Shown one piece after another: positions 1 through 64,000 of a stretch of DNA of 64,000 bases; position 1 is the stretch's first letter; each line of letters begins with the position of its first letter. The notes under the pieces were generated by a model that saw only the letters and a list, made by a program, of their open reading frames with translations, searched no databases and was not told where the DNA came from. The position numbers and the translations under genes were made by a program. This DNA is from Pseudomonas defluvii (GTDB lineage: Bacteria; Pseudomonadota; Gammaproteobacteria; Pseudomonadales; Pseudomonadaceae): contig NZ_MBPN01000013.1 in assembly GCF_001695625.1 (NCBI RefSeq), positions 1 through 64,000 on the forward strand, read 5' to 3'.

Positions 1-1514
1 AGCTCTTCGCTAAGCAGGGCAGAGTGCTGGGCCTGCTCGGAGGTTTGATCGGCCAGTTGAGCAATGGTGCTGATATTGCGGCTGATCTCATCGGCCACGG
101 CAGTCTGCTCTTCGGTGGCGGCAGCGATCTGGGTGGTCATGTCGGTGATGTTGGCCACCGCTTCGCTGATACCCAGCAGTGCCTGGTCGGCTTCCATGAC
201 CCGAGCCACGCCTTCTTCGGCCTGACGATGGCCCGCTTCCATCGTCTGTACGGCGTTGCTGGCAGTTTGCTGCAGCTTGGCGATCAGCCCGTGGATCTGG
301 CCGGTCGATTCGCTGGTGCGTTGTGCCAGTTGACGAACTTCATCCGCGACGACCGCGAAGCCGCGGCCCATTTCGCCGGCACGGGCAGCCTCGATTGCAG
401 CGTTCAGTGCCAGCAGGTTGGTCTGGTCGGCAATGCCTTTGATCACATCAACCACGCCGCCGATTTCGTCACTGTCACGTGCCAGTTGCGTCACGGTCTG
501 CCCGGTTTCGCCGACGGCCTGGGACAGGCGCTGGATGGCTTCGCGGGTTTCCCCTGCGATATCCCGGCCGCGTCCAGTCAGGCGATTTGCTTCCTGGGTG
601 GCATCGGCGGTGCGTTGAACGTGGTTGGCCACTTCTTGAGTGGTGGCGGCCATCTGGTTGACGGCAGCGGCGACCTGTTCGGTTTCAACGCGTTGGCGCT
701 CCAGTCCCGAGGAGCTGTTATGCGCCAGGGTGTCGGATTGACGCGCCTGTTCGTTCAGGTGTTCAGCAGTGTCCTGTAGGCGGGTCAGGCAGGTCTTGAG
801 GCGTGCATCCTGGCTGAGCATTGCCATTTCCAGGCGGCCCTGAACTCCACGGCTGTCGCTGTACATTTGGGCGATCAGCGGGTCAGAGGTGGTCTGCTCG
901 GCCAGACGCAGCAGGCGCTTGAGGCCGCGTTGTTGCCAGGTCAGGCCCATCAGGCCCAGTGGCACGGACAAGCCAGCGGCCAGGGCAAAGCCCCACGAAT
1001 GGCCGAGCCAGTTACCGATCAGGAAACCGATCTGGCTGACCAGAATGAACGGTAGCCAGTCCAGCAGCACCGGCAGCCACTTGTCACGCTTTGGAATAGC
1101 CGACTTGCCCTGGTTGATTCGCTCGTACAACCCTTGGGCGCGGCGTATTTGTTCAGCCGTCGGTTTTACCCGCACGGACTCGTAGCCGACGACCTGATTG
1201 TTTTCAAAAACAGGAGTCACGTAGGCGTTGACCCAGTAGTGATCACCGTTCTTGCAGCGGTTCTTGACGATACCCATCCATGGCAGTCCCTGTTTCAGGG
1301 TGCCCCACATGTGAGCAAATACCGCCGGCGGCACGTCCGGATGGCGAACCAGGTTGTGTGGGGCGCGCAACAGCTCCTCTCGCGAGAAACCGCTGATTTC
1401 GACGAAGGCATCGTTGCAGTAGGTAATCAGACCTTTGGCATCGGTAGTCGAAATCAAACGTTGTTGATCTGGAAACGTCCGTTCGCGCTGGGTAATCGGC
1501 TGGTTATTACGCAT
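1..1514 (-). CDS. aer: Aer-type energy-taxis receptor (partial, C-terminus cut by window edge)
   Basis: This is a methyl-accepting chemotaxis receptor with a cytoplasmic PAS sensor, the Aer arrangement that senses redox or oxygen state, normally through bound FAD, and signals to CheA/CheW. From the ATG at 1514 about 504 codons are visible. An N-terminal PAS domain covers roughly residues 10-115 (motifs [34 protein letters not shown]). A double hydrophobic segment lies near 145-190, with no periplasmic domain. The signalling hairpin contains [19 protein letters not shown] and the flanking methylation helices. The reading frame continues past position 1, so the last residues are missing. A sigma-28-like promoter lies just upstream (1545-1571), which fits flagellar-regulon control. 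The Shine-Dalgarno is weak. FAD binding is inferred from family resemblance. Confidence 0.95.
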
Positions 1515-1544
1515 TAGCTGTTCAATCCGGAAGGCTTTCGAGGG

Positions 1545-1571
1545 GTATCGGCAGCGAGTTGTTTTTATTGA
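1545..1571 (-). promoter_or_regulatory. Sigma-28 (FliA) promoter of aer
   Basis: On the minus strand TCAA (1571-1568) is followed by exactly 15 bases and then GCCGATAC (1552-1545). The FliA consensus is TAAA-N15-GCCGATAA, so one base differs in each element. It lies about 30 bases upstream of the aer start codon, a normal distance. The cheV promoter in this window uses the same TCAA variant. Confidence 0.72.
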
Positions 1572-1719
1572 GTCGATTTTTGCAGCCGTTGATCGAGCGC
1601 AGGGTTTTCAATCACGACCTGAGTTATGCGAAAAAAGCTGTAGATTTTAGAAAATTGCAAGCATTCTTTCATGCTTTTGACATAAAAGTCAGCAACTGAC
1701 CAGTCGTTCACACTTTGGC

Positions 1720-2505
1720 TCATTTATTCAGCATTGGGTAGGTGAACAAACTGAAATGCAGCAGGTTCAGGGTGAAGTGGCTGACAACTGCTGCCAGCAG
1801 CCCGCCATGGCGGTAAACCAGGCCGTAACCTGCGCCTGCAATGCTTGCCAGTACCACCCATTGCCAACCGCCACCGAGGTGGGCCAGGCCGAATACGCCT
1901 GCGGCCAACAGCAGCGCCAGGCGCTGGCCATGCTCACGGTGCCTGAGCAGGTGTTGCAGGCCACCCTGAATGTACCCGCGAAACAGCACTTCTTCGGTCA
2001 GGCTCACCAGCAGCAGGTTGTTGGCCAGCCATAGCCAGCCCTGTGTTGGCCATTTCGGTGCCCAGGCGACAACGCCGAGCAAGTGTGCACTGCCCAGGCA
2101 GGCCATGGCGGTCATGGTTGCAATCATGGGGACGCTGGTGGAGGTGTTGCGTGTGCCGGCCAGCATCCACGGGCAAGCCAGCAGTATCCAGAACGCGATC
2201 AGCGGCTTATCCAGGTTCAGGTACATCGAGTAGGGTGCGGCGTCGGTACTGAAGCGTTGCGCGTCGATGACTTTGGCGCTGTTGAAGCCGGGAAGCCAAT
2301 GCAGGGCCAGCCCCGCCGCGAGCAGCACGAACAGCCCATGGCCGCAGGCCTTCAACCAGCTGCTGCGAGGTCGTTGCACAAGCGCTGCCGCACACAGCAG
2401 CAGGATTAACCCGGGTAGGGCGGCACGTGTCAGTTGGCCCTGGCTCAGCGCGAAGGCGTAACCGAGGCAGAGCAGGGCAAGGGCAACCCCACGAGGTGAT
2501 GGCAT
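1720..2505 (-). CDS. CPBP-family intramembrane metalloprotease (Abi/CAAX-like)
   Basis: Hydrophobic 261-residue protein with about seven to eight membrane helices and the three conserved motifs of the CPBP (Rce1-like) glutamate metalloprotease family: EEVLFRG (E171, E172, R176), FGLAHL (H209) and SHFTLN (H243, N247). These residues would form the membrane-embedded active site. Bacterial members process or degrade membrane peptides, and some act in bacteriocin immunity; the substrate here is unknown. It follows acnA on the same strand after about 100 bases and has no evident promoter of its own, so cotranscription is possible. No substrate gene is recognisable next to it. Confidence 0.85.
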   Translation of the reverse strand: MPSPRGVALALLCLGYAFALSQGQLTRAALPGLILLLCAAALVQRPRSSWLKACGHGLFVLLAAGLALHWLPGFNSAKVIDAQRFSTDAAPYSMYLNLDKPLIAFWILLACPWMLAGTRNTSTSVPMIATMTAMACLGSAHLLGVVAWAPKWPTQGWLWLANNLLLVSLTEEVLFRGYIQGGLQHLLRHREHGQRLALLLAAGVFGLAHLGGGWQWVVLASIAGAGYGLVYRHGGLLAAVVSHFTLNLLHFSLFTYPMLNK

Positions 2506-2605
2506 GTCGATTACCTTACGGTGAAGTCCGCGATGTTGGACTTGAACTGCACGGTAAAAGACACGCCTTTTTACGGGGCAACGACGATGGCCGCAGGGCC
2601 ATCCA

Positions 2606-5290
<2,685 letters not shown>

Positions 5291-5358
5291 GGGTCAACTC
5301 CTTCTGGGCCGGTGATCGGCAATCGCCCTGCGGTCGCCGAACTCACCGTCAAGGTGTC

Positions 5359-5403
5359 GGTCCGCAACGCACGGACCTGGCTGAAGGGTCAGGTTAGACC
5401 TGA
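5359..5403. promoter_or_regulatory. Two inverted repeats in the acnA-rlmM divergent region
   Basis: GGTCCG (5359-5364) pairs with CGGACC (5372-5377) across 7 bases. TCAGGT (5389-5394) pairs with ACCTGA (5398-5403) across 3 bases. They lie 70-115 bases upstream of the acnA ATG. They could be operators, or hairpins in the acnA leader. No known regulator motif was recognised. Confidence 0.4.
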
Positions 5404-5545
5404 TTGCCGGGCCTGGCTAAATACTGGACCGGCGGGACGTGTCACTGGTTCCTAAACTCCTTTATCATTCGCCGATTTGCCGCCGTTGCGCCGTGCGCTC
5501 GGCCAGGGTCTGCTGCGTGTGCTGCCGACCGTCCTGGAGTGATTG

Positions 5546-6610
5546 ATGAATACCCTGTTTATGCATTGCCGACCCGGTTTCGAGGGCGAAGTCTGTTCCG
5601 AAATCGCCGAGCATGCCGCACGGCTGAATGTGGCCGGTTATGCCAAGGCCAAACCGCAAAGCGCGTGCGCCGAGTTCATTTGCAACGACGCCGAAGGTGC
5701 CGAGCGGCTGATGCGTGAACTGCGTTTCTCGCAGTTGATTTTCCCTCGGCAATGGGCCCGTGGCAGTTTTGTCGAACTGCCTGAAACCGACCGGATCAGC
5801 GTGCTGCTGGAGACTCTGGCCGAGTACCCGGTGTGCGGCAGCCTCTGGCTGGAGGTCATGGACAGTAACGACGGCAAGGAACTGTCGACGTTCTGCCGCA
5901 AGTTCGAGGGGCCGCTGCGCAAGGCGTTGCTCAACGCTGGCCGGCTGGTGGACGACGCTGCCAAGCCGCGCTTGCTGCTGACCTTTGTCAGTGGCCGGCG
6001 GGTGTTTGTCGGGTTGGCAGCGGCGGACAATTCGGCCATGTGGCCGATGGGGATCCCGCGACTGAAATTCCCGCGTGAAGCCCCAAGCCGCTCAACCCTG
6101 AAGCTGGAAGAAGCCTGGCACCACTTTATTCCACGCGATCAATGGCCGCAGCGCCTGTCTGAAGACATGACCGGGGTCGACCTGGGTGCCGCACCGGGTG
6201 GCTGGACCTATCAACTGGTCAAGCGCGGTATGCTGGTGACGGCTATCGACAATGGGCCAATGGCTGAAAGCTTGATGGACACCGGGCTGGTCCAGCACTT
6301 GATGGCCGATGGTTTTACCTACAAGCCCAAGCAGACCGTAGACTGGATGGTCTGTGACATCGTCGAGAAGCCGGCGCGTAGTGCAGCACTGCTGGAAACC
6401 TGGCTGGGCGAGGGCCTGTGCCGCGAAGCGGTGGTCAACCTGAAATTGCCGATGAAGCAGCGCTATGCCGAGGTTCGGCGTTTGCTGGAGCGCATCGAAG
6501 AAGGCTTCAAGGCGCGCAAGGTCAAGGTATCGATTGGCTGCAAGCAGCTGTATCACGACCGTGAAGAGGTCACCTGCCATCTGCGCCGACTGGATATGAA
6601 ACCACGTTGA
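5546..6610 (+). CDS. rlmM: 23S rRNA 2'-O-ribose methyltransferase RlmM
   Basis: SAM-dependent enzyme that methylates the ribose of C2498 of 23S rRNA; 354 residues, close to the E. coli length. The N-terminal half is the THUMP-like RNA-binding part. The Rossmann methyltransferase domain starts with the SAM loop DLGAAPGGWTYQL at about residue 211, followed by VDWMVCDIVEKP and the NLKLPMKQRY segment carrying the catalytic lysine near residue 300. An in-frame TTG lies one codon earlier (5543). ATG 5546 is preferred because GGAG (5535-5538) lies 7 bases before it. The gene stands alone, divergent from acnA. Confidence 0.95.
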   Translation: MNTLFMHCRPGFEGEVCSEIAEHAARLNVAGYAKAKPQSACAEFICNDAEGAERLMRELRFSQLIFPRQWARGSFVELPETDRISVLLETLAEYPVCGSLWLEVMDSNDGKELSTFCRKFEGPLRKALLNAGRLVDDAAKPRLLLTFVSGRRVFVGLAAADNSAMWPMGIPRLKFPREAPSRSTLKLEEAWHHFIPRDQWPQRLSEDMTGVDLGAAPGGWTYQLVKRGMLVTAIDNGPMAESLMDTGLVQHLMADGFTYKPKQTVDWMVCDIVEKPARSAALLETWLGEGLCREAVVNLKLPMKQRYAEVRRLLERIEEGFKARKVKVSIGCKQLYHDREEVTCHLRRLDMKPR

Positions 6611-6680
6611 GGCTGTTGCACGTCGCACTGGCTCAGCCAGGCAGTGCAAGACAGTTGTTACCTAGTCTTCGGAGAAAAGC

Positions 6681-6935
6681 ATGACTGACACCGATTCTAC
6701 CCTGACCGCCGATGCGGTCCTTGATGCCAGTGGTCTGAACTGCCCTGAGCCTGTGATGATGCTGCATCAGTACGTGCGCGATCTTGGCGCGGGTGGCCTG
6801 CTCAAGGTCATCGCGACAGACCCTTCGACCCGTCGCGATATTCCCAAGTTCTGCGTATTCCTCGGCCATGAACTGGTCGAGCAGCAGGAGCTGTCGGGTA
6901 CTTACCTGTACTGGATCCGCAAGAAGCTCGATTAA
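6681..6935 (+). CDS. tusA: Sulfurtransferase TusA
   Basis: Small sulfur-relay protein (84 residues) that carries a persulfide from the cysteine desulfurase to TusBCD/TusE for tRNA 2-thiouridine synthesis and to other acceptors. The family signature LNCPEPVM has the persulfide cysteine at C21. The rest keeps the IF3-like fold segments ([24 protein letters not shown]). A GGAG Shine-Dalgarno precedes the ATG. The gene converges on the MATE gene and their stop codons overlap in TTAA (6932-6935). Confidence 0.95.
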
Positions 6936-8320
6936 GCCGCTGCCTGCCGGATGCGTTTGCGTGCACTGCGCACCAGGCGCACCGAGAGCATCAATGCGGC
7001 GCAGGTCAAGCCGACAATCAGGCCTTCCCAGAGGCCGCTTGGCCCGCTGGCCGTGCCCAGCCAGTCGGTCAGGCCGAGCAGGTAACCCACCGGCAGGCCA
7101 ATGCCCCAGTACGCGAACAGGGTCAGGATCATGGTGACCCGCGTGTCCTGATAGCCACGCAGTGCACCGGCGGCAGTGACCTGGACCGCGTCGGAGAACT
7201 GGAACAGCGCCGAGTAGACGATCAGCATCGAGGCAATCTGGATGACTGCGCTGTCGGCGGTGTAGATCGAGGCAATCGGTTCGCGCATCAGCAGCATCAG
7301 GCTTGCTGAAAAGCAGGCGTAGGCCAACGCCGTGGCCATGCCGACGCCCGCAGCAAAACGTGCCTGGCGTGGCTCGCCGGCGCCGATGGCCTGGCCGACC
7401 CGCACGGTGACGGCCATGCCCAGCGAGTAGGGGATCATGAACACCAGGGAGCTGACATTGAGGGCAATCTGGTGCCCTGCAACCACGGTTGAGCCGAGGC
7501 TGCCGATCAGCAGGGCAATCACGGCAAAGATGCTCGACTCTGCAAATACTGCGATGCCGATTGGCAGGCCGATACTGAGCAGGCGCTTGATCAGGGCCCA
7601 CTGCGGCCAGTCGAAGCGGGCAAATACCTCGCTTGGGCGATAAACCGGCGCCCGGGCGATCCAGACCGCCATGCACAGGGCCATGAACCACATGACGATG
7701 CCGCTGGCCCAGCCGCAGCCGACACCGCCCATGGCCGGCAGGCCCAGATGGCCATAGATGAAGATGTAGTTCAACGGGATATTCAGCATGAGCCCGGCAA
7801 GCCCCAGTACCATGCTCGGGCGTGTGAGCCCCTGGCCGTCGCTGCAGCAGCGCAACACAAAGTAGATGCCTACGGCCGGCAGGCCGAAAGCGATGCCTTT
7901 CAGATAACCCATGCAGGGCGCGATCAACTCCGGGTCGACCTTCATCACGTGCAGGATTGGCTCGGCACTGATCAGCAACAGGCTGGCGGCAATTCCGACC
8001 GCCAGTGCCAGCCACAGCGCCTGGCGCACCAACGGACCAATCTCGGCAGGCTGGCCGGCGCCGAAGCGCTGGGCAACCTTGGGCGTGGTCGCCAGCAGAA
8101 TGCCGGTCATCAATAGAAACACCGGCACCCAGATGGAGTTCCCCAGCGCTACGGCGGCAAGGTCCCGCGGGCCGACCCGTCCGGCCATCACCGCATCGAC
8201 GAAGCCCATGGCGGTCGTTGCCAGTTGCGCGATGATGATGGGGGTGGCCAGGCGCATCAGGGTGCTCAATTCGGCGCGAACACGAGCGGGGCGGGAGAGC
8301 GGAGTGGTGTCGGTGGTCAT
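6932..8320 (-). CDS. MATE-family multidrug efflux pump (NorM/PmpM type)
   Basis: Inner-membrane cation-coupled drug exporter of the MATE family, about 462 residues with twelve predicted membrane segments in two similar halves. The first half starts near [22 protein letters not shown], and the second contains [20 protein letters not shown] and the conserved [10 protein letters not shown]. The arrangement is that of P. aeruginosa PmpM, which is proton-coupled; substrate and ion are not readable here. I use ATG 8320. A GTG three codons upstream (8329) is possible, and neither has a clear ribosome-binding site. It diverges from pdxB. Confidence 0.92.
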
Positions 8321-8461
8321 GAGTGTCACAAGGCAGGTGTCCCCATTGAAGGTGTGGAAAATTGCTTAGTCTAACCGTTGACGGATCGGTCAGGAAATAA
8401 CCTGTGACTGGATTGGCCGGGGCCGATGCGCCTAAACTGCGCTCCCCGATAGGAGATCGCC

Positions 8462-9604
8462 ATGCTTATTGTTGCCGACGAAAATATTCCGCTGCTCGAT
8501 GCTTTTTTTGCCGGCTTCGGTGAAATTCGCCGTTACCCGGGGCGAGCCATCGACAGCGCCTGTGTGCGGGACGCCGACGTCCTGCTGGTGCGTTCGGTGA
8601 CTCAGGTTGATCGGGCCTTGCTGGAAGGCAGCACGGTGCGTTTTGTCGGTACCTGCACCATTGGTACGGACCACCTTGACCTGGACTATTTCGAGCAGGC
8701 AGGCATTCGCTGGTCCAGTGCACCCGGCTGCAATGCCCGCGGCGTCGTGGACTATGTACTGGGAAGCCTGCTGACGCTGGGCGAACTGGATGGCGTTGAT
8801 CTGGCCAAGCGTACCTATGGTGTGGTGGGGGCTGGTGAAGTCGGACGTCGGCTGGTCGAGGTGCTGCGCGGGCTAGGTTGGTCGGTGCTGGTCTGTGATC
8901 CGCCGCGGCAGGCTCGCGAGGGTGGGGATTATGTCGACCTGGAGCGTATTCTCGCCGAGTGCGACGTGATCAGCCTGCACACGCCGCTGACTCGTAGCGG
9001 TGAGGACGCAACCTGGCATCTGCTCGATCGTGAGCGACTGGCGCGCCTGCGGCCAGGTGCCTGGCTGATCAACGCCAGCCGAGGACCCGTGGTGGATAAC
9101 AGCGCCCTGCGTGAGCTGTTGCTCGCCCGTGACGATGTCCAGGCCGTGCTGGATGTCTGGGAGGGCGAACCACAGGTTGATCTGGCACTTGCCGACCTGT
9201 GTGTTCTGGCCACGCCGCACATTGCTGGCTACAGCCTGGATGGCAAGCAGCGCGGTACCGCGCAGATCTATCAGGCATTCTGCGCCTGGCGAGGCGAGCC
9301 CGAGCAGGTGAAACTGGTCGATCTGTTGCCGCGGCCATGGCTGGCGCAACTGAGCCTTGAGGCCGAAACCGATCCGGCCTGGGCCTTGGCCACGCTGTGC
9401 CGTGCCGTGTATGACCCGCGCCGTGACGATGCGGATTTTCGCCGCAGCCTTAGCCGTGACCCGGGTAAGCAGCGAGCAGCCTTCGACCTCTTGCGCAAGC
9501 AGTACCCGGCGCGTCGTGAAATCGAAGGCCTTGCCGTAAAGGTCAATGGCGAATCGCCGGCCTTGCGGCAGATAATCGCTGCACTGGGGGCTGTGCAGGT
9601 CTGA
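8462..9604 (+). CDS. pdxB: Erythronate-4-phosphate dehydrogenase
   Basis: NAD-dependent oxidation of 4-phosphoerythronate to 2-oxo-3-hydroxy-4-phosphobutanoate, the second step of DXP-dependent vitamin B6 synthesis. The 380-residue protein has the D-2-hydroxyacid dehydrogenase fold. The NAD loop GAGEVG is at 123-128, the active-site regions [12 protein letters not shown] and [12 protein letters not shown] follow, and a PdxB dimerisation domain of about 90 residues ends the protein. A strong AGGAG Shine-Dalgarno precedes ATG 8462. Monocistronic; it converges on a small gene across a hairpin. Confidence 0.96.
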
Positions 9605-9614
9605 ACGGCAGGCA

Positions 9615-9640
9615 ATAAAAACCCGGCGCTGGCGCCGGGT
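9615..9640 (-). terminator. Intrinsic terminator of the 56-residue gene
   Basis: A perfect 9-bp hairpin, ACCCGGCGC (9621-9629) and GCGCCGGGT (9632-9640), is followed on the minus strand by TTTT. On the plus strand no T-run follows, so it mainly serves the minus-strand gene at 9659-9829, though it may also help end pdxB transcripts. Confidence 0.85.
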
Positions 9641-9658
9641 TCAGGAAGTCGGTACCGA

Positions 9659-9829
9659 TCAGGCTTTTTTGGCGGTTTTTTCCCGGCTCTTTTCCAGGTC
9701 CTGGCAAGCCTTCTGGATCATCTGCTCGGTGATCGGGATTTCACGACCCTGAGCATCAATGATCGCGCCGCAGGCCGGGTTGGCGTGGGGCGACGCTTGT
9801 TGCGATGTGCTGCTGTTCTGCAAGCTCAT
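9659..9829 (-). CDS. Small conserved-looking protein of unknown function (56 aa)
   Basis: Unrecognised 56-residue protein. The N-terminal third is Ser/Gln/Asn-rich and looks disordered. A central segment reads GAIIDAQGREIPITEQMIQ, and a charged Lys/Glu helix ends the protein (LEKSREKTAKKA). It has no signal peptide or membrane segment. ATG 9829 is chosen because GAGGAG lies about 7 bases upstream; a longer in-frame start (9844) would overlap that site. The gene has a complete transcription unit: a promoter at 9863-9892, a short leader, a good ribosome-binding site and a T-run terminator. It is therefore very likely expressed. The single Cys (PACGAI) is the only obvious reactive residue. Confidence 0.75.
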   Translation of the reverse strand: MSLQNSSTSQQASPHANPACGAIIDAQGREIPITEQMIQKACQDLEKSREKTAKKA

Positions 9830-9862
9830 ATCCTGTCTCCTCATCAGGTTGCAAGCTCAGCC

Positions 9863-9892
9863 TAGATAGGCGCGATGACCGCCGTGTGACAA
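9863..9892 (-). promoter_or_regulatory. Promoter of the 56-residue gene
   Basis: On the minus strand, -35 TTGTCA (9892-9887), an 18-base spacer and -10 TATCTA (9868-9863) would start transcription near 9856. The -10 lies in a small inverted repeat, GCCTA-GA-TAGGC, which could be an operator or could be chance. Confidence 0.6.
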
Positions 9893-10063
9893 GGTCCTTC
9901 GCGAGTCGCCGCGCATGTGCCAAGTCCACCAGAAAGCCATACAAACTGCCAGTAGCACTTTAGAACGAAATCTACTAGGCACTGCTGGGATGCGGCTTAA
10001 GTGCTGTGCTCATGCTGCTGCTCGGGTGTAGGCTGCTGCAAATCGACTGAAAGTGGCATTGTC

Positions 10064-11857
10064 ATGATCCTCCGCGTGTCTTCCCGGCAACGCCAGGCCA
10101 TTCAACTGGCATGGCGTTTTATCCGCCCGTATCGAAAACAGGCAATCGCCGCGCTGGTCGCGCTAGTGCTGACGGCGGCGATTACCCTGTCGATGGGGCA
10201 GGGGATTCGCTTGATGGTTGACCAGGGCTTCATGACGCAGTCGCCAACACTGCTGAATCAGTCTATCGGGTTGTTCTTGTTGCTGGTGCTTGCCCTTGCG
10301 GTTGGCACCTTTACGCGCTTCTACCTGGTGTCGTGGATCGGCGAGCGTGTTGTTGCCGATATCCGTCAGCAGGTGTTTGATCACTTGGTCTACCTGCACC
10401 CCGGTTTTTTCGAGAGTAACCGCAGTTCAGAAATTCAGTCGCGGCTGACCGCCGATACAACGTTGCTGCAATCGGTGATCGGCTCTTCGCTTTCGTTGTT
10501 TCTGCGCAATGCCTTGATGGTGGTGGGTGGCGTTGTGCTGCTGTTCGTGACCAACCCGAAGCTGACCAGCATTGTGGTGTTGGCGTTGCCCCTGGTGCTG
10601 GTGCCGATTCTGGTTTTCGGTCGGCGGGTGCGTAGCCTGTCGCGTCAGAGCCAGGACCGGGTAGCGGATGTTGGCAGTTATGTGGCCGAAACCCTGGGGC
10701 AAATCAAGACCGTGCAGGCCTACAACCATCAGGCCAGCGACCAGCGTCGTTTTGCTGTGACGGTCGAAGCGGCGTTCGACACCGCGCGCAAACGCATTCT
10801 GCAGCGCGCCTGGCTGATCACCCTGGTCATTGTGCTGGTGCTCGGTGCGGTGGGGGTGATGCTTTGGGTGGGCGGCATGGACGTGATCGCGGGGCGGATT
10901 TCCGGCGGTGAGCTGGCCGCGTTCGTTTTTTACAGCCTGATCGTCGGCAGTGCGTTTGGCACCTTGAGTGAGGTGATCGGTGAGCTTCAGCGTGCTGCGG
11001 GCGCGGCGGAACGTATTGCTGAGCTGTTGGCCGCACGCAGTGAGATCGTTTCGCCGGAGCACGGCGTGATGCACTTGCCGGAAAGGGTCAGCGGCCAGTT
11101 GGAACTGCGTGAGGTGTGCTTTGCCTATCCGTCGCGACCGAATCCGGCCGCTATTGATCATTTGAGCCTGGTGGTGGCGCCCGGCGAGACCCTGGCGTTG
11201 GTCGGGCCGTCGGGTGCTGGTAAATCAACGCTGTTTGATCTGCTGCTGCGTTTTTACGATCCGCAAGCCGGGCAGATCCTGCTCGACGGCCAGCCCGTTG
11301 ATCGACTGGACCCTCAGGACTTGCGGCGAAACTTCGCACTGGTCGCTCAGAACCCGGCGTTGTTCTACGGCACTGTCGAGGACAATATCCGCTATGGCCG
11401 TGCCGATGCCAGCAGCGCCGAGGTCGAGGCCGTCGCACGCAGTGCCTACGCCCATGAGTTCATCCTGCAGCTGCCTCAAGGCTATCAAACCCACCTGGGC
11501 GAGTCCGGGCTTGGGCTTTCCGGCGGTCAGCGCCAGCGTTTGGCCATTGCCCGGGCGCTCTTGGTGGATGCGCCGATCCTCTTGCTCGACGAGGCGACCA
11601 GTGCGCTGGACGCACAGAGCGAGCACTTGATCCAGCAAGCCTTGCCAGGGTTGATGGCCGGACGAACCACGCTGGTGATCGCTCACCGCCTGGCAACCGT
11701 GCAGCATGCCGACAGGATCGCTGTCATTGATCAGGGCCGGCTGGTGGCGGTCGGCACTCATCGGCAGTTGATTGCCGAAAGCCCGCTGTATGCACGGCTG
11801 GCGGCGTTGCAGTTCAGCGCTGCAGATACGCCACATGAAGCCGATAACAAGGTGTAA
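10064..11857 (+). CDS. ABC exporter, fused membrane and ATPase domains (MsbA/lipid-multidrug type)
   Basis: Half-size ABC exporter of 597 residues that would work as a homodimer in the inner membrane. The N-terminal part has six membrane helices. The ATPase domain shows Walker A LVGPSGAGKST near residue 380, signature LSGGQRQRLAIARALL near 485, Walker B ILLLDEATSALD near 506 and the H-loop IAHRL. It resembles the putative multidrug exporter subfamily next to MsbA. The substrate is not readable. ATG 10064 is chosen over an earlier in-frame start (10001), which would add a cysteine-rich stretch unlike family N-termini. No partner gene is adjacent. Confidence 0.9.
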   Translation: MILRVSSRQRQAIQLAWRFIRPYRKQAIAALVALVLTAAITLSMGQGIRLMVDQGFMTQSPTLLNQSIGLFLLLVLALAVGTFTRFYLVSWIGERVVADIRQQVFDHLVYLHPGFFESNRSSEIQSRLTADTTLLQSVIGSSLSLFLRNALMVVGGVVLLFVTNPKLTSIVVLALPLVLVPILVFGRRVRSLSRQSQDRVADVGSYVAETLGQIKTVQAYNHQASDQRRFAVTVEAAFDTARKRILQRAWLITLVIVLVLGAVGVMLWVGGMDVIAGRISGGELAAFVFYSLIVGSAFGTLSEVIGELQRAAGAAERIAELLAARSEIVSPEHGVMHLPERVSGQLELREVCFAYPSRPNPAAIDHLSLVVAPGETLALVGPSGAGKSTLFDLLLRFYDPQAGQILLDGQPVDRLDPQDLRRNFALVAQNPALFYGTVEDNIRYGRADASSAEVEAVARSAYAHEFILQLPQGYQTHLGESGLGLSGGQRQRLAIARALLVDAPILLLDEATSALDAQSEHLIQQALPGLMAGRTTLVIAHRLATVQHADRIAVIDQGRLVAVGTHRQLIAESPLYARLAALQFSAADTPHEADNKV

Positions 11858-11865
11858 GCGAGGTC

Positions 11866-11932
11866 TTTACAGTTTTGTGACAGCTCTAATACCGTCTGTC
11901 ACATTTCTGTAGTAATCCCCTGAGACTATCGT
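11866..11932. promoter_or_regulatory. Two back-to-back Pho-box-like sites and promoter of the chemoreceptor gene
   Basis: On the minus strand 11883-11866 reads CTGTCACAAAACTGTAAA. On the plus strand 11896-11913 reads CTGTCACATTTCTGTAGT. Both resemble the 18-bp PhoB box (two CTGTCA(T/C) halves with a 4-base AT spacer). The plus-strand copy is followed 13 bases later by -10-like TATCGT (11927-11932), the spacing used when a Pho box replaces the -35. The outer halves also form an 8-bp inverted repeat, TGTGACAG/CTGTCACA. Confidence 0.6.
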
Positions 11933-12092
11933 AACCCGTTGTTGCGTAGCACTTGAATGCTTGCCGGCCGTCACGGATGACCGTTTTTTTGCTGATGCTG
12001 GCTGCTTGCCAAGGGAGATAAGGATGTCTCCACGTGGCCGATGCGTCTTGCATTGGTACACAGACCTCTACCTTGTTGTGAGACCCTTCCCG

Positions 12093-13718
12093 ATGTTCCT
12101 GCGTAAATCTCTACGGATGCAAATTCTCGCTCTGCTTGGCGGAAGCGTGTTGGCAATGCTGCTGATTGCTCTGGTCTGCTTCCAGTTTCTCTCTGCCAGT
12201 GTGCGTGGATATGGTGAGTTGGTCGATGGGCCGCTACAGGCCTCGCAGCTGATCGATGAGGCCAACCTGCAATTCAAGGTCCAGGTTCAGGAGTGGAAAA
12301 ACGTCCTGCTGCGTGGCAAGCAGCCTGCGGAACTGGATAAGTACTGGCAGCAGTTCCAGGCACGCGAGCAGCAAGTGCAGGACATTCTTGCGCAATTGAT
12401 CAGCAGCAACACACAGGCCTCCGAGCTCCAGGCGCGCCTCTCGCAACTCAAGGACAGCCATCGTCAACTGGGTGCGGCCTATGCCAAAGGCCGCGAAGCC
12501 TTTTTGGCAGCAGGCGGTGATCCTGTTGCAGGCGATCAGGCGGTAAAGGGTGTCGACCGGGCAACCAGTGAGCAGATGAGTGAGTTGGTCAGCCAGTTGC
12601 GCGCGGATGCCAAGGCGCGCGCTACACACATCAGTGAGGCGGCGCAGCGCACGGTCTGGCTGGGGTTGTTGATCATGTTCGGCTCGGCTGTGCTCGTGGG
12701 GCTGCTTAGTGTGTTGCTGGTCAACCGCAACATTGTCGAGCCAATCCGCACGCTGATTGAGTATGTGGCGAACCTCAGTCATGGCCGTTTCGATGCGCGT
12801 GTTGCCAGTGACCGTCAGGATGAGCTTGGGCGCCTGGCGTTAGCGGCCAATACCTTGCGTGATTTCCTTGCCGATACCTTTGGGCGTCTGCAGAGCAACG
12901 CGGTAGACCTTGAGTCGGCCAGCGGCGAGTTGCGGACCATCGCCGGCGGCATGGCTCGTGGCACGGATGACCAGTTTCAGCGCACCGATCAGGTCGCGAC
13001 GGCCATGCATGAAATGTCTGCCACGGCGCAGGAGGTCGCACGCCATGCAGCTGAAGCGGCGCGTGCCGCCGACGAGGCAGATCACAATGCCCAGGCAGGC
13101 GAGCAGGTGATGCAGGCGACGATCGATACGATTGCCGCCGTTAATCAGGAAATTGTCGGTACCGCAGGCGTTATTCGCAATCTGGAGCACGACAGTGCGC
13201 GGATTGGCAAAGTGCTGGAGGTCATTCACGGTATCGCCGAGCAGACTAACCTGCTGGCACTCAACGCGGCCATTGAGGCAGCGCGTGCCGGCGAAGCGGG
13301 CCGTGGTTTTGCGGTCGTTGCCGATGAAGTGCGCAGCCTGGCTCAGCGCACCGGCGCGTCGATTGCCGAGATCAATCAGATCATCAGCGCTGTACAGTCG
13401 GGTGCCATGGAGGCGGTCAAGGCCATTGAGAGCGGTCAGGTGCGCAGTGAGGAGGGGGCCGCGCAAGTTCAACGTGCGGGGCAAATGCTTCAGCGCATCA
13501 CCTTGGCGGTGGAAGCGATCCGCGACATGAACCGGCAGATCGCCACGGCTGCGGAGGAGCAGACCAGCGTGGCCGATGATATCTCGCGCAACCTGGTGGA
13601 AATCACGCGGATTGCGACCGCCAACCAGGAAGCGGTGGAACATACCGAGCAGGCCGGTGGTCGCCTGCACGAGCTGTCCGGGCAACTGGGCGCCGTTACC
13701 GCTCGCCTCAGCGCCTGA
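12093..13718 (+). CDS. Methyl-accepting chemotaxis protein with periplasmic four-helix sensor
   Basis: Transmembrane chemoreceptor of 541 residues, a common length for this class in Pseudomonas. TM1 is near residues 10-33, the periplasmic helical ligand domain about 34-190 (4HB type), TM2 about 191-213, then HAMP. The signalling domain contains [20 protein letters not shown] and ends without a CheR-binding pentapeptide. The ligand is unknown. The upstream Pho-box-like sites suggest induction on phosphate starvation. ATG 12093 is chosen by family length. An in-frame ATG at 12024 with a strong AGGGAG site would add 23 residues, so the true start is open. A strong terminator follows. Confidence 0.93.
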
Positions 13719-13738
13719 TCGCCACAGGCGGGGGAAAT

Positions 13739-13782
13739 CCGCCACTTGCCAGCCGCTGAGGCGTGGCAATGTGGCGGTTTTT
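13739..13782 (+). terminator. Terminator of the chemoreceptor gene
   Basis: A long hairpin pairs CCGCCAC-TTGCCA (13739-13751) with TGGCAA-T-GTGGCGG, with one bulged T, and is followed by TTTTT (13778-13782). Confidence 0.9.
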
Positions 13783-13850
13783 CGCCATGAAAACCGCTAA
13801 ATATGCGCGGGCTGACACGTTTTAGCCATTGGCCGTTGGTGTAAGTGCAG

Positions 13851-13867
13851 TTGGCCCGCTTCCTGCT
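13851..13867 (+). promoter_or_regulatory. Sigma-54-type promoter candidate upstream of mqo
   Basis: TTGGCCCG-CTTC-CTGCT matches the -24/-12 pattern (consensus TTGGCACG-N4-TTGCW). The invariant GG (13853-13854) and GC (13865-13866) are exactly 10 bases apart. Two less critical bases differ. Transcription would begin near 13878, leaving a leader of about 240 bases before mqo. That leader contains an AACAAAAA stretch (14046-14053) like Hfq/Crc target motifs. No activator site was identified. The rest of 13783-14115 shows no gene. Confidence 0.5.
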
Positions 13868-14115
13868 TTAAGGCGGCGTTGGCTTAGGCCATGCAAGCAC
13901 CCGGCGGTTGCCGCTTCAGATGACCGCACGGCGTGACGACTGTTCCCCGATCCATCGAACAACCCCAGCCGCCAGCCATCGCGCCGGTGTCCAGGCCTGC
14001 TGCCTGAGTACCGGGTCGCCCTCTGCGTTGGCCTGCGCGAGCAAAAACAAAAATCGGGCGTGCACAACGGGGCGAGCGGTCATTGCCAATTACTTCACTT
14101 CAATTGGATTGAACT

Positions 14116-15705
14116 ATGAAAAAAATCCTGCTGACGCTCTTGTGCCTGAGCGTCATCGGTTGCTCCAAGCCCAATGAGCCCGAGAAAACCGTAGACGTGC
14201 TGCTGATCGGCGGCGGCATCATGAGTGCAAGCCTTGGGACCTACCTCAACGAGCTGGAACCTGAATGGTCCATCGACATCTATGAGCGCATGGATAAGGT
14301 TGCCGAAGAAAGCTCCAATGCCTGGAACAACGCCGGTACCGGTCACTCGGCGTTCTGCGAACTGAACTACACCAGCGAAGGTGCCGACGGAACGATCGAT
14401 ATCAGCAAGGCTGTCGGGGTCAATGAGCAGTTCGAGATCTCCAAGCAGTTCTGGGCCTATCAGGTCGAGCGCAATGTGCTGAACAATCCTAAGTCGTTCA
14501 TCAACAATGTGCCGCACATGAGCTTCGTCTGGGGCGACAAGAACGTCGAGTTCCTGAAGAAGCGTCATGCTGCCCTGCAACACAGCTCGTTGTTCCGCGG
14601 CATGGAATACACCGAAGACCACAAGCAGATCGAGCAGTGGGTGCCGCTGGTCATGGAAGGCCGTGCTGCCGACCAGAAGATCGCAGCCACACGCATGCCG
14701 ATCGGCACCGACGTCAACTTTGGTGAGATTACCCGCCAGTTGTTCGCGTCGATGACCCAACACGATAACGTCAAACTGCACGTTCAGCATGAAGTCCGCG
14801 ACATTGTTCGCAATGCAGACAACACCTGGACCGTGGTCGTTGCCGACCTGGCCAACAAAGGCGTCGAAACCAGCGTCAAGGCCAGGTTCGTCTTCATTGG
14901 TGCCGGTGGTGGTGCGCTCAAGTTGCTGCAGAAGTCGGGTATTCCTGAAGCCGAAGGCTATGCAGGCTTCCCGGTCGGCGGTCAATTCCTGATGACGGAC
15001 AACCAGGACATCGTTGCGCGCCACAAGGCCAAGTTGTACGGCAAGGCTTCGGTCGGTGCGCCACCGATGTCGGTTCCGCACCTGGACACCCGAGTGATCG
15101 ATGGCAAGGAAGTGCTGCTGTTCGGTCCGTTCGCCACGTTCTCGACGAAGTTCCTCAAGAATGGCTCGTTGCTTGACATGTTCGCTGCGCTGACCCGCCA
15201 CAACATCATGCCAATGACCCACGCCGGTATCGACAACATCGACCTGAGCACCTACCTGATGGGCCAGTTGATGCTGAGCTTCGAAGACCGCATGGCAGCC
15301 CTGCGTGAGTATTTCCCGAACGCCCGGAACGACGACTGGAAACTGCTTCAGGCCGGTCAGCGGGTTCAGGTTATCAAGAAAGACCCTGTGCACGGCGGTA
15401 TCCTGCAGTTCGGTACCGAAGTGGTTGCGTCCGAGGACGGCACCATCGCGGCACTGCTGGGTGCGTCACCTGGTGCTTCGACTGCTGCGCCGATCATGCT
15501 GAGTGTGTTGGAGAAGACCTTCAAGGACCGTATCAAGACCCCTGCGTGGCAGGCCAAGCTGAAGGAAATCATTCCAACCTATGGCCAGAAGCTCAACAAC
15601 AACCTTGAGCTGACCAACAAGACCCGTGCCTGGAGCAGCGAGCGCTTGCAGCTGAACTTCGTACCGGTATTGCCTGAGGAAGCGCCTACCCAGGCTGCGA
15701 TGTAA
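14116..15705 (+). CDS. mqo: Malate:quinone oxidoreductase with predicted lipoprotein signal
   Basis: FAD enzyme that oxidises malate to oxaloacetate and reduces quinone; 529 residues. The FAD dinucleotide motif [13 protein letters not shown] follows residue 28, with the family segments [33 protein letters not shown] and [13 protein letters not shown]. The first 16 residues are unusual: [16 protein letters not shown] is a short positively charged, hydrophobic leader ending in a lipobox (VIGC), with Ser at +2. Known Mqo enzymes are peripheral proteins on the inner face of the membrane. If the signal is used, this one would be a periplasm-facing lipoprotein. Shine-Dalgarno is weak (GGAT about 9 bases upstream). 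It stands alone, after a sigma-54-like promoter and before a REP element. Confidence 0.95.
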
Positions 15706-15715
15706 GGCACATCAT

Positions 15716-15816
15716 TGGCAAGCCCGCTCCAACAACGGTCGCACAAGGCTGTTGGCGCGGGGCTTGCCAGCGATGCAGGCGCCGCGAACCCGCGGGCACC
15801 CTGCTGATGCCATCGC
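15716..15816. repeat. REP-type palindromic element (single copy)
   Basis: GGCAAGCCCGCTCCAACA at the left and GGGGCTTGCCAGCGATGCA in the middle form an imperfect inverted repeat. They are followed by GCGCCGCGAAC and CTGCTGATGCCATCGC. The same words in the same order make up the 91-bp units at 59190-59756, so both belong to one intergenic repeat family. It separates the convergent mqo and glycine-zipper genes and may stabilise or end both messages. Confidence 0.75.
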
Positions 15817-15826
15817 AGGCGTTGAA

Positions 15827-16201
15827 TCAGTGGCGACGCTTCTTGTTGCCGTCGGCCAGGTTGTTGCCCAGAGCACCACCGGCTGCACCGCCCAGGCCTG
15901 CACCGATGGCCGAGCCGGTGCTACCACCGAGCTTGCCGCCAATCAGCGAGCCACCTGCCGACCCCAGGCCGCCACCCAGCGCTGCCTCGGCTTTGTTGCC
16001 CTTTTTCGCGGCCATTGCGCTGCCCGCTGCACCGCCAACGCCGGCACCGACAGCTGCACCGGTGCTGCCGCCCAGTTTTTGCCCGACAACGTTACCCAGA
16101 ACGCCGCCCAGGCCGCCGCCGATTGCCGTCGTGCCATCGCCCGCCACTGCGCCTTGTGCGCACAGCAGGCCCAGAGTAATGGCGGCAAGAGTCTTACGCA
16201 T
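15827..16201 (-). CDS. Secreted glycine-zipper protein
   Basis: A 124-residue protein with a clear Sec signal peptide (MRKTLAAITLGLLCAQGAVA, cleavage before GDG) and a mature part made almost entirely of GxxxG/GGxxG glycine-zipper repeats, ending in a basic tail (NKKRRH). The mature part is an internal duplication: GQKLGGSTGAAVGAGVGGAAG near the start recurs as GGKLGGSTGSAIGAGLGGAAG, joined by a Lys-rich linker. Such repeats pack helices in membranes and occur in outer-membrane 17-kDa-antigen-like proteins. The exact role is unknown. The start is the ATG giving the signal peptide, with GAGG about 10 bases upstream. Confidence 0.85.
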   Translation of the reverse strand: MRKTLAAITLGLLCAQGAVAGDGTTAIGGGLGGVLGNVVGQKLGGSTGAAVGAGVGGAAGSAMAAKKGNKAEAALGGGLGSAGGSLIGGKLGGSTGSAIGAGLGGAAGGALGNNLADGNKKRRH

Positions 16202-16304
16202 GTGAAACAACCTCAAACAGGAGAAAAGGGCGCGTATTCTGAGGGTGTTCTTCGATGCCGGCAATCGACACTGACCATCGGCGTAGCACGCGAGCCGCCC
16301 TGTT

Positions 16305-16526
16305 TCAGAGGTCTTGGACCGTGCGGACCTGGTCTTTGTTGACGCGGTTGCGCTTGCCGTCCAGTTGCTCGAATTCGTAGAAACCGGACTCATCATCATA
16401 CGTTGGCGTGTCGATGGTCTGGATCTCGCGTCCGTCGTTGAGGGTGATCACGGCTGGCGATGAGCAGCCTGCCAAGGTGCCCAGGCCCAGTGCGAGGAGG
16501 AGCGCAGGGAGTGTTCGTTGGATCAT
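16305..16526 (-). CDS. YgdI/YgdR-family small lipoprotein
   Basis: A 73-residue lipoprotein. The signal peptide ends in the lipobox LAGC (Cys 21), and the mature part is one DUF903/YgdI-YgdR domain (VITLNDGREIQTIDTPTYDDESGFYEFEQ) of small beta-barrel SH3-like fold. Function is unknown in the family. It lies upstream of the glycine-zipper gene on the same strand with a 103-base gap. It is divergent from moaB across about 185 bases in which no other feature was recognised. Confidence 0.88.
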   Translation of the reverse strand: MIQRTLPALLLALGLGTLAGCSSPAVITLNDGREIQTIDTPTYDDESGFYEFEQLDGKRNRVNKDQVRTVQDL

Positions 16527-16712
16527 CGTGTATCTCCAGTCATGGATGGGACGCTGTACGGTTCTTGAGATGCATACCTTTACAGCAAGTTCCTTGTTGA
16601 TTGCAGCATAGCTGTCAGGGGCTGATCGTGGTCAGGGTAGTGCTGGGCGCGAGTTGATGTGGCCTGTGATATAACACCGGGCATGTGTTCCTACCAATGG
16701 ATTCAAGGTCCC

Positions 16713-17252
16713 ATGAAAGCCAAGGCTGATGTACCTTTTGTGCCGCTTAACATCGCGGTGTTGACCGTCAGTGATACCCGTACGCTTGAAACCGATACCT
16801 CGGGTGAGGTGTTTGTCGAACGCCTGACGACGGCCGGGCACGTCCTTGCGGCGCGTGTATTGCTCAAGGACGATCTCTACAAAATCAGGGCTCAGGTCGC
16901 GACCTGGATTGCCGATGAGCAGATTCAAGTGGTGCTGATTACCGGTGGTACAGGGTTTACCGGTCGCGACAGCACGCCCGAAGCGGTGACGTGCTTGCTG
17001 GACAAGCAGGTCGATGGTTTTGGTGAGCTGTTCCGGCACATTTCCTTGGCCGATATCGGCACCTCCACCATACAGTCGCGCGCGCTTGCGGGCCTGGCCA
17101 ATGGCACGCTGGTGTGTTGCCTGCCGGGTTCGACCAATGCATGCCGTACCGGCTGGGACGGCATCCTGGCCGAGCAGTTGGATGCCCGTCATCGCCCGTG
17201 CAATTTTGTAACCCACCTCAAGCAGGCCGAACCCTGCCAGAGCCGTGGCTGA
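16713..17252 (+). CDS. moaB: Molybdenum cofactor protein MoaB
   Basis: MogA/MoaB-family protein of 179 residues, taken to adenylylate molybdopterin before molybdenum insertion. The MoCF-binding motifs are present: [16 protein letters not shown] near residue 15, [18 protein letters not shown] near 79, and a C-terminal [19 protein letters not shown] 16713 has an AAGG site 5-6 bases upstream; an earlier in-frame start (16659) falls in the promoter region. The stop overlaps the GTG start of moeA, so the two are translationally coupled and act in the same pathway. Confidence 0.93.
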
Positions 17253-18462
17253 GGCCGCGGCGGTGAAGCCGCTGATGTCCGTCGAGCAGGCCCTTGAGCG
17301 CCTGCTGGCGTTGGCCGATAGCACGCCTGTTCGTGAGTATGAACAGGTCCGCCTGGCTGAGGCTGAAGGCCGCGTACTGGCCCGTGAGCTGGTTGCCAGC
17401 CTGGACCTGCCGCCGTGGCCGAACAGCGCCATGGACGGTTATGCCTTGCGCCTGGCCGATTGGCAGGGTGAGCCGCTGGTGGTGAGCCAACGGATATTTG
17501 CCGGTCATGCGCCTGCACCACTGGAGCCCGGCACTTGTGCGCGTATCTTTACCGGTGCGCCAATGCCGGCGGGCGCCGATTGTGTGGAAATGCAGGAAAA
17601 TGCCGAGGTTCTGGCCGATCAGCGGGTGCGCTTCACCCAGTCGTTGCGCGTTGGTCAGAACATTCGTCCTCAAGGCCAGGAAACACGCGCCGGTGAGCAG
17701 GTGCTGGCTGCCGGCACACGCCTGGGGCCTATCGAGTTGGGCTTGGCAGCCTCATTGGGCTGCGCTGAGCTGACGGTGGTTCGGCGTGTGCGGGTAGCGT
17801 TGCTGTCCACCGGTGATGAGTTGGTTGAGCCTGGCTTGCCGTTGGGCCCCGGGCAGATCTACAACAGCAATCGACGGCTGCTGGCGGCCTGGTTGCAGCG
17901 TTTGGGTTGTGAAGTGGTCGACGTCGGCATTCTTGAGGATGACCTGCAGAAGACCCGCGAATGCCTGGGACGTCTCTCTGACGTCGACCTGATCCTCTCT
18001 ACCGGCGGTGTTTCGGTCGGTGAAGCCGACTACCTGGGTATCGCCTTGCGCGAGGAAGGCGAGTTGGGGCTCTGGAAGCTGGGAATCAAGCCAGGCAAGC
18101 CGCTGACCTTCGGGCATTACCGCGGTGTGCCGGTGGTCGGGCTGCCCGGTAACCCTGCGTCGACGCTGGTGACGTTCGGCCTGTTGACCCGTCCCTACCT
18201 GTTGCGCCGCCAGGGTGTTCAGGATGTCGCGCCTCTGCAGTTTGCCGTGCCAGCCGGCTTTGAATGGCCCAAGGCCGGCAGTCGCCGGGAATACCTGCGT
18301 GGGCGAATGGAGCACGGGCAGGCGCGGATCTACAAAAACCAGAGTTCTGGCGTGCTGCGCAGTGCCGCCTGGGCAGAGGGACTGGTCGAGGTTCGTGAGG
18401 GCCAGACGCTCGTGCCAGGCGACATGCTGCAGTTCATTCCGTTGAGCGAATTACTCGGCTGA
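17245..18462 (+). CDS. moeA: Molybdopterin molybdenumtransferase MoeA
   Basis: Inserts molybdate into adenylylated molybdopterin. The 405-residue protein shows the MoeA order: N-terminal domain with SAMDGYAL, then RIFTGAPMPAGAD, the MoCF domain with LLSTGDEL and LSTGGVSVGEADY, then GLPGNPASTLVTF and the C-terminal beta domain. The GTG at 17245 overlaps the end of moaB. An ATG at 17275 is an alternative start, and neither has a good ribosome-binding site. The 3' end overlaps the convergent glycosyltransferase gene by 12 bases. Confidence 0.94.
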   Translation: MAEAAAVKPLMSVEQALERLLALADSTPVREYEQVRLAEAEGRVLARELVASLDLPPWPNSAMDGYALRLADWQGEPLVVSQRIFAGHAPAPLEPGTCARIFTGAPMPAGADCVEMQENAEVLADQRVRFTQSLRVGQNIRPQGQETRAGEQVLAAGTRLGPIELGLAASLGCAELTVVRRVRVALLSTGDELVEPGLPLGPGQIYNSNRRLLAAWLQRLGCEVVDVGILEDDLQKTRECLGRLSDVDLILSTGGVSVGEADYLGIALREEGELGLWKLGIKPGKPLTFGHYRGVPVVGLPGNPASTLVTFGLLTRPYLLRRQGVQDVAPLQFAVPAGFEWPKAGSRREYLRGRMEHGQARIYKNQSSGVLRSAAWAEGLVEVREGQTLVPGDMLQFIPLSELLG

Positions 18463-19698
18463 GCGGCTTAGCAGTGCGCTGTCCAGATCGGCACCACCTG
18501 TTCTGGACAGCGCGCTGAGGCGCGCGTGTACTGCTTCAAGTTGTGCCGCTGCAACGCTCCAGTCGTGCGTTGTACTGACGAACTGGCGAGCAGCGTCCGA
18601 CAGTTGTCGCATGCGCCAGGGTTGGTTGAGCAGTTGGGTAATCATCAAGGCCAGGCCATCGCTGTCGTCGCAGCCCAGGTAGTGTTCGCCATTGTTTACG
18701 GTCAGGCCGGCGACGCCATCGCGGGTAGTGACCACGGGCAGGCCGGCCGCCATGGCTTCCAGCACCTTGACCTTGCAGCCACCTTTATGGCGCAGCGGGG
18801 CGAGGAAAATCGCCGAGTGACGTTGTATGTCGCGCAGGTCGGGCAGGTAGCCGATCCACTCGATACGCGGGTCATTCCAGTGCAATTTCAATTGTTCCGG
18901 CAGGGCATGGCCCGCGATTGCCACGCGAACCGCCGGGTTGCTCAGCCAGACTTTCGGCATGATGTCGTCGAGGGCCCACTCAATGGCATTGAGGTTGGCG
19001 CCGTACTCGAAATTGCCGACAAACAACAGGCGTTGGCTGTGCAGTGCCGGGCTCACAGACTGGTAGTACTCGCAGTCGACGCCATTGATGACCACACGGG
19101 CGGTGCGGCCAGTCATTCGGCTGATCAGGCCGGCGTCGTCTTCACTGACCGCAATCACTTCGCTGGCCTGGCGCAGTACCCGTGTTTCCCAGTACCGGTA
19201 GCGCCAGCGGTCGAATGTATTGAAAGGGCGCAGCCACAAGGGCAGTCGGTCCTGGCGGGCGGCACCGGCAATGGATTCGACGGTGTGCTCACTGATAATG
19301 AACGGCAGTCCGCTCGATTGCAGGGCCTTTTCGAAGGGTTGAAAACTGTAGCTGTGCTCGATCTGTATCACGTCCCAGTGTTCTTGCAGCAAGTGCTCGA
19401 AGCAATGCCGCAGGTGGGGCGCCAGGCCGTTGATACTGGCCCGCATCGGGTAGCTGACATAGAACGCTGCGAGCAGGTTGAGCGGGCTGCGCAGCGGGCG
19501 CCTGGGCAGTACGATCAAGCGCTCGACCCAGGGTTCGAGCGCTTGCCGTGCCGCGTCCCCGAGGGGGACCTTCGATTGCACCAACAAGGTGATGCGGTGG
19601 CCCCGTTGGGCCAGACCGCGTAGCAGGTTGTATTGCCGGGTCTTGCCACCGCTGGTGGTTGGCCAGGGCAGGTTGGGCAGTGTCCAGAGTACGCGCAT
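18451..19698 (-). CDS. GT-B glycosyltransferase, family 4-like
   Basis: A 415-residue cytoplasmic or membrane-associated glycosyltransferase. The N-terminal domain (MRVLWTLPNLPWPTTSGGK, IIQIEHSYSFQPF-type segment) and C-terminal domain (LLFVGNFEYGANLNAIEW, IEWIGYLPDLRDI, PLRHKGGCKVKVLEAMAAGLP) match GT4-type enzymes; the E in KVLEAMAAG is the usual donor-binding glutamate. It follows the GDP-mannose synthesis gene by 63 bases on the same strand. A mannosyl donor is plausible, but the acceptor and product are unknown. No other polysaccharide genes are nearby. Confidence 0.85.
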   Translation of the reverse strand: MRVLWTLPNLPWPTTSGGKTRQYNLLRGLAQRGHRITLLVQSKVPLGDAARQALEPWVERLIVLPRRPLRSPLNLLAAFYVSYPMRASINGLAPHLRHCFEHLLQEHWDVIQIEHSYSFQPFEKALQSSGLPFIISEHTVESIAGAARQDRLPLWLRPFNTFDRWRYRYWETRVLRQASEVIAVSEDDAGLISRMTGRTARVVINGVDCEYYQSVSPALHSQRLLFVGNFEYGANLNAIEWALDDIMPKVWLSNPAVRVAIAGHALPEQLKLHWNDPRIEWIGYLPDLRDIQRHSAIFLAPLRHKGGCKVKVLEAMAAGLPVVTTRDGVAGLTVNNGEHYLGCDDSDGLALMITQLLNQPWRMRQLSDAARQFVSTTHDWSVAAAQLEAVHARLSALSRTGGADLDSALLSRSAE

Positions 19699-19761
19699 GA
19701 ACCCTTTCCTCTATCGCCGGGCGGGTAACGCTGGCCGATATGAAAGGCGCGCCTGCCTGAG

Positions 19762-21216
19762 TCAGCCGATGATCGGCTCTGGGGCGCGTCCGTAAATATC
19801 AGTAAAGCGTACGATGTCGTCCTCGCCCAAATATTCGCCACTTTGTACTTCGATCATCACCAGATCGATGACCCCCGGATTGCGCAGGCGATGGGTGCAG
19901 CCGGGTTTGATGAAGGTTGACTCATTGGTGTCGAGCAAAAATTCTTCTTCGCCGTTGGTCACCATCGCCATTCCGCTGACCACGATCCAGTGTTCACTGC
20001 GGTGATGGTGCATCTGCAGCGACAGCGACGCTTCCGGGCGAACCATGATGCGCTTGATCTTGAAGCGCGGACCTTCCTCCAGCACGGTGTAGGTGCCCCA
20101 AGGACGCGTCACGGTGCGGTGCAGGCGATAGGCGTCATGGCCTTGGCGCTTGAGCTCCTGGGCGATCAACTTGACCTCCTGACTGCGCTGCGCGTCCGCG
20201 ATCAGCAACGCATCGGGCGTATCAATGATGATCAGGTTGTCCAGGCCAAGGCCTCCGACCAGGCGGCGAGGCGAATCGATGTAGCAGTTGCTCACGTCGT
20301 GAAGTACGGTCTCGCCGTTGCATTGGTTGCCGTTGTGATCGCTTTCCTTCAGTTCGCGTACGGCTTGCCAGCATCCGATATCGCTCCAGCCCAGTTCGCT
20401 GGGAAGTACCGCAACCCGTTTTGAGGGCTCCATCACTGCGTAGTCGATGGAGATGTCCGGGACTTGCGCAAAACTGTCAGCATCCAGTTCCAGTTGCAAC
20501 TCACCGTGACCGGTTTTGCTCTGGCTGCGTTCCAGGCATGCGCTTACGGCCGCGAGCAACTGCGGTGCATGCACCTCCAGTTCGTGCAGGATGGCATCCA
20601 CGCGCATGCAGAACATGCCGGCGTTCCACAGGTGCTGGCCTTCGTCCAGGTAGCGTTGTGCGGTGGCTGCGTCAGGCTTTTCAACGAAGCGCGCAACCTG
20701 ATGGCCGTGAGCGCCCAGCGGTTGGCCCTTCTCGATATAGCCAAAGCCGGTTTCCGGGCGGCTGGGGACCAGGCCGAACGTGGTTAGCCAGTGCTGTTCG
20801 GCCAGTTCCCTGGCATGTCCAACGGCGGTTTCGAAGGCCTGCAGATCACTGATCAGATGGTCGGCTGGCAGTACCAGCAGCTGCGCGTCCTCACCGTAGT
20901 GGCGTGCGCAATGCAGGGCGGCGGCGGCAATGGCGGGCGCGGTGTTGCGGCCACAAGGCTCGAGAATGAAGTCCATTGCGACGCGGGCCTGGTTCAGTGC
21001 CCGGTACTCATCCAAGGTGCGGAAGAAAACATCGCGGTTGGTCACGGTCAGCACCCGCTCGACATCCTTCAGGTTACTGGCCCGGATGAAGGTCTTCTGT
21101 AGCAGGCTCTGACCATCTGGCATGCGCATGAATGGCTTGGGCATGGCTTCGCGGGAAACCGGCCAGAGCCTTGTGCCAGCGCCGCCAGCGATGATGCAGG
21201 GAATCAGTACACTCAT
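19762..21216 (-). CDS. Bifunctional mannose-1-phosphate guanylyltransferase / mannose-6-phosphate isomerase (AlgA/PslB type)
   Basis: Type II PMI-GMP enzyme of 484 residues that makes GDP-mannose for surface polysaccharides. The N-terminal nucleotidyltransferase domain has GGAGTRLWPVSR, PKPF, the FVEKPD motif and WNAGMF. The C-terminal cupin carries the isomerase signature QMHHHRSEHW with metal-binding histidines. ATG 21216 gives the family N-terminus MSVLIPCIIAGG. A longer frame (to 21294) runs through a leader hairpin. It is upstream of the glycosyltransferase, probably as a two-gene operon. Whether it serves alginate, Psl or another glycan cannot be told here. Confidence 0.93.
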   Translation of the reverse strand: MSVLIPCIIAGGAGTRLWPVSREAMPKPFMRMPDGQSLLQKTFIRASNLKDVERVLTVTNRDVFFRTLDEYRALNQARVAMDFILEPCGRNTAPAIAAAALHCARHYGEDAQLLVLPADHLISDLQAFETAVGHARELAEQHWLTTFGLVPSRPETGFGYIEKGQPLGAHGHQVARFVEKPDAATAQRYLDEGQHLWNAGMFCMRVDAILHELEVHAPQLLAAVSACLERSQSKTGHGELQLELDADSFAQVPDISIDYAVMEPSKRVAVLPSELGWSDIGCWQAVRELKESDHNGNQCNGETVLHDVSNCYIDSPRRLVGGLGLDNLIIIDTPDALLIADAQRSQEVKLIAQELKRQGHDAYRLHRTVTRPWGTYTVLEEGPRFKIKRIMVRPEASLSLQMHHHRSEHWIVVSGMAMVTNGEEEFLLDTNESTFIKPGCTHRLRNPGVIDLVMIEVQSGEYLGEDDIVRFTDIYGRAPEPIIG

Positions 21217-21646
21217 CTCACATAGCCTCGAAGCAAGGGCGCTGCGATCGTGCAGCGCGACAGGAAGGAACAGGTACCTGGCAGGCGCTTGCACAATGAG
21301 TCAATAAACCGACTTTTTTCACCGGCGTCGTCCTTGATTGCCAATATTTTGTCGAATAATGCACGTTAGGCGGCACGCTTTCAATGGCATTTCCATGAAT
21401 GCGGGTGTTTTCCGACCGCTGATCGTACCCCGCTCTTGCTGTGCCGAGGTCGATATCGGTGCTGCGTGACGTTGCAGCTGGAATGTCGATAGACCTTGGC
21501 GCGAGGGGCATGTTAGCGCCTGGGTGTGTCAGGCGTACGCAGGGAGCGTTCAACCGGGATGGCAGGGCGCTTTGGGTGGCAAGCCTGCGGCTCACGGTGT
21601 TGCTGAGGGGCATTGCGAGTGCGTCTGCCCGAGGCGTATTCAGTGC
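21217..21646. other. Noncoding stretch before the GDP-mannose operon
   Basis: No convincing gene. A perfect 7-bp hairpin, GCGCTGC (21239-21245) and GCAGCGC (21252-21258), lies about 23 bases upstream of the 19762-21216 gene, inside its likely leader. An AT-rich patch at about 21300-21365 is the most likely promoter area, but no clear -35/-10 pair was chosen. Confidence 0.5.
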
Positions 21647-22306
21647 TCAGTCGTCCAGGCTGATGATTTGCTCACGTACGGCAAACAGAACCAGGCCGGC
21701 CACGTCGTAAATCTGCAGGCGCTTCATGATCTGCGAGCGATGGGTTTCTACGGTTTTAATACTCAGGCCCAGGCCGTTTGCAATCTCCCGGGTGGACTTT
21801 CCGCGCACAATCAACCGCAAAATTTCCAGTTGGCGTGCCGTGAGGTTGTGATTATCGGCCGCTTCCGGCTTGTTCGCCTTGGCTTTGAGCAATGCCTGAT
21901 TGATGACCGTATGGGCAATGGCCGGGCTCAGGTAGCGTTCGTCGCAACGCAGTGCGGCAAGTGCTTGTTCAAGCTCGGTGGCAGTGGTGTCTTTGAGCAG
22001 GTAGCCGTGGGCGCCGGTTTCCAGGGCGCGCATGATCAGCTCCGGGTCAGTGTGCATCGACAGAATCAAGACTTTGCAGCGGCTATCGGTTGCGCGCAGC
22101 TGTGCCAGGGCGTCAAGGCCGCTGGTTGAGCGCATGGAGATATCCAGCAGGATGATATCCGGGTCAAGTCGTCGAACCAGTTCTGGCAACTGGTTGCCAT
22201 CATTGGCTTCGCCTATCACGGTGTAGCCCGGAATGTCGGATACCAGTGCGCGTACGCCGGCTCGAATCAGTGAATGGTCATCTACTAGCAGTAATTTACA
22301 GGTCAT
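21647..22306 (-). CDS. NarL/LuxR-type response regulator
   Basis: A 219-residue response regulator. The receiver has the acidic pair DD (9-10), phospho-acceptor D55 in IILLDISM, the switch Thr/Ser (LSMH) and conserved Lys in LLKD. The LuxR-type helix-turn-helix is LTARQLEILRLIVRGKSTREIANGLGLSIKT-like near residues 150-190. It is the second gene of a kinase-regulator pair, and its ATG overlaps the kinase stop by 4 bases. Its target genes are unknown. The neighbouring GDP-mannose operon is a possible target by position only. Confidence 0.93.
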   Translation of the reverse strand: MTCKLLLVDDHSLIRAGVRALVSDIPGYTVIGEANDGNQLPELVRRLDPDIILLDISMRSTSGLDALAQLRATDSRCKVLILSMHTDPELIMRALETGAHGYLLKDTTATELEQALAALRCDERYLSPAIAHTVINQALLKAKANKPEAADNHNLTARQLEILRLIVRGKSTREIANGLGLSIKTVETHRSQIMKRLQIYDVAGLVLFAVREQIISLDD

Positions 22307-23193
22307 GGGGTCTTACTTGCATTGGCGCGTTCGAGGGTTCGTGGTGCCCATGGGAACAATGCCTGGATCTTTGTGCCGTGGCCGGGCTGGCTGTCTACCG
22401 AAAGGCTGCCGCCCAGCAGGTTCACGCGTTCGAGCATGCCGGCCAAGCCGCGCTGGCCGCCCTCGGCAGGGTTGTCTGTGGCCAGGAAACCTTGGCCGTC
22501 ATCGGTGATCGAGAGTGACAGGCCTTCAGGAAGGCGTTGAATGCAGACGACCAGATTGCTGGCGCGTGCGTGTCGCAAAATGTTTGTGACGGCCTCTTGG
22601 GTAATCCGAAAGGCGGCGATTGCGGTTTCCTGCGGGATGCCGTCCATGCGTTGTCTGCAATCGAGGCTCCACAGCACATCGGTGTTCTCCAGCGTGCGCA
22701 GCAGGTGCGCGCGCAGGCTTGCTTCCAGGCCAAGGCTGGTCAGTTGCCGAGGATTGAGGATCGCTGAGACATCGCGGACATTGGCCAATGTATCGTCCAG
22801 TGTCTTGCGCAGGGTTGTGCAGTGTTCCTGCAACTCCGCCGGCAGGCGACGATAGAGCCAGTCGGCTTGAAGTTTGGCGGCGGTCAGCAACTGGCCGATA
22901 TCGTCGTGCAACTCGCGGCTCAGGTGTTGGCGCTCACTTTCCTGCACTTTCAGCATGCGCTCGGCAAGTTCCTGCGGGCGCAAGGCGATTGAGCGCGCGC
23001 TTCGCAGCAATTGCCATGCAATGCACAGCATGGCCAAGGCCTGCAGTGCCAGCAAACTGCCCGGCATGGGCATCGAATGCAGGTACAGGTACAGGTTTGC
23101 GGCAATCGAGCTCAGGCAAAGCCCGGCGGTCAACCAGCGTAATAGGGCGGCTCCGGGTGACCAGCGCTTGAACGTCATGAGGCGTAGGAGCAT
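22303..23193 (-). CDS. NarX/DegS-type membrane histidine kinase
   Basis: A kinase of about 296 residues with two N-terminal hydrophobic segments and almost no external loop, then a HisKA_3 domain with the phospho-acceptor motif ESERQHLSRELHDDIGQ. The HATPase domain has NILRHARA (N-box) and DDGQGF (G-box). The small sensing part suggests that it senses the membrane or works with a partner. ATG 23193 is used; GTG 23208 and a later ATG (23178) are alternatives, none with a clear ribosome-binding site. It forms an operon with the NarL-type regulator. Confidence 0.9.
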   Translation of the reverse strand: MLLRLMTFKRWSPGAALLRWLTAGLCLSSIAANLYLYLHSMPMPGSLLALQALAMLCIAWQLLRSARSIALRPQELAERMLKVQESERQHLSRELHDDIGQLLTAAKLQADWLYRRLPAELQEHCTTLRKTLDDTLANVRDVSAILNPRQLTSLGLEASLRAHLLRTLENTDVLWSLDCRQRMDGIPQETAIAAFRITQEAVTNILRHARASNLVVCIQRLPEGLSLSITDDGQGFLATDNPAEGGQRGLAGMLERVNLLGGSLSVDSQPGHGTKIQALFPWAPRTLERANASKTP

Positions 23194-23695
23194 AGGGAAT
23201 GAAGCCACTGAATATATCGCTGTTGAAAGCCTGTCAAAGGTCGAACAAGAGGTATTGGTCGTATTGCCTTAAACAACTTGTTGATTGTTGGTTTTACATT
23301 GGCATGGTGGCCACGCTTTCAACCAACAGGCAATGCCATGAATTAAGCACTGCGATGCTGTGTGTCGACCGCAGTGATGCATATTAGCACTTCACATACA
23401 TTTGGTCGCGGGTACCGAAGGTGTCTGAATGGTCAGATTTTACTGGGTGGTACGGTCGTTCCGCTTTTGAGGGATTGTAGCACTTCGCTATCACTGATGC
23501 AGGAAAGATACCTTCCCTTACATCAAGGTCGGGTGGGGTTTAAGCGCTTTACCTGGAACTAGTCGAACGCGCTCAAAGTTATGGCTTAGTGTGTTTCTTG
23601 TACCGTTCAGGTAACGGCTCTATTGCGGGCTTAGTTTGACTTTAATTCAGGCTAGTTGGCCTTGGAAAACAGCGGCTGGCATGGGGCGACTCGGC
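23194..23695. other. AT-richer noncoding stretch with inverted repeats
   Basis: About 500 bases without a credible gene, visibly richer in A and T than its surroundings. TGTTGGTT (23286-23293) pairs perfectly with AACCAACA (23321-23328) around an inner TGGC/GCCA pair. A second inverted repeat, CACTGC/GCAGTG, follows within about 50 bases. This may hold the kinase promoter, an RNA element or a gene remnant. No T-run terminator was seen. Confidence 0.45.
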
Positions 23696-24118
23696 TCATT
23701 CTGCGCGGCTCGCCTCTTGCGGGTCCAGGGTGTTGGTCAGGTTGCCGATCAGCTCGAGTTGCTCCTGGTTATCCAGGCTGAGAATGCCGGTTTGCGGATC
23801 AATCAACTCCAGTTGCCAGGAAAGCAGTGTCAGGCAGTCCGAAAGCACGGTTAGCGCCTCACCGTGCAAACGATTGCGGTATCGCTCTGGCTCAAGCAGA
23901 AGTCGTAGTTGAAGGCAGAATTCGGCAATCTCGGATTGGTCGTGGGCCTGTGCGCGATTAGCGAGGGAGCCCAGTGTGTCGACCATGCAGTCGATGGCAT
24001 CCGGATCGTTGCCGATCAGTTCCAGATGCGTCAGGCATTCCTGGGTCTTGGTCAGCAGAACCTCGGCATCAATCAGAAAGTCTTGTAGCGCGCTCGTGTT
24101 GGGTGAGTCGTCTTGCAT
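23696..24118 (-). CDS. Small helical protein, HPt-like without the phospho-histidine
   Basis: Unrecognised 140-residue, acidic, Leu-rich, wholly helical-looking protein (FLIDAEVLLTKTQECLTHLELI, CMVDTLGSLANRAQ, FCLQLRLLLEPERYRNR). The spacing resembles a histidine phosphotransfer (CheA P1-like) four-helix domain, but the segment where HSLKG would sit reads DTLGSLANRA, with no His. ATG 24118 is chosen because GGGAG lies 7 bases upstream; longer in-frame starts lack this. It diverges from cheV, so a role in chemotaxis signalling is possible but unproven. Confidence 0.65.
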   Translation of the reverse strand: MQDDSPNTSALQDFLIDAEVLLTKTQECLTHLELIGNDPDAIDCMVDTLGSLANRAQAHDQSEIAEFCLQLRLLLEPERYRNRLHGEALTVLSDCLTLLSWQLELIDPQTGILSLDNQEQLELIGNLTNTLDPQEASRAE

Positions 24119-24497
24119 TATGCGGCTCCCGCAGGGCGCAGGTTGGCGAAGTGCCGATAATCTGCCTGGCAGCGGACGTTTTGCAGTGCCGGAGCAGAAG
24201 CTGGCCACAACCGAGCGATAGCAAACAAAAGCCTGACTCCATTCATGCAATGAGAATGGCGTCACATTAATGGCTAATGGATATTGCGAACATCAGGTCT
24301 CACCCGATTGCTGCTAGGGGTTTCCCTGATGCTGTCTGAGGTGCCCGTGGAAGGGCATGAAGAGGATGAGCGCAGTAAAGCATGATGCTAAAGTGACATC
24401 AATGGGGTGCCCAGCATTTTATTTGAGGGGTCAAGCTGGGCGAAAAACGGCCGATATACGGTTAATGCATTTAATTTGCGAAACAGGGGTTCTTCTA
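24119..24497. other. Divergent control region between the HPt-like gene and cheV
   Basis: About 380 bases without a gene. The cheV sigma-28 promoter (24431-24457) lies near the right end. A perfect GCCGATAA word on the plus strand near 24152 lacks a TAAA-like partner 15 bases upstream and was not called. The remainder presumably holds the promoter of the HPt-like gene. Confidence 0.5.
24431..24457 (+). promoter_or_regulatory. Sigma-28 (FliA) promoter of cheV
   Basis: TCAA (24431-24434), 15 bases, then GCCGATAT (24450-24457) fits TAAA-N15-GCCGATAA with one mismatch in each element. The expected start near 24464 leaves a leader of about 34 bases before the ATG at 24498. Confidence 0.78.
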
Positions 24498-25433
24498 ATG
24501 GCTGGCATTCTCGACACGGTAGACCAACGGACGCAGCTGGTAGGCGAGAACCGCCTGGAAATCCTCATGTTCCGTCTGGCAGGTCGGCAGTTGTTCGCCA
24601 TCAACGTGTTCAAGGTTCAAGAGGTGCTTCAACTGCCGAAGTTGACGCTGATGCCTCAGCGCCATCCCTTTGTCTGTGGTGTCGTCAACTTGCGTGGGCA
24701 GACACTGCCGGTGATCGATCTTTCTCAGGCGATCGGCATGCGCCCGCTGCAGCCCGGGCCGAACAGCACCATTATCGTCACCGAGTACAACCGTTCCGTA
24801 CAGGCCTTCCTGGTCGGCGGTGTCGACCGGATCGTGAACATGAACTGGGAGGCTATCATGCCGCCGCCCAGCAGTGCGGGCCGGCAGCATTACCTGACGG
24901 CCATCAGCAAGGTTGACGATCAACTGGTCGAAGTCATCGACGTTGAGAAGGTGTTGGCGGAAATCGTTCCGTACAGTGCCAAGGTATCCCGCGACAAGCT
25001 CGAGGATCCCTTGCTGGCGCGTGCTTTTGGTCGTGAGGTGTTGCTGGTGGATGACTCTACGGTGGCGCTCGCCCAACTGCGCGACACACTGTCTCAACTT
25101 GGCGTGAAAATGCATGTGGCCAGTGACGGGCTGAAGGCGCTGCGCATGCTCAAGGCCTGGGCCGACGCCGGTGAAGACATCTGCGAGAAGCTGTTGATGG
25201 TGTTCACCGATGCTGAAATGCCAGAGATGGACGGTTACCGATTGACCACGGAAATCCGCAACGATCCGCGTTTGCGTGGTTTGTATGTGGTCTTGCATAC
25301 CTCGTTGTCCGGCAGTTTCAACGAATCGATGGTGAAGAAGGTCGGCTGTGACAACTTCCTCTCCAAGTTTCAGCCCGACAAGCTGGTCGACGTGGTGCGC
25401 GAGCGTCTGATGTTGGACACGGCCACCGCCTGA
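24498..25433 (+). CDS. cheV: Chemotaxis coupling protein CheV
   Basis: Fusion of a CheW-like coupling domain (about residues 20-165, with GVVNLRGQTLPVIDL) and a C-terminal receiver (about 180-305). The receiver has VDDS, phospho-acceptor Asp in VFTDAEMPEMDGY, and the conserved LHTSLSG and SKFQPDK segments. It links receptors to CheA and may act as a phosphate sink. Total 311 residues, normal for CheV. ATG 24498 follows an AGGGG site. An upstream in-frame start (24357) would read through the sigma-28 promoter and is rejected. Confidence 0.95.
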   Translation: MAGILDTVDQRTQLVGENRLEILMFRLAGRQLFAINVFKVQEVLQLPKLTLMPQRHPFVCGVVNLRGQTLPVIDLSQAIGMRPLQPGPNSTIIVTEYNRSVQAFLVGGVDRIVNMNWEAIMPPPSSAGRQHYLTAISKVDDQLVEVIDVEKVLAEIVPYSAKVSRDKLEDPLLARAFGREVLLVDDSTVALAQLRDTLSQLGVKMHVASDGLKALRMLKAWADAGEDICEKLLMVFTDAEMPEMDGYRLTTEIRNDPRLRGLYVVLHTSLSGSFNESMVKKVGCDNFLSKFQPDKLVDVVRERLMLDTATA

Positions 25434-25509
25434 CGGGAGCAGGCCGGGCAGCGCCAGCCCGGCTGTCGGTGTAAGCTTGCTGCCTTTGACATCTCAGGGA
25501 GCAGGCCAC

Positions 25510-26313
25510 ATGCAGTTGAGCGCGTTATACCGTTACCCACTCAAGTCGGCCCAGGGAGAATCGTTGCAGCAGTCGTCTTGTGGGCTGTTGGGGCTGACTG
25601 GAGACCGGCGCTGGATGCTGGTGGAGCGTGAGAGCGGACGCTTCCTGACCCAGCGTGCGTATCCCCGGATGAGTCAGTTGTCGGCCCTTTATGATGCCGA
25701 GGGGGGCTTGGTGTTGAGCGCGGCTGGCCAGGATGCACTTCACGTTTCGGTACCGAGTCCCGATGACGCCTTGCGCGGTGTAACGGTCTGGCGCGATACC
25801 TTGCGCGTTCCGGACGCCGGTGATGCAGCGGCGGACTGGTTGAGCGTATTCATGGGTACCGCTGTACGCTTGGTTCATGTGCCTGAACAGCGAACCCGCT
25901 ACCTGCCTGCCGGGTATGGCGAGAACAGCGACCGTGTCGCCTTTGCTGACGGTTTTCCCTTGCTGTTGATTGGCCAGGCCTCGCTTGATGACCTGGTACA
26001 GCGCGTTGGCCGACCGCTGGCAATGCAGCGTTTTCGGCCCAATCTGGTGATTGAGGGGAGTGCCCCGTTTGCCGAGGACGGCTGGAAGCGCATTCGTATC
26101 GGCACACAGGCATTTCGTGTGCTCAAGCCGTGCACCCGCTGCATCCTGACCACGATTGATCCACTGACGGGTGAGCGCAGCGCCGACCGTGAGCCGTTGA
26201 CTACGTTGAAGACGTATCGGCAGAAGGATGGCGATGTGATGTTCGGGCAAAACCTGGTGGCCGACGGCGACGGTGTGCTCGAGGTGGGGATGCCGGTGAC
26301 GGTGCTGGAGTAA
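25510..26313 (+). CDS. MOSC-domain protein (YcbX/mARC-like)
   Basis: A 267-residue protein with an N-terminal MOSC beta-barrel (ALYRYPLKSAQGE, GDRRWMLVE) and a C-terminal MOSC domain carrying the molybdenum-cofactor cysteine in KPCTRCILTTIDP. This is the layout of YcbX and the eukaryotic mARC reductases, which reduce N-hydroxylated compounds, but YcbX usually has an added ferredoxin domain that is absent here. GGGAG precedes ATG 25510. It depends on cofactor made by moaB-moeA, about 8 kb away. A GC hairpin without T-run (25443-25463) separates it from cheV. Confidence 0.88.
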   Translation: MQLSALYRYPLKSAQGESLQQSSCGLLGLTGDRRWMLVERESGRFLTQRAYPRMSQLSALYDAEGGLVLSAAGQDALHVSVPSPDDALRGVTVWRDTLRVPDAGDAAADWLSVFMGTAVRLVHVPEQRTRYLPAGYGENSDRVAFADGFPLLLIGQASLDDLVQRVGRPLAMQRFRPNLVIEGSAPFAEDGWKRIRIGTQAFRVLKPCTRCILTTIDPLTGERSADREPLTTLKTYRQKDGDVMFGQNLVADGDGVLEVGMPVTVLE

Positions 26314-26389
26314 CCCTGCTGTTCCCTCGGGCTGGGTAGCCTGCTGGCATGGAACCCGTCAGGGCTCCATGTCGCCGCAGGCGTGTGGC

Positions 26390-28318
26390 TTACTGATCGT
26401 CAAAATAGCGTTCGTGCCAGTCCACGATGGGCTGCGGTGAGTTGAGCTTTTGCCCGTAGATCACCGAGTAGGACAGCACGTTTTGCACATACTGGCGCGT
26501 TTCGTCGAAGGGGATCGATTCAACCCAGACGTCGAAGCTCAGGTGGTTGGCGCCTCGCAGCCATTGTCTGACCCGGCCCGGGCCTGCGTTGTAGGCGGCC
26601 GAAGCGAGTACCCGGTTGCCATTGAACTGGCCGTGTACCTGACTCAGGTAGGCGGCGCCCAGCTGGATATTCTTCTCCGGGTTCAATACCTGCGCTGGGG
26701 ATGCCAGGGGGATGCTGAACTTGCGCGCTGTCTCTTTGGCGGTGGCGGGCATCAGTTGCATCAGGCCACTGGCGCCAACACTGGAGCGCGCATCATCCAT
26801 GAAGGCACTTTCCTGGCGGGTAATGGCAAATACCCAGCTCGAATGCAGTCCGCGGGCTTGCGCTTCACGTACCAGGGTATCGCGGTGGGCCATGGGGAAG
26901 CGGATATCCAGGTCATCCCAGTACTGCGCCTGGCTGATGGTACGAATGGCCGGGAAGTACCAGCGCATGTCATAAGCCAGTTTGGCTTGGGCAACCATCT
27001 CGTCGCGGTTGAAGTGGCGGCTGACGTGATACCACTCGCGGCGCCCGTCAACGATTTGTCCGCGGGCATGGAACTCCAGTGCGCGGCGTATGCCTGGGGT
27101 ATTGCGAACCTTGTTGATGACCTGTTGGCTCAGCATTAACGGCTTGTTGTTGAGCTGATAAGGCGTTTGTGCGCGGTCGGCAGCAAGGAACCCGTAGTAA
27201 TCGCGCTCACGGGCGACGTTCTTGTACAGCAGCGGGACTTGTGGGTTCTTCGGCTGCGCCAATTCCAGGCTGCGAACCTGCCAGTAGCGCCAGCGGCTGC
27301 TGCTGGCCAGGTCTTGTGGCAGGCGTTTGGTCAGCTCATGGGCATCCTCCCAGCGGCCCAGGCGCAGCAGCAGGCGAAGGCGCCACTCGGTGACCGTGTT
27401 GTCGCGCAACTCCGGGTCATAACGGGTCATCAGCTCGAGCGCGCGCGGGTCATAGCGGCGCGCCAGGGTCAGGCCGATTTCGTTGGCAATCGCAACCTTC
27501 TCGTCGCGCGAGAAGTGCATGCGGTTGGCGTAGTCGTCGAGCAGGGCCATGGCCCGCTCCGGGTCCTGGCGAGCCAGGCGCCGCAGGCCGAGGCTGACCA
27601 CGTCGGCCATTGCCTCGTTGGCTGGGGCAAAGCGGCCAGGCTGATTCAGCAGTTCAGGCTTCTGCGCGACGTCGATCAGCAGCCGGCCTTGCGGGCCGAG
27701 GCTGTTCAAGGTCTTGACCAGGTTGTTCGCCAGGGCGTAATTGCGCGCCTGGGCGGCCAGCTTGAGGCGCTGCCAGCGTTTTTCCTCGGTCAACTGGCCT
27801 TCGGCGGCCCAGCGGTCGAACAGGGCATCGCAGGCGGTGGGTTGTGACTTGCCGACCAGCCAGAGTTTCTCGGCGCTGGCATAGCCTTCGGCGCGCTTGC
27901 CCTGAATCAGTAGGTGTTGGCCGTTGAGGCAGTCGAGCTCGGTGAAGTTGAGCTTGGGGTCGTAGTAACGGGCGAAGGTGTCCCACTCGCCGCGATCGGC
28001 AAGCCAACGCAGCCAGCGAAGTTTCATCCAGTTGGCTTGCGGCAGGTCGCCGTGTTCGGCAAGGAACTTCTCGATTTCGGCATTGCTCGCCGTCTTCAGA
28101 CGAGCGGTCAGTTCGTCATACGCCAGGTAGGGCTCCAGCGGATAATCGCTCAGCGCCTGGGCGTAACGCCGATACGGGCCGCTGTCGCCCTTGGCCAGGG
28201 CGCGCTTGGCTTCATCGTAATACTGGCGCTGCAGCGTGATATCGGCCGCCTGTGCGGCGCTGACCGCAGAGGCAGAGAGAACAATGCATGAAACGAGGGT
28301 GTACAGGCGACGGCGCAT
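26390..28318 (-). CDS. slt: Soluble lytic murein transglycosylase (family 1A)
   Basis: Periplasmic enzyme of 642 residues that cleaves peptidoglycan glycosidic bonds to give 1,6-anhydroMurNAc ends. A Sec signal peptide (MRRRLYTLVSCIVLSASAVSAAQA) is followed by the doughnut-shaped alpha-superhelical U and L domains and a C-terminal lysozyme-like domain. That domain has the catalytic glutamate in ITRQESAF, then SSVGASGLMQLMPATA and AAYNAGPGRVRQW. ATG 28318 follows GGAAG and gives the signal peptide; the longer frame from 28366 does not. It diverges from uup. Confidence 0.96.
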   Translation of the reverse strand: MRRRLYTLVSCIVLSASAVSAAQAADITLQRQYYDEAKRALAKGDSGPYRRYAQALSDYPLEPYLAYDELTARLKTASNAEIEKFLAEHGDLPQANWMKLRWLRWLADRGEWDTFARYYDPKLNFTELDCLNGQHLLIQGKRAEGYASAEKLWLVGKSQPTACDALFDRWAAEGQLTEEKRWQRLKLAAQARNYALANNLVKTLNSLGPQGRLLIDVAQKPELLNQPGRFAPANEAMADVVSLGLRRLARQDPERAMALLDDYANRMHFSRDEKVAIANEIGLTLARRYDPRALELMTRYDPELRDNTVTEWRLRLLLRLGRWEDAHELTKRLPQDLASSSRWRYWQVRSLELAQPKNPQVPLLYKNVARERDYYGFLAADRAQTPYQLNNKPLMLSQQVINKVRNTPGIRRALEFHARGQIVDGRREWYHVSRHFNRDEMVAQAKLAYDMRWYFPAIRTISQAQYWDDLDIRFPMAHRDTLVREAQARGLHSSWVFAITRQESAFMDDARSSVGASGLMQLMPATAKETARKFSIPLASPAQVLNPEKNIQLGAAYLSQVHGQFNGNRVLASAAYNAGPGRVRQWLRGANHLSFDVWVESIPFDETRQYVQNVLSYSVIYGQKLNSPQPIVDWHERYFDDQ

Positions 28319-28528
28319 GATACTTCCGAACAGTTTGACCAGAACAAGTGTCGGCGTCGCCAGCACTGATGGGTATTACGTGGTTAAGCTTAGCCGGTTG
28401 CCGGGGGCTGATCAAAGCACTGTGCTTGTATCGAGTTGTAATGAAGGGCTTGGCGCATAGAAGGTGCTTCCTTGATGTGAGTGTGTCGCAAACCGGGTAG
28501 AATGCGCGCCCGGTTTTTGGAGAAGATC

Positions 28529-30448
28529 ATGACCCTGCTCAAATTCAGCGATGTGTCCCTGGCTTTCGGCGCGATGCCGTTGCTGGACAAAGTGTCCTGG
28601 CAAATCGCCCGTGGCGAGCGGGTCTGCATCATCGGCCGCAACGGTACTGGCAAGTCGAGCATGATGCGCCTGGTCAAGGGTGATCAGAAACCCGACGAAG
28701 GTGAAATCTGGCGCTCGCCAGGGTTGAAGATCGGCGAACTGCCGCAAGAGCTTCCGGTCGCCGACCAACGGACCGTGTTCGACGTCGTCGCCGAAGGCCT
28801 GGACGGTGTCGGTGCGCTGCTTGCCGAGTACCATCACCTGAGCCAGAACATCACCAATGATGCTGACCTGGAAAAGCTCATGCATGTTCAGCATGACCTT
28901 GAGGCGCGTGATGGCTGGCGCCTGCAGCAGCTGGTCGACAGCACCCTGAGCCGCCTGCAGTTGCCTGCCGACAAGACCCTCGCCGAGCTTTCCGGCGGCT
29001 GGCGTCGTCGTGTTCTCCTGGCGCAGGCGCTGGTGTCCGAACCCGACCTGTTGCTGCTCGACGAGCCCACCAACCACCTGGACATCGGCGCCATTGCCTG
29101 GCTTGAAGATGCCTTGAGCGGTTTTGGCGGCGCAGTCCTGTTCATTACCCACGACCGTTCCTTCCTGCAGAACCTGGCGACCCGCATCCTGGAGTTGGAC
29201 CGTGGCGGCCTGATCGACTGGAACGGCGACTACGCCAGCTTCCTGGTGCACAAGGAGGCCATGCTGGCCGCCGAGGAGACCGCCAATGCGCTGTTTGACA
29301 AGCGCCTGGCCCAGGAGGAAGTCTGGATTCGCCAGGGCATCAAGGCCCGGCGTACCCGTAACGAAGGCCGTGTGCGCGCACTGAAGGCCTTGCGCGTCGA
29401 GCGCAGTGAGCGTCGCGAGCGTCAGGGCAAGGCCAACATCCAGCTCGACACCGCAGAGAAATCCGGCAAGCAGGTGATGGTGCTGGAAAATGTCAGCTTT
29501 GCTCACCCCGGTGGCCCGAAGCTGGTGAATGACTTTTCAATGGTGCTGCAGCGCGAGGACCGTATTGGTCTGCTCGGCGCCAACGGTACCGGCAAGACCA
29601 CCCTGCTCAAGCTGATGCTAGGCGACTTGCAGCCCATCAGCGGTACGGTGTCGTCCGGTACCCGTCTGGAAGTGGCCTATTTCGACCAGTTGCGCCATCA
29701 ACTGGATCTGGAAAAAACCGTTATCGACAACCTGGCCGAAGGCCGCGATTTCATCGATATCGATGGTCAGAGCCGTCACGTGCTCAGCTACCTGGGCGAT
29801 TTCCTGTTCAGCCCACAGCGCGCCCGCACGCCGGTCAAGGCCCTGTCGGGTGGCGAACGTGCGCGTCTGTTGCTCGCCAAGCTGTTCAGCAAGCCGGCCA
29901 ACCTGCTGGTACTCGACGAACCGACCAACGACCTGGACGTGGAAACCCTCGAACTGCTCGAAGAAGTGCTGTCTGGCTTCAAGGGTACGGTATTGATGGT
30001 CAGCCACGACCGGGCGTTCCTCGACAACGTGGTTACCAGCACCTTGGTGTTCGAGGGTGAGGGCCGTGTGCGTGAGTATGTCGGTGGCTATCAGGACTGG
30101 ATCCGCCAAGGTGGTTCGCCGAAACTGCTCGGTGTAACCGAGAACAAGTCTGGCAAGCCTGAACTCAACAGTGCGGTGGTCAGCGCACCTGAGCCTGAGC
30201 CCGCGCCGGCTGCTCAACCGGTAGAGGCGAAGAAGAAGCTCAGCTACAAACTGCAGCGTGAACTGGATGCCTTGCCGGGGCAGATCGATGAACTTGAGCA
30301 GAAGATGGCTGCTGTTCAGGCACAAATCGCCGACGCTGGTTTCTATCAGCGCCCGATCGACGAGACCTCGAAGGTGCTGGCGCAGCTGGAGTCCCTGCAG
30401 GGTGAGCTGGATGTGCTGGTAGAGCGCTGGGCTGAGCTCGACAGCTGA
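28529..30448 (+). CDS. uup: ABC-F ATPase Uup
   Basis: Cytoplasmic twin-ATPase protein without membrane domains, 639 residues. Both cassettes are complete: Walker A GRNGTGKSS and GANGTGKTT; signatures LSGGWRRRVLLAQAL and LSGGERARLLLAKLF; Walker B LLLLDEPTNHLD and LLVLDEPTNDLD. The C-terminal 75 residues form the Uup coiled-coil, DNA/ribosome-binding domain (KLSYKLQRELDALPGQIDEL). Uup members affect ribosome function and transposon excision. GGAG lies 8 bases upstream of ATG 28529, and a -10-like TAGAAT (28498-28503) lies just before it. A terminator follows. Confidence 0.94.
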   Translation: MTLLKFSDVSLAFGAMPLLDKVSWQIARGERVCIIGRNGTGKSSMMRLVKGDQKPDEGEIWRSPGLKIGELPQELPVADQRTVFDVVAEGLDGVGALLAEYHHLSQNITNDADLEKLMHVQHDLEARDGWRLQQLVDSTLSRLQLPADKTLAELSGGWRRRVLLAQALVSEPDLLLLDEPTNHLDIGAIAWLEDALSGFGGAVLFITHDRSFLQNLATRILELDRGGLIDWNGDYASFLVHKEAMLAAEETANALFDKRLAQEEVWIRQGIKARRTRNEGRVRALKALRVERSERRERQGKANIQLDTAEKSGKQVMVLENVSFAHPGGPKLVNDFSMVLQREDRIGLLGANGTGKTTLLKLMLGDLQPISGTVSSGTRLEVAYFDQLRHQLDLEKTVIDNLAEGRDFIDIDGQSRHVLSYLGDFLFSPQRARTPVKALSGGERARLLLAKLFSKPANLLVLDEPTNDLDVETLELLEEVLSGFKGTVLMVSHDRAFLDNVVTSTLVFEGEGRVREYVGGYQDWIRQGGSPKLLGVTENKSGKPELNSAVVSAPEPEPAPAAQPVEAKKKLSYKLQRELDALPGQIDELEQKMAAVQAQIADAGFYQRPIDETSKVLAQLESLQGELDVLVERWAELDS

Positions 30449-30455
30449 GGCGGCG

Positions 30456-30492
30456 GGCCCGGCATGCGATTGCACGCCGGGCCTGGTGTTTT
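30456..30492 (+). terminator. Terminator after uup
   Basis: GGCCCGGC (30456-30463) pairs with GCCGGGCC (30476-30483), with an inner TGC/GCA pair, followed by TGGTGTTTT. It separates the convergent uup and universal stress genes. Confidence 0.8.
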
Positions 30493-30934
30493 ACTCGGCT
30501 TTTTTCATCAGGCGTACGGCAAGCACATCGCAGGGAGCGCCATGCAGGACGTCATTGGAGGTCGAGCCCAGTAGCAGGGCCAGGCCATGGCGGCCATGGC
30601 TGCCAACCACGATCAGGTCACAACCCTGTTCCTTGGCCAACGTATGGATTTCCTGGCGCGGTTGGCCATAGGGCAGGTGGACGTTGTTCTCGCTCAGTTC
30701 AGGGTATTTGTTGATGACGCGATGCATGCGCTCCCTGGCCTGATCGATTTGTTGCTGCTGCAGTTGCGACAGGTCCATCGGCACGTCGCCGCCAAAGGCC
30801 ATGGCCATGGGCTCAATGACATGCACCAGCGATATTTTGGTTTCGTCGGTGCTGGCGAGTTCGCGGGCACGCTTTATGACCGGATCGCACTCTTCGGTCA
30901 GGTCTACAGCGACCAGTATGTGTTCGTACGACAT
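30491..30934 (-). CDS. Universal stress protein (UspA family)
   Basis: A 147-residue single-domain Usp. The sequence begins SYEHILVAVDLTEE and the C-terminal nucleotide-binding motif VVGSHGRHGLALLLGSTSNDVL (G-2x-G-9x-GS) is intact, so it is probably the ATP-binding type. ATG 30934 has an AGGAG site upstream; a start seven codons earlier overlaps that site. An Anr-like box at 30994-31007 suggests induction under low oxygen, as for several Pseudomonas usp genes. It diverges from a small membrane-protein gene. Confidence 0.94.
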   Translation of the reverse strand: MSYEHILVAVDLTEECDPVIKRARELASTDETKISLVHVIEPMAMAFGGDVPMDLSQLQQQQIDQARERMHRVINKYPELSENNVHLPYGQPRQEIHTLAKEQGCDLIVVGSHGRHGLALLLGSTSNDVLHGAPCDVLAVRLMKKAE

Positions 30935-30993
30935 GAGAGGCTCTCCTGGCAATCACAATGGTTAAAGTATGGTCGGTTTCAGGCTGATTGTTC

Positions 30994-31007
30994 TGGACTG
31001 AGATCAA
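30994..31007 (-). promoter_or_regulatory. Anr/FNR-like box for the universal stress gene
   Basis: The minus strand reads TTGATCTCAGTCCA, against TTGAT-N4-(A/G)TCAA: the left half is perfect and the right half has one mismatch. Its centre is about 41.5 bases upstream of an expected start near 30959, and a -10-like CATACT (30971-30966) is correctly placed, as in class II Anr promoters. Confidence 0.5.
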
Positions 31008-31044
31008 TCAGTTCGTCTTTAAGGCTCAATTAGGAACAACAGAT

Positions 31045-31482
31045 ATGACGGTCTGGCTGGTGGTGTCAATCCTTGCGCTGATTCTCAGCCCCATGGCGTG
31101 GCTGTTGCCGTCCCATCGGCAGAGTGGGCGCATGGCCTTGCGCATGGAGGCCCGGCGTATGGGGCTGGCCATGCAATTGTCGCCGCAAACCTGGCCGCAC
31201 TGGCTGCCGCAGGAGCCTCCCAGCACGTGTGCGCAGTACCATCGGGCCCGGCGCAAAGGGCGGGTGGACAGCTGGTGCTATTGGCAGGTCGAGGCCGGGC
31301 AGTGGCAGAATCAGTGGCGCGAACCCTGTACCGATCCTCACTTGCTGGAGCAGTTCACCAAGCTGCCCGATAGCGTCTACAAAGTCGAGGCGGGGCCGCA
31401 GATGATCGCGCTGTACTGGGGCGAGAAGGGGGAGTCGGCTGTATTGCAAGATATTGCCGAAGTGCTCCGCACCCTGGCGTGA
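31045..31482 (+). CDS. Small membrane-anchored protein of unknown function
   Basis: A 145-residue protein with one N-terminal membrane helix (MTVWLVVSILALILSPMAWLL), then a basic stretch and a Trp-rich soluble domain (WPHWLPQEPPS, DSWCYWQVEAGQWQNQW). I do not recognise a named family. The positive-inside rule puts the soluble part in the cytoplasm. ATG 31045 has AGGA about 9 bases upstream. It diverges from the universal stress gene and shares its 110-base control region. Confidence 0.78.
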   Translation: MTVWLVVSILALILSPMAWLLPSHRQSGRMALRMEARRMGLAMQLSPQTWPHWLPQEPPSTCAQYHRARRKGRVDSWCYWQVEAGQWQNQWREPCTDPHLLEQFTKLPDSVYKVEAGPQMIALYWGEKGESAVLQDIAEVLRTLA

Positions 31483-31491
31483 GCCCTCAAG

Positions 31492-31518
31492 CCCTTCAAG
31501 CCCTTCAAGCCCTTCAAG
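31492..31518. repeat. Three exact tandem copies of a 9-base word
   Basis: CCCTTCAAG is repeated three times without interruption, preceded by a one-base-shorter relative (CCCTCAAG). It begins just after the stop codon of the 31045-31482 gene. On the minus strand it lies directly beyond the T-run of the small-RNA terminator. Confidence 0.9.
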
Positions 31519-31548
31519 AAAAAAGCCCGATCCATTCGTGATCGGGCT
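31519..31548 (-). terminator. Terminator of the small-RNA candidate
   Basis: Stem 31524-31532 with 31540-31548 (9 bp, 7-base loop) followed on the minus strand by TTTTTT. On the plus strand the hairpin is followed by ACAGGCC, so it is directional. Confidence 0.88.
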
Positions 31549-31580
31549 ACAGGCCAGGCAGGCCGGCTATCGTTCGTGAT
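31519..31580 (-). ncRNA. Candidate small RNA, sigma-S-like promoter, intrinsic terminator
   Basis: On the minus strand a -10 element CTACACT (31593-31587), the sigma-S-preferred form with C at -13, would start RNA near 31580. About 30-40 bases later comes a perfect 9-bp hairpin, GATC-containing AGCCCGATC/GATCGGGCT, and six Ts (31524-31519). The product would be about 62 bases. It contains ATCACGAA twice, once before and once inside the terminator hairpin, and a short GGCC/GGCC hairpin. No ORF fits. The terminator has a T-run only on the minus strand, where no protein gene needs it. Start and size are inferred. Confidence 0.55.
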
Positions 31581-32000
31581 GGTTCGAGTGTAGCTGTGCT
31601 GTCGTCTCAGGCATGCACATTCTGATTTTTCTTTTCTCTCATACGCTGAATGTCCACTGATCGCGGCAGGGCTGCGACGACTATCGTTGATATGAATGAT
31701 GGTCGATCAACCTGACCGTGGTTTTCCTGTCGCCCAGGAAAAATGACCGGAAAGTCGCGTTTTCACGACACTTTTGTGCATTTGACAACCGAAAGGATTT
31801 CGGAGAATGTGTGCACACCCAATCAAACGGGCGTATGAATTGAGCGTTTGTATTACAAGAACGCGCTTACAGAATCCCGACTATCGCGCTGACGGGTGTG
31901 CCTGGAGCAAGGGTCCGATAAACGCAGGCTTGTGGCCTGTCGAACCTTTCTTCAGCGATCGGCGTGTACTGTTCAGCTTCCATATCGTGGAGATCAGTTG

Positions 32001-34148
32001 ATGATTTACGAAGGTAAAGCCATCACGGTTAAGGCTCTTGAAAGCGGCATCGTCGAACTGAAGTTCGACCTCAAGGGTGAGTCCGTCAACAAGTTCAACC
32101 GTCTTACCCTGAACGAACTGCGTCAGGCCGTGGACACTATCAAGGCCGATGCATCGATCAAGGGCGTAATTGTCAGCAGTGGCAAGGACGTGTTCATCGT
32201 CGGCGCGGATATCACCGAGTTTGTCGATAACTTCAAGCTGCCCGAGGCCGAACTGGTCGCCGGCAACCTGGAAGCCAACCGTATTTTCAGCGATTTCGAA
32301 GATCTGCCGGTGCCGACTGTGGCCGCGATCAACGGCATCGCCCTGGGTGGCGGCCTGGAAATGTGCCTGGCCGCGGACTACCGCGTCATGGCCAGCAGCG
32401 CCAAGATCGGCTTGCCTGAAGTCAAGCTGGGGATCTACCCGGGCTTTGGCGGTACGGTGCGTCTGCCGCGCCTGATCGGTGCCGACAACGCTATCGAGTG
32501 GATTGCCGCCGGCAAGGAAAACCGGGCTGAAGACGCGCTGAAAGTAGGGGCCGTCGATGCTGTCGTTGCGCCTGAACTGCTGCAGGCTGCGGCTCTGGAC
32601 CTGATCAAGCGTGCCATCAGTGGCGAGTTCGATCACAAGGCCAAGCGTCAGCCAAAACTGGACAAGCTCAAGCTCAATGCAATTGAGCAGATGATGTCCT
32701 TCGAAACCGCCAAGGGCTTCGTTGCGGGCCAGGCTGGCCCGAACTACCCGGCGCCGGTCGAAGCGATCAAGACCATTCAGAAAGCGGCCAACTTCGGGCG
32801 TGACAAGGCCCTGGAAGTCGAGGCTGCCGGCTTCGTCAAACTGGCCAAGACCTCGGTTGCCCAGAGCCTGATCGGCCTGTTCCTGAACGATCAGGAGCTC
32901 AAGCGCAAGGCCAAGGCCCATGACGAAATCGCTCGCGATGTGAAGCAGGCCGCGGTACTCGGCGCCGGCATCATGGGCGGCGGCATTGCCTACCAGTCGG
33001 CGGTCAAGGGTACGCCGATCCTGATGAAGGATATTCGCGAGGAAGCCATTCAACTGGGCTTGAACGAAGCCTCCAAGCTGCTCGGCAATCGGGTCGAAAA
33101 AGGCCGTCTGGCCCCGGCGAAAATGGCTGAAGCGCTGAACGCGATTCGCCCGACCTTGTCCTACGGCGACTTTGCCAACGTCGATATCATCGTCGAAGCC
33201 GTGGTCGAGAACCCGAAGGTCAAGCAAGCGGTGCTGGCTGAGGTAGAAGGTCAGGTGAAGGAGGATGCGATCCTGGCTTCCAACACATCGACCATTTCCA
33301 TCAACCTGCTGGCCAAGGCGCTCAAGCGTCCGGAAAACTTCGTCGGCATGCACTTCTTCAACCCGGTGCACATGATGCCGTTGGTCGAAGTCATCCGTGG
33401 CGAGAAGTCCAGTGATGTTGCCGTTGCCACCACCGTGGCCTACGCCAAGAAGATGGGCAAGAACCCGATCGTGGTCAACGATTGCCCGGGCTTCCTGGTC
33501 AACCGCGTACTGTTCCCTTACTTCGGTGGTTTCGCCAAGTTGGTCAGCGCCGGTGTCGACTTCGTTCGCATCGACAAGATCATGGAGAAGTTCGGCTGGC
33601 CAATGGGCCCTGCCTACCTCATGGACGTAGTGGGTATCGACACCGGCCACCACGGTCGTGACGTGATGGCCGAAGGCTTCCCTGATCGCATGAAGGACGA
33701 CCGTCGCTCGGCCGTCGATGTGCTGTATGAGGCCAAGCGCCTGGGCCAGAAAAATGGCAAGGGTTTCTATGCCTACGAGACCGACAAGCGCGGCAAGCCG
33801 AAGAAAGTCGCCGATGCATCGGTGCTGGAAGTGCTCAAGCCGATCATCTATGAACAGCGCGAGGTGAGCGACGAAGACATCATCAACTGGATGATGATCC
33901 CGCTGTGCCTGGAAACCGTGCGTTGCCTGGAAGATGGCATTGTCGAAACCGCTGCCGAAGCGGATATGGGCCTGGTCTACGGCATTGGTTTCCCTCCCTT
34001 CCGTGGTGGTGCGCTGCGCTACATCGACTCGATCGGGGTGGCTGAATTCGTTGCCCTGGCCGATAAGTACGCCGATCTGGGGCCGCTGTATCACCCCACC
34101 GCGAAGCTGCGTGAAATGGCCCAGAACGGCCAGAGCTTCTTCGGTTAA
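32001..34148 (+). CDS. fadB: Fatty acid oxidation complex subunit alpha FadB
   Basis: Multifunctional beta-oxidation enzyme: enoyl-CoA hydratase/isomerase and 3-hydroxyacyl-CoA dehydrogenase. The 715 residues match the family length exactly. The crotonase domain has GADITEF and catalytic glutamates E120 ([12 protein letters not shown]) and E140 (GLPEVKLG). The dehydrogenase domain begins with the NAD loop [14 protein letters not shown] near residue 319 and has the catalytic [18 protein letters not shown] 32001 has GGAG upstream and gives the standard start MIYEGKAI. fadA follows after 31 bases as an operon. PsrA, encoded in this window, is the known repressor of this operon in P. aeruginosa. 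Confidence 0.97.
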
Positions 34149-34164
34149 GCGCCCAACGATATAG

Positions 34165-35355
<1,191 letters not shown>

Positions 35356-35373
35356 GCGTTGGGTGGTAGGAAG

Positions 35374-35398
35374 CCGGGGCCTTGTGCCCCGGTTTTTG
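35374..35398 (+). terminator. Terminator of fadBA
   Basis: CCGGGGC (35374-35380) pairs with GCCCCGG (35386-35392) and is followed by TTTTTG. Confidence 0.93.
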
Positions 35399-35434
35399 TT
35401 TGTGCAGGATATTTTTCTCAAGAGGGCAGGCAGC

Positions 35435-35686
35435 ATGCAGATACAACCAGGCGTATACCGGCATTACAAAGGGCCTGAGTATCGTGTATTCAGTGTCGCC
35501 CAACACTCCGAAACCGAGGAGTGGGTGGTGTTTTATCAAGCGCTCTATGGCGAGTTCGGCCTGTGGGTGCGGCCTCTTTCGATGTTCCTCGAGTCGGTCG
35601 AGGTTGACGGCGAGCAGGTGCCACGCTTTGCTTTGGTCAAGGCCGAAGAGACGTTGTTTACCCGTGGCGATGCCGAAGCAGGCTAG
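35435..35686 (+). CDS. DUF1653 family protein
   Basis: An 83-residue protein matching the DUF1653 pattern: GVYRHYKGPEYRVFSVAQHSETEEWVVFYQALYG, then WVRPLSMF. The family is a small beta-rich domain of unknown function, widespread in proteobacteria. ATG 35435 has AGAGG upstream. It lies alone between the fadBA terminator and topA. Confidence 0.9.
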   Translation: MQIQPGVYRHYKGPEYRVFSVAQHSETEEWVVFYQALYGEFGLWVRPLSMFLESVEVDGEQVPRFALVKAEETLFTRGDAEAG

Positions 35687-35786
35687 TTCACTGCGCTTGA
35701 CCTCACTCTGTTGCCACTATATATAGCGGTGCCACGTCAGGTACCTGCCGTGTTTTTATTTTCAGTATTCAGGAATTTTCCGATCC

Positions 35787-38399
35787 ATGGGCAAATCGCT
35801 GGTCATTGTGGAATCCCCGGCTAAGGCCAAGACCATCAACAAGTACCTGGGCAACCAGTACGTGGTGAAGTCGAGTATCGGCCATATCCGAGACCTGCCC
35901 ACCAGCGGTTCGGCCAGCGCCAGCAAGGAGCCTGCTGCCAAGCGCGGCAAGGCTGCCGCGGCGGAAGGGCCGGTACTCACGCCCAAGGAGAAAGCGCGCA
36001 AGCAATTGGTCGCGCGCATGGGTGTCGATCCGGACCACGGCTGGAAAGCCAAGTACGAGATCCTTCCCGGCAAGGAAAAGGTCATCGAGGAACTGCGCCG
36101 TCTGGCCAAGGATGCTGACACCATCTACCTCGCAACCGACTTGGATCGCGAGGGGGAAGCCATTGCCTGGCACCTGCGCGAAGCCATTGGTGGTGATGAC
36201 GATCGCTACAAGCGCGTGGTGTTCAACGAGATCACCAAGAAGGCCATTCAGGAAGCGTTCTCCCAGCCGGGCGAACTGGATATCGATCGGGTCAATGCCC
36301 AGCAGGCGCGTCGCTTCCTTGACCGTGTGGTGGGTTACATGGTCTCGCCGCTGCTGTGGCAGAAAATTGCCCGTGGCCTGTCGGCCGGTCGTGTGCAGTC
36401 GGTCGCGGTAAAGCTGGTGGTCGAGCGTGAGCGCGAGATCCGTGCATTCATCCCGGAAGAATACTGGGAGATCCACGCCGACCTGGGCACCGCCAAGAAC
36501 GCCAAAGTGCGCTTTGAAGTGGCACGTGAGAACGGTGAAGCGTTCAAGCCGCTCAACGAAGCCCAGGCGATGGCTGCGCTGGAAAAGCTCAAGGCGTCCA
36601 GCTACAGCATCGTCAAGCGCGAAGACCGCCCGACCAGCAGCAAGCCGTCGGCACCGTTCATCACGTCGACCCTGCAGCAGGCTGCCAGCAACCGCCTGGG
36701 CTTCGGCGTGAAGAAAACCATGATGATGGCCCAGCGTCTGTATGAAGCCGGTTACATCACCTATATGCGTACCGACTCGACCAACCTGTCGGTCGATGCC
36801 GTGGAAATGGCGCGCAGCTACATCGAAAGCGAGTTCGGCAAGAAGTACCTGCCTGATGCGCCGATTGTATACGGCAGCAAGGAGGGTGCTCAGGAGGCTC
36901 ACGAAGCGATTCGTCCGTCTGACGTCAATACACATCCAAGCAAGCTCAGTGGCATGGAGCGCGACGCTGAGCGCCTCTATGAGCTGATCTGGCGTCAGTT
37001 CGTGGCCTGCCAGATGCCGCCGGCACAGTACCTGTCGACCACTGTCAGTGTGAAAGCCGGTGAGTTCGAACTGCGTGCCAAGGGCCGTATCCTGAAGTTC
37101 GACGGTTACACCCGGGTCATGCCGCAACAGAGCAAGCCGGGCGACGATGACGTGCTGCCGGAAATGGAGCAGGGCGAAAGCCTGAAGCTGATCCAGCTCG
37201 ACCCTAGCCAGCATTTCACCAAGCCGCCGGCACGCTTCTCTGAAGCCAGCCTGGTCAAGGAGATGGAAAAACGTGGTATTGGTCGTCCGTCGACCTATGC
37301 CGCCATTATTTCCACCATCCAGGACCGCGGCTATGTCACGTTGCACAACCGCCGTTTCTACTCCGAGAAGATGGGCGATATCGTCACCGAGCGCCTGTCT
37401 GAGAGCTTCTCCAACCTGATGGACTACGGCTTCACCGCCGCGATGGAAGAAAACCTCGACGACGTCGCCCAGGGTGAGCGTGACTGGAAGAGCGTTCTCG
37501 ACGAATTCTACGGCGACTTCAGCAGCAAGCTGCAGGCGGCCGAGTCGAGCGAAAACGGCATGCGTGCCAACCAGCCGACGCTGACCGATATTCCGTGCCG
37601 TGATTGCGGTCGTCCGATGATGATTCGTACCGCCTCGACCGGCGTGTTCCTTGGCTGTTCCGGTTACAGCCTGCCGCCGAAAGAGCGCTGCAAGGCGACG
37701 GTCAACCTGGTGCCGGGTGACGAGATTGCTGCCGATGACGAGGGTGAGTCCGAGTCGCGGGTGCTGCGCAACAAGCACCGTTGCCCGATCTGTGCCACGG
37801 CGATGGATGCCTACCTGCTCGATGAGAAGCGCAAGCTGCATATCTGTGGTAACAACCCGGATTGCGTCGGCTACGAAATCGAAGAGGGCAACTACCGTAT
37901 CAAGGGCTATGAGGGTCCGAGCCTTGAGTGCGACAAGTGCGGCAGCGAGATGCAGTTGAAGACGGGCCGTTTTGGCAAGTTCTTCGGTTGCACCAACACC
38001 GAGTGCAAGAACACCCGCAAGCTGCTCAAGAGCGGTGAGGCGGCGCCGCCGAAGATGGACGCGGTGAAGATGCCGGAGCTCAAGTGCGAGAAGGTCGATG
38101 ATACCTACGTGCTGCGCGACGGTGCCTCGGGCTTGTTCCTGGCCGCCAGCCAGTTCCCGAAAAACCGTGAGACCCGTGCGCCGCTGGTGATCGAGATCGT
38201 TCCGCACAAGGACGAGATTGATCCGAAGTACCATTTCCTGTGCGAAGCGCCCAAGAAAGACCCTGAGGGTCGTCCTGCGGTTATCCGTTACAGCCGCAAG
38301 ACCAAGGAGCAATACGTGCAGACCGAGGTGGACGGCAAGCCTACCGGCTGGCGTGCCTTCTACGATGGCAATGCCTGGAAGGTCGAAGACAAGCGCTGA
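35787..38399 (+). CDS. topA: DNA topoisomerase I
   Basis: Type IA topoisomerase that relaxes negative supercoils; 870 residues. The Toprim domain starts [15 protein letters not shown] and has [13 protein letters not shown]. The catalytic tyrosine is Y326 in [12 protein letters not shown]. Three C-terminal zinc-ribbon units are seen: CRDCGRP...GCSGY...[13 protein letters not shown]...CGNNPDC and CDKCGSEM...GCTNTEC, followed by further topoisomerase C-terminal repeats. The first insert in the Toprim region ([20 protein letters not shown]) is low-complexity and typical for Pseudomonas. A strong terminator follows. Confidence 0.98.
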
Positions 38400-38418
38400 T
38401 CGTTCTGGCGCAGTCGAG

Positions 38419-38453
38419 GGCCGTATCCGACGTGTGTCGGATGCGGCCTTTTT
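38419..38453 (+). terminator. Terminator of topA
   Basis: A 13-bp stem with one G-T pair (38419-38431 with 38436-38448), loop GTGT, followed by TTTTT. Confidence 0.95.
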
Positions 38454-38540
38454 CATTTCAGGGCCAGACACTGCTTGCGGTCGGGCAGGGCATCCCTGAA
38501 ACTGGCAGGCCCGCCTTGCAGCCTTTCGGAGGGCATCCAG

Positions 38541-39062
38541 ATGGCCCAGGAACTCTATACCCGCACCAATCAGAAGATCTATTTCGCTGGCTTGGCCCTT
38601 GAGGCGCTTGGCAAGGCGCAGGAGAGTCGGGCGATGAATGCCCAGGCGCTGGTTCAGGCCGAGCGTGAGTCGGCGCTCTTCCATCTCTATGGGGCGTTGC
38701 TGGGCTTGTGCCACGAAATTGCGGGTTTCTACCGTTTGCCGCAAGCCGGCGCATCGCGTGTCGAGCTGTTGCTGACGCCTGAAGTGCTTGAGGCGGTGGC
38801 CATCCCCGAGATGGCCGAGCTGATCGAATTGGCGCGTCAGCCGGAAACCTGGCTGGCGCAACTGATAAGTGCTTATGCCAATTTGTTCCGACCGCCTGTC
38901 GCGGCAAAAAAGCCGAAAACCGACGTTACTCAGCCATTGATTCAGGCGGTCAGCCTTGATGAACCTGAGGTTGAGCCGCTATCGCGGGAGGCGTTGGAGC
39001 TCTGGCGGCAGAATCTCAAAAGCCTGACCGTTCGTTTCCGTGAGGGCTTGAGTGAGTGCTGA
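38541..39062 (+). CDS. DUF6586-like conserved hypothetical protein
   Basis: A 173-residue cytoplasmic protein, mostly helical (YTRTNQKIYFAGLALEALG, ERESALFHLYGALLGLCHEIAGFYRL). It has a Lys/Pro-rich hinge near 120 and a C-terminal helix (LWRQNLKSLTVRFREGL). It corresponds to a conserved pseudomonad family found next to topA; the function is unknown. ATG 38541 has GGAGGG upstream. It is probably cotranscribed with the next small gene, about 50 bases away. Confidence 0.8.
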   Translation: MAQELYTRTNQKIYFAGLALEALGKAQESRAMNAQALVQAERESALFHLYGALLGLCHEIAGFYRLPQAGASRVELLLTPEVLEAVAIPEMAELIELARQPETWLAQLISAYANLFRPPVAAKKPKTDVTQPLIQAVSLDEPEVEPLSREALELWRQNLKSLTVRFREGLSEC

Positions 39063-39112
39063 GTTCATCGGTGGCTGGTACAATGCCAGCCTTTCGTGGA
39101 GAACAGCCTTTT

Positions 39113-39346
39113 ATGCCAACGTCCTTTCTAGAAATTGTCGAGTTACCTGACGGCCGCATCGAACTGCGCCGCGCCGAGGACGAAGGGTCGTTGGTTACCC
39201 TGGATTTCTCTGAGGACGCCAAGGCTTTTCTGCAAGGGCAGCACGTAGAAGTGGCCAAGGCCATGCTCAGCGTGGGCGTGCAGATGGCTGGCAAGCTGGT
39301 TGAAGGCGAGATCGAGCGTGAAGACGGCCCACGGGTTCTGCATTAA
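39113..39346 (+). CDS. Small conserved protein of unknown function
   Basis: A 77-residue acidic protein (FLEIVELPDGRIELRRAEDEGSLVTLDFSEDAK, then VAKAMLSVGVQMAGKLVEGEIE). It has a beta-rich start and a helical end, no signal peptide and no cysteine. Conserved in position in Pseudomonas between topA and sulA; the role is unknown. ATG 39113 has GGAG about 11 bases upstream. A hairpin follows. Confidence 0.8.
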   Translation: MPTSFLEIVELPDGRIELRRAEDEGSLVTLDFSEDAKAFLQGQHVEVAKAMLSVGVQMAGKLVEGEIEREDGPRVLH

Positions 39347-39357
39347 TCGCCCTTGAG

Positions 39358-39386
39358 GGCTTCTCCGTTCTGGAGAAGCCTTGCCT
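39358..39386 (+). terminator. Hairpin after the 77-residue gene
   Basis: GGCTTCTCC (39358-39366) pairs perfectly with GGAGAAGCC (39372-39380), followed by TTGCCT. The T-run is poor, so termination may be incomplete. It lies between convergent genes. Confidence 0.5.
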
Positions 39387-39410
39387 GCAGATGTATTGAC
39401 CTGCTGAACG

Positions 39411-39884
39411 TCAGCCGAGGCGGATGTTCAGGCTTTGCGCGTGCCCGGCACGTGCAGCATTGATCAGTTGTTGGCGGGCCGACGTGCTGACCGGGTTTAA
39501 CCAGCTCACTACGGTGTGGCTGCGGCCCAGGCGCAAGGCGTCGCAGGCCAGTTGCAGGGCGCTCTGGGTGTTGCGTGGTTGTAGCAGAAGGATGCGTTCG
39601 CGGTTCAGGCCGGCATCGCGTAGCCAGGCTTGAGTCAGGCTGGTAGGCGGTGCGATCAGGGTCAGCCAGCGGGCATCCTGTTCTTCGCTCAGTTCACGAA
39701 GCATTGGGGCCAACAGGCTTTGGCAGTTCCCCAGTGCACCTCGGAAGGAAAGCTCACTGAATACCTCGGGATCGTTGTTCGGTCGCACAGGTTCTGCCGG
39801 CTTCAGGCGGGGCAGGATCGGCTGGGCCAGGAACGCCTCGAACAACGGCAGTTGGGCTTGCTGAGGTACATGGGGGAACTGCAT
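39411..39884 (-). CDS. sulA: SOS cell-division inhibitor SulA
   Basis: A 157-residue SulA-family protein that blocks FtsZ polymerisation after DNA damage. It has the RecA-like core: ELSFRGALGNCQSLLAPMLRELSEEQDARWLTLIAPP, WLRDAGLNRERILLLQP and HTVVSWLNP. ATG 39884 has a perfect AGGAGG. It lies 12 bases after lexA on the same strand, so the two form a lexA-sulA operon under the LexA boxes at 40516-40550. Confidence 0.94.
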   Translation of the reverse strand: MQFPHVPQQAQLPLFEAFLAQPILPRLKPAEPVRPNNDPEVFSELSFRGALGNCQSLLAPMLRELSEEQDARWLTLIAPPTSLTQAWLRDAGLNRERILLLQPRNTQSALQLACDALRLGRSHTVVSWLNPVSTSARQQLINAARAGHAQSLNIRLG

Positions 39885-39896
39885 AACGCCTCCTAA

Positions 39897-40505
39897 TTAG
39901 CGGCGAATGACGCCGACGCTCAAGCCTTCGATCACCAGTTCCTGCTCTTTGAGGTCGACTTCGATGGGCGCGAACTCAGGGTTTTCGGCTATCAGCCAGA
40001 CTTTGTTGCCTTCGCGCTTGAAGCGTTTGACCGTGACTTCGTCGCCGATACGGGCAACGACGATCTGGCCGTTACGGGCTTCGCGGCAGGTGTGAACGGC
40101 CAGCAGGTCACCGTCCAGAATGCCGACATCCTTCATGCTCATGCCGTGAACGCGCAACAGGTAGTCGGCCTTGGGGTGGAAGAAGCTTGGGTTGATGTTG
40201 CAGGATTGCTCAATGTGTTGCTGGGCGAGAATGGGTGCACCGGCAGCGACTCGACCAATGATTGGCAGGCCACTGTCGTCGCTCTTGGCCTCGAAGCCTG
40301 GGATGCGGATGCCGCGAGAGGCGCCCGGGGTCATTTCGATCGCGCCTTTGCGGGCCAGTGCCTTGAGGTGTTCCTCGGCAGCGTTGGGCGATTTGAAGCC
40401 CAGCTCCTGGGCGATTTCCGCACGTGTTGGCGGGAAGCCGTTGTCTTCCAGGCAGCGTTTGATAAAAGCCAGAATCTCAGCTTGGCGTGGCGTCAGTTTT
40501 AGCAT
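39897..40505 (-). CDS. lexA: SOS repressor LexA
   Basis: A 202-residue repressor-protease. The N-terminal winged helix ([40 protein letters not shown]) is followed by the self-cleavage site A88-G89 in VAAGAP and the catalytic pair S123 (HGMSMKD) and K160 (DEVTVKR). RecA-DNA filaments trigger self-cleavage and release the SOS genes. Two LexA boxes directly upstream show autoregulation. sulA follows as an operon partner, and psrA diverges. Confidence 0.97.
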
Positions 40506-40515
40506 GTCGATCGCT

Positions 40516-40531
40516 CTGTCTTTTTATACAG
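40516..40531 (-). promoter_or_regulatory. lexA: LexA box 1
   Basis: The minus strand reads CTGTATAAAAAGACAG, a perfect CTGT-N8-ACAG SOS box, 10 bases upstream of the lexA ATG. Confidence 0.92.
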
Positions 40532-40534
40532 TGA

Positions 40535-40550
40535 CTGGGATTATATACAG
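40535..40550 (-). promoter_or_regulatory. lexA: LexA box 2
   Basis: The minus strand reads CTGTATATAATCCCAG, with one mismatch (CCAG for ACAG). It is 3 bases from box 1. This gives the double operator usual for lexA genes. Confidence 0.85.
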
Positions 40551-40698
40551 TGGAAGAGGGTTGGCAATACATAAGCTTCACCTGACGGGCTGTTGGCGTT
40601 GCAACGACGTCGACTTGCGTGGGCTTGTTGCCTGAAGCCTGCGCCTTGAAGCTGTGATTAAATACGTGACCCGTGAGCCAGAAAACGGCCGCCCAGAC

Positions 40699-40743
40699 TT
40701 GACAATACCCTTGCTTGAAACGTATGTTTCAAACAAGTGTTTG
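40699..40743 (+). promoter_or_regulatory. psrA: psrA promoter with two overlapping PsrA operators
   Basis: -35 TTGACA (40699-40704) and -10 TATGTT (40723-40728, spacing 18). Two palindromes of the PsrA pattern (G/C)AAAC-N2-4-GTTT(G/C) lie over and after the -10: GAAAC-GTAT-GTTTC (40717-40730) and CAAAC-AAGT-GTTTG (40730-40743). They share one base. This indicates tight autorepression. Confidence 0.85.
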
Positions 40744-40758
40744 TCAGGCGGAGTAGTC

Positions 40759-41472
40759 ATGGCCCAGTCGGAAACCGTTGAACGCATTCTCGATGCAGCA
40801 GAACAGTTGTTCGCGGAAAAAGGTTTTGCCGAAACCTCATTGCGGCTGATTACCAGCAAGGCCGGCGTCAACCTGGCGGCGGTGAACTACCATTTCGGTT
40901 CCAAGAAGGCGCTGATCCAGGCCGTCTTCTCGCGTTTCCTTGGCCCGTTCTGTGCCAGCCTGGAGCGTGAGCTGGAGCGTCGTCAGGCGCGCCCGGAGCA
41001 AAAGCCGACACTCGAAGAGCTGCTGGAAATGTTGGTCGAGCAGGCGCTGGCGGTGCAGCCGCGTAGTGGCAACGACCTGTCCATTTTCATGCGCCTGCTG
41101 GGGTTGGCGTTCAGCCAGAGCCAAGGGCACTTGCGGCGTTACCTGGAAGACATGTACGGCAAGGTGTTCCGTCGCTACATGTTGCTGGTCAACGAAGCGG
41201 CGCCGCGTATTCCGCCAATCGAACTGTTCTGGCGCGTGCATTTCATGCTCGGTGCCGCCGCGTTCAGCATGTCCGGCATCAAGGCGTTGCGCGCAATTGC
41301 CGAAACCGATTTCGGGGTCAACACCTCGATCGAGCAGGTCATGCGCCTCATGGTGCCGTTCCTGGCGGCTGGCATGCGCGCCGAAAGCGGTGTGACCGAC
41401 GAAGCCATGGCCGCTGCGCAATTGCGTCCGCGGAGCAAGTCGGGCAGTGCGTCAATGCCTGCCAAGGCCTGA
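40759..41472 (+). CDS. psrA: TetR-family fatty-acid-responsive regulator PsrA
   Basis: A 237-residue TetR protein. The helix-turn-helix spans about residues 8-50 (ILDAAEQLFAEKGFAETSLRLITSKAGVNLAAVNYHFGSK), and the rest is the ligand and dimer domain. In Pseudomonas PsrA represses itself and fadBA, activates rpoS, and is released by long-chain fatty acids. The location next to lexA-sulA and the two operators support the name. GGAG precedes ATG 40759. It heads a tight plus-strand run with the L,D-transpeptidase gene, nagZ and mtnP. Confidence 0.93.
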   Translation: MAQSETVERILDAAEQLFAEKGFAETSLRLITSKAGVNLAAVNYHFGSKKALIQAVFSRFLGPFCASLERELERRQARPEQKPTLEELLEMLVEQALAVQPRSGNDLSIFMRLLGLAFSQSQGHLRRYLEDMYGKVFRRYMLLVNEAAPRIPPIELFWRVHFMLGAAAFSMSGIKALRAIAETDFGVNTSIEQVMRLMVPFLAAGMRAESGVTDEAMAAAQLRPRSKSGSASMPAKA

Positions 41473-41481
41473 TGCAACGGC

Positions 41482-41508
41482 GGGGCGCTTCAGCTAAGCT
41501 AGCGCCCC
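41482..41508 (+). promoter_or_regulatory. Hairpin abutting the start codon of the L,D-transpeptidase gene
   Basis: GGGGCGCT (41482-41489) and AGCGCCCC (41501-41508) are a perfect 8-bp inverted repeat with an 11-base loop that ends on the base before the ATG. It replaces any Shine-Dalgarno. It could end psrA transcripts in part (no T-run) or control translation of the next gene. Confidence 0.55.
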
Positions 41509-42033
41509 ATGCCTACTCTCGATTTACTGCATATTTCCATCGCCGATCAATGCCTCTATGGGTTTGCCCAGGGGCGCCTGGTCGTGCGTCTTCCAGTGTC
41601 TACCGCGCTCAATGGTGCGGGGGAAACCAGTGGTTCCGGATGTACCCCTCGCGGTCGCCATCAGGTTCGCGCAAAAATTGGCGCGGGCTTGCCGTGCGGC
41701 GCGGTGCTGAGGGGGCGACGCTGGACGGGTGAAACCTGGACGCCGGCACTGCATGAGCAGTTTCCCGGGCGTGACTGGATTCTTTCGCGCATCCTCTGGC
41801 TCAGTGGCTGTGAGCCAGGGCGCAATCGCCTTGGGCCGGTCGATACCTTCCGCCGCTATATCTACCTGCATGGCACGCCGGACACGGAACCCATGGGCGT
41901 TCCGCTGTCCCATGGTTGTGTGCGCCTACGCAATGCCGACCTGGTGAGCCTGTTCGAGCAGGTACCGGTGCATTGCCCTGTGCAGATCGAAGAAGCCGCG
42001 TGCCCCGAGTGGGCCACGGCCTCCCTCAACTGA
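41509..42033 (+). CDS. L,D-transpeptidase (YkuD family) without signal peptide
   Basis: A 174-residue YkuD-domain protein. The catalytic motif HGTPDTEPMGVPLSHGCVRL-type region is present, with His and the nucleophile Cys in SHGCVRLRN. YkuD enzymes form 3-3 cross-links or attach lipoproteins in the periplasm. This one begins directly with the domain (MPTLDLLHISIADQCLYGF), with no visible export signal. Possible explanations are a wrong start, an unconventional route or a cytoplasmic role. No ribosome-binding site precedes ATG 41509, only the hairpin. nagZ follows after 10 bases. Confidence 0.85.
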   Translation: MPTLDLLHISIADQCLYGFAQGRLVVRLPVSTALNGAGETSGSGCTPRGRHQVRAKIGAGLPCGAVLRGRRWTGETWTPALHEQFPGRDWILSRILWLSGCEPGRNRLGPVDTFRRYIYLHGTPDTEPMGVPLSHGCVRLRNADLVSLFEQVPVHCPVQIEEAACPEWATASLN

Positions 42034-42043
42034 AGGATCATTT

Positions 42044-43054
42044 ATGAGTGCCAGCCTGCAAGGCTCCCTGATGGTGGACGTCGCCGGTACCTGGTTGACC
42101 GCCGAAGATCGTCAACTCCTGCGCCAGCCCGAAGTGGCGGGCCTGATCATTTTTGCCCGCAACATCGACTGCCCGCGCCAGGTGCGAGAACTGACCGCCT
42201 CCATTCGCGCCATTCGCCCCGACCTGATCCTGGCGGTCGACCAGGAGGGTGGCCGGGTGCAGCGCCTGCGTCAGGGCTTTGTGCGTTTGCCGGCCATGCG
42301 CGCCATTGCCGACAACGACAATGCCGAGTACCTGGCAGAGCAATGTGGCTGGCTGATGGCGACCGAAGTGCTAGCGGTAGGCCTGGACCTCAGCTTCGCG
42401 CCAGTGCTGGATCTCGATCATCAGCGCAGTGCGGTGGTCGGCAGCCGTGCGTTTGAAGGTGACCCCGAGCGCGCTACCGTGTTGGCCGGTGCCTTCATCC
42501 GTGGCATGAACGCGGCCGGCATGGCAGCCTGCGGCAAGCATTTCCCTGGCCATGGCTGGGCCGAGGCGGATTCGCACGTGGCGATCCCGACCGATGAGCG
42601 CAGCCTCGCGCAGATCCGCGCCGCCGACCTGATTCCGTTCACTCGCCTGAGCGGGCAGTTGGCTGCTGTGATGCCGGCGCACGTGATCTATCCGCAGGTC
42701 GATAATCAGCCTGCCGGGTTCTCGCGGCGCTGGCTGCAGGACATTCTGCGTGGCGAACTGGGTTTTGACGGTGTGATCTTCAGTGATGACCTGTCGATGG
42801 CCGGTGCGCACGTCGTTGGTGACGCTGCCAGTCGAATCGAGGCCGCCTTGAGTGCAGGCTGTGACATGGGGCTGGTGTGCAACGATCGGGCGGCGGCAGA
42901 GCTTGCGTTGTCGGCAGCCCAGCGCATGAAGGTAAAGCCCTCGCCACGTATCGCGCGCATGCGCGGGCAAGGCTTTGCCACTACCGAGTATCGCCAACAG
43001 CCACGGTGGCTAGCGGCTTTAGGGGCTTTGCAAGAAGCCCAGTTGATCGATTAA
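42044..43054 (+). CDS. nagZ: Beta-N-acetylhexosaminidase NagZ
   Basis: Cytoplasmic glycoside hydrolase family 3 enzyme (336 residues) that removes GlcNAc from muropeptides during cell-wall recycling and so creates the AmpR inducer in species with ampC. Motifs: DQEGGRVQRL near residue 66, KHFPGHGWAEADSH (the His-containing acid/base loop) and the nucleophile Asp in FSDDLSMAG. AAGGA precedes ATG 42044. mtnP follows after 9 bases. The partner Slt (26390-28318) produces the upstream muropeptides. Confidence 0.96.
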   Translation: MSASLQGSLMVDVAGTWLTAEDRQLLRQPEVAGLIIFARNIDCPRQVRELTASIRAIRPDLILAVDQEGGRVQRLRQGFVRLPAMRAIADNDNAEYLAEQCGWLMATEVLAVGLDLSFAPVLDLDHQRSAVVGSRAFEGDPERATVLAGAFIRGMNAAGMAACGKHFPGHGWAEADSHVAIPTDERSLAQIRAADLIPFTRLSGQLAAVMPAHVIYPQVDNQPAGFSRRWLQDILRGELGFDGVIFSDDLSMAGAHVVGDAASRIEAALSAGCDMGLVCNDRAAAELALSAAQRMKVKPSPRIARMRGQGFATTEYRQQPRWLAALGALQEAQLID

Positions 43055-43801
<747 letters not shown>

Positions 43802-43858
43802 TGGTGCCGCTGCTTTGATCGTGCTGGCGCCCCGCTGACACCCGCGTTAATACCGGGC

Positions 43859-46165
43859 TCACCCGCTTTTAGGCGGGTGACGACGGCCTGGCAAGGGTGC
43901 CAGTAGTGCGTCGATATCGTCGTCGGCCAGTTTCCAGTCTCCGGCCTGGCGCCCATCCAGTACACCGGCTGCCAGTGCAGACTTCTCCTGCTGCAGCTGC
44001 TGGATCTTCTCTTCCACGGTGCCGCGGGTAATTAGCTTGTAGACGAACACCGGTTTTTCCTGGCCAATGCGGTATGCACGGTCGGTCGCTTGCTGTTCGG
44101 CTGCCGGGTTCCACCATGGGTCGTAGTGAATCACGGTGTCGGCTGCCGTGAGGTTGAGTCCGACGCCACCGGCCTTGAGGCTGATCAGGAAGATCTGCAG
44201 CCGGCCGCTCTGGAAGTCTGCAACCGGTGCGCGTCGGTCGCGGGTGTCACCCGTCAACAACGCATAGTCGATACCGCGCTGTTGCAGTTCCTCGGCAATC
44301 AGCGAAAGCATGCTGGTGAACTGCGAGAACAGCAGCACTCGACGGCCTTCGGCGAGCAATTCTTCAAGCATCTCCAGCAGGCTGTTGAGTTTGCCCGAGT
44401 TCGCGCTGCGTGATGGGCCGGCTGCCTCGGATTTGACCAGACGCAGGTCGCAACAGACTTGGCGCAGCTTCAGCAGTGCCTCAAGAATGATGATCTGGCT
44501 GCGGGCAACACCCTTGCGGCTGATCTCGTTGCGGACTTTCTTGTCCATGGCCAGGCGCATGGTTTCATAGACGTCGCGCTGTGCTTCGGTCAAGTCGACC
44601 CAGTGGATCATTTCGGTCTTGGCCGGCAGTTCGGTTGCCACTTGCTCCTTGGTTCGGCGCAGCAGGAAGGGCTTTATCCGTGCATTCAGGTGCTGCAAGC
44701 GTTCTTCGTCACCCTGGCGCTCAATAGGCACCCGGTAATCGCGGTTGAACGCCTTGTTGTCGCCCAGCCATCCCGGCAGCAGGAAGTGGAACAGTGACCA
44801 GAGTTCGCCCAGGTGGTTTTCCAGTGGCGTACCACTCAGGCACAGGCGTTGCCGCGCCTCTAGCTGTCGCGCAGCCTGCGCGGCCTTGCTGGTGGGGCTC
44901 TTGATGTACTGGGCTTCGTCCAGGATCAGTACGTGCAGTGGCAGGTGCTTGAGGTGGTCAAGGTCCTTGGGCAGCAGCGCATAGGTTGTCAGGAGCAGGT
45001 CGTAGTCCGCCAGCTTGTCGAAGTACTGTCGGCGACCAATGCCTTGCAATGCCAGTACCCGTAACTGCGGAGCAAAGCGCTCGGCTTCATCCTGCCAGTT
45101 GGGGATCAGGCTGGTGGGCATTACCACCATTGCCGGTCGATCAAGACGGCCTGCGTTTTTTTCAGTCAGCAGGTGGGCCAGGGTTTGCAGCGTCTTGCCC
45201 AGGCCCATGTCGTCAGCCAGGATGCCGCCGACGTCCAGTTCGCGCAGCGCCTGCATCCAGCTCAAGCCTTCAAGCTGATAGGGGCGCAGGGTAGCTTTCA
45301 GGCCTTCAGGGGTGGTGACGGCCTGGGTACGAATATCGCGCAGGCGTTCGCCCAAAGCGCGAACCCGCTCACCGCCTTCCCAGGTCAGTGGCAGCTCGAG
45401 CAGGGCGTTCAGGCGCGCCGCGTCAGGGCTGGCCAGGCGTACGGTGGTCTCGCCCGGCTCGCGCAGGTAAAAATCCCCCAGGGTGGCCAATACCGGTTTG
45501 AGCCGCCCGTACGGCAGGGCGATCTGAAGCGTCTTGCGCGGTGCATGAGGGTGGGGAATGGGCACCAGGATCTGCTCGTCGTCACGGCGTTTGGCCAGGT
45601 GTGCACTGTTGAGCAATTCCGGGTGGGTACGCAGCAGGTTGAGCAGGATCGGCAACAGGCTCAAGCGCTCGCCATTGACCACGATGCCCAGTTCGAGGTC
45701 GAACCAGTCGCGTTCGGGTGTCTCGACGACCTGGGCGTACCAGTCGTCGACCGGGGTGAGGTCAAAGGCGAAGTCGTCAGCGCAGATGATTTGCCAGCCT
45801 TGCTCGCGCAAGTGTGGCAGGTCATTGAGGACAAAACGTAACCAGGCTGCCTCGCTGGGGAGCTCGAACGGCTCGCCGGCACTTTCCGGCAAGGCTTTGC
45901 TCTGCCGGGTGGCAACCTTGAAGCCCAGGCTCAGGAGTGTTTCGCGCAGGCTTTGCTCCGCGCCCAGGTGGCGCTGCAGGGGTTGCGCCTGACGCGCATG
46001 CAGGGTGCCACTGACATAGTCGCCGGCATAGCCGAAGGCGAGTGCGGCGCGGTGTTGGGTGTAGCGCTGCATGCGCCCGTTGCGAGGCTCGAAGGCGCTG
46101 AACTCGATGCTGCCCAGCCACAGGCGTGGCTGGGGTGGAAGCGGGGCTATCACGCGGTCGGGCAT
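43859..46165 (-). CDS. SNF2-family DNA-dependent ATPase/helicase (no SWIM domain)
   Basis: A 768-residue Swi2/Snf2 protein. The N-terminal third is a bacterial SNF2-associated domain. The motor has DDMGLGKT (Walker A), LILDEAQ (motif II), LSGTPLENHLGELWSLFHF (motif III region), LFSQFTSMLSL, GGVGLNLTAADTVIH and the arginine-finger motif RAYRIGQEK. Many bacterial relatives begin with a Zn-binding SWIM domain, absent here. ATG 46165 lies one base after the csiV stop, which suggests coupled translation; a longer in-frame start (46213) would overlap csiV. It is third in the mfd-csiV-snf2 operon. The C-terminal codons overlap an 8-bp hairpin (43859-43880). Confidence 0.92.
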   Translation of the reverse strand: MPDRVIAPLPPQPRLWLGSIEFSAFEPRNGRMQRYTQHRAALAFGYAGDYVSGTLHARQAQPLQRHLGAEQSLRETLLSLGFKVATRQSKALPESAGEPFELPSEAAWLRFVLNDLPHLREQGWQIICADDFAFDLTPVDDWYAQVVETPERDWFDLELGIVVNGERLSLLPILLNLLRTHPELLNSAHLAKRRDDEQILVPIPHPHAPRKTLQIALPYGRLKPVLATLGDFYLREPGETTVRLASPDAARLNALLELPLTWEGGERVRALGERLRDIRTQAVTTPEGLKATLRPYQLEGLSWMQALRELDVGGILADDMGLGKTLQTLAHLLTEKNAGRLDRPAMVVMPTSLIPNWQDEAERFAPQLRVLALQGIGRRQYFDKLADYDLLLTTYALLPKDLDHLKHLPLHVLILDEAQYIKSPTSKAAQAARQLEARQRLCLSGTPLENHLGELWSLFHFLLPGWLGDNKAFNRDYRVPIERQGDEERLQHLNARIKPFLLRRTKEQVATELPAKTEMIHWVDLTEAQRDVYETMRLAMDKKVRNEISRKGVARSQIIILEALLKLRQVCCDLRLVKSEAAGPSRSANSGKLNSLLEMLEELLAEGRRVLLFSQFTSMLSLIAEELQQRGIDYALLTGDTRDRRAPVADFQSGRLQIFLISLKAGGVGLNLTAADTVIHYDPWWNPAAEQQATDRAYRIGQEKPVFVYKLITRGTVEEKIQQLQQEKSALAAGVLDGRQAGDWKLADDDIDALLAPLPGRRHPPKSG

Positions 46166-46166
46166 T

Positions 46167-46694
46167 TCAAAGCTTCGTGACCTTGAGCAGCAGTGCCAGA
46201 TGGCCGCCGTCAAGGTAGTTCAGGTCGCCAAGGCGCATGTTGCTGTTGCTCTGCTTGAACTGTTCGGTCTGGGTAATGCTGCCGTCGGCCGCAAAACGGT
46301 TGACCCAGAAACTGGCGTCAGCGCTGATGAAGCGGCCGTCACTCAGGCTCAGGTTGCCTTCCACGGGGAAGTGGCCGAAGTGCCGCTTGCCGTCACTGAT
46401 GGCGACCTTGCCCGGTTCTGCGCTCAGGTTCTGTTGCCAGGCTTTGCGCAGCAGGATGGTGTACTGGCTGTCGGCCTGCAGCTTTGCCGCTTCGTCGTTC
46501 ATCGCAGGCTTGCTTTCGTCGGTGCTGCTTAACGTCTTGGCGTCGGCGGCCCAGTCTTCCGGGGCGTACTGGCTGGTAATGGCCGGCACGCTGTTTTGCC
46601 GAACCAGAATCATCTCGATCTGATACAGGCCGTCAGCGAAGGCGCTGGTGGAGCAGAGCGCGGCCAGCAGGGCCAGGGAGCGAATCAGGCGCAT
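46167..46694 (-). CDS. csiV: CsiV-like periplasmic peptidoglycan-binding protein
   Basis: A 175-residue exported protein. A Sec signal peptide (MRLIRSLALLAALCSTSAFA) precedes a CsiV-type domain that begins DGLYQIEMILVRQNS and contains GKVAISDGKRHFGHFPVEGNLSLSDGRFISADASFWVNRF. Vibrio CsiV protects against D-amino-acid effects on the cell wall; the function in Pseudomonas is inferred. It starts 9 bases after the mfd stop and is coupled to the SNF2 gene. Confidence 0.85.
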   Translation of the reverse strand: MRLIRSLALLAALCSTSAFADGLYQIEMILVRQNSVPAITSQYAPEDWAADAKTLSSTDESKPAMNDEAAKLQADSQYTILLRKAWQQNLSAEPGKVAISDGKRHFGHFPVEGNLSLSDGRFISADASFWVNRFAADGSITQTEQFKQSNSNMRLGDLNYLDGGHLALLLKVTKL

Positions 46695-46703
46695 CGGTTT
46701 TCC

Positions 46704-49700
46704 TTAAGCGGATGTCGGGGTCAGGCGCTCGAACAGCGCCTCGAGGGTATTGAAGCGTTCTTCTGCGCGCTCCATGGGAACCATGAACTTGAACTGCGTT
46801 GCGCCCTCGAACTTGTAGCGTTTGGGTTGGCTCTGGATCAGTTTGATCAGTACCAGTGGGTCGACAGGGGTTTCCCCGGCGAACTCGATCTTCCCGCCTT
46901 GTGGGCCAGCATCGACTTTCTTGATGCCGAGCTGCTCGGCCTGCAATTTGAGCAGGGTCAGGCGCACCAGGTTCTTGGTCGGCTCCGGCAGCAGGCCGAA
47001 GCGATCGATCATTTCCACCTGCAGGTCCTTGAGGCCGTCTTCGTCGGTAGCCGAGGCAATGCGTTTGTAGAGAATCAGGCGTGCATGGACATCCGGCAGG
47101 TAGTCCTCGGGAATCAGCGCTGGCACGCGCAGGTTGATTTCCGGGCCGCCGCCGAGCGGTTGATCGAGGTTGGGTTGCGTGCCCTTGCGAATGGCTTTGA
47201 CCGCACGTTCGAGCATTTCCATGTACAGGGTGAAGCCGACGGCCTGGATCTGGCCGCTCTGGCCTTCGCCGAGCAGTTCGCCCGCACCACGGATTTCCAG
47301 GTCGTTGGTGGCAAGGACGAAACCTGCCCCAAGGTCCTGGGTGTTTGCGATGGCTTCCAGGCGCTTTTCCGCATCGGCGGTGATCTGCTGGCGTGGCGGT
47401 GTGAGCAGGTAGGCATACGCCTGGTGGTGGCTGCGCCCCACGCGTCCACGTAGCTGGTGCAGCTGCGCCAGGCCGAATTTGTCGGCGCGTTCGATGATGA
47501 TGGTGTTCGCGCTGGGTACGTCGATACCGGTCTCGATGATGGTCGAGGCAATCAGGACGTTGAAGCGCTTGTGGTAGAAGTCGCTCATCACCTGTTCGAG
47601 TTCGCGCTCGCGCATTTGCCCGTGGCCAATGCCGATACGCGCCTCCGGCACCAGTTCGGCGAGGTCGGCAGCACATTTTTCGATGGTCTTCACATCATTG
47701 TGCAGGTAGTAGACCTGGCCGCCGCGCAGCAGCTCACGCAGCAGCGCTTCCTTGATGGTGCTTTTGTTCTGCTCCATGACAAAGGTGCGAACCGACAGTC
47801 GTCGCGCTGGCGGGGTCGCGATGATTGACAGGTCGCGCATGCCGGACACCGCCATGTTCAGCGTCCGCGGGATCGGCGTGGCGGTGAGGGTAAGAATGTC
47901 GACTTCGCTGCGCAGTGCTTTGAGCTGTTCCTTCTGGCGCACGCCGAAACGGTGTTCTTCGTCGATGATCACCAGGCCGAGGTCTTTCATCTTGACGTCG
48001 TCCTGCAGCAGCTTGTGCGTGCCGATGACGATATCGATCTTGCCGTCTGCCAGGTCCTGGACGGCGGCGTTGATTTCCTTGGCTGACTTGAAGCGGCTCA
48101 TCACCTCCACGGTCACCGGCCAGTCGGCAAAGCGGTCGCGGAAGCTGTTGTAGTGCTGTTGGGCGAGCAGGGTGGTGGGCACCAGGATGGCCACCTGGCG
48201 TCCGCCATGCACAGCGATAAACGCGGCTCGCATGGCCACTTCGGTCTTGCCGAAGCCGACGTCGCCACAGACCAGGCGGTCCATCGGCTTGGCGGCGAGC
48301 ATGTCCTCGCGTACCGCTTCGATGGCGGCTTGCTGGTCCGGGGTTTCCTCGAACGGGAAGCCGGCGCTGAAGGTGGCATAGTCGGCTGCCGGGTCGGCAA
48401 AGGCATAACCCTTGCGCGCTGCGCGGCGGGCGTAGATGTCGAGCAGTTCGGCGGCTACGTCGCGGACCTGTTCGGCGGCTTTGCGCTTGGCCTTTTGCCA
48501 GACTTCCGAGCCCAGGCGGTGCAGCGGTGCCAGGGCGTCGTCGCTACCGGTGTAGCGCGCGATCAGGTGCAGGTTGGCGACCGGTACATAGAGCTTGGCG
48601 CCCTCGGCGTAGGCAAGTGTCAGGAACTCGGCGGCCTGGTTGTCGATCTCCAGCGTCGCCAGGCCCAGGTAGCGGCCAACACCGTGGTCGATGTGGACCA
48701 CCGGCGCGCCTTCGCGCAGTTCGGTGAGGTTCTTGATGACCGCATCGTTAGTGCCGTCGCTGCGCTTCTCGCGGCGTCGACGCTGCATGACGCGCTGGCC
48801 GAACAATGGGCTTTCGGCGACCAGTGCCAGGGCGGGGCTTTCCAGCAGCAGGCCGTCGTCCAGTGGCGCGATGGTGATCCCCAGGCGCTCTTTGCTTTGA
48901 ACGAAGTCGTCCCAGCTGTCGAGGGTCTGTGGGCGCAGCTTCAGGCGTTCGAGCAGCTCCAGCAGCACTTCGCGGCGCCCCGCCGATTCGGCGGTGAACA
49001 AGACGCGGCCCGGGAACTGCTCAAGGAAACTGGACAGTGCGGCCAGCGGCTGGTTGGCCTTGGCTTCGATGGCCAGGTTCGGTAGCGTCTGCGCGGCGAA
49101 GCGCTCGCGGCCAACACCGCCCTCGCTGTCATCCTGGCTGACCACGATGCGCGGCCAGCGCTTGAGTTGGGCAAAGCAGTCCTCTACCGGCATGAACAGT
49201 TCGACGGGGGGCAGCAATGGCCGGTTCGGGTCGATGCGGCGCTCGTCGTAACGGTTGCGCACGTCGCTCCAGAAGTGTTCGGCGGCCTGCTCGATACCCG
49301 GCAGGGAAAACACCTGGGTGTCCTGCGGCAGGTAGTCGAACAGCGTCGAGGTTTCCTCGAAGAACAGTGGCAGGTAGTACTCGATGCCTGCGGGAATAAT
49401 GCCGCTGGTGAGGTCCTGGAAGATCGGGCTGCGGCGGAAGTCGACGTCGAACCGTTCACGAAAGCGCGCCTTGAACTGGGTCACGGCGTCCTTTTGTAGC
49501 GGAAATTCGCGCGCGGGCAGCAGGCGTACCGAATCGACCTTGTCGATCGAGCGCTGGGTCTCCGGGTCGAACGTGCGCAGGGTTTCGATTTCGTCGTCGA
49601 ACAGGTCGATCCGGTAAGGCAGCTTGCTGCCCATCGGGAACAGGTCGATCAGTGCTCCGCGCACGGCAAACTCGCCGTGTTCATAAACGGTGTCGACGCA

Positions 49701-50153
49701 GCGGTAGCCACTGGCTTCAAGGCGCAGGCGCATCTGCTCGACGTCGAGCTTCTGACCGATATCCAGCACCAGGCTGCTGCCCAGCAGGAAGCGTGTTGGC
49801 GCCAGGCGGTGCAGGGCGGTGGTGATCGGTACCACGAGAATGCCGTGGTCGAGTTCCGGCAGCCTATACAGGCTGGCCACGCGTTGAGAGATGATGTCCT
49901 GGTGCGGCGAGAACAGGTCGTACGGCAGGGTTTCCCAGTCGGGGAAGGGCAGTACCGGCAACTGCGGTGCGAAGAAGCGCAGTTCCTGCTCCAGGCGGTC
50001 GGCCGTCTGGCTGTCGGCGGTCAGCAGCAGGGTAAAGCGCTTGGCGGCGCTGGCGGCTTCGGCAATAGCCAGGCTCAGGGCGGCGCCCGGCAGGTTGCTC
50101 CAGGTGTGTTTGCCGGCGGTGGCCGGCAGGTGCGGAAGACGCAGAACTGGCAC
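46704..50153 (-). CDS. mfd: Transcription-repair coupling factor Mfd
   Basis: ATP-dependent translocase that removes RNA polymerase stalled at DNA damage and recruits UvrA. The 1149 residues contain the UvrB-homology module (ADSQTADRLEQELRFF, LPYDLFSPHQDIISQR), the RNA-polymerase-interacting domain (EGAPVVHIDHGVGRYLGL), the RecG-like motor (CGDVGFGKTEVAMRAAF, DEEHRFGV, TATPIPRTL) and the TRCF C-terminus. GTG 50153 gives the family N-terminus VPVLRLPHLP and the expected length. A frame open to 50306 would cover the divergent promoter region and is rejected. Confidence 0.97.
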   Translation of the reverse strand: MPVLRLPHLPATAGKHTWSNLPGAALSLAIAEAASAAKRFTLLLTADSQTADRLEQELRFFAPQLPVLPFPDWETLPYDLFSPHQDIISQRVASLYRLPELDHGILVVPITTALHRLAPTRFLLGSSLVLDIGQKLDVEQMRLRLEASGYRCVDTVYEHGEFAVRGALIDLFPMGSKLPYRIDLFDDEIETLRTFDPETQRSIDKVDSVRLLPAREFPLQKDAVTQFKARFRERFDVDFRRSPIFQDLTSGIIPAGIEYYLPLFFEETSTLFDYLPQDTQVFSLPGIEQAAEHFWSDVRNRYDERRIDPNRPLLPPVELFMPVEDCFAQLKRWPRIVVSQDDSEGGVGRERFAAQTLPNLAIEAKANQPLAALSSFLEQFPGRVLFTAESAGRREVLLELLERLKLRPQTLDSWDDFVQSKERLGITIAPLDDGLLLESPALALVAESPLFGQRVMQRRRREKRSDGTNDAVIKNLTELREGAPVVHIDHGVGRYLGLATLEIDNQAAEFLTLAYAEGAKLYVPVANLHLIARYTGSDDALAPLHRLGSEVWQKAKRKAAEQVRDVAAELLDIYARRAARKGYAFADPAADYATFSAGFPFEETPDQQAAIEAVREDMLAAKPMDRLVCGDVGFGKTEVAMRAAFIAVHGGRQVAILVPTTLLAQQHYNSFRDRFADWPVTVEVMSRFKSAKEINAAVQDLADGKIDIVIGTHKLLQDDVKMKDLGLVIIDEEHRFGVRQKEQLKALRSEVDILTLTATPIPRTLNMAVSGMRDLSIIATPPARRLSVRTFVMEQNKSTIKEALLRELLRGGQVYYLHNDVKTIEKCAADLAELVPEARIGIGHGQMRERELEQVMSDFYHKRFNVLIASTIIETGIDVPSANTIIIERADKFGLAQLHQLRGRVGRSHHQAYAYLLTPPRQQITADAEKRLEAIANTQDLGAGFVLATNDLEIRGAGELLGEGQSGQIQAVGFTLYMEMLERAVKAIRKGTQPNLDQPLGGGPEINLRVPALIPEDYLPDVHARLILYKRIASATDEDGLKDLQVEMIDRFGLLPEPTKNLVRLTLLKLQAEQLGIKKVDAGPQGGKIEFAGETPVDPLVLIKLIQSQPKRYKFEGATQFKFMVPMERAEERFNTLEALFERLTPTSA

Positions 50154-50348
50154 GGGCGGTCGAGCTCCAAGCGTTGCGACAAAGGGTCGATTGTACCGGG
50201 CCTGGGGGCGGCCTGTCAGGCGCGAAGGGGGCAAAAAACCACGGATGTGATGCCGCGATAAGAGGAGCGACAGGCGCGCATTGCTCGAAACACCTCGGGG
50301 CGTCATAATGTAGCCCCTTTTTTCTGTCCCTACATGTGGAAGGTTCCC

Positions 50349-51797
50349 GTGACTCAGAAGCCCGACCAGTGTCTTGGTGAGTGGATTGATCGTGAAGCGC
50401 TTGCAGAAGCGATGATCCCGCTTATCGGTCAGCTCTACCGCAATAACAACGTGGTGAGCTCGATCTATGGCCGTAGCCTGATCAACCGTTCAGTGATTGC
50501 GATCCTCAAGGCCCACCGCTTTGCGCGTCATCGCCAGTCCGACGAATCCGAACTGTCTGTCCACGAGACATTCCCGCTGCTCAAGGCCATGAGCGAGCTG
50601 AAGCTGGGCGCCGCCTCGGTCGACCTGGGCAAGCTGGCTGTCAAGTTCAAGGAACAAGGCAACGGCCGTACCGCCGAGCAGTTCGTGCGCGAAGAAATGG
50701 CCGATGTGGTCGGCAAGCAGAACGCTTCGGCACGCAAGGGCACTGATGTGGTCCTGTACGGCTTCGGTCGTATCGGTCGCCTGCTGGCCCGCATCCTGAT
50801 CGAGAAGACCGGTGGTGGCGACGGCCTGCGCCTGCGCGCCATTGTCGTGCGTAAAGGTGCTACCAACGACCTGGTCAAGCGCGCCAGCCTGCTGCGCCGT
50901 GACTCGGTACATGGTCCATTCGATGGCACCATCACCATCGATGAAGAAAACAACACCATCACCGCCAACGGTAACCTGATCCAGGTGATCTACGCGAAGA
51001 GCCCAAGTGAAGTCGACTACACCCAGTACGGCATCAAGGACGCTCTGATCGTCGACAACACCGGTGTATGGCGTGATGCCGAGGGCCTGGGCCAGCACCT
51101 GGCCTGCCCGGGTGCTTCCCGTGTGATCCTCACCGCGCCTGGCAAAGGTGCCCTGAAGAACATCGTTCACGGTATCAACCACGGCGAAATCAGCCCTGAA
51201 GACAAGATCATCTCGGCGGCCTCCTGCACCACCAACGCCATCGTGCCGGTGCTCAAGGCTGTGAATGACAAGTTCGGCATCGTCAACGGCCACGTCGAAA
51301 CCGTTCACTCGTACACCAACGACCAGAACCTGATCGACAACTTCCACAAAGGCAGCCGCCGTGGTCGTAGCGCTCCGTTGAACATGGTGATCACCGAGAC
51401 CGGTGCTGCCACCGCTGCCGCCAAGGCACTGCCAGTGCTCAAGGGCAAGCTGACCGGCAACGCTATCCGCGTTCCGACGCCTAACGTCTCGATGGCTATC
51501 CTGAACCTGAACCTGGAGAAGGCGACTTCTCGCGAAGAGATCAACGAGTACCTGCGCCAGATGGCCATGCACTCGGACCTGCACAAGCAGATCGACTACG
51601 TGAGCTCCCAGGAAGTGGTTTCCACCGACTTCGTTGGTTCGCGCCACGCAGGCGTCGTCGATGCCGAAGCGACTATCTGCAACGATAACCGCGTTGTCCT
51701 GTACGTTTGGTACGACAACGAATTCGGTTACAGCTGCCAGGTCGTGCGTGTGATGGAAGACATGGCCGGGGTCAACCCGCCTGCATTCCCGCACTAA
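50349..51797 (+). CDS. gap: Glyceraldehyde-3-phosphate dehydrogenase, long type
   Basis: NAD(P)-dependent GAPDH of 482 residues, about 140 longer than the classic enzyme because of an N-terminal helical extension (EWIDREALAEAMIPLIGQLY, YGRSLINRSVIAILKAHRFAR). The catalytic part has the dinucleotide loop VLYGFGRIGRL near residue 125, the nucleophile Cys in SAASCTTNAI, and HVETVHSYTNDQ and WYDNEFGYS. Pseudomonas carries several GAPDH genes, and this long form is the one next to mfd. GTG 50349 is chosen because GGAAGG lies 6 bases before it; the in-frame ATG 50334 lies before that site. Confidence 0.95.
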   Translation: MTQKPDQCLGEWIDREALAEAMIPLIGQLYRNNNVVSSIYGRSLINRSVIAILKAHRFARHRQSDESELSVHETFPLLKAMSELKLGAASVDLGKLAVKFKEQGNGRTAEQFVREEMADVVGKQNASARKGTDVVLYGFGRIGRLLARILIEKTGGGDGLRLRAIVVRKGATNDLVKRASLLRRDSVHGPFDGTITIDEENNTITANGNLIQVIYAKSPSEVDYTQYGIKDALIVDNTGVWRDAEGLGQHLACPGASRVILTAPGKGALKNIVHGINHGEISPEDKIISAASCTTNAIVPVLKAVNDKFGIVNGHVETVHSYTNDQNLIDNFHKGSRRGRSAPLNMVITETGAATAAAKALPVLKGKLTGNAIRVPTPNVSMAILNLNLEKATSREEINEYLRQMAMHSDLHKQIDYVSSQEVVSTDFVGSRHAGVVDAEATICNDNRVVLYVWYDNEFGYSCQVVRVMEDMAGVNPPAFPH

Positions 51798-51818
51798 GCG
51801 GTCATCAGGTTGCACAAG

Positions 51819-51846
51819 ACGGGAACCCCAGGGTTCCCGTTTTTTG
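51819..51846 (+). terminator. Terminator of gap
   Basis: A perfect 10-bp stem ACGGGAACCC / GGGTTCCCGT (51819-51828, 51831-51840) with a 2-base centre, followed by TTTTTTG. Confidence 0.96.
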
Positions 51847-51868
51847 TGTCTGGGCTCAAGGAGGCGTA

Positions 51869-52879
51869 ATGGCGCGGTGGGCAGGTGGGGGGCTGGTGAT
51901 TCTGGCGTTGTGGCTGTGCGGTTGCGACCGTACGCCTTCGCTGGAGCGCATCAGTGGCCCGACCATGGGCAGTACCTACACGGTGCAGTATGTGCGTACG
52001 GCTCAGGGCCCGGCGCCGGAACAGGTCCGGTTTGCAGTGGAGGCGGTTCTCCAGCAGATCGACCATACGTTTTCTACCTACCGCAGCGACTCACTGATTG
52101 CGCAGTTCAACCGTTTGCCGGCCAACAGTTGTCAGGTCATGCCGGCAGACGTGCTGCAACTGGTGCAGTTGGGTGAGCAGTTGTCGCGGCAAAGCCAGGG
52201 CGCCTTTGACCTGACCGTTGAGCCATTGCTTGATGTGTGGGGCTTTGGCCCGCAGTCCCGGGGTGAACAGGTGCCCGGTGCGCAGGCGTTGGCTGCAGCC
52301 CGCGGGCGTGTTGGCCACGAACACCTGCAGATCGACGGGCTGCAGTTGTGCAAGGATGCCCCGCTGGAGCTGGGCTTCAACAGCATCGCTGCCGGCCATG
52401 CCGTCGATTTGCTGGTCGAGCGAATGCGTGCGCTGGGCGTGAGCAGCTACCTGGTTGAAGTGACAGGTGAACTCAAGGCGGTGGGGCGCAAGCCGGACGG
52501 CAATCCGTGGCGCATTGCGCTGGAATGGCCGCGTACCGATCAGCAGGTCGCTCAGCAAGTGCTGGCGCTTGAGGGTTACGGTGTTTCTACATCAGGAGAC
52601 TATCGCAATTTTTTCGAGCAGAATGGTCAGCGTTTTTCGCATGTCTTTGATGCGCGGCTTGGTGCACCGGTCAGCCATCGTCTGGCTTCGGTCACGGTGC
52701 TTGATCCCTCAACGCTGATGGCCGATGGCATGTCCACGGTGTTGCTGATCCTCGGCCCTGAACAGGGCTGGGCGTTTGCCTTGAAATACAATGTAGCAGC
52801 AGTTTTCGTGACCCGTGCCGATACAGGCTTCGTCTCCCATGCGACGCCTGCATTTGAGCGACTGATGCACGCGCAGTAA
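51869..52879 (+). CDS. apbE: ApbE-family FAD:protein FMN transferase (lipoprotein)
   Basis: A 336-residue periplasmic lipoprotein with lipobox LCGC (Cys 19). ApbE attaches FMN through a phosphoester to Thr residues in NqrB/NqrC, RnfG/RnfD and related proteins. Motifs: GPTMGSTYTVQY, ELGFNSIAAGHAVDLL, GVSTSGDYRNFF and the Mg-binding MADGMSTVL (Asp and Thr kept). The usual DPRTG loop reads DARLG. AAGGAGG precedes ATG 51869. In P. aeruginosa the nqr operon lies between this gene and gap; here only a terminator does, so the target protein must be encoded elsewhere. Confidence 0.92.
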   Translation: MARWAGGGLVILALWLCGCDRTPSLERISGPTMGSTYTVQYVRTAQGPAPEQVRFAVEAVLQQIDHTFSTYRSDSLIAQFNRLPANSCQVMPADVLQLVQLGEQLSRQSQGAFDLTVEPLLDVWGFGPQSRGEQVPGAQALAAARGRVGHEHLQIDGLQLCKDAPLELGFNSIAAGHAVDLLVERMRALGVSSYLVEVTGELKAVGRKPDGNPWRIALEWPRTDQQVAQQVLALEGYGVSTSGDYRNFFEQNGQRFSHVFDARLGAPVSHRLASVTVLDPSTLMADGMSTVLLILGPEQGWAFALKYNVAAVFVTRADTGFVSHATPAFERLMHAQ

Positions 52880-53059
52880 CAGACTGTTGCAGTGTGAGAT
52901 GTAGTGCAGAGAAAAATAGCCTACGACGCGACCAAGGGTTAATGTGCGCGGCGTTCACGCTTGATTAGACTGCACCCGAATATTTTCATGACGCTCTTGG
53001 CGGCATGATCTAGCCCCGATCGCCGGCGTGGCGAGCGGGCCTGTTCTGAAGGAGTACGC

Positions 53060-54454
53060 ATGGCTGTCTACAACTACGACGTAGTGGTGCTGGGGTCCGG
53101 CCCGGCAGGAGAAGGGGCGGCAATGAATGCCGCCAAAGCAGGGCGCAAGGTGGCGATGGTCGATAGCCGTCGCCAGGTCGGCGGCAACTGCACCCATCTG
53201 GGCACCATCCCGTCCAAGGCCCTGCGTCACTCGGTGCGCCAGATCATGCAGTTCAACACCAACCCGATGTTCCGGGCCATTGGTGAGCCGCGCTGGTTCT
53301 CGTTCCCGGACGTGCTCAAGAGCGCCGAGAAGGTAATCGCCAAGCAGGTGGCTTCTCGCACCGGCTACTACGCACGTAACCGCGTTGACGTGTTCTTCGG
53401 TACCGGCAGCTTCGCTGACGAACAGACCGTCGAAGTGGTCTGCGCCAACGGCGTGGTCGAGAAACTGGTAGCCAAGCACATCATCATCGCTACCGGCTCG
53501 CGTCCTTATCGCCCGGCCGATATCGATTTCCATCACCCGCGTATCTACGATAGCGACACCATCCTCAGCCTCGGCCATACGCCGCGCAAGCTGATCGTTT
53601 ACGGTGCCGGTGTCATTGGTTGCGAATACGCCTCGATCTTCAGTGGTCTGGGTGTACTGGTTGAACTGGTGGACAACCGTGGTCAGTTGCTCAGCTTCCT
53701 CGACTCGGAAATCTCCCAGGCGTTGAGCTACCACTTCAGCAACAACAACATCACCGTACGTCACAATGAAGACTACGAGCGTGTTGAAGGGCTGGATAAC
53801 GGCGTGATCCTGCACCTGAAGTCGGGCAAGAAGATCAAGGCGGACGCCTTGCTCTGGTGCAACGGCCGTACAGGCAACACCGACAAGCTTGGCCTGGAAA
53901 ACATCGGTATCAAGGTCAACAGCCGTGGCCAGATCGAAGTGGACGAGAACTACCGCACCTGTGTGCCGAACATCTACGGCGCGGGCGATGTGATCGGCTG
54001 GCCGAGCCTGGCCAGTGCTGCTCACGACCAGGGTCGTTCGGCAGCGGGCAGCATCGTTGATAACGGCAGCTGGCGCTTCGTCAACGACGTGCCGACCGGT
54101 ATCTACACCATTCCTGAGATCAGCTCGATCGGCAAGAACGAGCAGGAGCTGACCCAGGCCAAGGTGCCTTACGAAGTCGGCAAGGCGTTCTTCAAGAGTA
54201 TGGCGCGTGCGCAGATCGCCGGTGAGCCCCAGGGCATGCTGAAGATCCTGTTCCACCGCGAGACCCTGGAAATCCTCGGCGTACATTGCTTCGGTTATCA
54301 GGCGTCGGAGATCGTTCACATTGGCCAGGCCATCATGGACCAGCCGGGTGAGTGCAATACCCTGAAGTACTTCGTCAACACCACCTTCAACTACCCGACC
54401 ATGGCTGAAGCCTATCGGGTAGCGGCCTACGACGGCCTCAACCGGCTTTTTTGA
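53060..54454 (+). CDS. sthA: Soluble pyridine nucleotide transhydrogenase
   Basis: Cytoplasmic FAD protein (464 residues) that passes electrons between NADPH and NAD+, balancing the NADPH-rich metabolism of Pseudomonas. It has the FAD loop [17 protein letters not shown], the second nucleotide loop [14 protein letters not shown], and the C-terminal domain of the disulfide-reductase family. The region that normally holds the redox disulfide reads [13 protein letters not shown], with only one Cys, as expected for SthA. AAGGAG precedes ATG 53060. It is convergent with the phosphodiesterase gene across a GC hairpin. The 180 bases upstream show no clear operator. Confidence 0.96.
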
Positions 54455-54458
54455 GCGG

Positions 54459-54489
54459 CTCCGGCCGGTGGCCTGAGCCGGCCGGGGAG
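54459..54489. terminator. GC hairpin between sthA and the phosphodiesterase gene
   Basis: CCGGCCGG (54461-54468) pairs with CCGGCCGG (54478-54485). No T-run on either strand, so it may act with Rho or as a 3'-end barrier. Confidence 0.45.
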
Positions 54490-54496
54490 ACCGATT

Positions 54497-55219
54497 TCAG
54501 CAATTCTCGAGGGTGGCAGTGGCCAAACCGGGAAAGTCTGTAATCAGGCTGTCTACGCCGAAGTCAGCGAGCCTGCGCATCAGCGCCGGTTCGTTGACTG
54601 TCCACACCGACACGTGCAAGCCCTGGCGCTGAGCTTTTGCCAGGCGTTCCGGGCTGCACAGTGTCCAGTTCAGCGCAAGCATCTCACAGCCATAGTTCTG
54701 GGCGACCTTCAGTGGGTCGAGCCAGGCGTATTCGGCTACCAGGCCGCGCGAGATATCCGGGGTCAGTTCCAGGGCGGCAGCGAGCACTTCCCGTGAGCTG
54801 GAGGTGATGGTGATCTTGTCGAGCAGGCCAAAGCGCAGTGCCATTTCGCGGATAGCCAGTACCGTGGTGGCGGCACGCATGCGTGAGGCGCTCTTGACCT
54901 CAAGTTGCCAGTGCTCGAAATCACACTTCTCGAACAACTCCTCAAGGCGCGGGATGGGGCACGGGTGCACCCAGCCCGGTCCACCCTTGCGTGCGTCATA
55001 GGTCACCAGATCACTGGCGTTGTGCTCAACCACCTTGCCGCGTCGACCCGTGGTGCGCTTGAGTGTCGGGTCGTGAATGACCATCAGTTCATTGTCGGCA
55101 GACAGGTGCAGGTCGAGTTCGCAACGCCGCACGCCATGGCTCAGGCACTGCTGGAAGCTGGTCAGGGTATTCTCGGGCGCTTCGCCCTTGGCGCCACGGT
55201 GGCCGTAGATCTGGGTCAC
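54497..55219 (-). CDS. Glycerophosphodiester phosphodiesterase (cytosolic UgpQ-like)
   Basis: Hydrolyses glycerophosphodiesters to glycerol-3-phosphate and an alcohol. The 240 residues form a GDPD TIM barrel with the catalytic HRG (GHRGAKGEAPENTL), the metal-binding ELDLHLSADNELMVIHDPTL and the C-terminal WTVNEP. There is no signal peptide, so it is the cytosolic type. GTG 55219 has AAGGA 6-7 bases upstream. The PilZ gene is 29 bases upstream on the same strand. Confidence 0.94.
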   Translation of the reverse strand: MTQIYGHRGAKGEAPENTLTSFQQCLSHGVRRCELDLHLSADNELMVIHDPTLKRTTGRRGKVVEHNASDLVTYDARKGGPGWVHPCPIPRLEELFEKCDFEHWQLEVKSASRMRAATTVLAIREMALRFGLLDKITITSSSREVLAAALELTPDISRGLVAEYAWLDPLKVAQNYGCEMLALNWTLCSPERLAKAQRQGLHVSVWTVNEPALMRRLADFGVDSLITDFPGLATATLENC

Positions 55220-55248
55220 GTTTGTTCCTTCAAGGTAAAGAGTGAAAC

Positions 55249-55836
55249 TCAGGTGGGCGTTGCGCTGTTCTGCTCCAGTGCCTGGCGCCGTTGTTGCGCC
55301 TGGCGTTGCAGGATGTAGCGCGCCAGTAGCTGGCGTTGTGCGTCGGTGATGTCGATGAACTCGGCGCCAATATCGAACAGCCCGTCAGGCTTGCTGTCGC
55401 AATGCGTGACCTTGGCGCGTAGCAGCAACCCCAGGGCTTGCGGCATCAACACCATTTTCACCGCGACGCGGCTGCCCACAGCCAGCGCCTGGCGCTGGCG
55501 GGCCTCGATGCCGCCTTCGGAGAGTTTTACGGCGTGCGGTTCGCCGATCTGCCCGAGCAGGCTCTGGGCGACTACCTGGCTGAGCAAGTCGATGCGTTTG
55601 TTCTGGGCTTTGAGAAAGGCTGCGAGGGTGCGGTCCTTTTCGCTGAGCTGGCGCAACAGGTGCTGTGACTCGAACTCGCTCAGGTGCAGTTCGCTGAGCA
55701 GGTTGAACAGTGGTGACGCATCTTGCAACAACTCTGTGCCAGACGCATCGGCAACGTTCAGTGGGCGAATTTCCAGTGCGATCCTATCCTCGATACGGTA
55801 GTATTCGCGGCGATCTTCTTCATCTAATGTCGACAT
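55249..55836 (-). CDS. PilZ-domain protein
   Basis: A 195-residue cytoplasmic protein. An N-terminal RREYYRIEDRIALEI gives the RxxxR part of the c-di-GMP-binding signature. A central helical region (LLSELHLSEFESQHLLRQLSEKDRTLAAFLKAQNKRID) is followed by a beta domain with VKLSEGGIEARQRQ, in which the usual D/N of (D/N)xSxxG is Lys, and DIGAEFIDITDAQRQLLARYI. Binding of c-di-GMP is plausible but the altered motif makes it uncertain. The target is unknown. It diverges from lolC, with 94 bases between the two starts. Confidence 0.82.
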   Translation of the reverse strand: MSTLDEEDRREYYRIEDRIALEIRPLNVADASGTELLQDASPLFNLLSELHLSEFESQHLLRQLSEKDRTLAAFLKAQNKRIDLLSQVVAQSLLGQIGEPHAVKLSEGGIEARQRQALAVGSRVAVKMVLMPQALGLLLRAKVTHCDSKPDGLFDIGAEFIDITDAQRQLLARYILQRQAQQRRQALEQNSATPT

Positions 55837-55930
55837 GGCGAACCCATGGTAGCGGCGGTGGTCTGAGTGTAAAGCTGCTGTCCAAGCCCCGCCACAAGGA
55901 CGTTCCTCTTTCATCCGAACAAGCCCCGAC

Positions 55931-57181
55931 ATGTTCAGACCTCTCTTCGTATTCATCGGTACGCGTTATACCCGTGCCAAGCGCCGCAACCACTTCGTCT
56001 CGTTCATTTCCCTGACCTCGATGATCGGCCTCGCCCTGGGCGTGGTGGTGATGATCGTGGTGCTTTCGGTCATGAATGGCTTCGATCATGAGATGCGTAC
56101 CCGCGTACTGGGCATGGTGCCCCATGCCACGCTTGAAACCGGCCAGCCCATCAATAACTGGCCTGCACTTGCCGATACAGTAAAGCAGAACCCGCAGGTG
56201 GTGGCGGTGGCACCGTTCACCCAGATGCAAGGATTGCTGACTCACGATGGCAAGGTGCAGAAAGTCTTGCTTAACGGTATTGACCCAGGTCAGGAGCGCA
56301 AGGTCTCGATCATCGATGACTTTATCCGCCAGGGCCGGCTTGATGACCTGGTGCCCGGCGAGTTCGGCATCATGATCGGCGACAAGGCGGCGACCAAGTT
56401 GGGCGTCGGCATTGGCGACAAGCTGACCTTCGTAGCACCTGAAGTGACCGTGACGCCTGCTGGCATGTTCCCGCGCATGAAGCGTTTCACCGTGGTCGGC
56501 ATCTTCCATGTTGGCGCTGGCGAGATCGACGGCTACCTCGGGTTGACCAACCTCTCCGACCTGTCGCGCTTGCACCGTTGGAAAGCCGACCAGGTGCAAG
56601 GCCTGCGCCTGAAGTTCGATGACCTGTTCCAGGCGCCGCGCACGGCCTGGAGCATCGCCCAGAAACTGGGTGACCAGGAGTTCTACGCCCGCGACTGGAC
56701 CCGCAGCCACGGCAACCTGTACCAGGCCATCCGCATGGAAAAAGCCATGATCGGCCTGTTGCTGCTGCTGATTGTCGCTGTCGCTGCGTTCAATATCATC
56801 TCCACGCTGGTGATGGTGGTGAACGACAAGAAGGGCGATATCGCCATTCTGCGCACCCTGGGGGCAACGCCGGGGCAGATCATGGCAATCTTCATGGTCC
56901 AGGGTACGGTCATTGGCGTGGTCGGTACGCTTATCGGTGCGGTGATCGGCATTGCCGCTGCCCTGAACGTCAGTGCTGCGATCGCCGGCCTTGAGTCGTT
57001 GATCGGCCACAAATTCCTCAATGCCGACGTCTATTTCATCGACTACCTGCCGTCCCAGGTGATGGCCGAGGATGTCTGGATGGTCTGTGGCGCGGCACTG
57101 GTCCTGAGTTTCCTCGCCACCCTGTATCCGGCCTGGCGTGCGGCACGCACCCAGCCAGCGGAGGCGCTACGTTATGAGTGA
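55931..57181 (+). CDS. lolC: Lipoprotein-releasing permease LolC
   Basis: Inner-membrane subunit of the LolCDE complex, which extracts outer-membrane lipoproteins and hands them to LolA. The 416 residues have TM1 at about 24-47 ([22 protein letters not shown]), a large periplasmic domain and three C-terminal helices ([20 protein letters not shown] and following), with the MacB/FtsX signature [15 protein letters not shown] and final [18 protein letters not shown]. The gene overlaps lolD by 8 bases. Assignment as C rather than E is by order. Confidence 0.93.
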
Positions 57182-57872
57182 GTTGGGCATGAGTAATAAA
57201 GCTGTGCTGAGTTGCCGCAACCTGGGCAAGTCCTATGAAGAGGGCCCGGAGTCGGTTCGGGTGCTCTCGGGCCTGCAGTTGGAACTGCACCCGGGTGAGC
57301 GGATTGCCATCGTCGGCAGTTCCGGCTCGGGCAAGAGTACCTTGCTCAACCTGCTGGGTGGCCTGGATACGCCTACCGAGGGCAGTGTCTGGCTGGCTGG
57401 TGAAGAGCTTTCGGCGCTGGGTGAGCGGGCCCGAGGCCTGTTGCGCAACCGTGCGCTGGGGTTTGTCTACCAGTTCCACCACCTGTTGCCAGAGTTCACC
57501 GCGCTGGAGAACGTCTGCATGCCGCTGCTGATTGGTCGTACCGCCATTCCTGAAGCGCGCGAGCGCGCTGAAGCGCTGCTCAAGCGGGTAGGGCTGGGGC
57601 ATCGTCTGAGCCACAAACCGTCTGAACTGTCTGGTGGTGAACGTCAGCGCGTGGCCATTGCGCGAGCGCTGGTCAATCGCCCTGGCCTGGTCATGCTTGA
57701 TGAGCCGACCGGCAACCTCGACCAGCATACCGCCCAAGGTATCCAGGAGCTGATGAAGGAGCTGAGCAGTTCGTCGCAGACCGCCTTTCTGGTGGTGACC
57801 CACGACCTCAGCCTGGCCCGGCAGATGGACCGCGTACTGCGCCTGGAAGAAGGGCGTCTGGTGCCGATCTGA
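57174..57872 (+). CDS. lolD: Lipoprotein-releasing ATPase LolD
   Basis: ATPase subunit of LolCDE, 232 residues. Walker A is GSSGSGKST, signature [15 protein letters not shown], Walker [13 protein letters not shown], and the Q-loop [11 protein letters not shown] contains the LolD-specific segment. ATG 57174 overlaps the lolC stop and has GGAGG about 10 bases upstream. A second ATG at 57189 (MSNKAVL) is a possible start. It is the middle gene of lolC-lolD-lolE. Confidence 0.95.
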
Positions 57873-57944
57873 TCTGGCCGTACAGGGTGCCGGTCGTGAA
57901 TGTCCGGCACCGTGTTCTTTCTCTTTTTCCGGGTGCTTCAGTTC

Positions 57945-59189
57945 ATGTTCAGACCCTTGTCTATTTTCATTGGCGCACGCTACACCCGCGCCAAGCGCCG
58001 TAACCACTTTATCTCGTTCATCTCCATGACCTCGATGATCGGCCTGGCCCTGGGCGTGCTGGCGATGATCGTGGTGCTGTCGGTCATGAACGGTTTTCAG
58101 CGTGAAATGAGCGCACGGATTCTCGGCATGGTGCCCCATGCTGCCCTGCTGGGCGTCAAGCCGGTGGATGACTGGCAAGCCGTGGCCGCTACTGCACTGA
58201 AGAACCCGCAGGTGATTGCCGCAGCACCGCTGACAGAGCTTGAAGGCATGCTGTCCTACAAGGGCATGATGCAGCCTATCCAGATCAGTGGTATCGACCC
58301 GGCTCAGGAAGCCAAGGTGTCGATCGTTGCCAGTCACATCGTTCAGGGCCGCCTGGATGACTTGAAACCGGATGAGTTCGGCGTGGTGATCGGTGAGATT
58401 ACAGCGCGGCGTTTCCATTTGAATGTCGGTGACAAGCTCACCTTGATCGTGCCGGAAGTCAGCACCGCGCCAGGCGGTATTACCCCGCGCATGCAGCGCC
58501 TGAACGTGGTGGGCGTGTTCAAAGTTGGTGCCGAGCTTGATGGCTCCATGGGCCTGATCCACATGGCCGATGCGGCGCAGATGCAACATTGGGCGCCGAA
58601 CCAGGTGCAGGGTGTACGAATCAAGGTGCAGGACCTGTACAGCGCACCTCAAGTGTCGGCAGCGATTGTCGGTCAGTTGGGTGACCAGTACCGCGCCGAT
58701 GACTGGACCCACACCCAGGGTAGCCTGTTCAGTGCCATGAAAATGGAAAAGACCATGATTGGCCTGCTGTTGATGATGATCATCGCGGTGGCGGCGTTCA
58801 ACATCATTGCCACCCTGATCATGGTCGTGAATGACAAGGGCGCGGATATCGCGATCCTGCGCACCATCGGCGCCACGCCCGCGCAGATCATGGGCACGTT
58901 CATGGTGCAGGGGACATTGATCGGTATCGTCGGCACGCTGATCGGGGGCGTGCTCGGGGTGATCGCCGCGATCAATGTCAGCCAACTGGTCGGTTGGCTC
59001 GAGCGTGTGAGCGGGCAGCATATCTTCACCTCCGACGTGTACTTCGTCAGTACCTTGCCGTCGGAACTGCAATGGGGCGATGTGGCGTTGATCTGCAGTG
59101 CAGGGCTGGTGATGAGCTTCCTGGCGACGCTGTATCCGGCGTGGCGTGCCTCGCAAGTAGAGCCAGCGTACGCCCTGCGTTACGAGTAA
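57945..59189 (+). CDS. lolE: Lipoprotein-releasing permease LolE
   Basis: Second permease subunit, 414 residues, a close paralogue of LolC along its whole length. It shows the same start MFRP, the same [14 protein letters not shown] helix, the same DIAILRTIGATPAQI signature and the ending YPAWRASQVEPAYALRYE. The pair clearly arose by duplication. ATG 57945 is chosen by alignment with LolC; an in-frame ATG at 57900 would add 15 residues. Its stop codon TAA forms the left edge of the 91-bp repeat array. Confidence 0.93.
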   Translation: MFRPLSIFIGARYTRAKRRNHFISFISMTSMIGLALGVLAMIVVLSVMNGFQREMSARILGMVPHAALLGVKPVDDWQAVAATALKNPQVIAAAPLTELEGMLSYKGMMQPIQISGIDPAQEAKVSIVASHIVQGRLDDLKPDEFGVVIGEITARRFHLNVGDKLTLIVPEVSTAPGGITPRMQRLNVVGVFKVGAELDGSMGLIHMADAAQMQHWAPNQVQGVRIKVQDLYSAPQVSAAIVGQLGDQYRADDWTHTQGSLFSAMKMEKTMIGLLLMMIIAVAAFNIIATLIMVVNDKGADIAILRTIGATPAQIMGTFMVQGTLIGIVGTLIGGVLGVIAAINVSQLVGWLERVSGQHIFTSDVYFVSTLPSELQWGDVALICSAGLVMSFLATLYPAWRASQVEPAYALRYE

Positions 59190-59756
59190 GCCCGGCTCCT
59201 GCAAGATGTGTTGGAGCAGGCTTGCCTGCGATGCAAGCACCGCGAACCTGCTGACACCACGCTGATGCTATCGCGGGCAAGCCCGGCTCCTACAAGATGC
59301 GTTGGAGCAGGCTTGCCTGCGATGCATGCACCGCGAACCTGCTGGCACTGCGCCGATGCCATCGCGGGCAAGCCCGGCTCCTACAGGATGCGTTGGAGCA
59401 GGCTTGCCTGCGATGCAAGCACCGCGAACCTGCTGACACCGCGCCGATGCTATCGCGGGCAAGCCCGGCTCCTACAGGATGCGTTGGAGCAGGTTTGCCT
59501 GCGATGCAAGCACCGCGAACCTGCTGACACCGCGCTGATGCCATCGCGGGCAAGCTCGGCTCCTACAAGATGCGTTGGAGCAGGCTTGCCTGCGATGCAA
59601 GCACCGCGAACTTGCTGACACCGCGCCGATGCCATCGCGGGCAAGCCCGGCTCCTGCAGGGTGTGTTGGAGCAGGTTTGCCTGCGATGCAAGCACCGCGA
59701 ACCTGCTGACACCGCGCTGATGCCATCGCGGGCAAGCCCGGCTCCTACAGGATGGG
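59190..59756. repeat. Tandem array of six exact-length 91-bp REP-pair units plus a partial seventh
   Basis: GCCCGGCTCCT starts at 59190, 59281, 59372, 59463, 59554 (one base changed), 59645 and 59736, always 91 bases apart. Each unit carries GTTGGAGCAGG-TTGCCTGCGATG and, at its end, GCCATCGCGGGCAAGCCCGG, which are imperfect reverse complements. A unit is thus a head-to-tail pair of REP palindromes with the linker AAGCACCGCGAAC. Copies differ at a few positions. The core resembles Pseudomonas REP sequences. Short open frames here are repeat artefacts. The array fills the space between convergent lolE and the sensor kinase. Confidence 0.93.
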
Positions 59757-59766
59757 CTGCAGCCCC

Positions 59767-61116
59767 CTACGCTGTCGGCAACTCAATCACGAAGCGCGTC
59801 CAGCCCTGCGCTGATTCGCCATGAATGCTTCCGCCATGCGCCTTGATGATCGATTGGGTGATCGCCAGGCCCAAACCTGCGTGCTCACTGTTGCCCTCAT
59901 GGCGGGCCGGGTCGACGCGGTAGAATCGGTCGAACAGCCGCGGTATCAGCGCTGGGTCAATCGGCTCGCCGCTGTTGGCCACTTCCAGCCTCACACCCGC
60001 ATCCTGCTGTTCAAGCTTCAGGCGGATCTCGCCGCCAGCCGGGGTAAACCGCAAGGCATTGTCCAGCAGATTGGACAGTGCCCGGCGCAACATGTGGCGG
60101 TCGCCTTCCAGTCGCGCCTGGCCGATATGGCTCAAGCGTACCTGAGCGTCCTCGGCCAATGGTGCGTAGTACTCCAGCAGTGCGCCAACCTCATCTTCCA
60201 ATGTCAGCGGCTGGCGGCTGGGCATTAGCAGGCCGTTATCGGCCTTGGCCAGGTAGAGCATGTCGTTGACCAGTTGAGCCATCCACTGCAGCTCTTCAAG
60301 GTTGCCGTGCAGGGCCTCGCGGTACTCTTCCAGGCTGCGCGGACGGGTCAGGGTGACCTGGGTGTGGGTCAGCAGATTGGACAGCGGCGTACGCAGCTCA
60401 TGGGCGATGTCGGAAGAGAATGCCGAAAGGCGCTGGAAGGCATCGTCCAGTCGCTCAAGCATGGCGTTGACGGTGTTCGCCAGGTCCGCGAGCTCAATCG
60501 GCATCTGTGCTACCGGCAGGCGAGTGGTCAGCGATCGGGCCGAAACCCCGGCCGCCACTTCACCCATCTGCCGTAAGGGGCGCAGGCCACTGCGTACGGC
60601 CCAGGCGCCGAGCAGGGCGGTGGCCAGTGCCGAGAGGCCTACGGTCAGCCAGATCAGCCGTTGCATGCGCTGCAGGAAGTGCTGGTGATGGGTGATGTCG
60701 AGGAACAGTGTCAGGTTCGGTGTGCCGTCGCCGTCGAGGGGTTCGCTGAGGCTGCGATAATCGGCGCCGTCGCTCGTCAGGGTGTTCAGGCCGGGCGACA
60801 TTGGCGAGTCCGGCAGGCCGGGCTGGCTATCGAACCACAGGCGTCCGTCATTGCCGCGGATGCGCACGGCCAGATCGGCCTGATGGCTTAGCTCCGTCTG
60901 CAGCGCAGGCAGCCGCGTGTTCAGGCTTGCAGGGTCATGCACGCCCTCAAGTAGCTGACGCATCAACGACAGGCGGCCGCTGAGCAATTGCTGGTCCAAC
61001 TCGATGAAATGAGTTTCGCTGGCGCGACTGAACAGTACGCCAGCAAACAGCGAGACCACCGCCGTGCAGGCCGCAAACAGCAGCGCCAGGCGGTTGCCGA
61101 GTGAAAGACGGCGCAT
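59767..61116 (-). CDS. Heavy-metal-type sensor histidine kinase (CopS/CusS family)
   Basis: A 449-residue membrane kinase: TM1 at about 10-30, a periplasmic sensor of about 125 residues, TM2 at about 155-177, HAMP, and a HisKA domain with DIAHELRTPLSNLLTHTQ. The HATPase has NLLDNALRFTP, a G1 box reduced to VANSGEPIDP and RFYRVDPARH...GLGLAI. The layout and the adjoining OmpR-type regulator match copper or silver sensors. The N-box and G2 box are complete. Its start overlaps the regulator stop by 1 base (TGATG). Confidence 0.93.
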   Translation of the reverse strand: MRRLSLGNRLALLFAACTAVVSLFAGVLFSRASETHFIELDQQLLSGRLSLMRQLLEGVHDPASLNTRLPALQTELSHQADLAVRIRGNDGRLWFDSQPGLPDSPMSPGLNTLTSDGADYRSLSEPLDGDGTPNLTLFLDITHHQHFLQRMQRLIWLTVGLSALATALLGAWAVRSGLRPLRQMGEVAAGVSARSLTTRLPVAQMPIELADLANTVNAMLERLDDAFQRLSAFSSDIAHELRTPLSNLLTHTQVTLTRPRSLEEYREALHGNLEELQWMAQLVNDMLYLAKADNGLLMPSRQPLTLEDEVGALLEYYAPLAEDAQVRLSHIGQARLEGDRHMLRRALSNLLDNALRFTPAGGEIRLKLEQQDAGVRLEVANSGEPIDPALIPRLFDRFYRVDPARHEGNSEHAGLGLAITQSIIKAHGGSIHGESAQGWTRFVIELPTA

Positions 61117-61796
61117 CAGGCCGTCCGCTCTTCGAGGACGTAGCCCATGCCGCGCACGGTATGGATGAGCTTGTTGTCGTGTGCGTCGTCGATTTTGAGG
61201 CGCAGGCGGCGGATAGCGACCTCGATCACGTTGGTGTCGCTTTCAAAGTTCATGTCCCACACCTGCGAGGCAATCAGCGATTTTGGCAGTACTTCGCCTT
61301 GGCGGCGCAGCAGCAGTTCAAGCAGGGAAAACTCCTTGGCGGTCAGGTCGATGCGTTGCCCGGCGCGTTCCACCCGGCGGCGGATCAGGTCAAGGCTCAG
61401 GTCTGCCACACCCAGCAGGGTTTCTTGTGTCGGGCTGCTGCCGCGACGCAGCAGGGTGCGTACCCGCGCCAGCAATTCGGAGAAGGCGAACGGCTTGACC
61501 AGGTAATCGTCGGCACCCAGTTCCAGACCGTGCACGCGGTCTTCCACGGCATCGCGCGCCGTCAGGAACAGCACCGGGGTATCCAGCCCGGCGGCGCGCA
61601 CCGCCTGCAGGATCTGCCAGCCATCACGGCCTGGCAGCATGACATCAAGAATCAACAGCGCGTAATCGCCGCTGAGCGCCAGGTGCTGGCCCGTATTGCC
61701 ATCGGTGGCCAGCTCTGCGCTGAACCCGGCTTCGCTCAAGCCCTGGCACAGGTACTGGCCGGTCTTGGCCTGGTCTTCGACGATCAGCAGTTTCAT
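61116..61796 (-). CDS. OmpR-family response regulator (CopR/CusR type)
   Basis: A 226-residue regulator. The receiver has VEDQ, phospho-acceptor Asp near 51 in [17 protein letters not shown], the switch Thr in FLTARD and Lys in YLVKPF. The winged-helix DNA-binding domain includes [23 protein letters not shown] and [13 protein letters not shown], with the final VRGMGYVLE. It is the first gene of the regulator-kinase operon and diverges from the cupredoxin gene across a region containing a CopR-like box. Confidence 0.94.
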
Positions 61797-61858
61797 GGGG
61801 TGCTCATAGTATGGGTGGGCAGGGCGTTATACCGTGGTGTGAATGGCAAAAGGCAAAG

Positions 61859-61885
61859 CTGACGAAGTTGTAATCTTTTCGTCAG
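61859..61885. promoter_or_regulatory. CopR-type box in the regulator-cupredoxin divergent region
   Basis: CTGACGAA (61859-61866) and TTCGTCAG (61878-61885) are a perfect 8-bp inverted repeat. The left part, CTGACG-AAGTT-GTAAT, fits the CTGACA-N5-GTAAT pattern described for Pseudomonas CopR with one mismatch. It lies between the divergent starts, 62 bases from the regulator ATG and 65 from the cupredoxin ATG. Confidence 0.7.
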
Positions 61886-61950
61886 CTGGTTGCCAGTGGC
61901 ACCTCGCTAGAGTGGCTGTCATGTCGAGACAACCCCGGAGTAAACCGACC

Positions 61951-62475
61951 ATGTCACGTTTTATCCTTGCCGGCGCCTTGGCGCTGTTCAGCCTGCCGCT
62001 GTTTGCTGCGCCGGCGCAACCCTTTGCCTTCGGTCATCCCGCTACCGCAGACCAGGCAACCCGTACTGTCGAGGTGGAACTTGGCGACATGTACTTTGCC
62101 CCGCGTGCGCTGCAGGTCAAGGCGGGTGAGACCGTACGTTTCGTGCTGATCAACAAGGGCCAGTTGCCACACGAGTTCAACCTCGGTGATGCGGCCATGC
62201 ATGCTCGGCATCAACAGGAAATGCTCGCCATGCCGGGTGGGATGGATCACGCAAAAATGGACCATGGAAACATGAGCCACATGACGATGAATCATGGCGG
62301 GATGATGCACGGGGGCGGGATGTCCCATGACGATGCCAATGTGGTAATGGTCGCTCCCGGCAAGACCGCAGAACTGACCTGGACGTTCACCCAGTCGACC
62401 CCGATCGAGTTCGCCTGCAACGTTCCGGGCCACTACCAGGCCGGCATGGTGGGCAAGCTGACCATCGCTCAGTGA
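61951..62475 (+). CDS. Exported cupredoxin with Met/His-rich copper-binding insert
   Basis: A 174-residue periplasmic protein. After the signal peptide (SRFILAGALALFSLPLFAAPA) comes a plastocyanin-like domain with ligands His in LPHEFNLGD and Cys, His and Met in ACNVPGHYQAGM, a complete type 1 copper site. Between them about 35 residues are almost only Met, His, Gly and Asp (HAKMDHGNMSHMTMNHGGM). Such inserts bind Cu(I) or Cu(II), so a copper storage, buffering or delivery role is likely. GGAG lies about 10 bases before ATG 61951. An ATG at 61921 is possible but would break the signal peptide. Confidence 0.9.
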   Translation: MSRFILAGALALFSLPLFAAPAQPFAFGHPATADQATRTVEVELGDMYFAPRALQVKAGETVRFVLINKGQLPHEFNLGDAAMHARHQQEMLAMPGGMDHAKMDHGNMSHMTMNHGGMMHGGGMSHDDANVVMVAPGKTAELTWTFTQSTPIEFACNVPGHYQAGMVGKLTIAQ

Positions 62476-62543
62476 CAGGTGATTGCCCAACGCATGGCAC
62501 AAACCCGATAAACTAGGCGTATTTCGTCCTTCAGGTTTGAGCC

Positions 62544-63374
62544 ATGCATCCCGCCGCCGAACATTCCCCGCTGGGCAAGTCCAGCGAATACATCGCCACT
62601 TACACCCCGTCCCTGTTGTTCCCGATCCCGCGTGCGGCGAAGTGGGCTGAGCTGGGTGTCAGCGCTGACACCTTGCCTTGGCAGGGTGTCGACTACTGGA
62701 ACTGCTTTGAGTTGTCCTGGCTGCTGCCGTCCGGCAAGCCGGTGGTGGCCATCGGTGAGTTTGCGATCCCGGCCGATTCGCCGAACATCATTGAGTCGAA
62801 GTCGTTCAAGCTCTACCTCAATTCGCTGAACCAGACTGTATTCGCCTCGGTGCAAGCGCTGCAGGCCTGCCTGGAAAAAGACCTTTCGGCCGCCGCCGGC
62901 AAGCCGGTCGGTGTGCGCGTGCGTACCTTGTCTGAGGTCGAAGGGGAGGGCGTAGCGGCGTTGCCGGGTGTCTGTATTGATGACCTGGATGTCAGCATCA
63001 GCCAGTACGAGCATCCTCAGCCGGAGTTGCTGCGCTGCGATACTGGGCGGGTGGTCGAAGAAACCCTGCACAGCCATTTGCTCAAATCCAACTGCCCGGT
63101 CACCGGCCAGCCGGACTGGGGTAGCGTGACCGTGCATTACCGTGGCCCGGCGCTCGACCCTGCCAGCCTGTTGGCCTACCTGATCAGCTTCCGCCAGCAT
63201 GCGGACTTCCATGAACAGTGCGTAGAGCGGATCTACCTCGACCTCAAGCGTCTGCTCAAGCCTGAGACGCTGACGGTATATGCGCGCTATGTGCGCCGTG
63301 GCGGGCTGGACATCAACCCCTACCGCAGTACCGATACGATCAGTCTGGGCAATTCGCGGTTGGTACGCCAGTAA
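62544..63374 (+). CDS. queF: NADPH-dependent 7-cyano-7-deazaguanine reductase QueF (type II)
   Basis: Reduces preQ0 to preQ1 in queuosine synthesis; 276 residues, the long two-domain type. The QueF motif [15 protein letters not shown] is in the N-terminal half. The catalytic Cys in [12 protein letters not shown] and its Asp follow in the C-terminal half, with [16 protein letters not shown] 62544 follows a GTTTGAGCC leader with weak GAG. It is convergent with a small gene across a hairpin. Confidence 0.95.
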
Positions 63375-63376
63375 GC

Positions 63377-63406
63377 GCCAGCGCCTGCAGGGCTGCAGGT
63401 GCTGGC
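63377..63406. terminator. Hairpin between queF and the 87-residue gene
   Basis: A 13-bp stem with one G-T pair: GCCAGCGCCTGCA (63377-63389) with TGCAGGTGCTGGC (63394-63406), 4-base loop. No T-run follows on either strand, but it begins 2 bases after the queF stop. Confidence 0.6.
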
Positions 63407-63416
63407 TCTGGTACTC

Positions 63417-63680
63417 TCAGATACCCATGCTTTGCAGGCTCTGAACGATATTGCGCAAGGTGGCTGTCAGGCCAGGGTGGTCGACTTCGAAGCGTTCGAC
63501 CGCCAGGTTCACCCCGTCTACCAGGTTGTTTTCTGTGGAGAATTGCTCCAGTTTGAGCTCGGCTTCGATCTGTTGCATCAGCTGTTGCAGGTTTTCACGC
63601 TCTTCCAGTGAGAGCGGTGGATTTTGCTCCAGTTGCTCGCGCAGGGCCTCGATTTGCTGTTGCAGTTCGCGGGCAGGCAT
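63417..63680 (-). CDS. DUF4404-like small coiled-coil protein
   Basis: An 87-residue, strongly acidic protein with a long N-terminal amphipathic helix (ELQQQIEALREQLEQNPPLS, then EERENLQQLMQQIEAEL) and a C-terminal segment (VDGVNLAVERFEVDHPGLTATLRNIVQSL). This fits the DUF4404 family of unknown function. GGGAG precedes ATG 63680. About 120 bases separate it from the next gene, with no other feature seen. Confidence 0.82.
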   Translation of the reverse strand: MPARELQQQIEALREQLEQNPPLSLEERENLQQLMQQIEAELKLEQFSTENNLVDGVNLAVERFEVDHPGLTATLRNIVQSLQSMGI

Positions 63681-63803
63681 GGTGATCTCCCTCTATGAAT
63701 AGGCACAGCCATGGACCACCGCCACTGGCGAAAGGTCCATGCCATGTCTGACAGGGTAATCCACTCGGCGTTGCTTTGCATGACCCGGATCAACGGTGGT
63801 GTG

Positions 63804-64000
63804 TCAGGGCTTCTCGCCTTTGAGTCGACGCTGGCCAATATCGGCGAGGCAATCGTCGAGCGCTTCCAGATGGTCGATGACTGAATGCACGCCCAAGGCA
63901 TAGAGCTGCAGTGTCGCCTTGCCGCGTTTGTGTGCCTGTTCTTGCGGGCTCAAGGCCTGCCACTGGCTGCTGCTCAAACCACATAATGAGCCGCATGCCG
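63804..64000 (-). CDS. C-terminal end of a HAD hydrolase, phosphonoacetaldehyde-hydrolase-like (partial)
   Basis: Only the last 65 codons are in the window (stop at 63804-63806). The segment reads CGSLCGLSSSQWQALSPQEQ, a basic HKRGKATLQLY stretch, then ALGVHSVIDHLEALDDCLADI. The -GSxxGL...W-L... followed by LxxxGxHxVID pattern resembles the C-terminus of phosphonatase-type HAD proteins (PhnX and relatives). The catalytic domain lies outside, so activity cannot be judged. Confidence 0.6.
   Translation of the reverse strand, partial: ACGSLCGLSSSQWQALSPQEQAHKRGKATLQLYALGVHSVIDHLEALDDCLADIGQRRLKGEKP

Follow-up and report, generated by a model that had tools for sequence, protein, structure and literature searches.

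A candidate small-RNA gene upstream of fadB in Pseudomonas, probably descended from the 3' end of an mRNA

The locus between orf164 and fadB

The window analysed here, a stretch of 64,000 nucleotides of Pseudomonas defluvii (contig NZ_MBPN01000013.1), contains a predicted small-RNA gene on the minus strand between orf164 and fadB (Table 1). The coding region on the far side is named fadB after the first-pass annotation and its protein family; orf164 has no match in Pfam or NCBIfam. Because both neighbours are plus-strand genes, no minus-strand protein gene is seen ending at the terminator, and a long minus-strand open reading frame (31881-34760) is antisense to fadB. The first-pass annotation had described a 9-bp terminator with six Ts facing away from protein genes, and CTACACT at a short-RNA distance upstream. 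These features are present as described, the six Ts being the tail plus the last T of the stem.

Table 1. Predicted small-RNA gene of the window and its neighbours
Feature	Position	Strand	Remarks
orf164	30988-31482	+	upstream neighbour, reads toward the small-RNA gene
Predicted small RNA, about 62 nt	31519-31580	-	from -10 element and terminator; 5' end inferred from the -10
Intrinsic terminator hairpin	31524-31548	-	9 pairs, loop of 7; tail TTTTT at 31523-31519
Invariant 13-mer GGCCTGCCTGGCC (RNA GGCCUGCCUGGCC)	31552-31564	-	predicted 4-bp hairpin, loop UGCCU; proposed pairing region
-10 element CTACACT, preceded by G	31587-31593	-	sequence and conservation
fadB coding region	32001-34148	+	ATG at 32001; flanks the small-RNA gene on the other side

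Neither the terminator nor the -10-like site exceeds chance when taken singly. The surrounding 5 kb hold three terminator-like sites, where shuffled versions of this stretch average 4.2 (sd 2.3), and the scan returned no sigma-70-type promoter in it. The 62-nt RNA folds with a z-score of -2.75 (as good in 3 of 200 shuffles), and no usable open reading frame was found in it. Conservation among relatives raises the locus well above chance. An inverted repeat, TTTTCCTG-5-CAGGAAAA (31722-31742), lies between the -10 element and fadB and is possibly an operator.

Conservation, promoter element and distribution

With the 421-bp region as query, a match was obtained in 212 of 298 genus genomes. The comparison set, with fadB as the synteny anchor, was composed of 29 relatives' loci and 60 stretches chosen from the match listing; after one slice without fadB (L091) and a second copy of the window (L001) had been dropped, it held 89 fadB-upstream regions, window included. 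Among these 89 regions, which over-represent genomes similar to the window at the DNA level, 81 have an exact minus-strand 13-mer that was overlooked in the first-pass annotation; it is missing in eight, one of which has it with 2 mismatches. It lies just 5' of the terminator, whose CCCG..CGGG form is present on the same minus strand in 70/89 regions. Eleven regions hold the 13-mer without this terminator, most of them with T's and then another long hairpin, and in P. putida-type regions a different long hairpin stands 3' of the 13-mer. The orientation of the 13-mer relative to the terminator is always identical. The U tail, six T in the window, is mostly five among relatives.

Two further elements were noted in the 89 regions. 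A minus-strand block upstream of fadB, ATTCATACGCCCGTTTGAT (window about 31822-31852), recurs with at most 1 mismatch in 88 and is probably fadB's own control region. Between the orf164 stop codon and the terminator the window also has about four units of a 9-bp direct repeat, CCCTTCAAG (31484-31518); two consecutive units occur in one region, the window's own.

An alignment was made from the 70 terminator regions after the exclusion of ten near-duplicates and of two regions with long gaps. In the resulting 58 distinct compact rows, all chosen for holding the 13-mer, its 13 columns are invariant, and the 5' part and the linker are variable. The consensus fold comprises a 4-bp hairpin, GGCC-UGCCU-GGCC, and the terminator, and a two-sided change is found in only one of its 11 pairs. 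Covariation is silent on the GGCC hairpin, neither for nor against it, since its four pairs never vary.

The -10 element is likewise conserved. Of the 81 regions with the 13-mer, 78 have CTANRCT upstream of it; 100 shuffles averaged 3.3 such regions and never exceeded 9 of 81, and a reverse-strand control gave 0/81. This result supports the first-pass prediction that a small-RNA gene with a sigma-S-type -10 and a length of about 62 nt lies on the minus strand. The three exceptions are L018, a 3'-end case in which a coding region reaches the module (13-mer plus terminator), L069 and L077. Distinct promoters number 72 (CTACGCT 34, CTACACT 20, CTAGGCT 15 and CTATGCT 3), and G or T precedes the element in 66 of them. 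The RpoS consensus is given as (T/G)CTATACT in the excerpted text of the RgsA paper (PMC2375449), and the window's GCTACACT differs from it by one mismatch; judged from this match to the motif, sigma-S control of the small RNA is plausible. The distance between 13-mer and -10 falls into a short class of 26-32 nt (25/72 distinct promoters; 29 in the window) and a long class of 54-108 (47/72). A further sequence, TTAGAAAAGTCGCCCTAATT, was found with at most 2 mismatches in 41/89 regions (e.g. L040 and L057); in the regions viewed it lies upstream of the long-spacing -10, and it may be an activator site.

The locus thus combines its own promoter element, an intrinsic terminator and a conserved RNA between them that encodes no protein, and it is likely to be a real, conserved small-RNA gene common to many Pseudomonas species.

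Distribution was followed with a covariance model, R1, whose match in the window (47.8 bits) exists by construction, because the window's row is part of the model; elsewhere in the window genome the best score is 19.5 bits. At E <= 1e-7, R1 matches 214 of 298 genus genomes, with exactly one match in each. The 84 genomes without a match overstate absence, because in some of them the 13-mer is present but followed by a different 3' structure. Paralogues in the window genome were considered and rejected: the other three copies of the 13-mer appear to be coding and have no terminator. At the level of the family, R1 matches were returned in 105 of 148 genomes, most of which we read as chance terminators; 38 bits is reached by only 39 genomes, which include the 18 g12 genomes among the matches listed. 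The stand-alone form occurs in one genome with the label g9 (G423), and the other g9 genomes among the matches listed score at most 29.1 bits. At the level of the class, 52 of 185 genomes give a match at E <= 0.01, the best outside the window genome reaching 32.6 bits; these matches were rejected as true members and are read as chance terminators, because at none of the 19 loci returned does the match include the exact 13-mer. When named genomes were scanned for the exact pattern, 110 stretches were obtained, with fadB and orf164 both present in 65 and one of them in 11, under names that include P. putida, P. fluorescens, P. viridiflava, P. rhodesiae, P. monteilii and P. donghuensis; the 34 with neither gene are nearly all from other groups and apparently due to chance.

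The first-pass annotation had proposed a comparison with Rfam, which includes an RgsA family. In Rfam 15, no family reaches its curated threshold in the window or across 10 relatives' loci. The highest sub-threshold scores were obtained for AgvB (20.7 bits, threshold 56), anti-hemB (17.6, threshold 49.5) and the Betaproteobacteria toxic small RNA (16.4, threshold 50), a weak likeness that comes from the shape of the terminator. RgsA, as described in excerpted text (PMC2375449), resembles the window locus in being a Pseudomonas small-RNA gene with a -10 that fits the RpoS consensus, but differs from it in sequence and place, and the main text of that paper contains none of the terms fadB, faoA and PA3014. 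Literature searches by the gene names of the locus and by topic, mostly at the level of listed records, returned no description of this RNA. A sequence search of the literature with the 13-mer or its complement matched three papers, the only Pseudomonas match among them being a primer for the fabA upstream fragment. A stress transcriptome of P. putida KT2440 with a list of small RNAs has been published (Bojanovic 2017, as cited in excerpted text of PMC7324555), and the small RNA may already stand in its table.

A parent gene at fadB and a second carrier

In several g1 genomes and in g4, the module lies 3' of the stop codon of a gene of about 270 codons, at a distance of 14-26 nt in the loci measured. 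This minus-strand parent gene sits between fadB and the orf164 site, and its product has a signal-like N-terminus, without a Pfam match above cut-off or an NCBIfam match; one example is L297, 6859-7686. In g4 the module is present behind it with one base changed. A survey of 28 hand-chosen, lower-scoring g1 genomes found the parent gene in 20 and remnants of it in two (42% identity over 80 residues with a broken continuation, and 41% over 58 with a fragment). No trace was seen in four, the stand-alone form with its -10 was seen in one, and the last (L327, genome G118) has no module at fadB and a similar hairpin and terminator, with a mismatched 13-mer, elsewhere. The window genome has no homologue of the parent gene (best E 0.249), and no same-strand coding region sharing the terminator precedes the module there; such an arrangement exists in the 20 g1 genomes and in g4, g12 and g2 loci.

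A FadB tree of 42 genomes, which we rooted on two g4 genomes, places parent-gene rows across many lineages, with the stand-alone rows carrying the -10 nested inside them; the nearest sisters of the latter are parent-gene rows (L347; L332 and L338). Parent gene and module are both absent from four rows. The parent-gene label requires 6 changes on this tree, 5 of them forced by well-supported branches, although such counts do not distinguish gain from loss. Loss is favoured by the remnants and by the fact that g4, g12, g2 and two g9 genomes all have the gene at this site. On this comparison of genomes, the small RNA of the window probably originated as the 3' tail of a protein gene's mRNA, the gene itself having since disappeared.

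The module also has a second carrier. In 11 g12 loci and 1 g2 locus among those returned, it stands 3' of an unrelated DUF1329 gene, 5 and 10 nt past the stop codon in the two cases measured and with a different terminator. We take this carrier gene, from the neighbouring reading frames, to lie near rpoH and hemW. The parent gene is found at fadB in these groups without the module at its 3' end (18 of 18 g12, 2 of 2 g2 and 2 of 2 g9 genomes examined). None of the three DUF1329 genes of the window genome has a module within 150 nt.

Small RNAs derived from mRNA 3' ends are known in P. aeruginosa, where FarS, SdhX and SkatA are examples (excerpted text of the review PMC9438474, from which the comparisons in this paragraph are drawn). 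As in those RNAs, the module of other lineages lies just past a stop codon and ends at the gene's terminator, and SdhX is likewise described as variable outside a short seed. Unlike them, the module of the window has no parent gene and has a promoter-like element of its own. A parallel in genomic location is offered by MalH and MicX, which occupy the same place and are processed from an mRNA in one bacterium and made from their own promoter in another. No common targets are known for that pair, which is called divergent, whereas in the present case the core is identical across contexts and remnants are visible.

Two readings of different reach can be given. We consider it rather probable that the window encodes a single-copy small RNA that was once an mRNA 3' end, now stands alone under a sigma-S-type promoter and acts in trans through CCUGCCUGG. 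The wider reading is more tentative, and we give it somewhat less than even credence: that the small RNA outlives and changes its carrier, being the 3' end of one mRNA in some Pseudomonadaceae, the 3' end of an unrelated mRNA in others, and a stand-alone sigma-S-type gene after carrier decay, with about one copy per genome.

Mode of action and alternative readings

In the mechanism that we propose, the module would be the active unit. Where the parent gene is present, it would be released from the mRNA; where that gene is lost, as in the window, it would be made from its own promoter, RNA polymerase with sigma-S producing the RNA of about 62 nt in stationary phase or under stress. The least certain steps are the last ones, in which CCUGCCUGG would open from its short hairpin and base-pair in trans with the start-codon regions of mRNAs, Hfq probably being bound to the U tail. 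Terminators of Hfq-binding small RNAs are given seven or more T in the abstract of PMC5558911, and the tail of the window is shorter than that. A trans-acting RNA is suggested by the constraint on 13 bases, their fixed orientation to a terminator, the near single copy and the survival of carrier loss.

Searches for targets gave no recurring candidate. The first-pass annotation had placed the RNA in a stress-fatty-acid circuit, with ATCACGAA as seed and decoy. Two copies of this string (ATCACGAA/TTCGTGAT) do exist, at 31535-31542 and 31573-31580, and the description of one of them as part of the terminator stem holds in part, the copy at 31535-31542 having 3 bases in the stem and 5 in the loop. 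The circuit itself is unsupported, because ATCACGAA is not conserved and no pairing with fadB was found: core duplex energies against the fadB start region in 81 genomes, compared with those of shuffled cores, never gave p <= 0.05 (median p 0.83). The proximity of psrA was judged to be no evidence. For uspA, the whole window RNA gave 4 of 300 shuffles, and the core reached p <= 0.05 in 3 of 81 genomes, which is about chance, so that this candidate was rejected as well. The corresponding whole-RNA counts out of 300 shuffles were 9 for topA, 250 for fadA, 57 for orf164 and 247 for uup. The pattern CCAGGCAGG-N(3-11)-ATG, searched in 19 genomes, occurs 15-29 times per genome in the 13 genus genomes versus 0-3 times for the backward pattern, an excess that we read as codon usage because the repeated strings resemble opposite-strand coding sequence. 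In a coarse search, 20 start-site candidates were picked for start-like spacing among the matches listed; five open a frame of at least 80 residues, and the eight frames of at least 40 residues are mutually unlike. Two genomes share a similar 33-residue frame, under the cut of 40, which we take to be antisense.

Pairing through CCUGCCUGG is our leading guess, and its main rival is a protein-binding RNA whose invariant hairpin titrates or recruits an RNA-binding protein without pairing to any mRNA. Across the 58 rows neither the arms of the hairpin nor its loop vary, and there is no covariation, as expected for a hairpin recognised by protein; the negative target searches fit as well, but the hairpin lacks GGA, the motif of the Rsm type, and we know of no protein that binds its sequence. 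We regard this rival as unlikely, if worth keeping in mind. It is rather less probable still that the module is an mRNA 3'-end element without a role in trans, strengthening termination or protecting the 3' end of the preceding transcript. Such an element could well stand 5-26 nt past a stop codon and always before a hairpin, as it does in the cases measured; it would not be expected to persist with its own -10 where the parent gene is gone, or to be near single-copy rather than placed behind many genes.

Neither account treats the site as a directional terminator, shielding orf164 from antisense or divergent transcription from the fadB side. The uniform strand of the terminator in 70/89 regions, in many of them directly past the orf164 stop codon, agrees with such a role, which leaves the invariant 13-mer, the conserved -10 and the DUF1329 context unexplained and which we hold to be very unlikely. 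Even less credible is a DNA operator, GGCC-N5-GGCC, for a regulator of the minus-strand promoter: GGCC is self-complementary and the element is near the promoter, yet the asymmetric centre TGCCT is also invariant, the distance to the -10 varies from 26 to 108, and the orientation to the terminator is fixed, also at gene 3' ends far from fadB. A sigma-S/PsrA fatty-acid circuit in which ATCACGAA acts as both seed and decoy is the weakest reading and scarcely tenable, since the repeat, real in the window, is present twice in that one row of 58 and once in another, and no fadB pairing was found in the 81 genomes.

If it is transcribed, the RNA predicted here would represent a widely conserved Pseudomonas small-RNA family that is absent from Rfam 15. 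Relatives with an intact parent gene, with remnants or with an own promoter would then allow a direct test of how a 3'-end RNA becomes an independent gene, and they could show whether regulation switched to the general stress factor on independence. Should the carrier-changing reading prove true, these relatives would display, side by side, the steps from the tail of an mRNA to a small-RNA gene.
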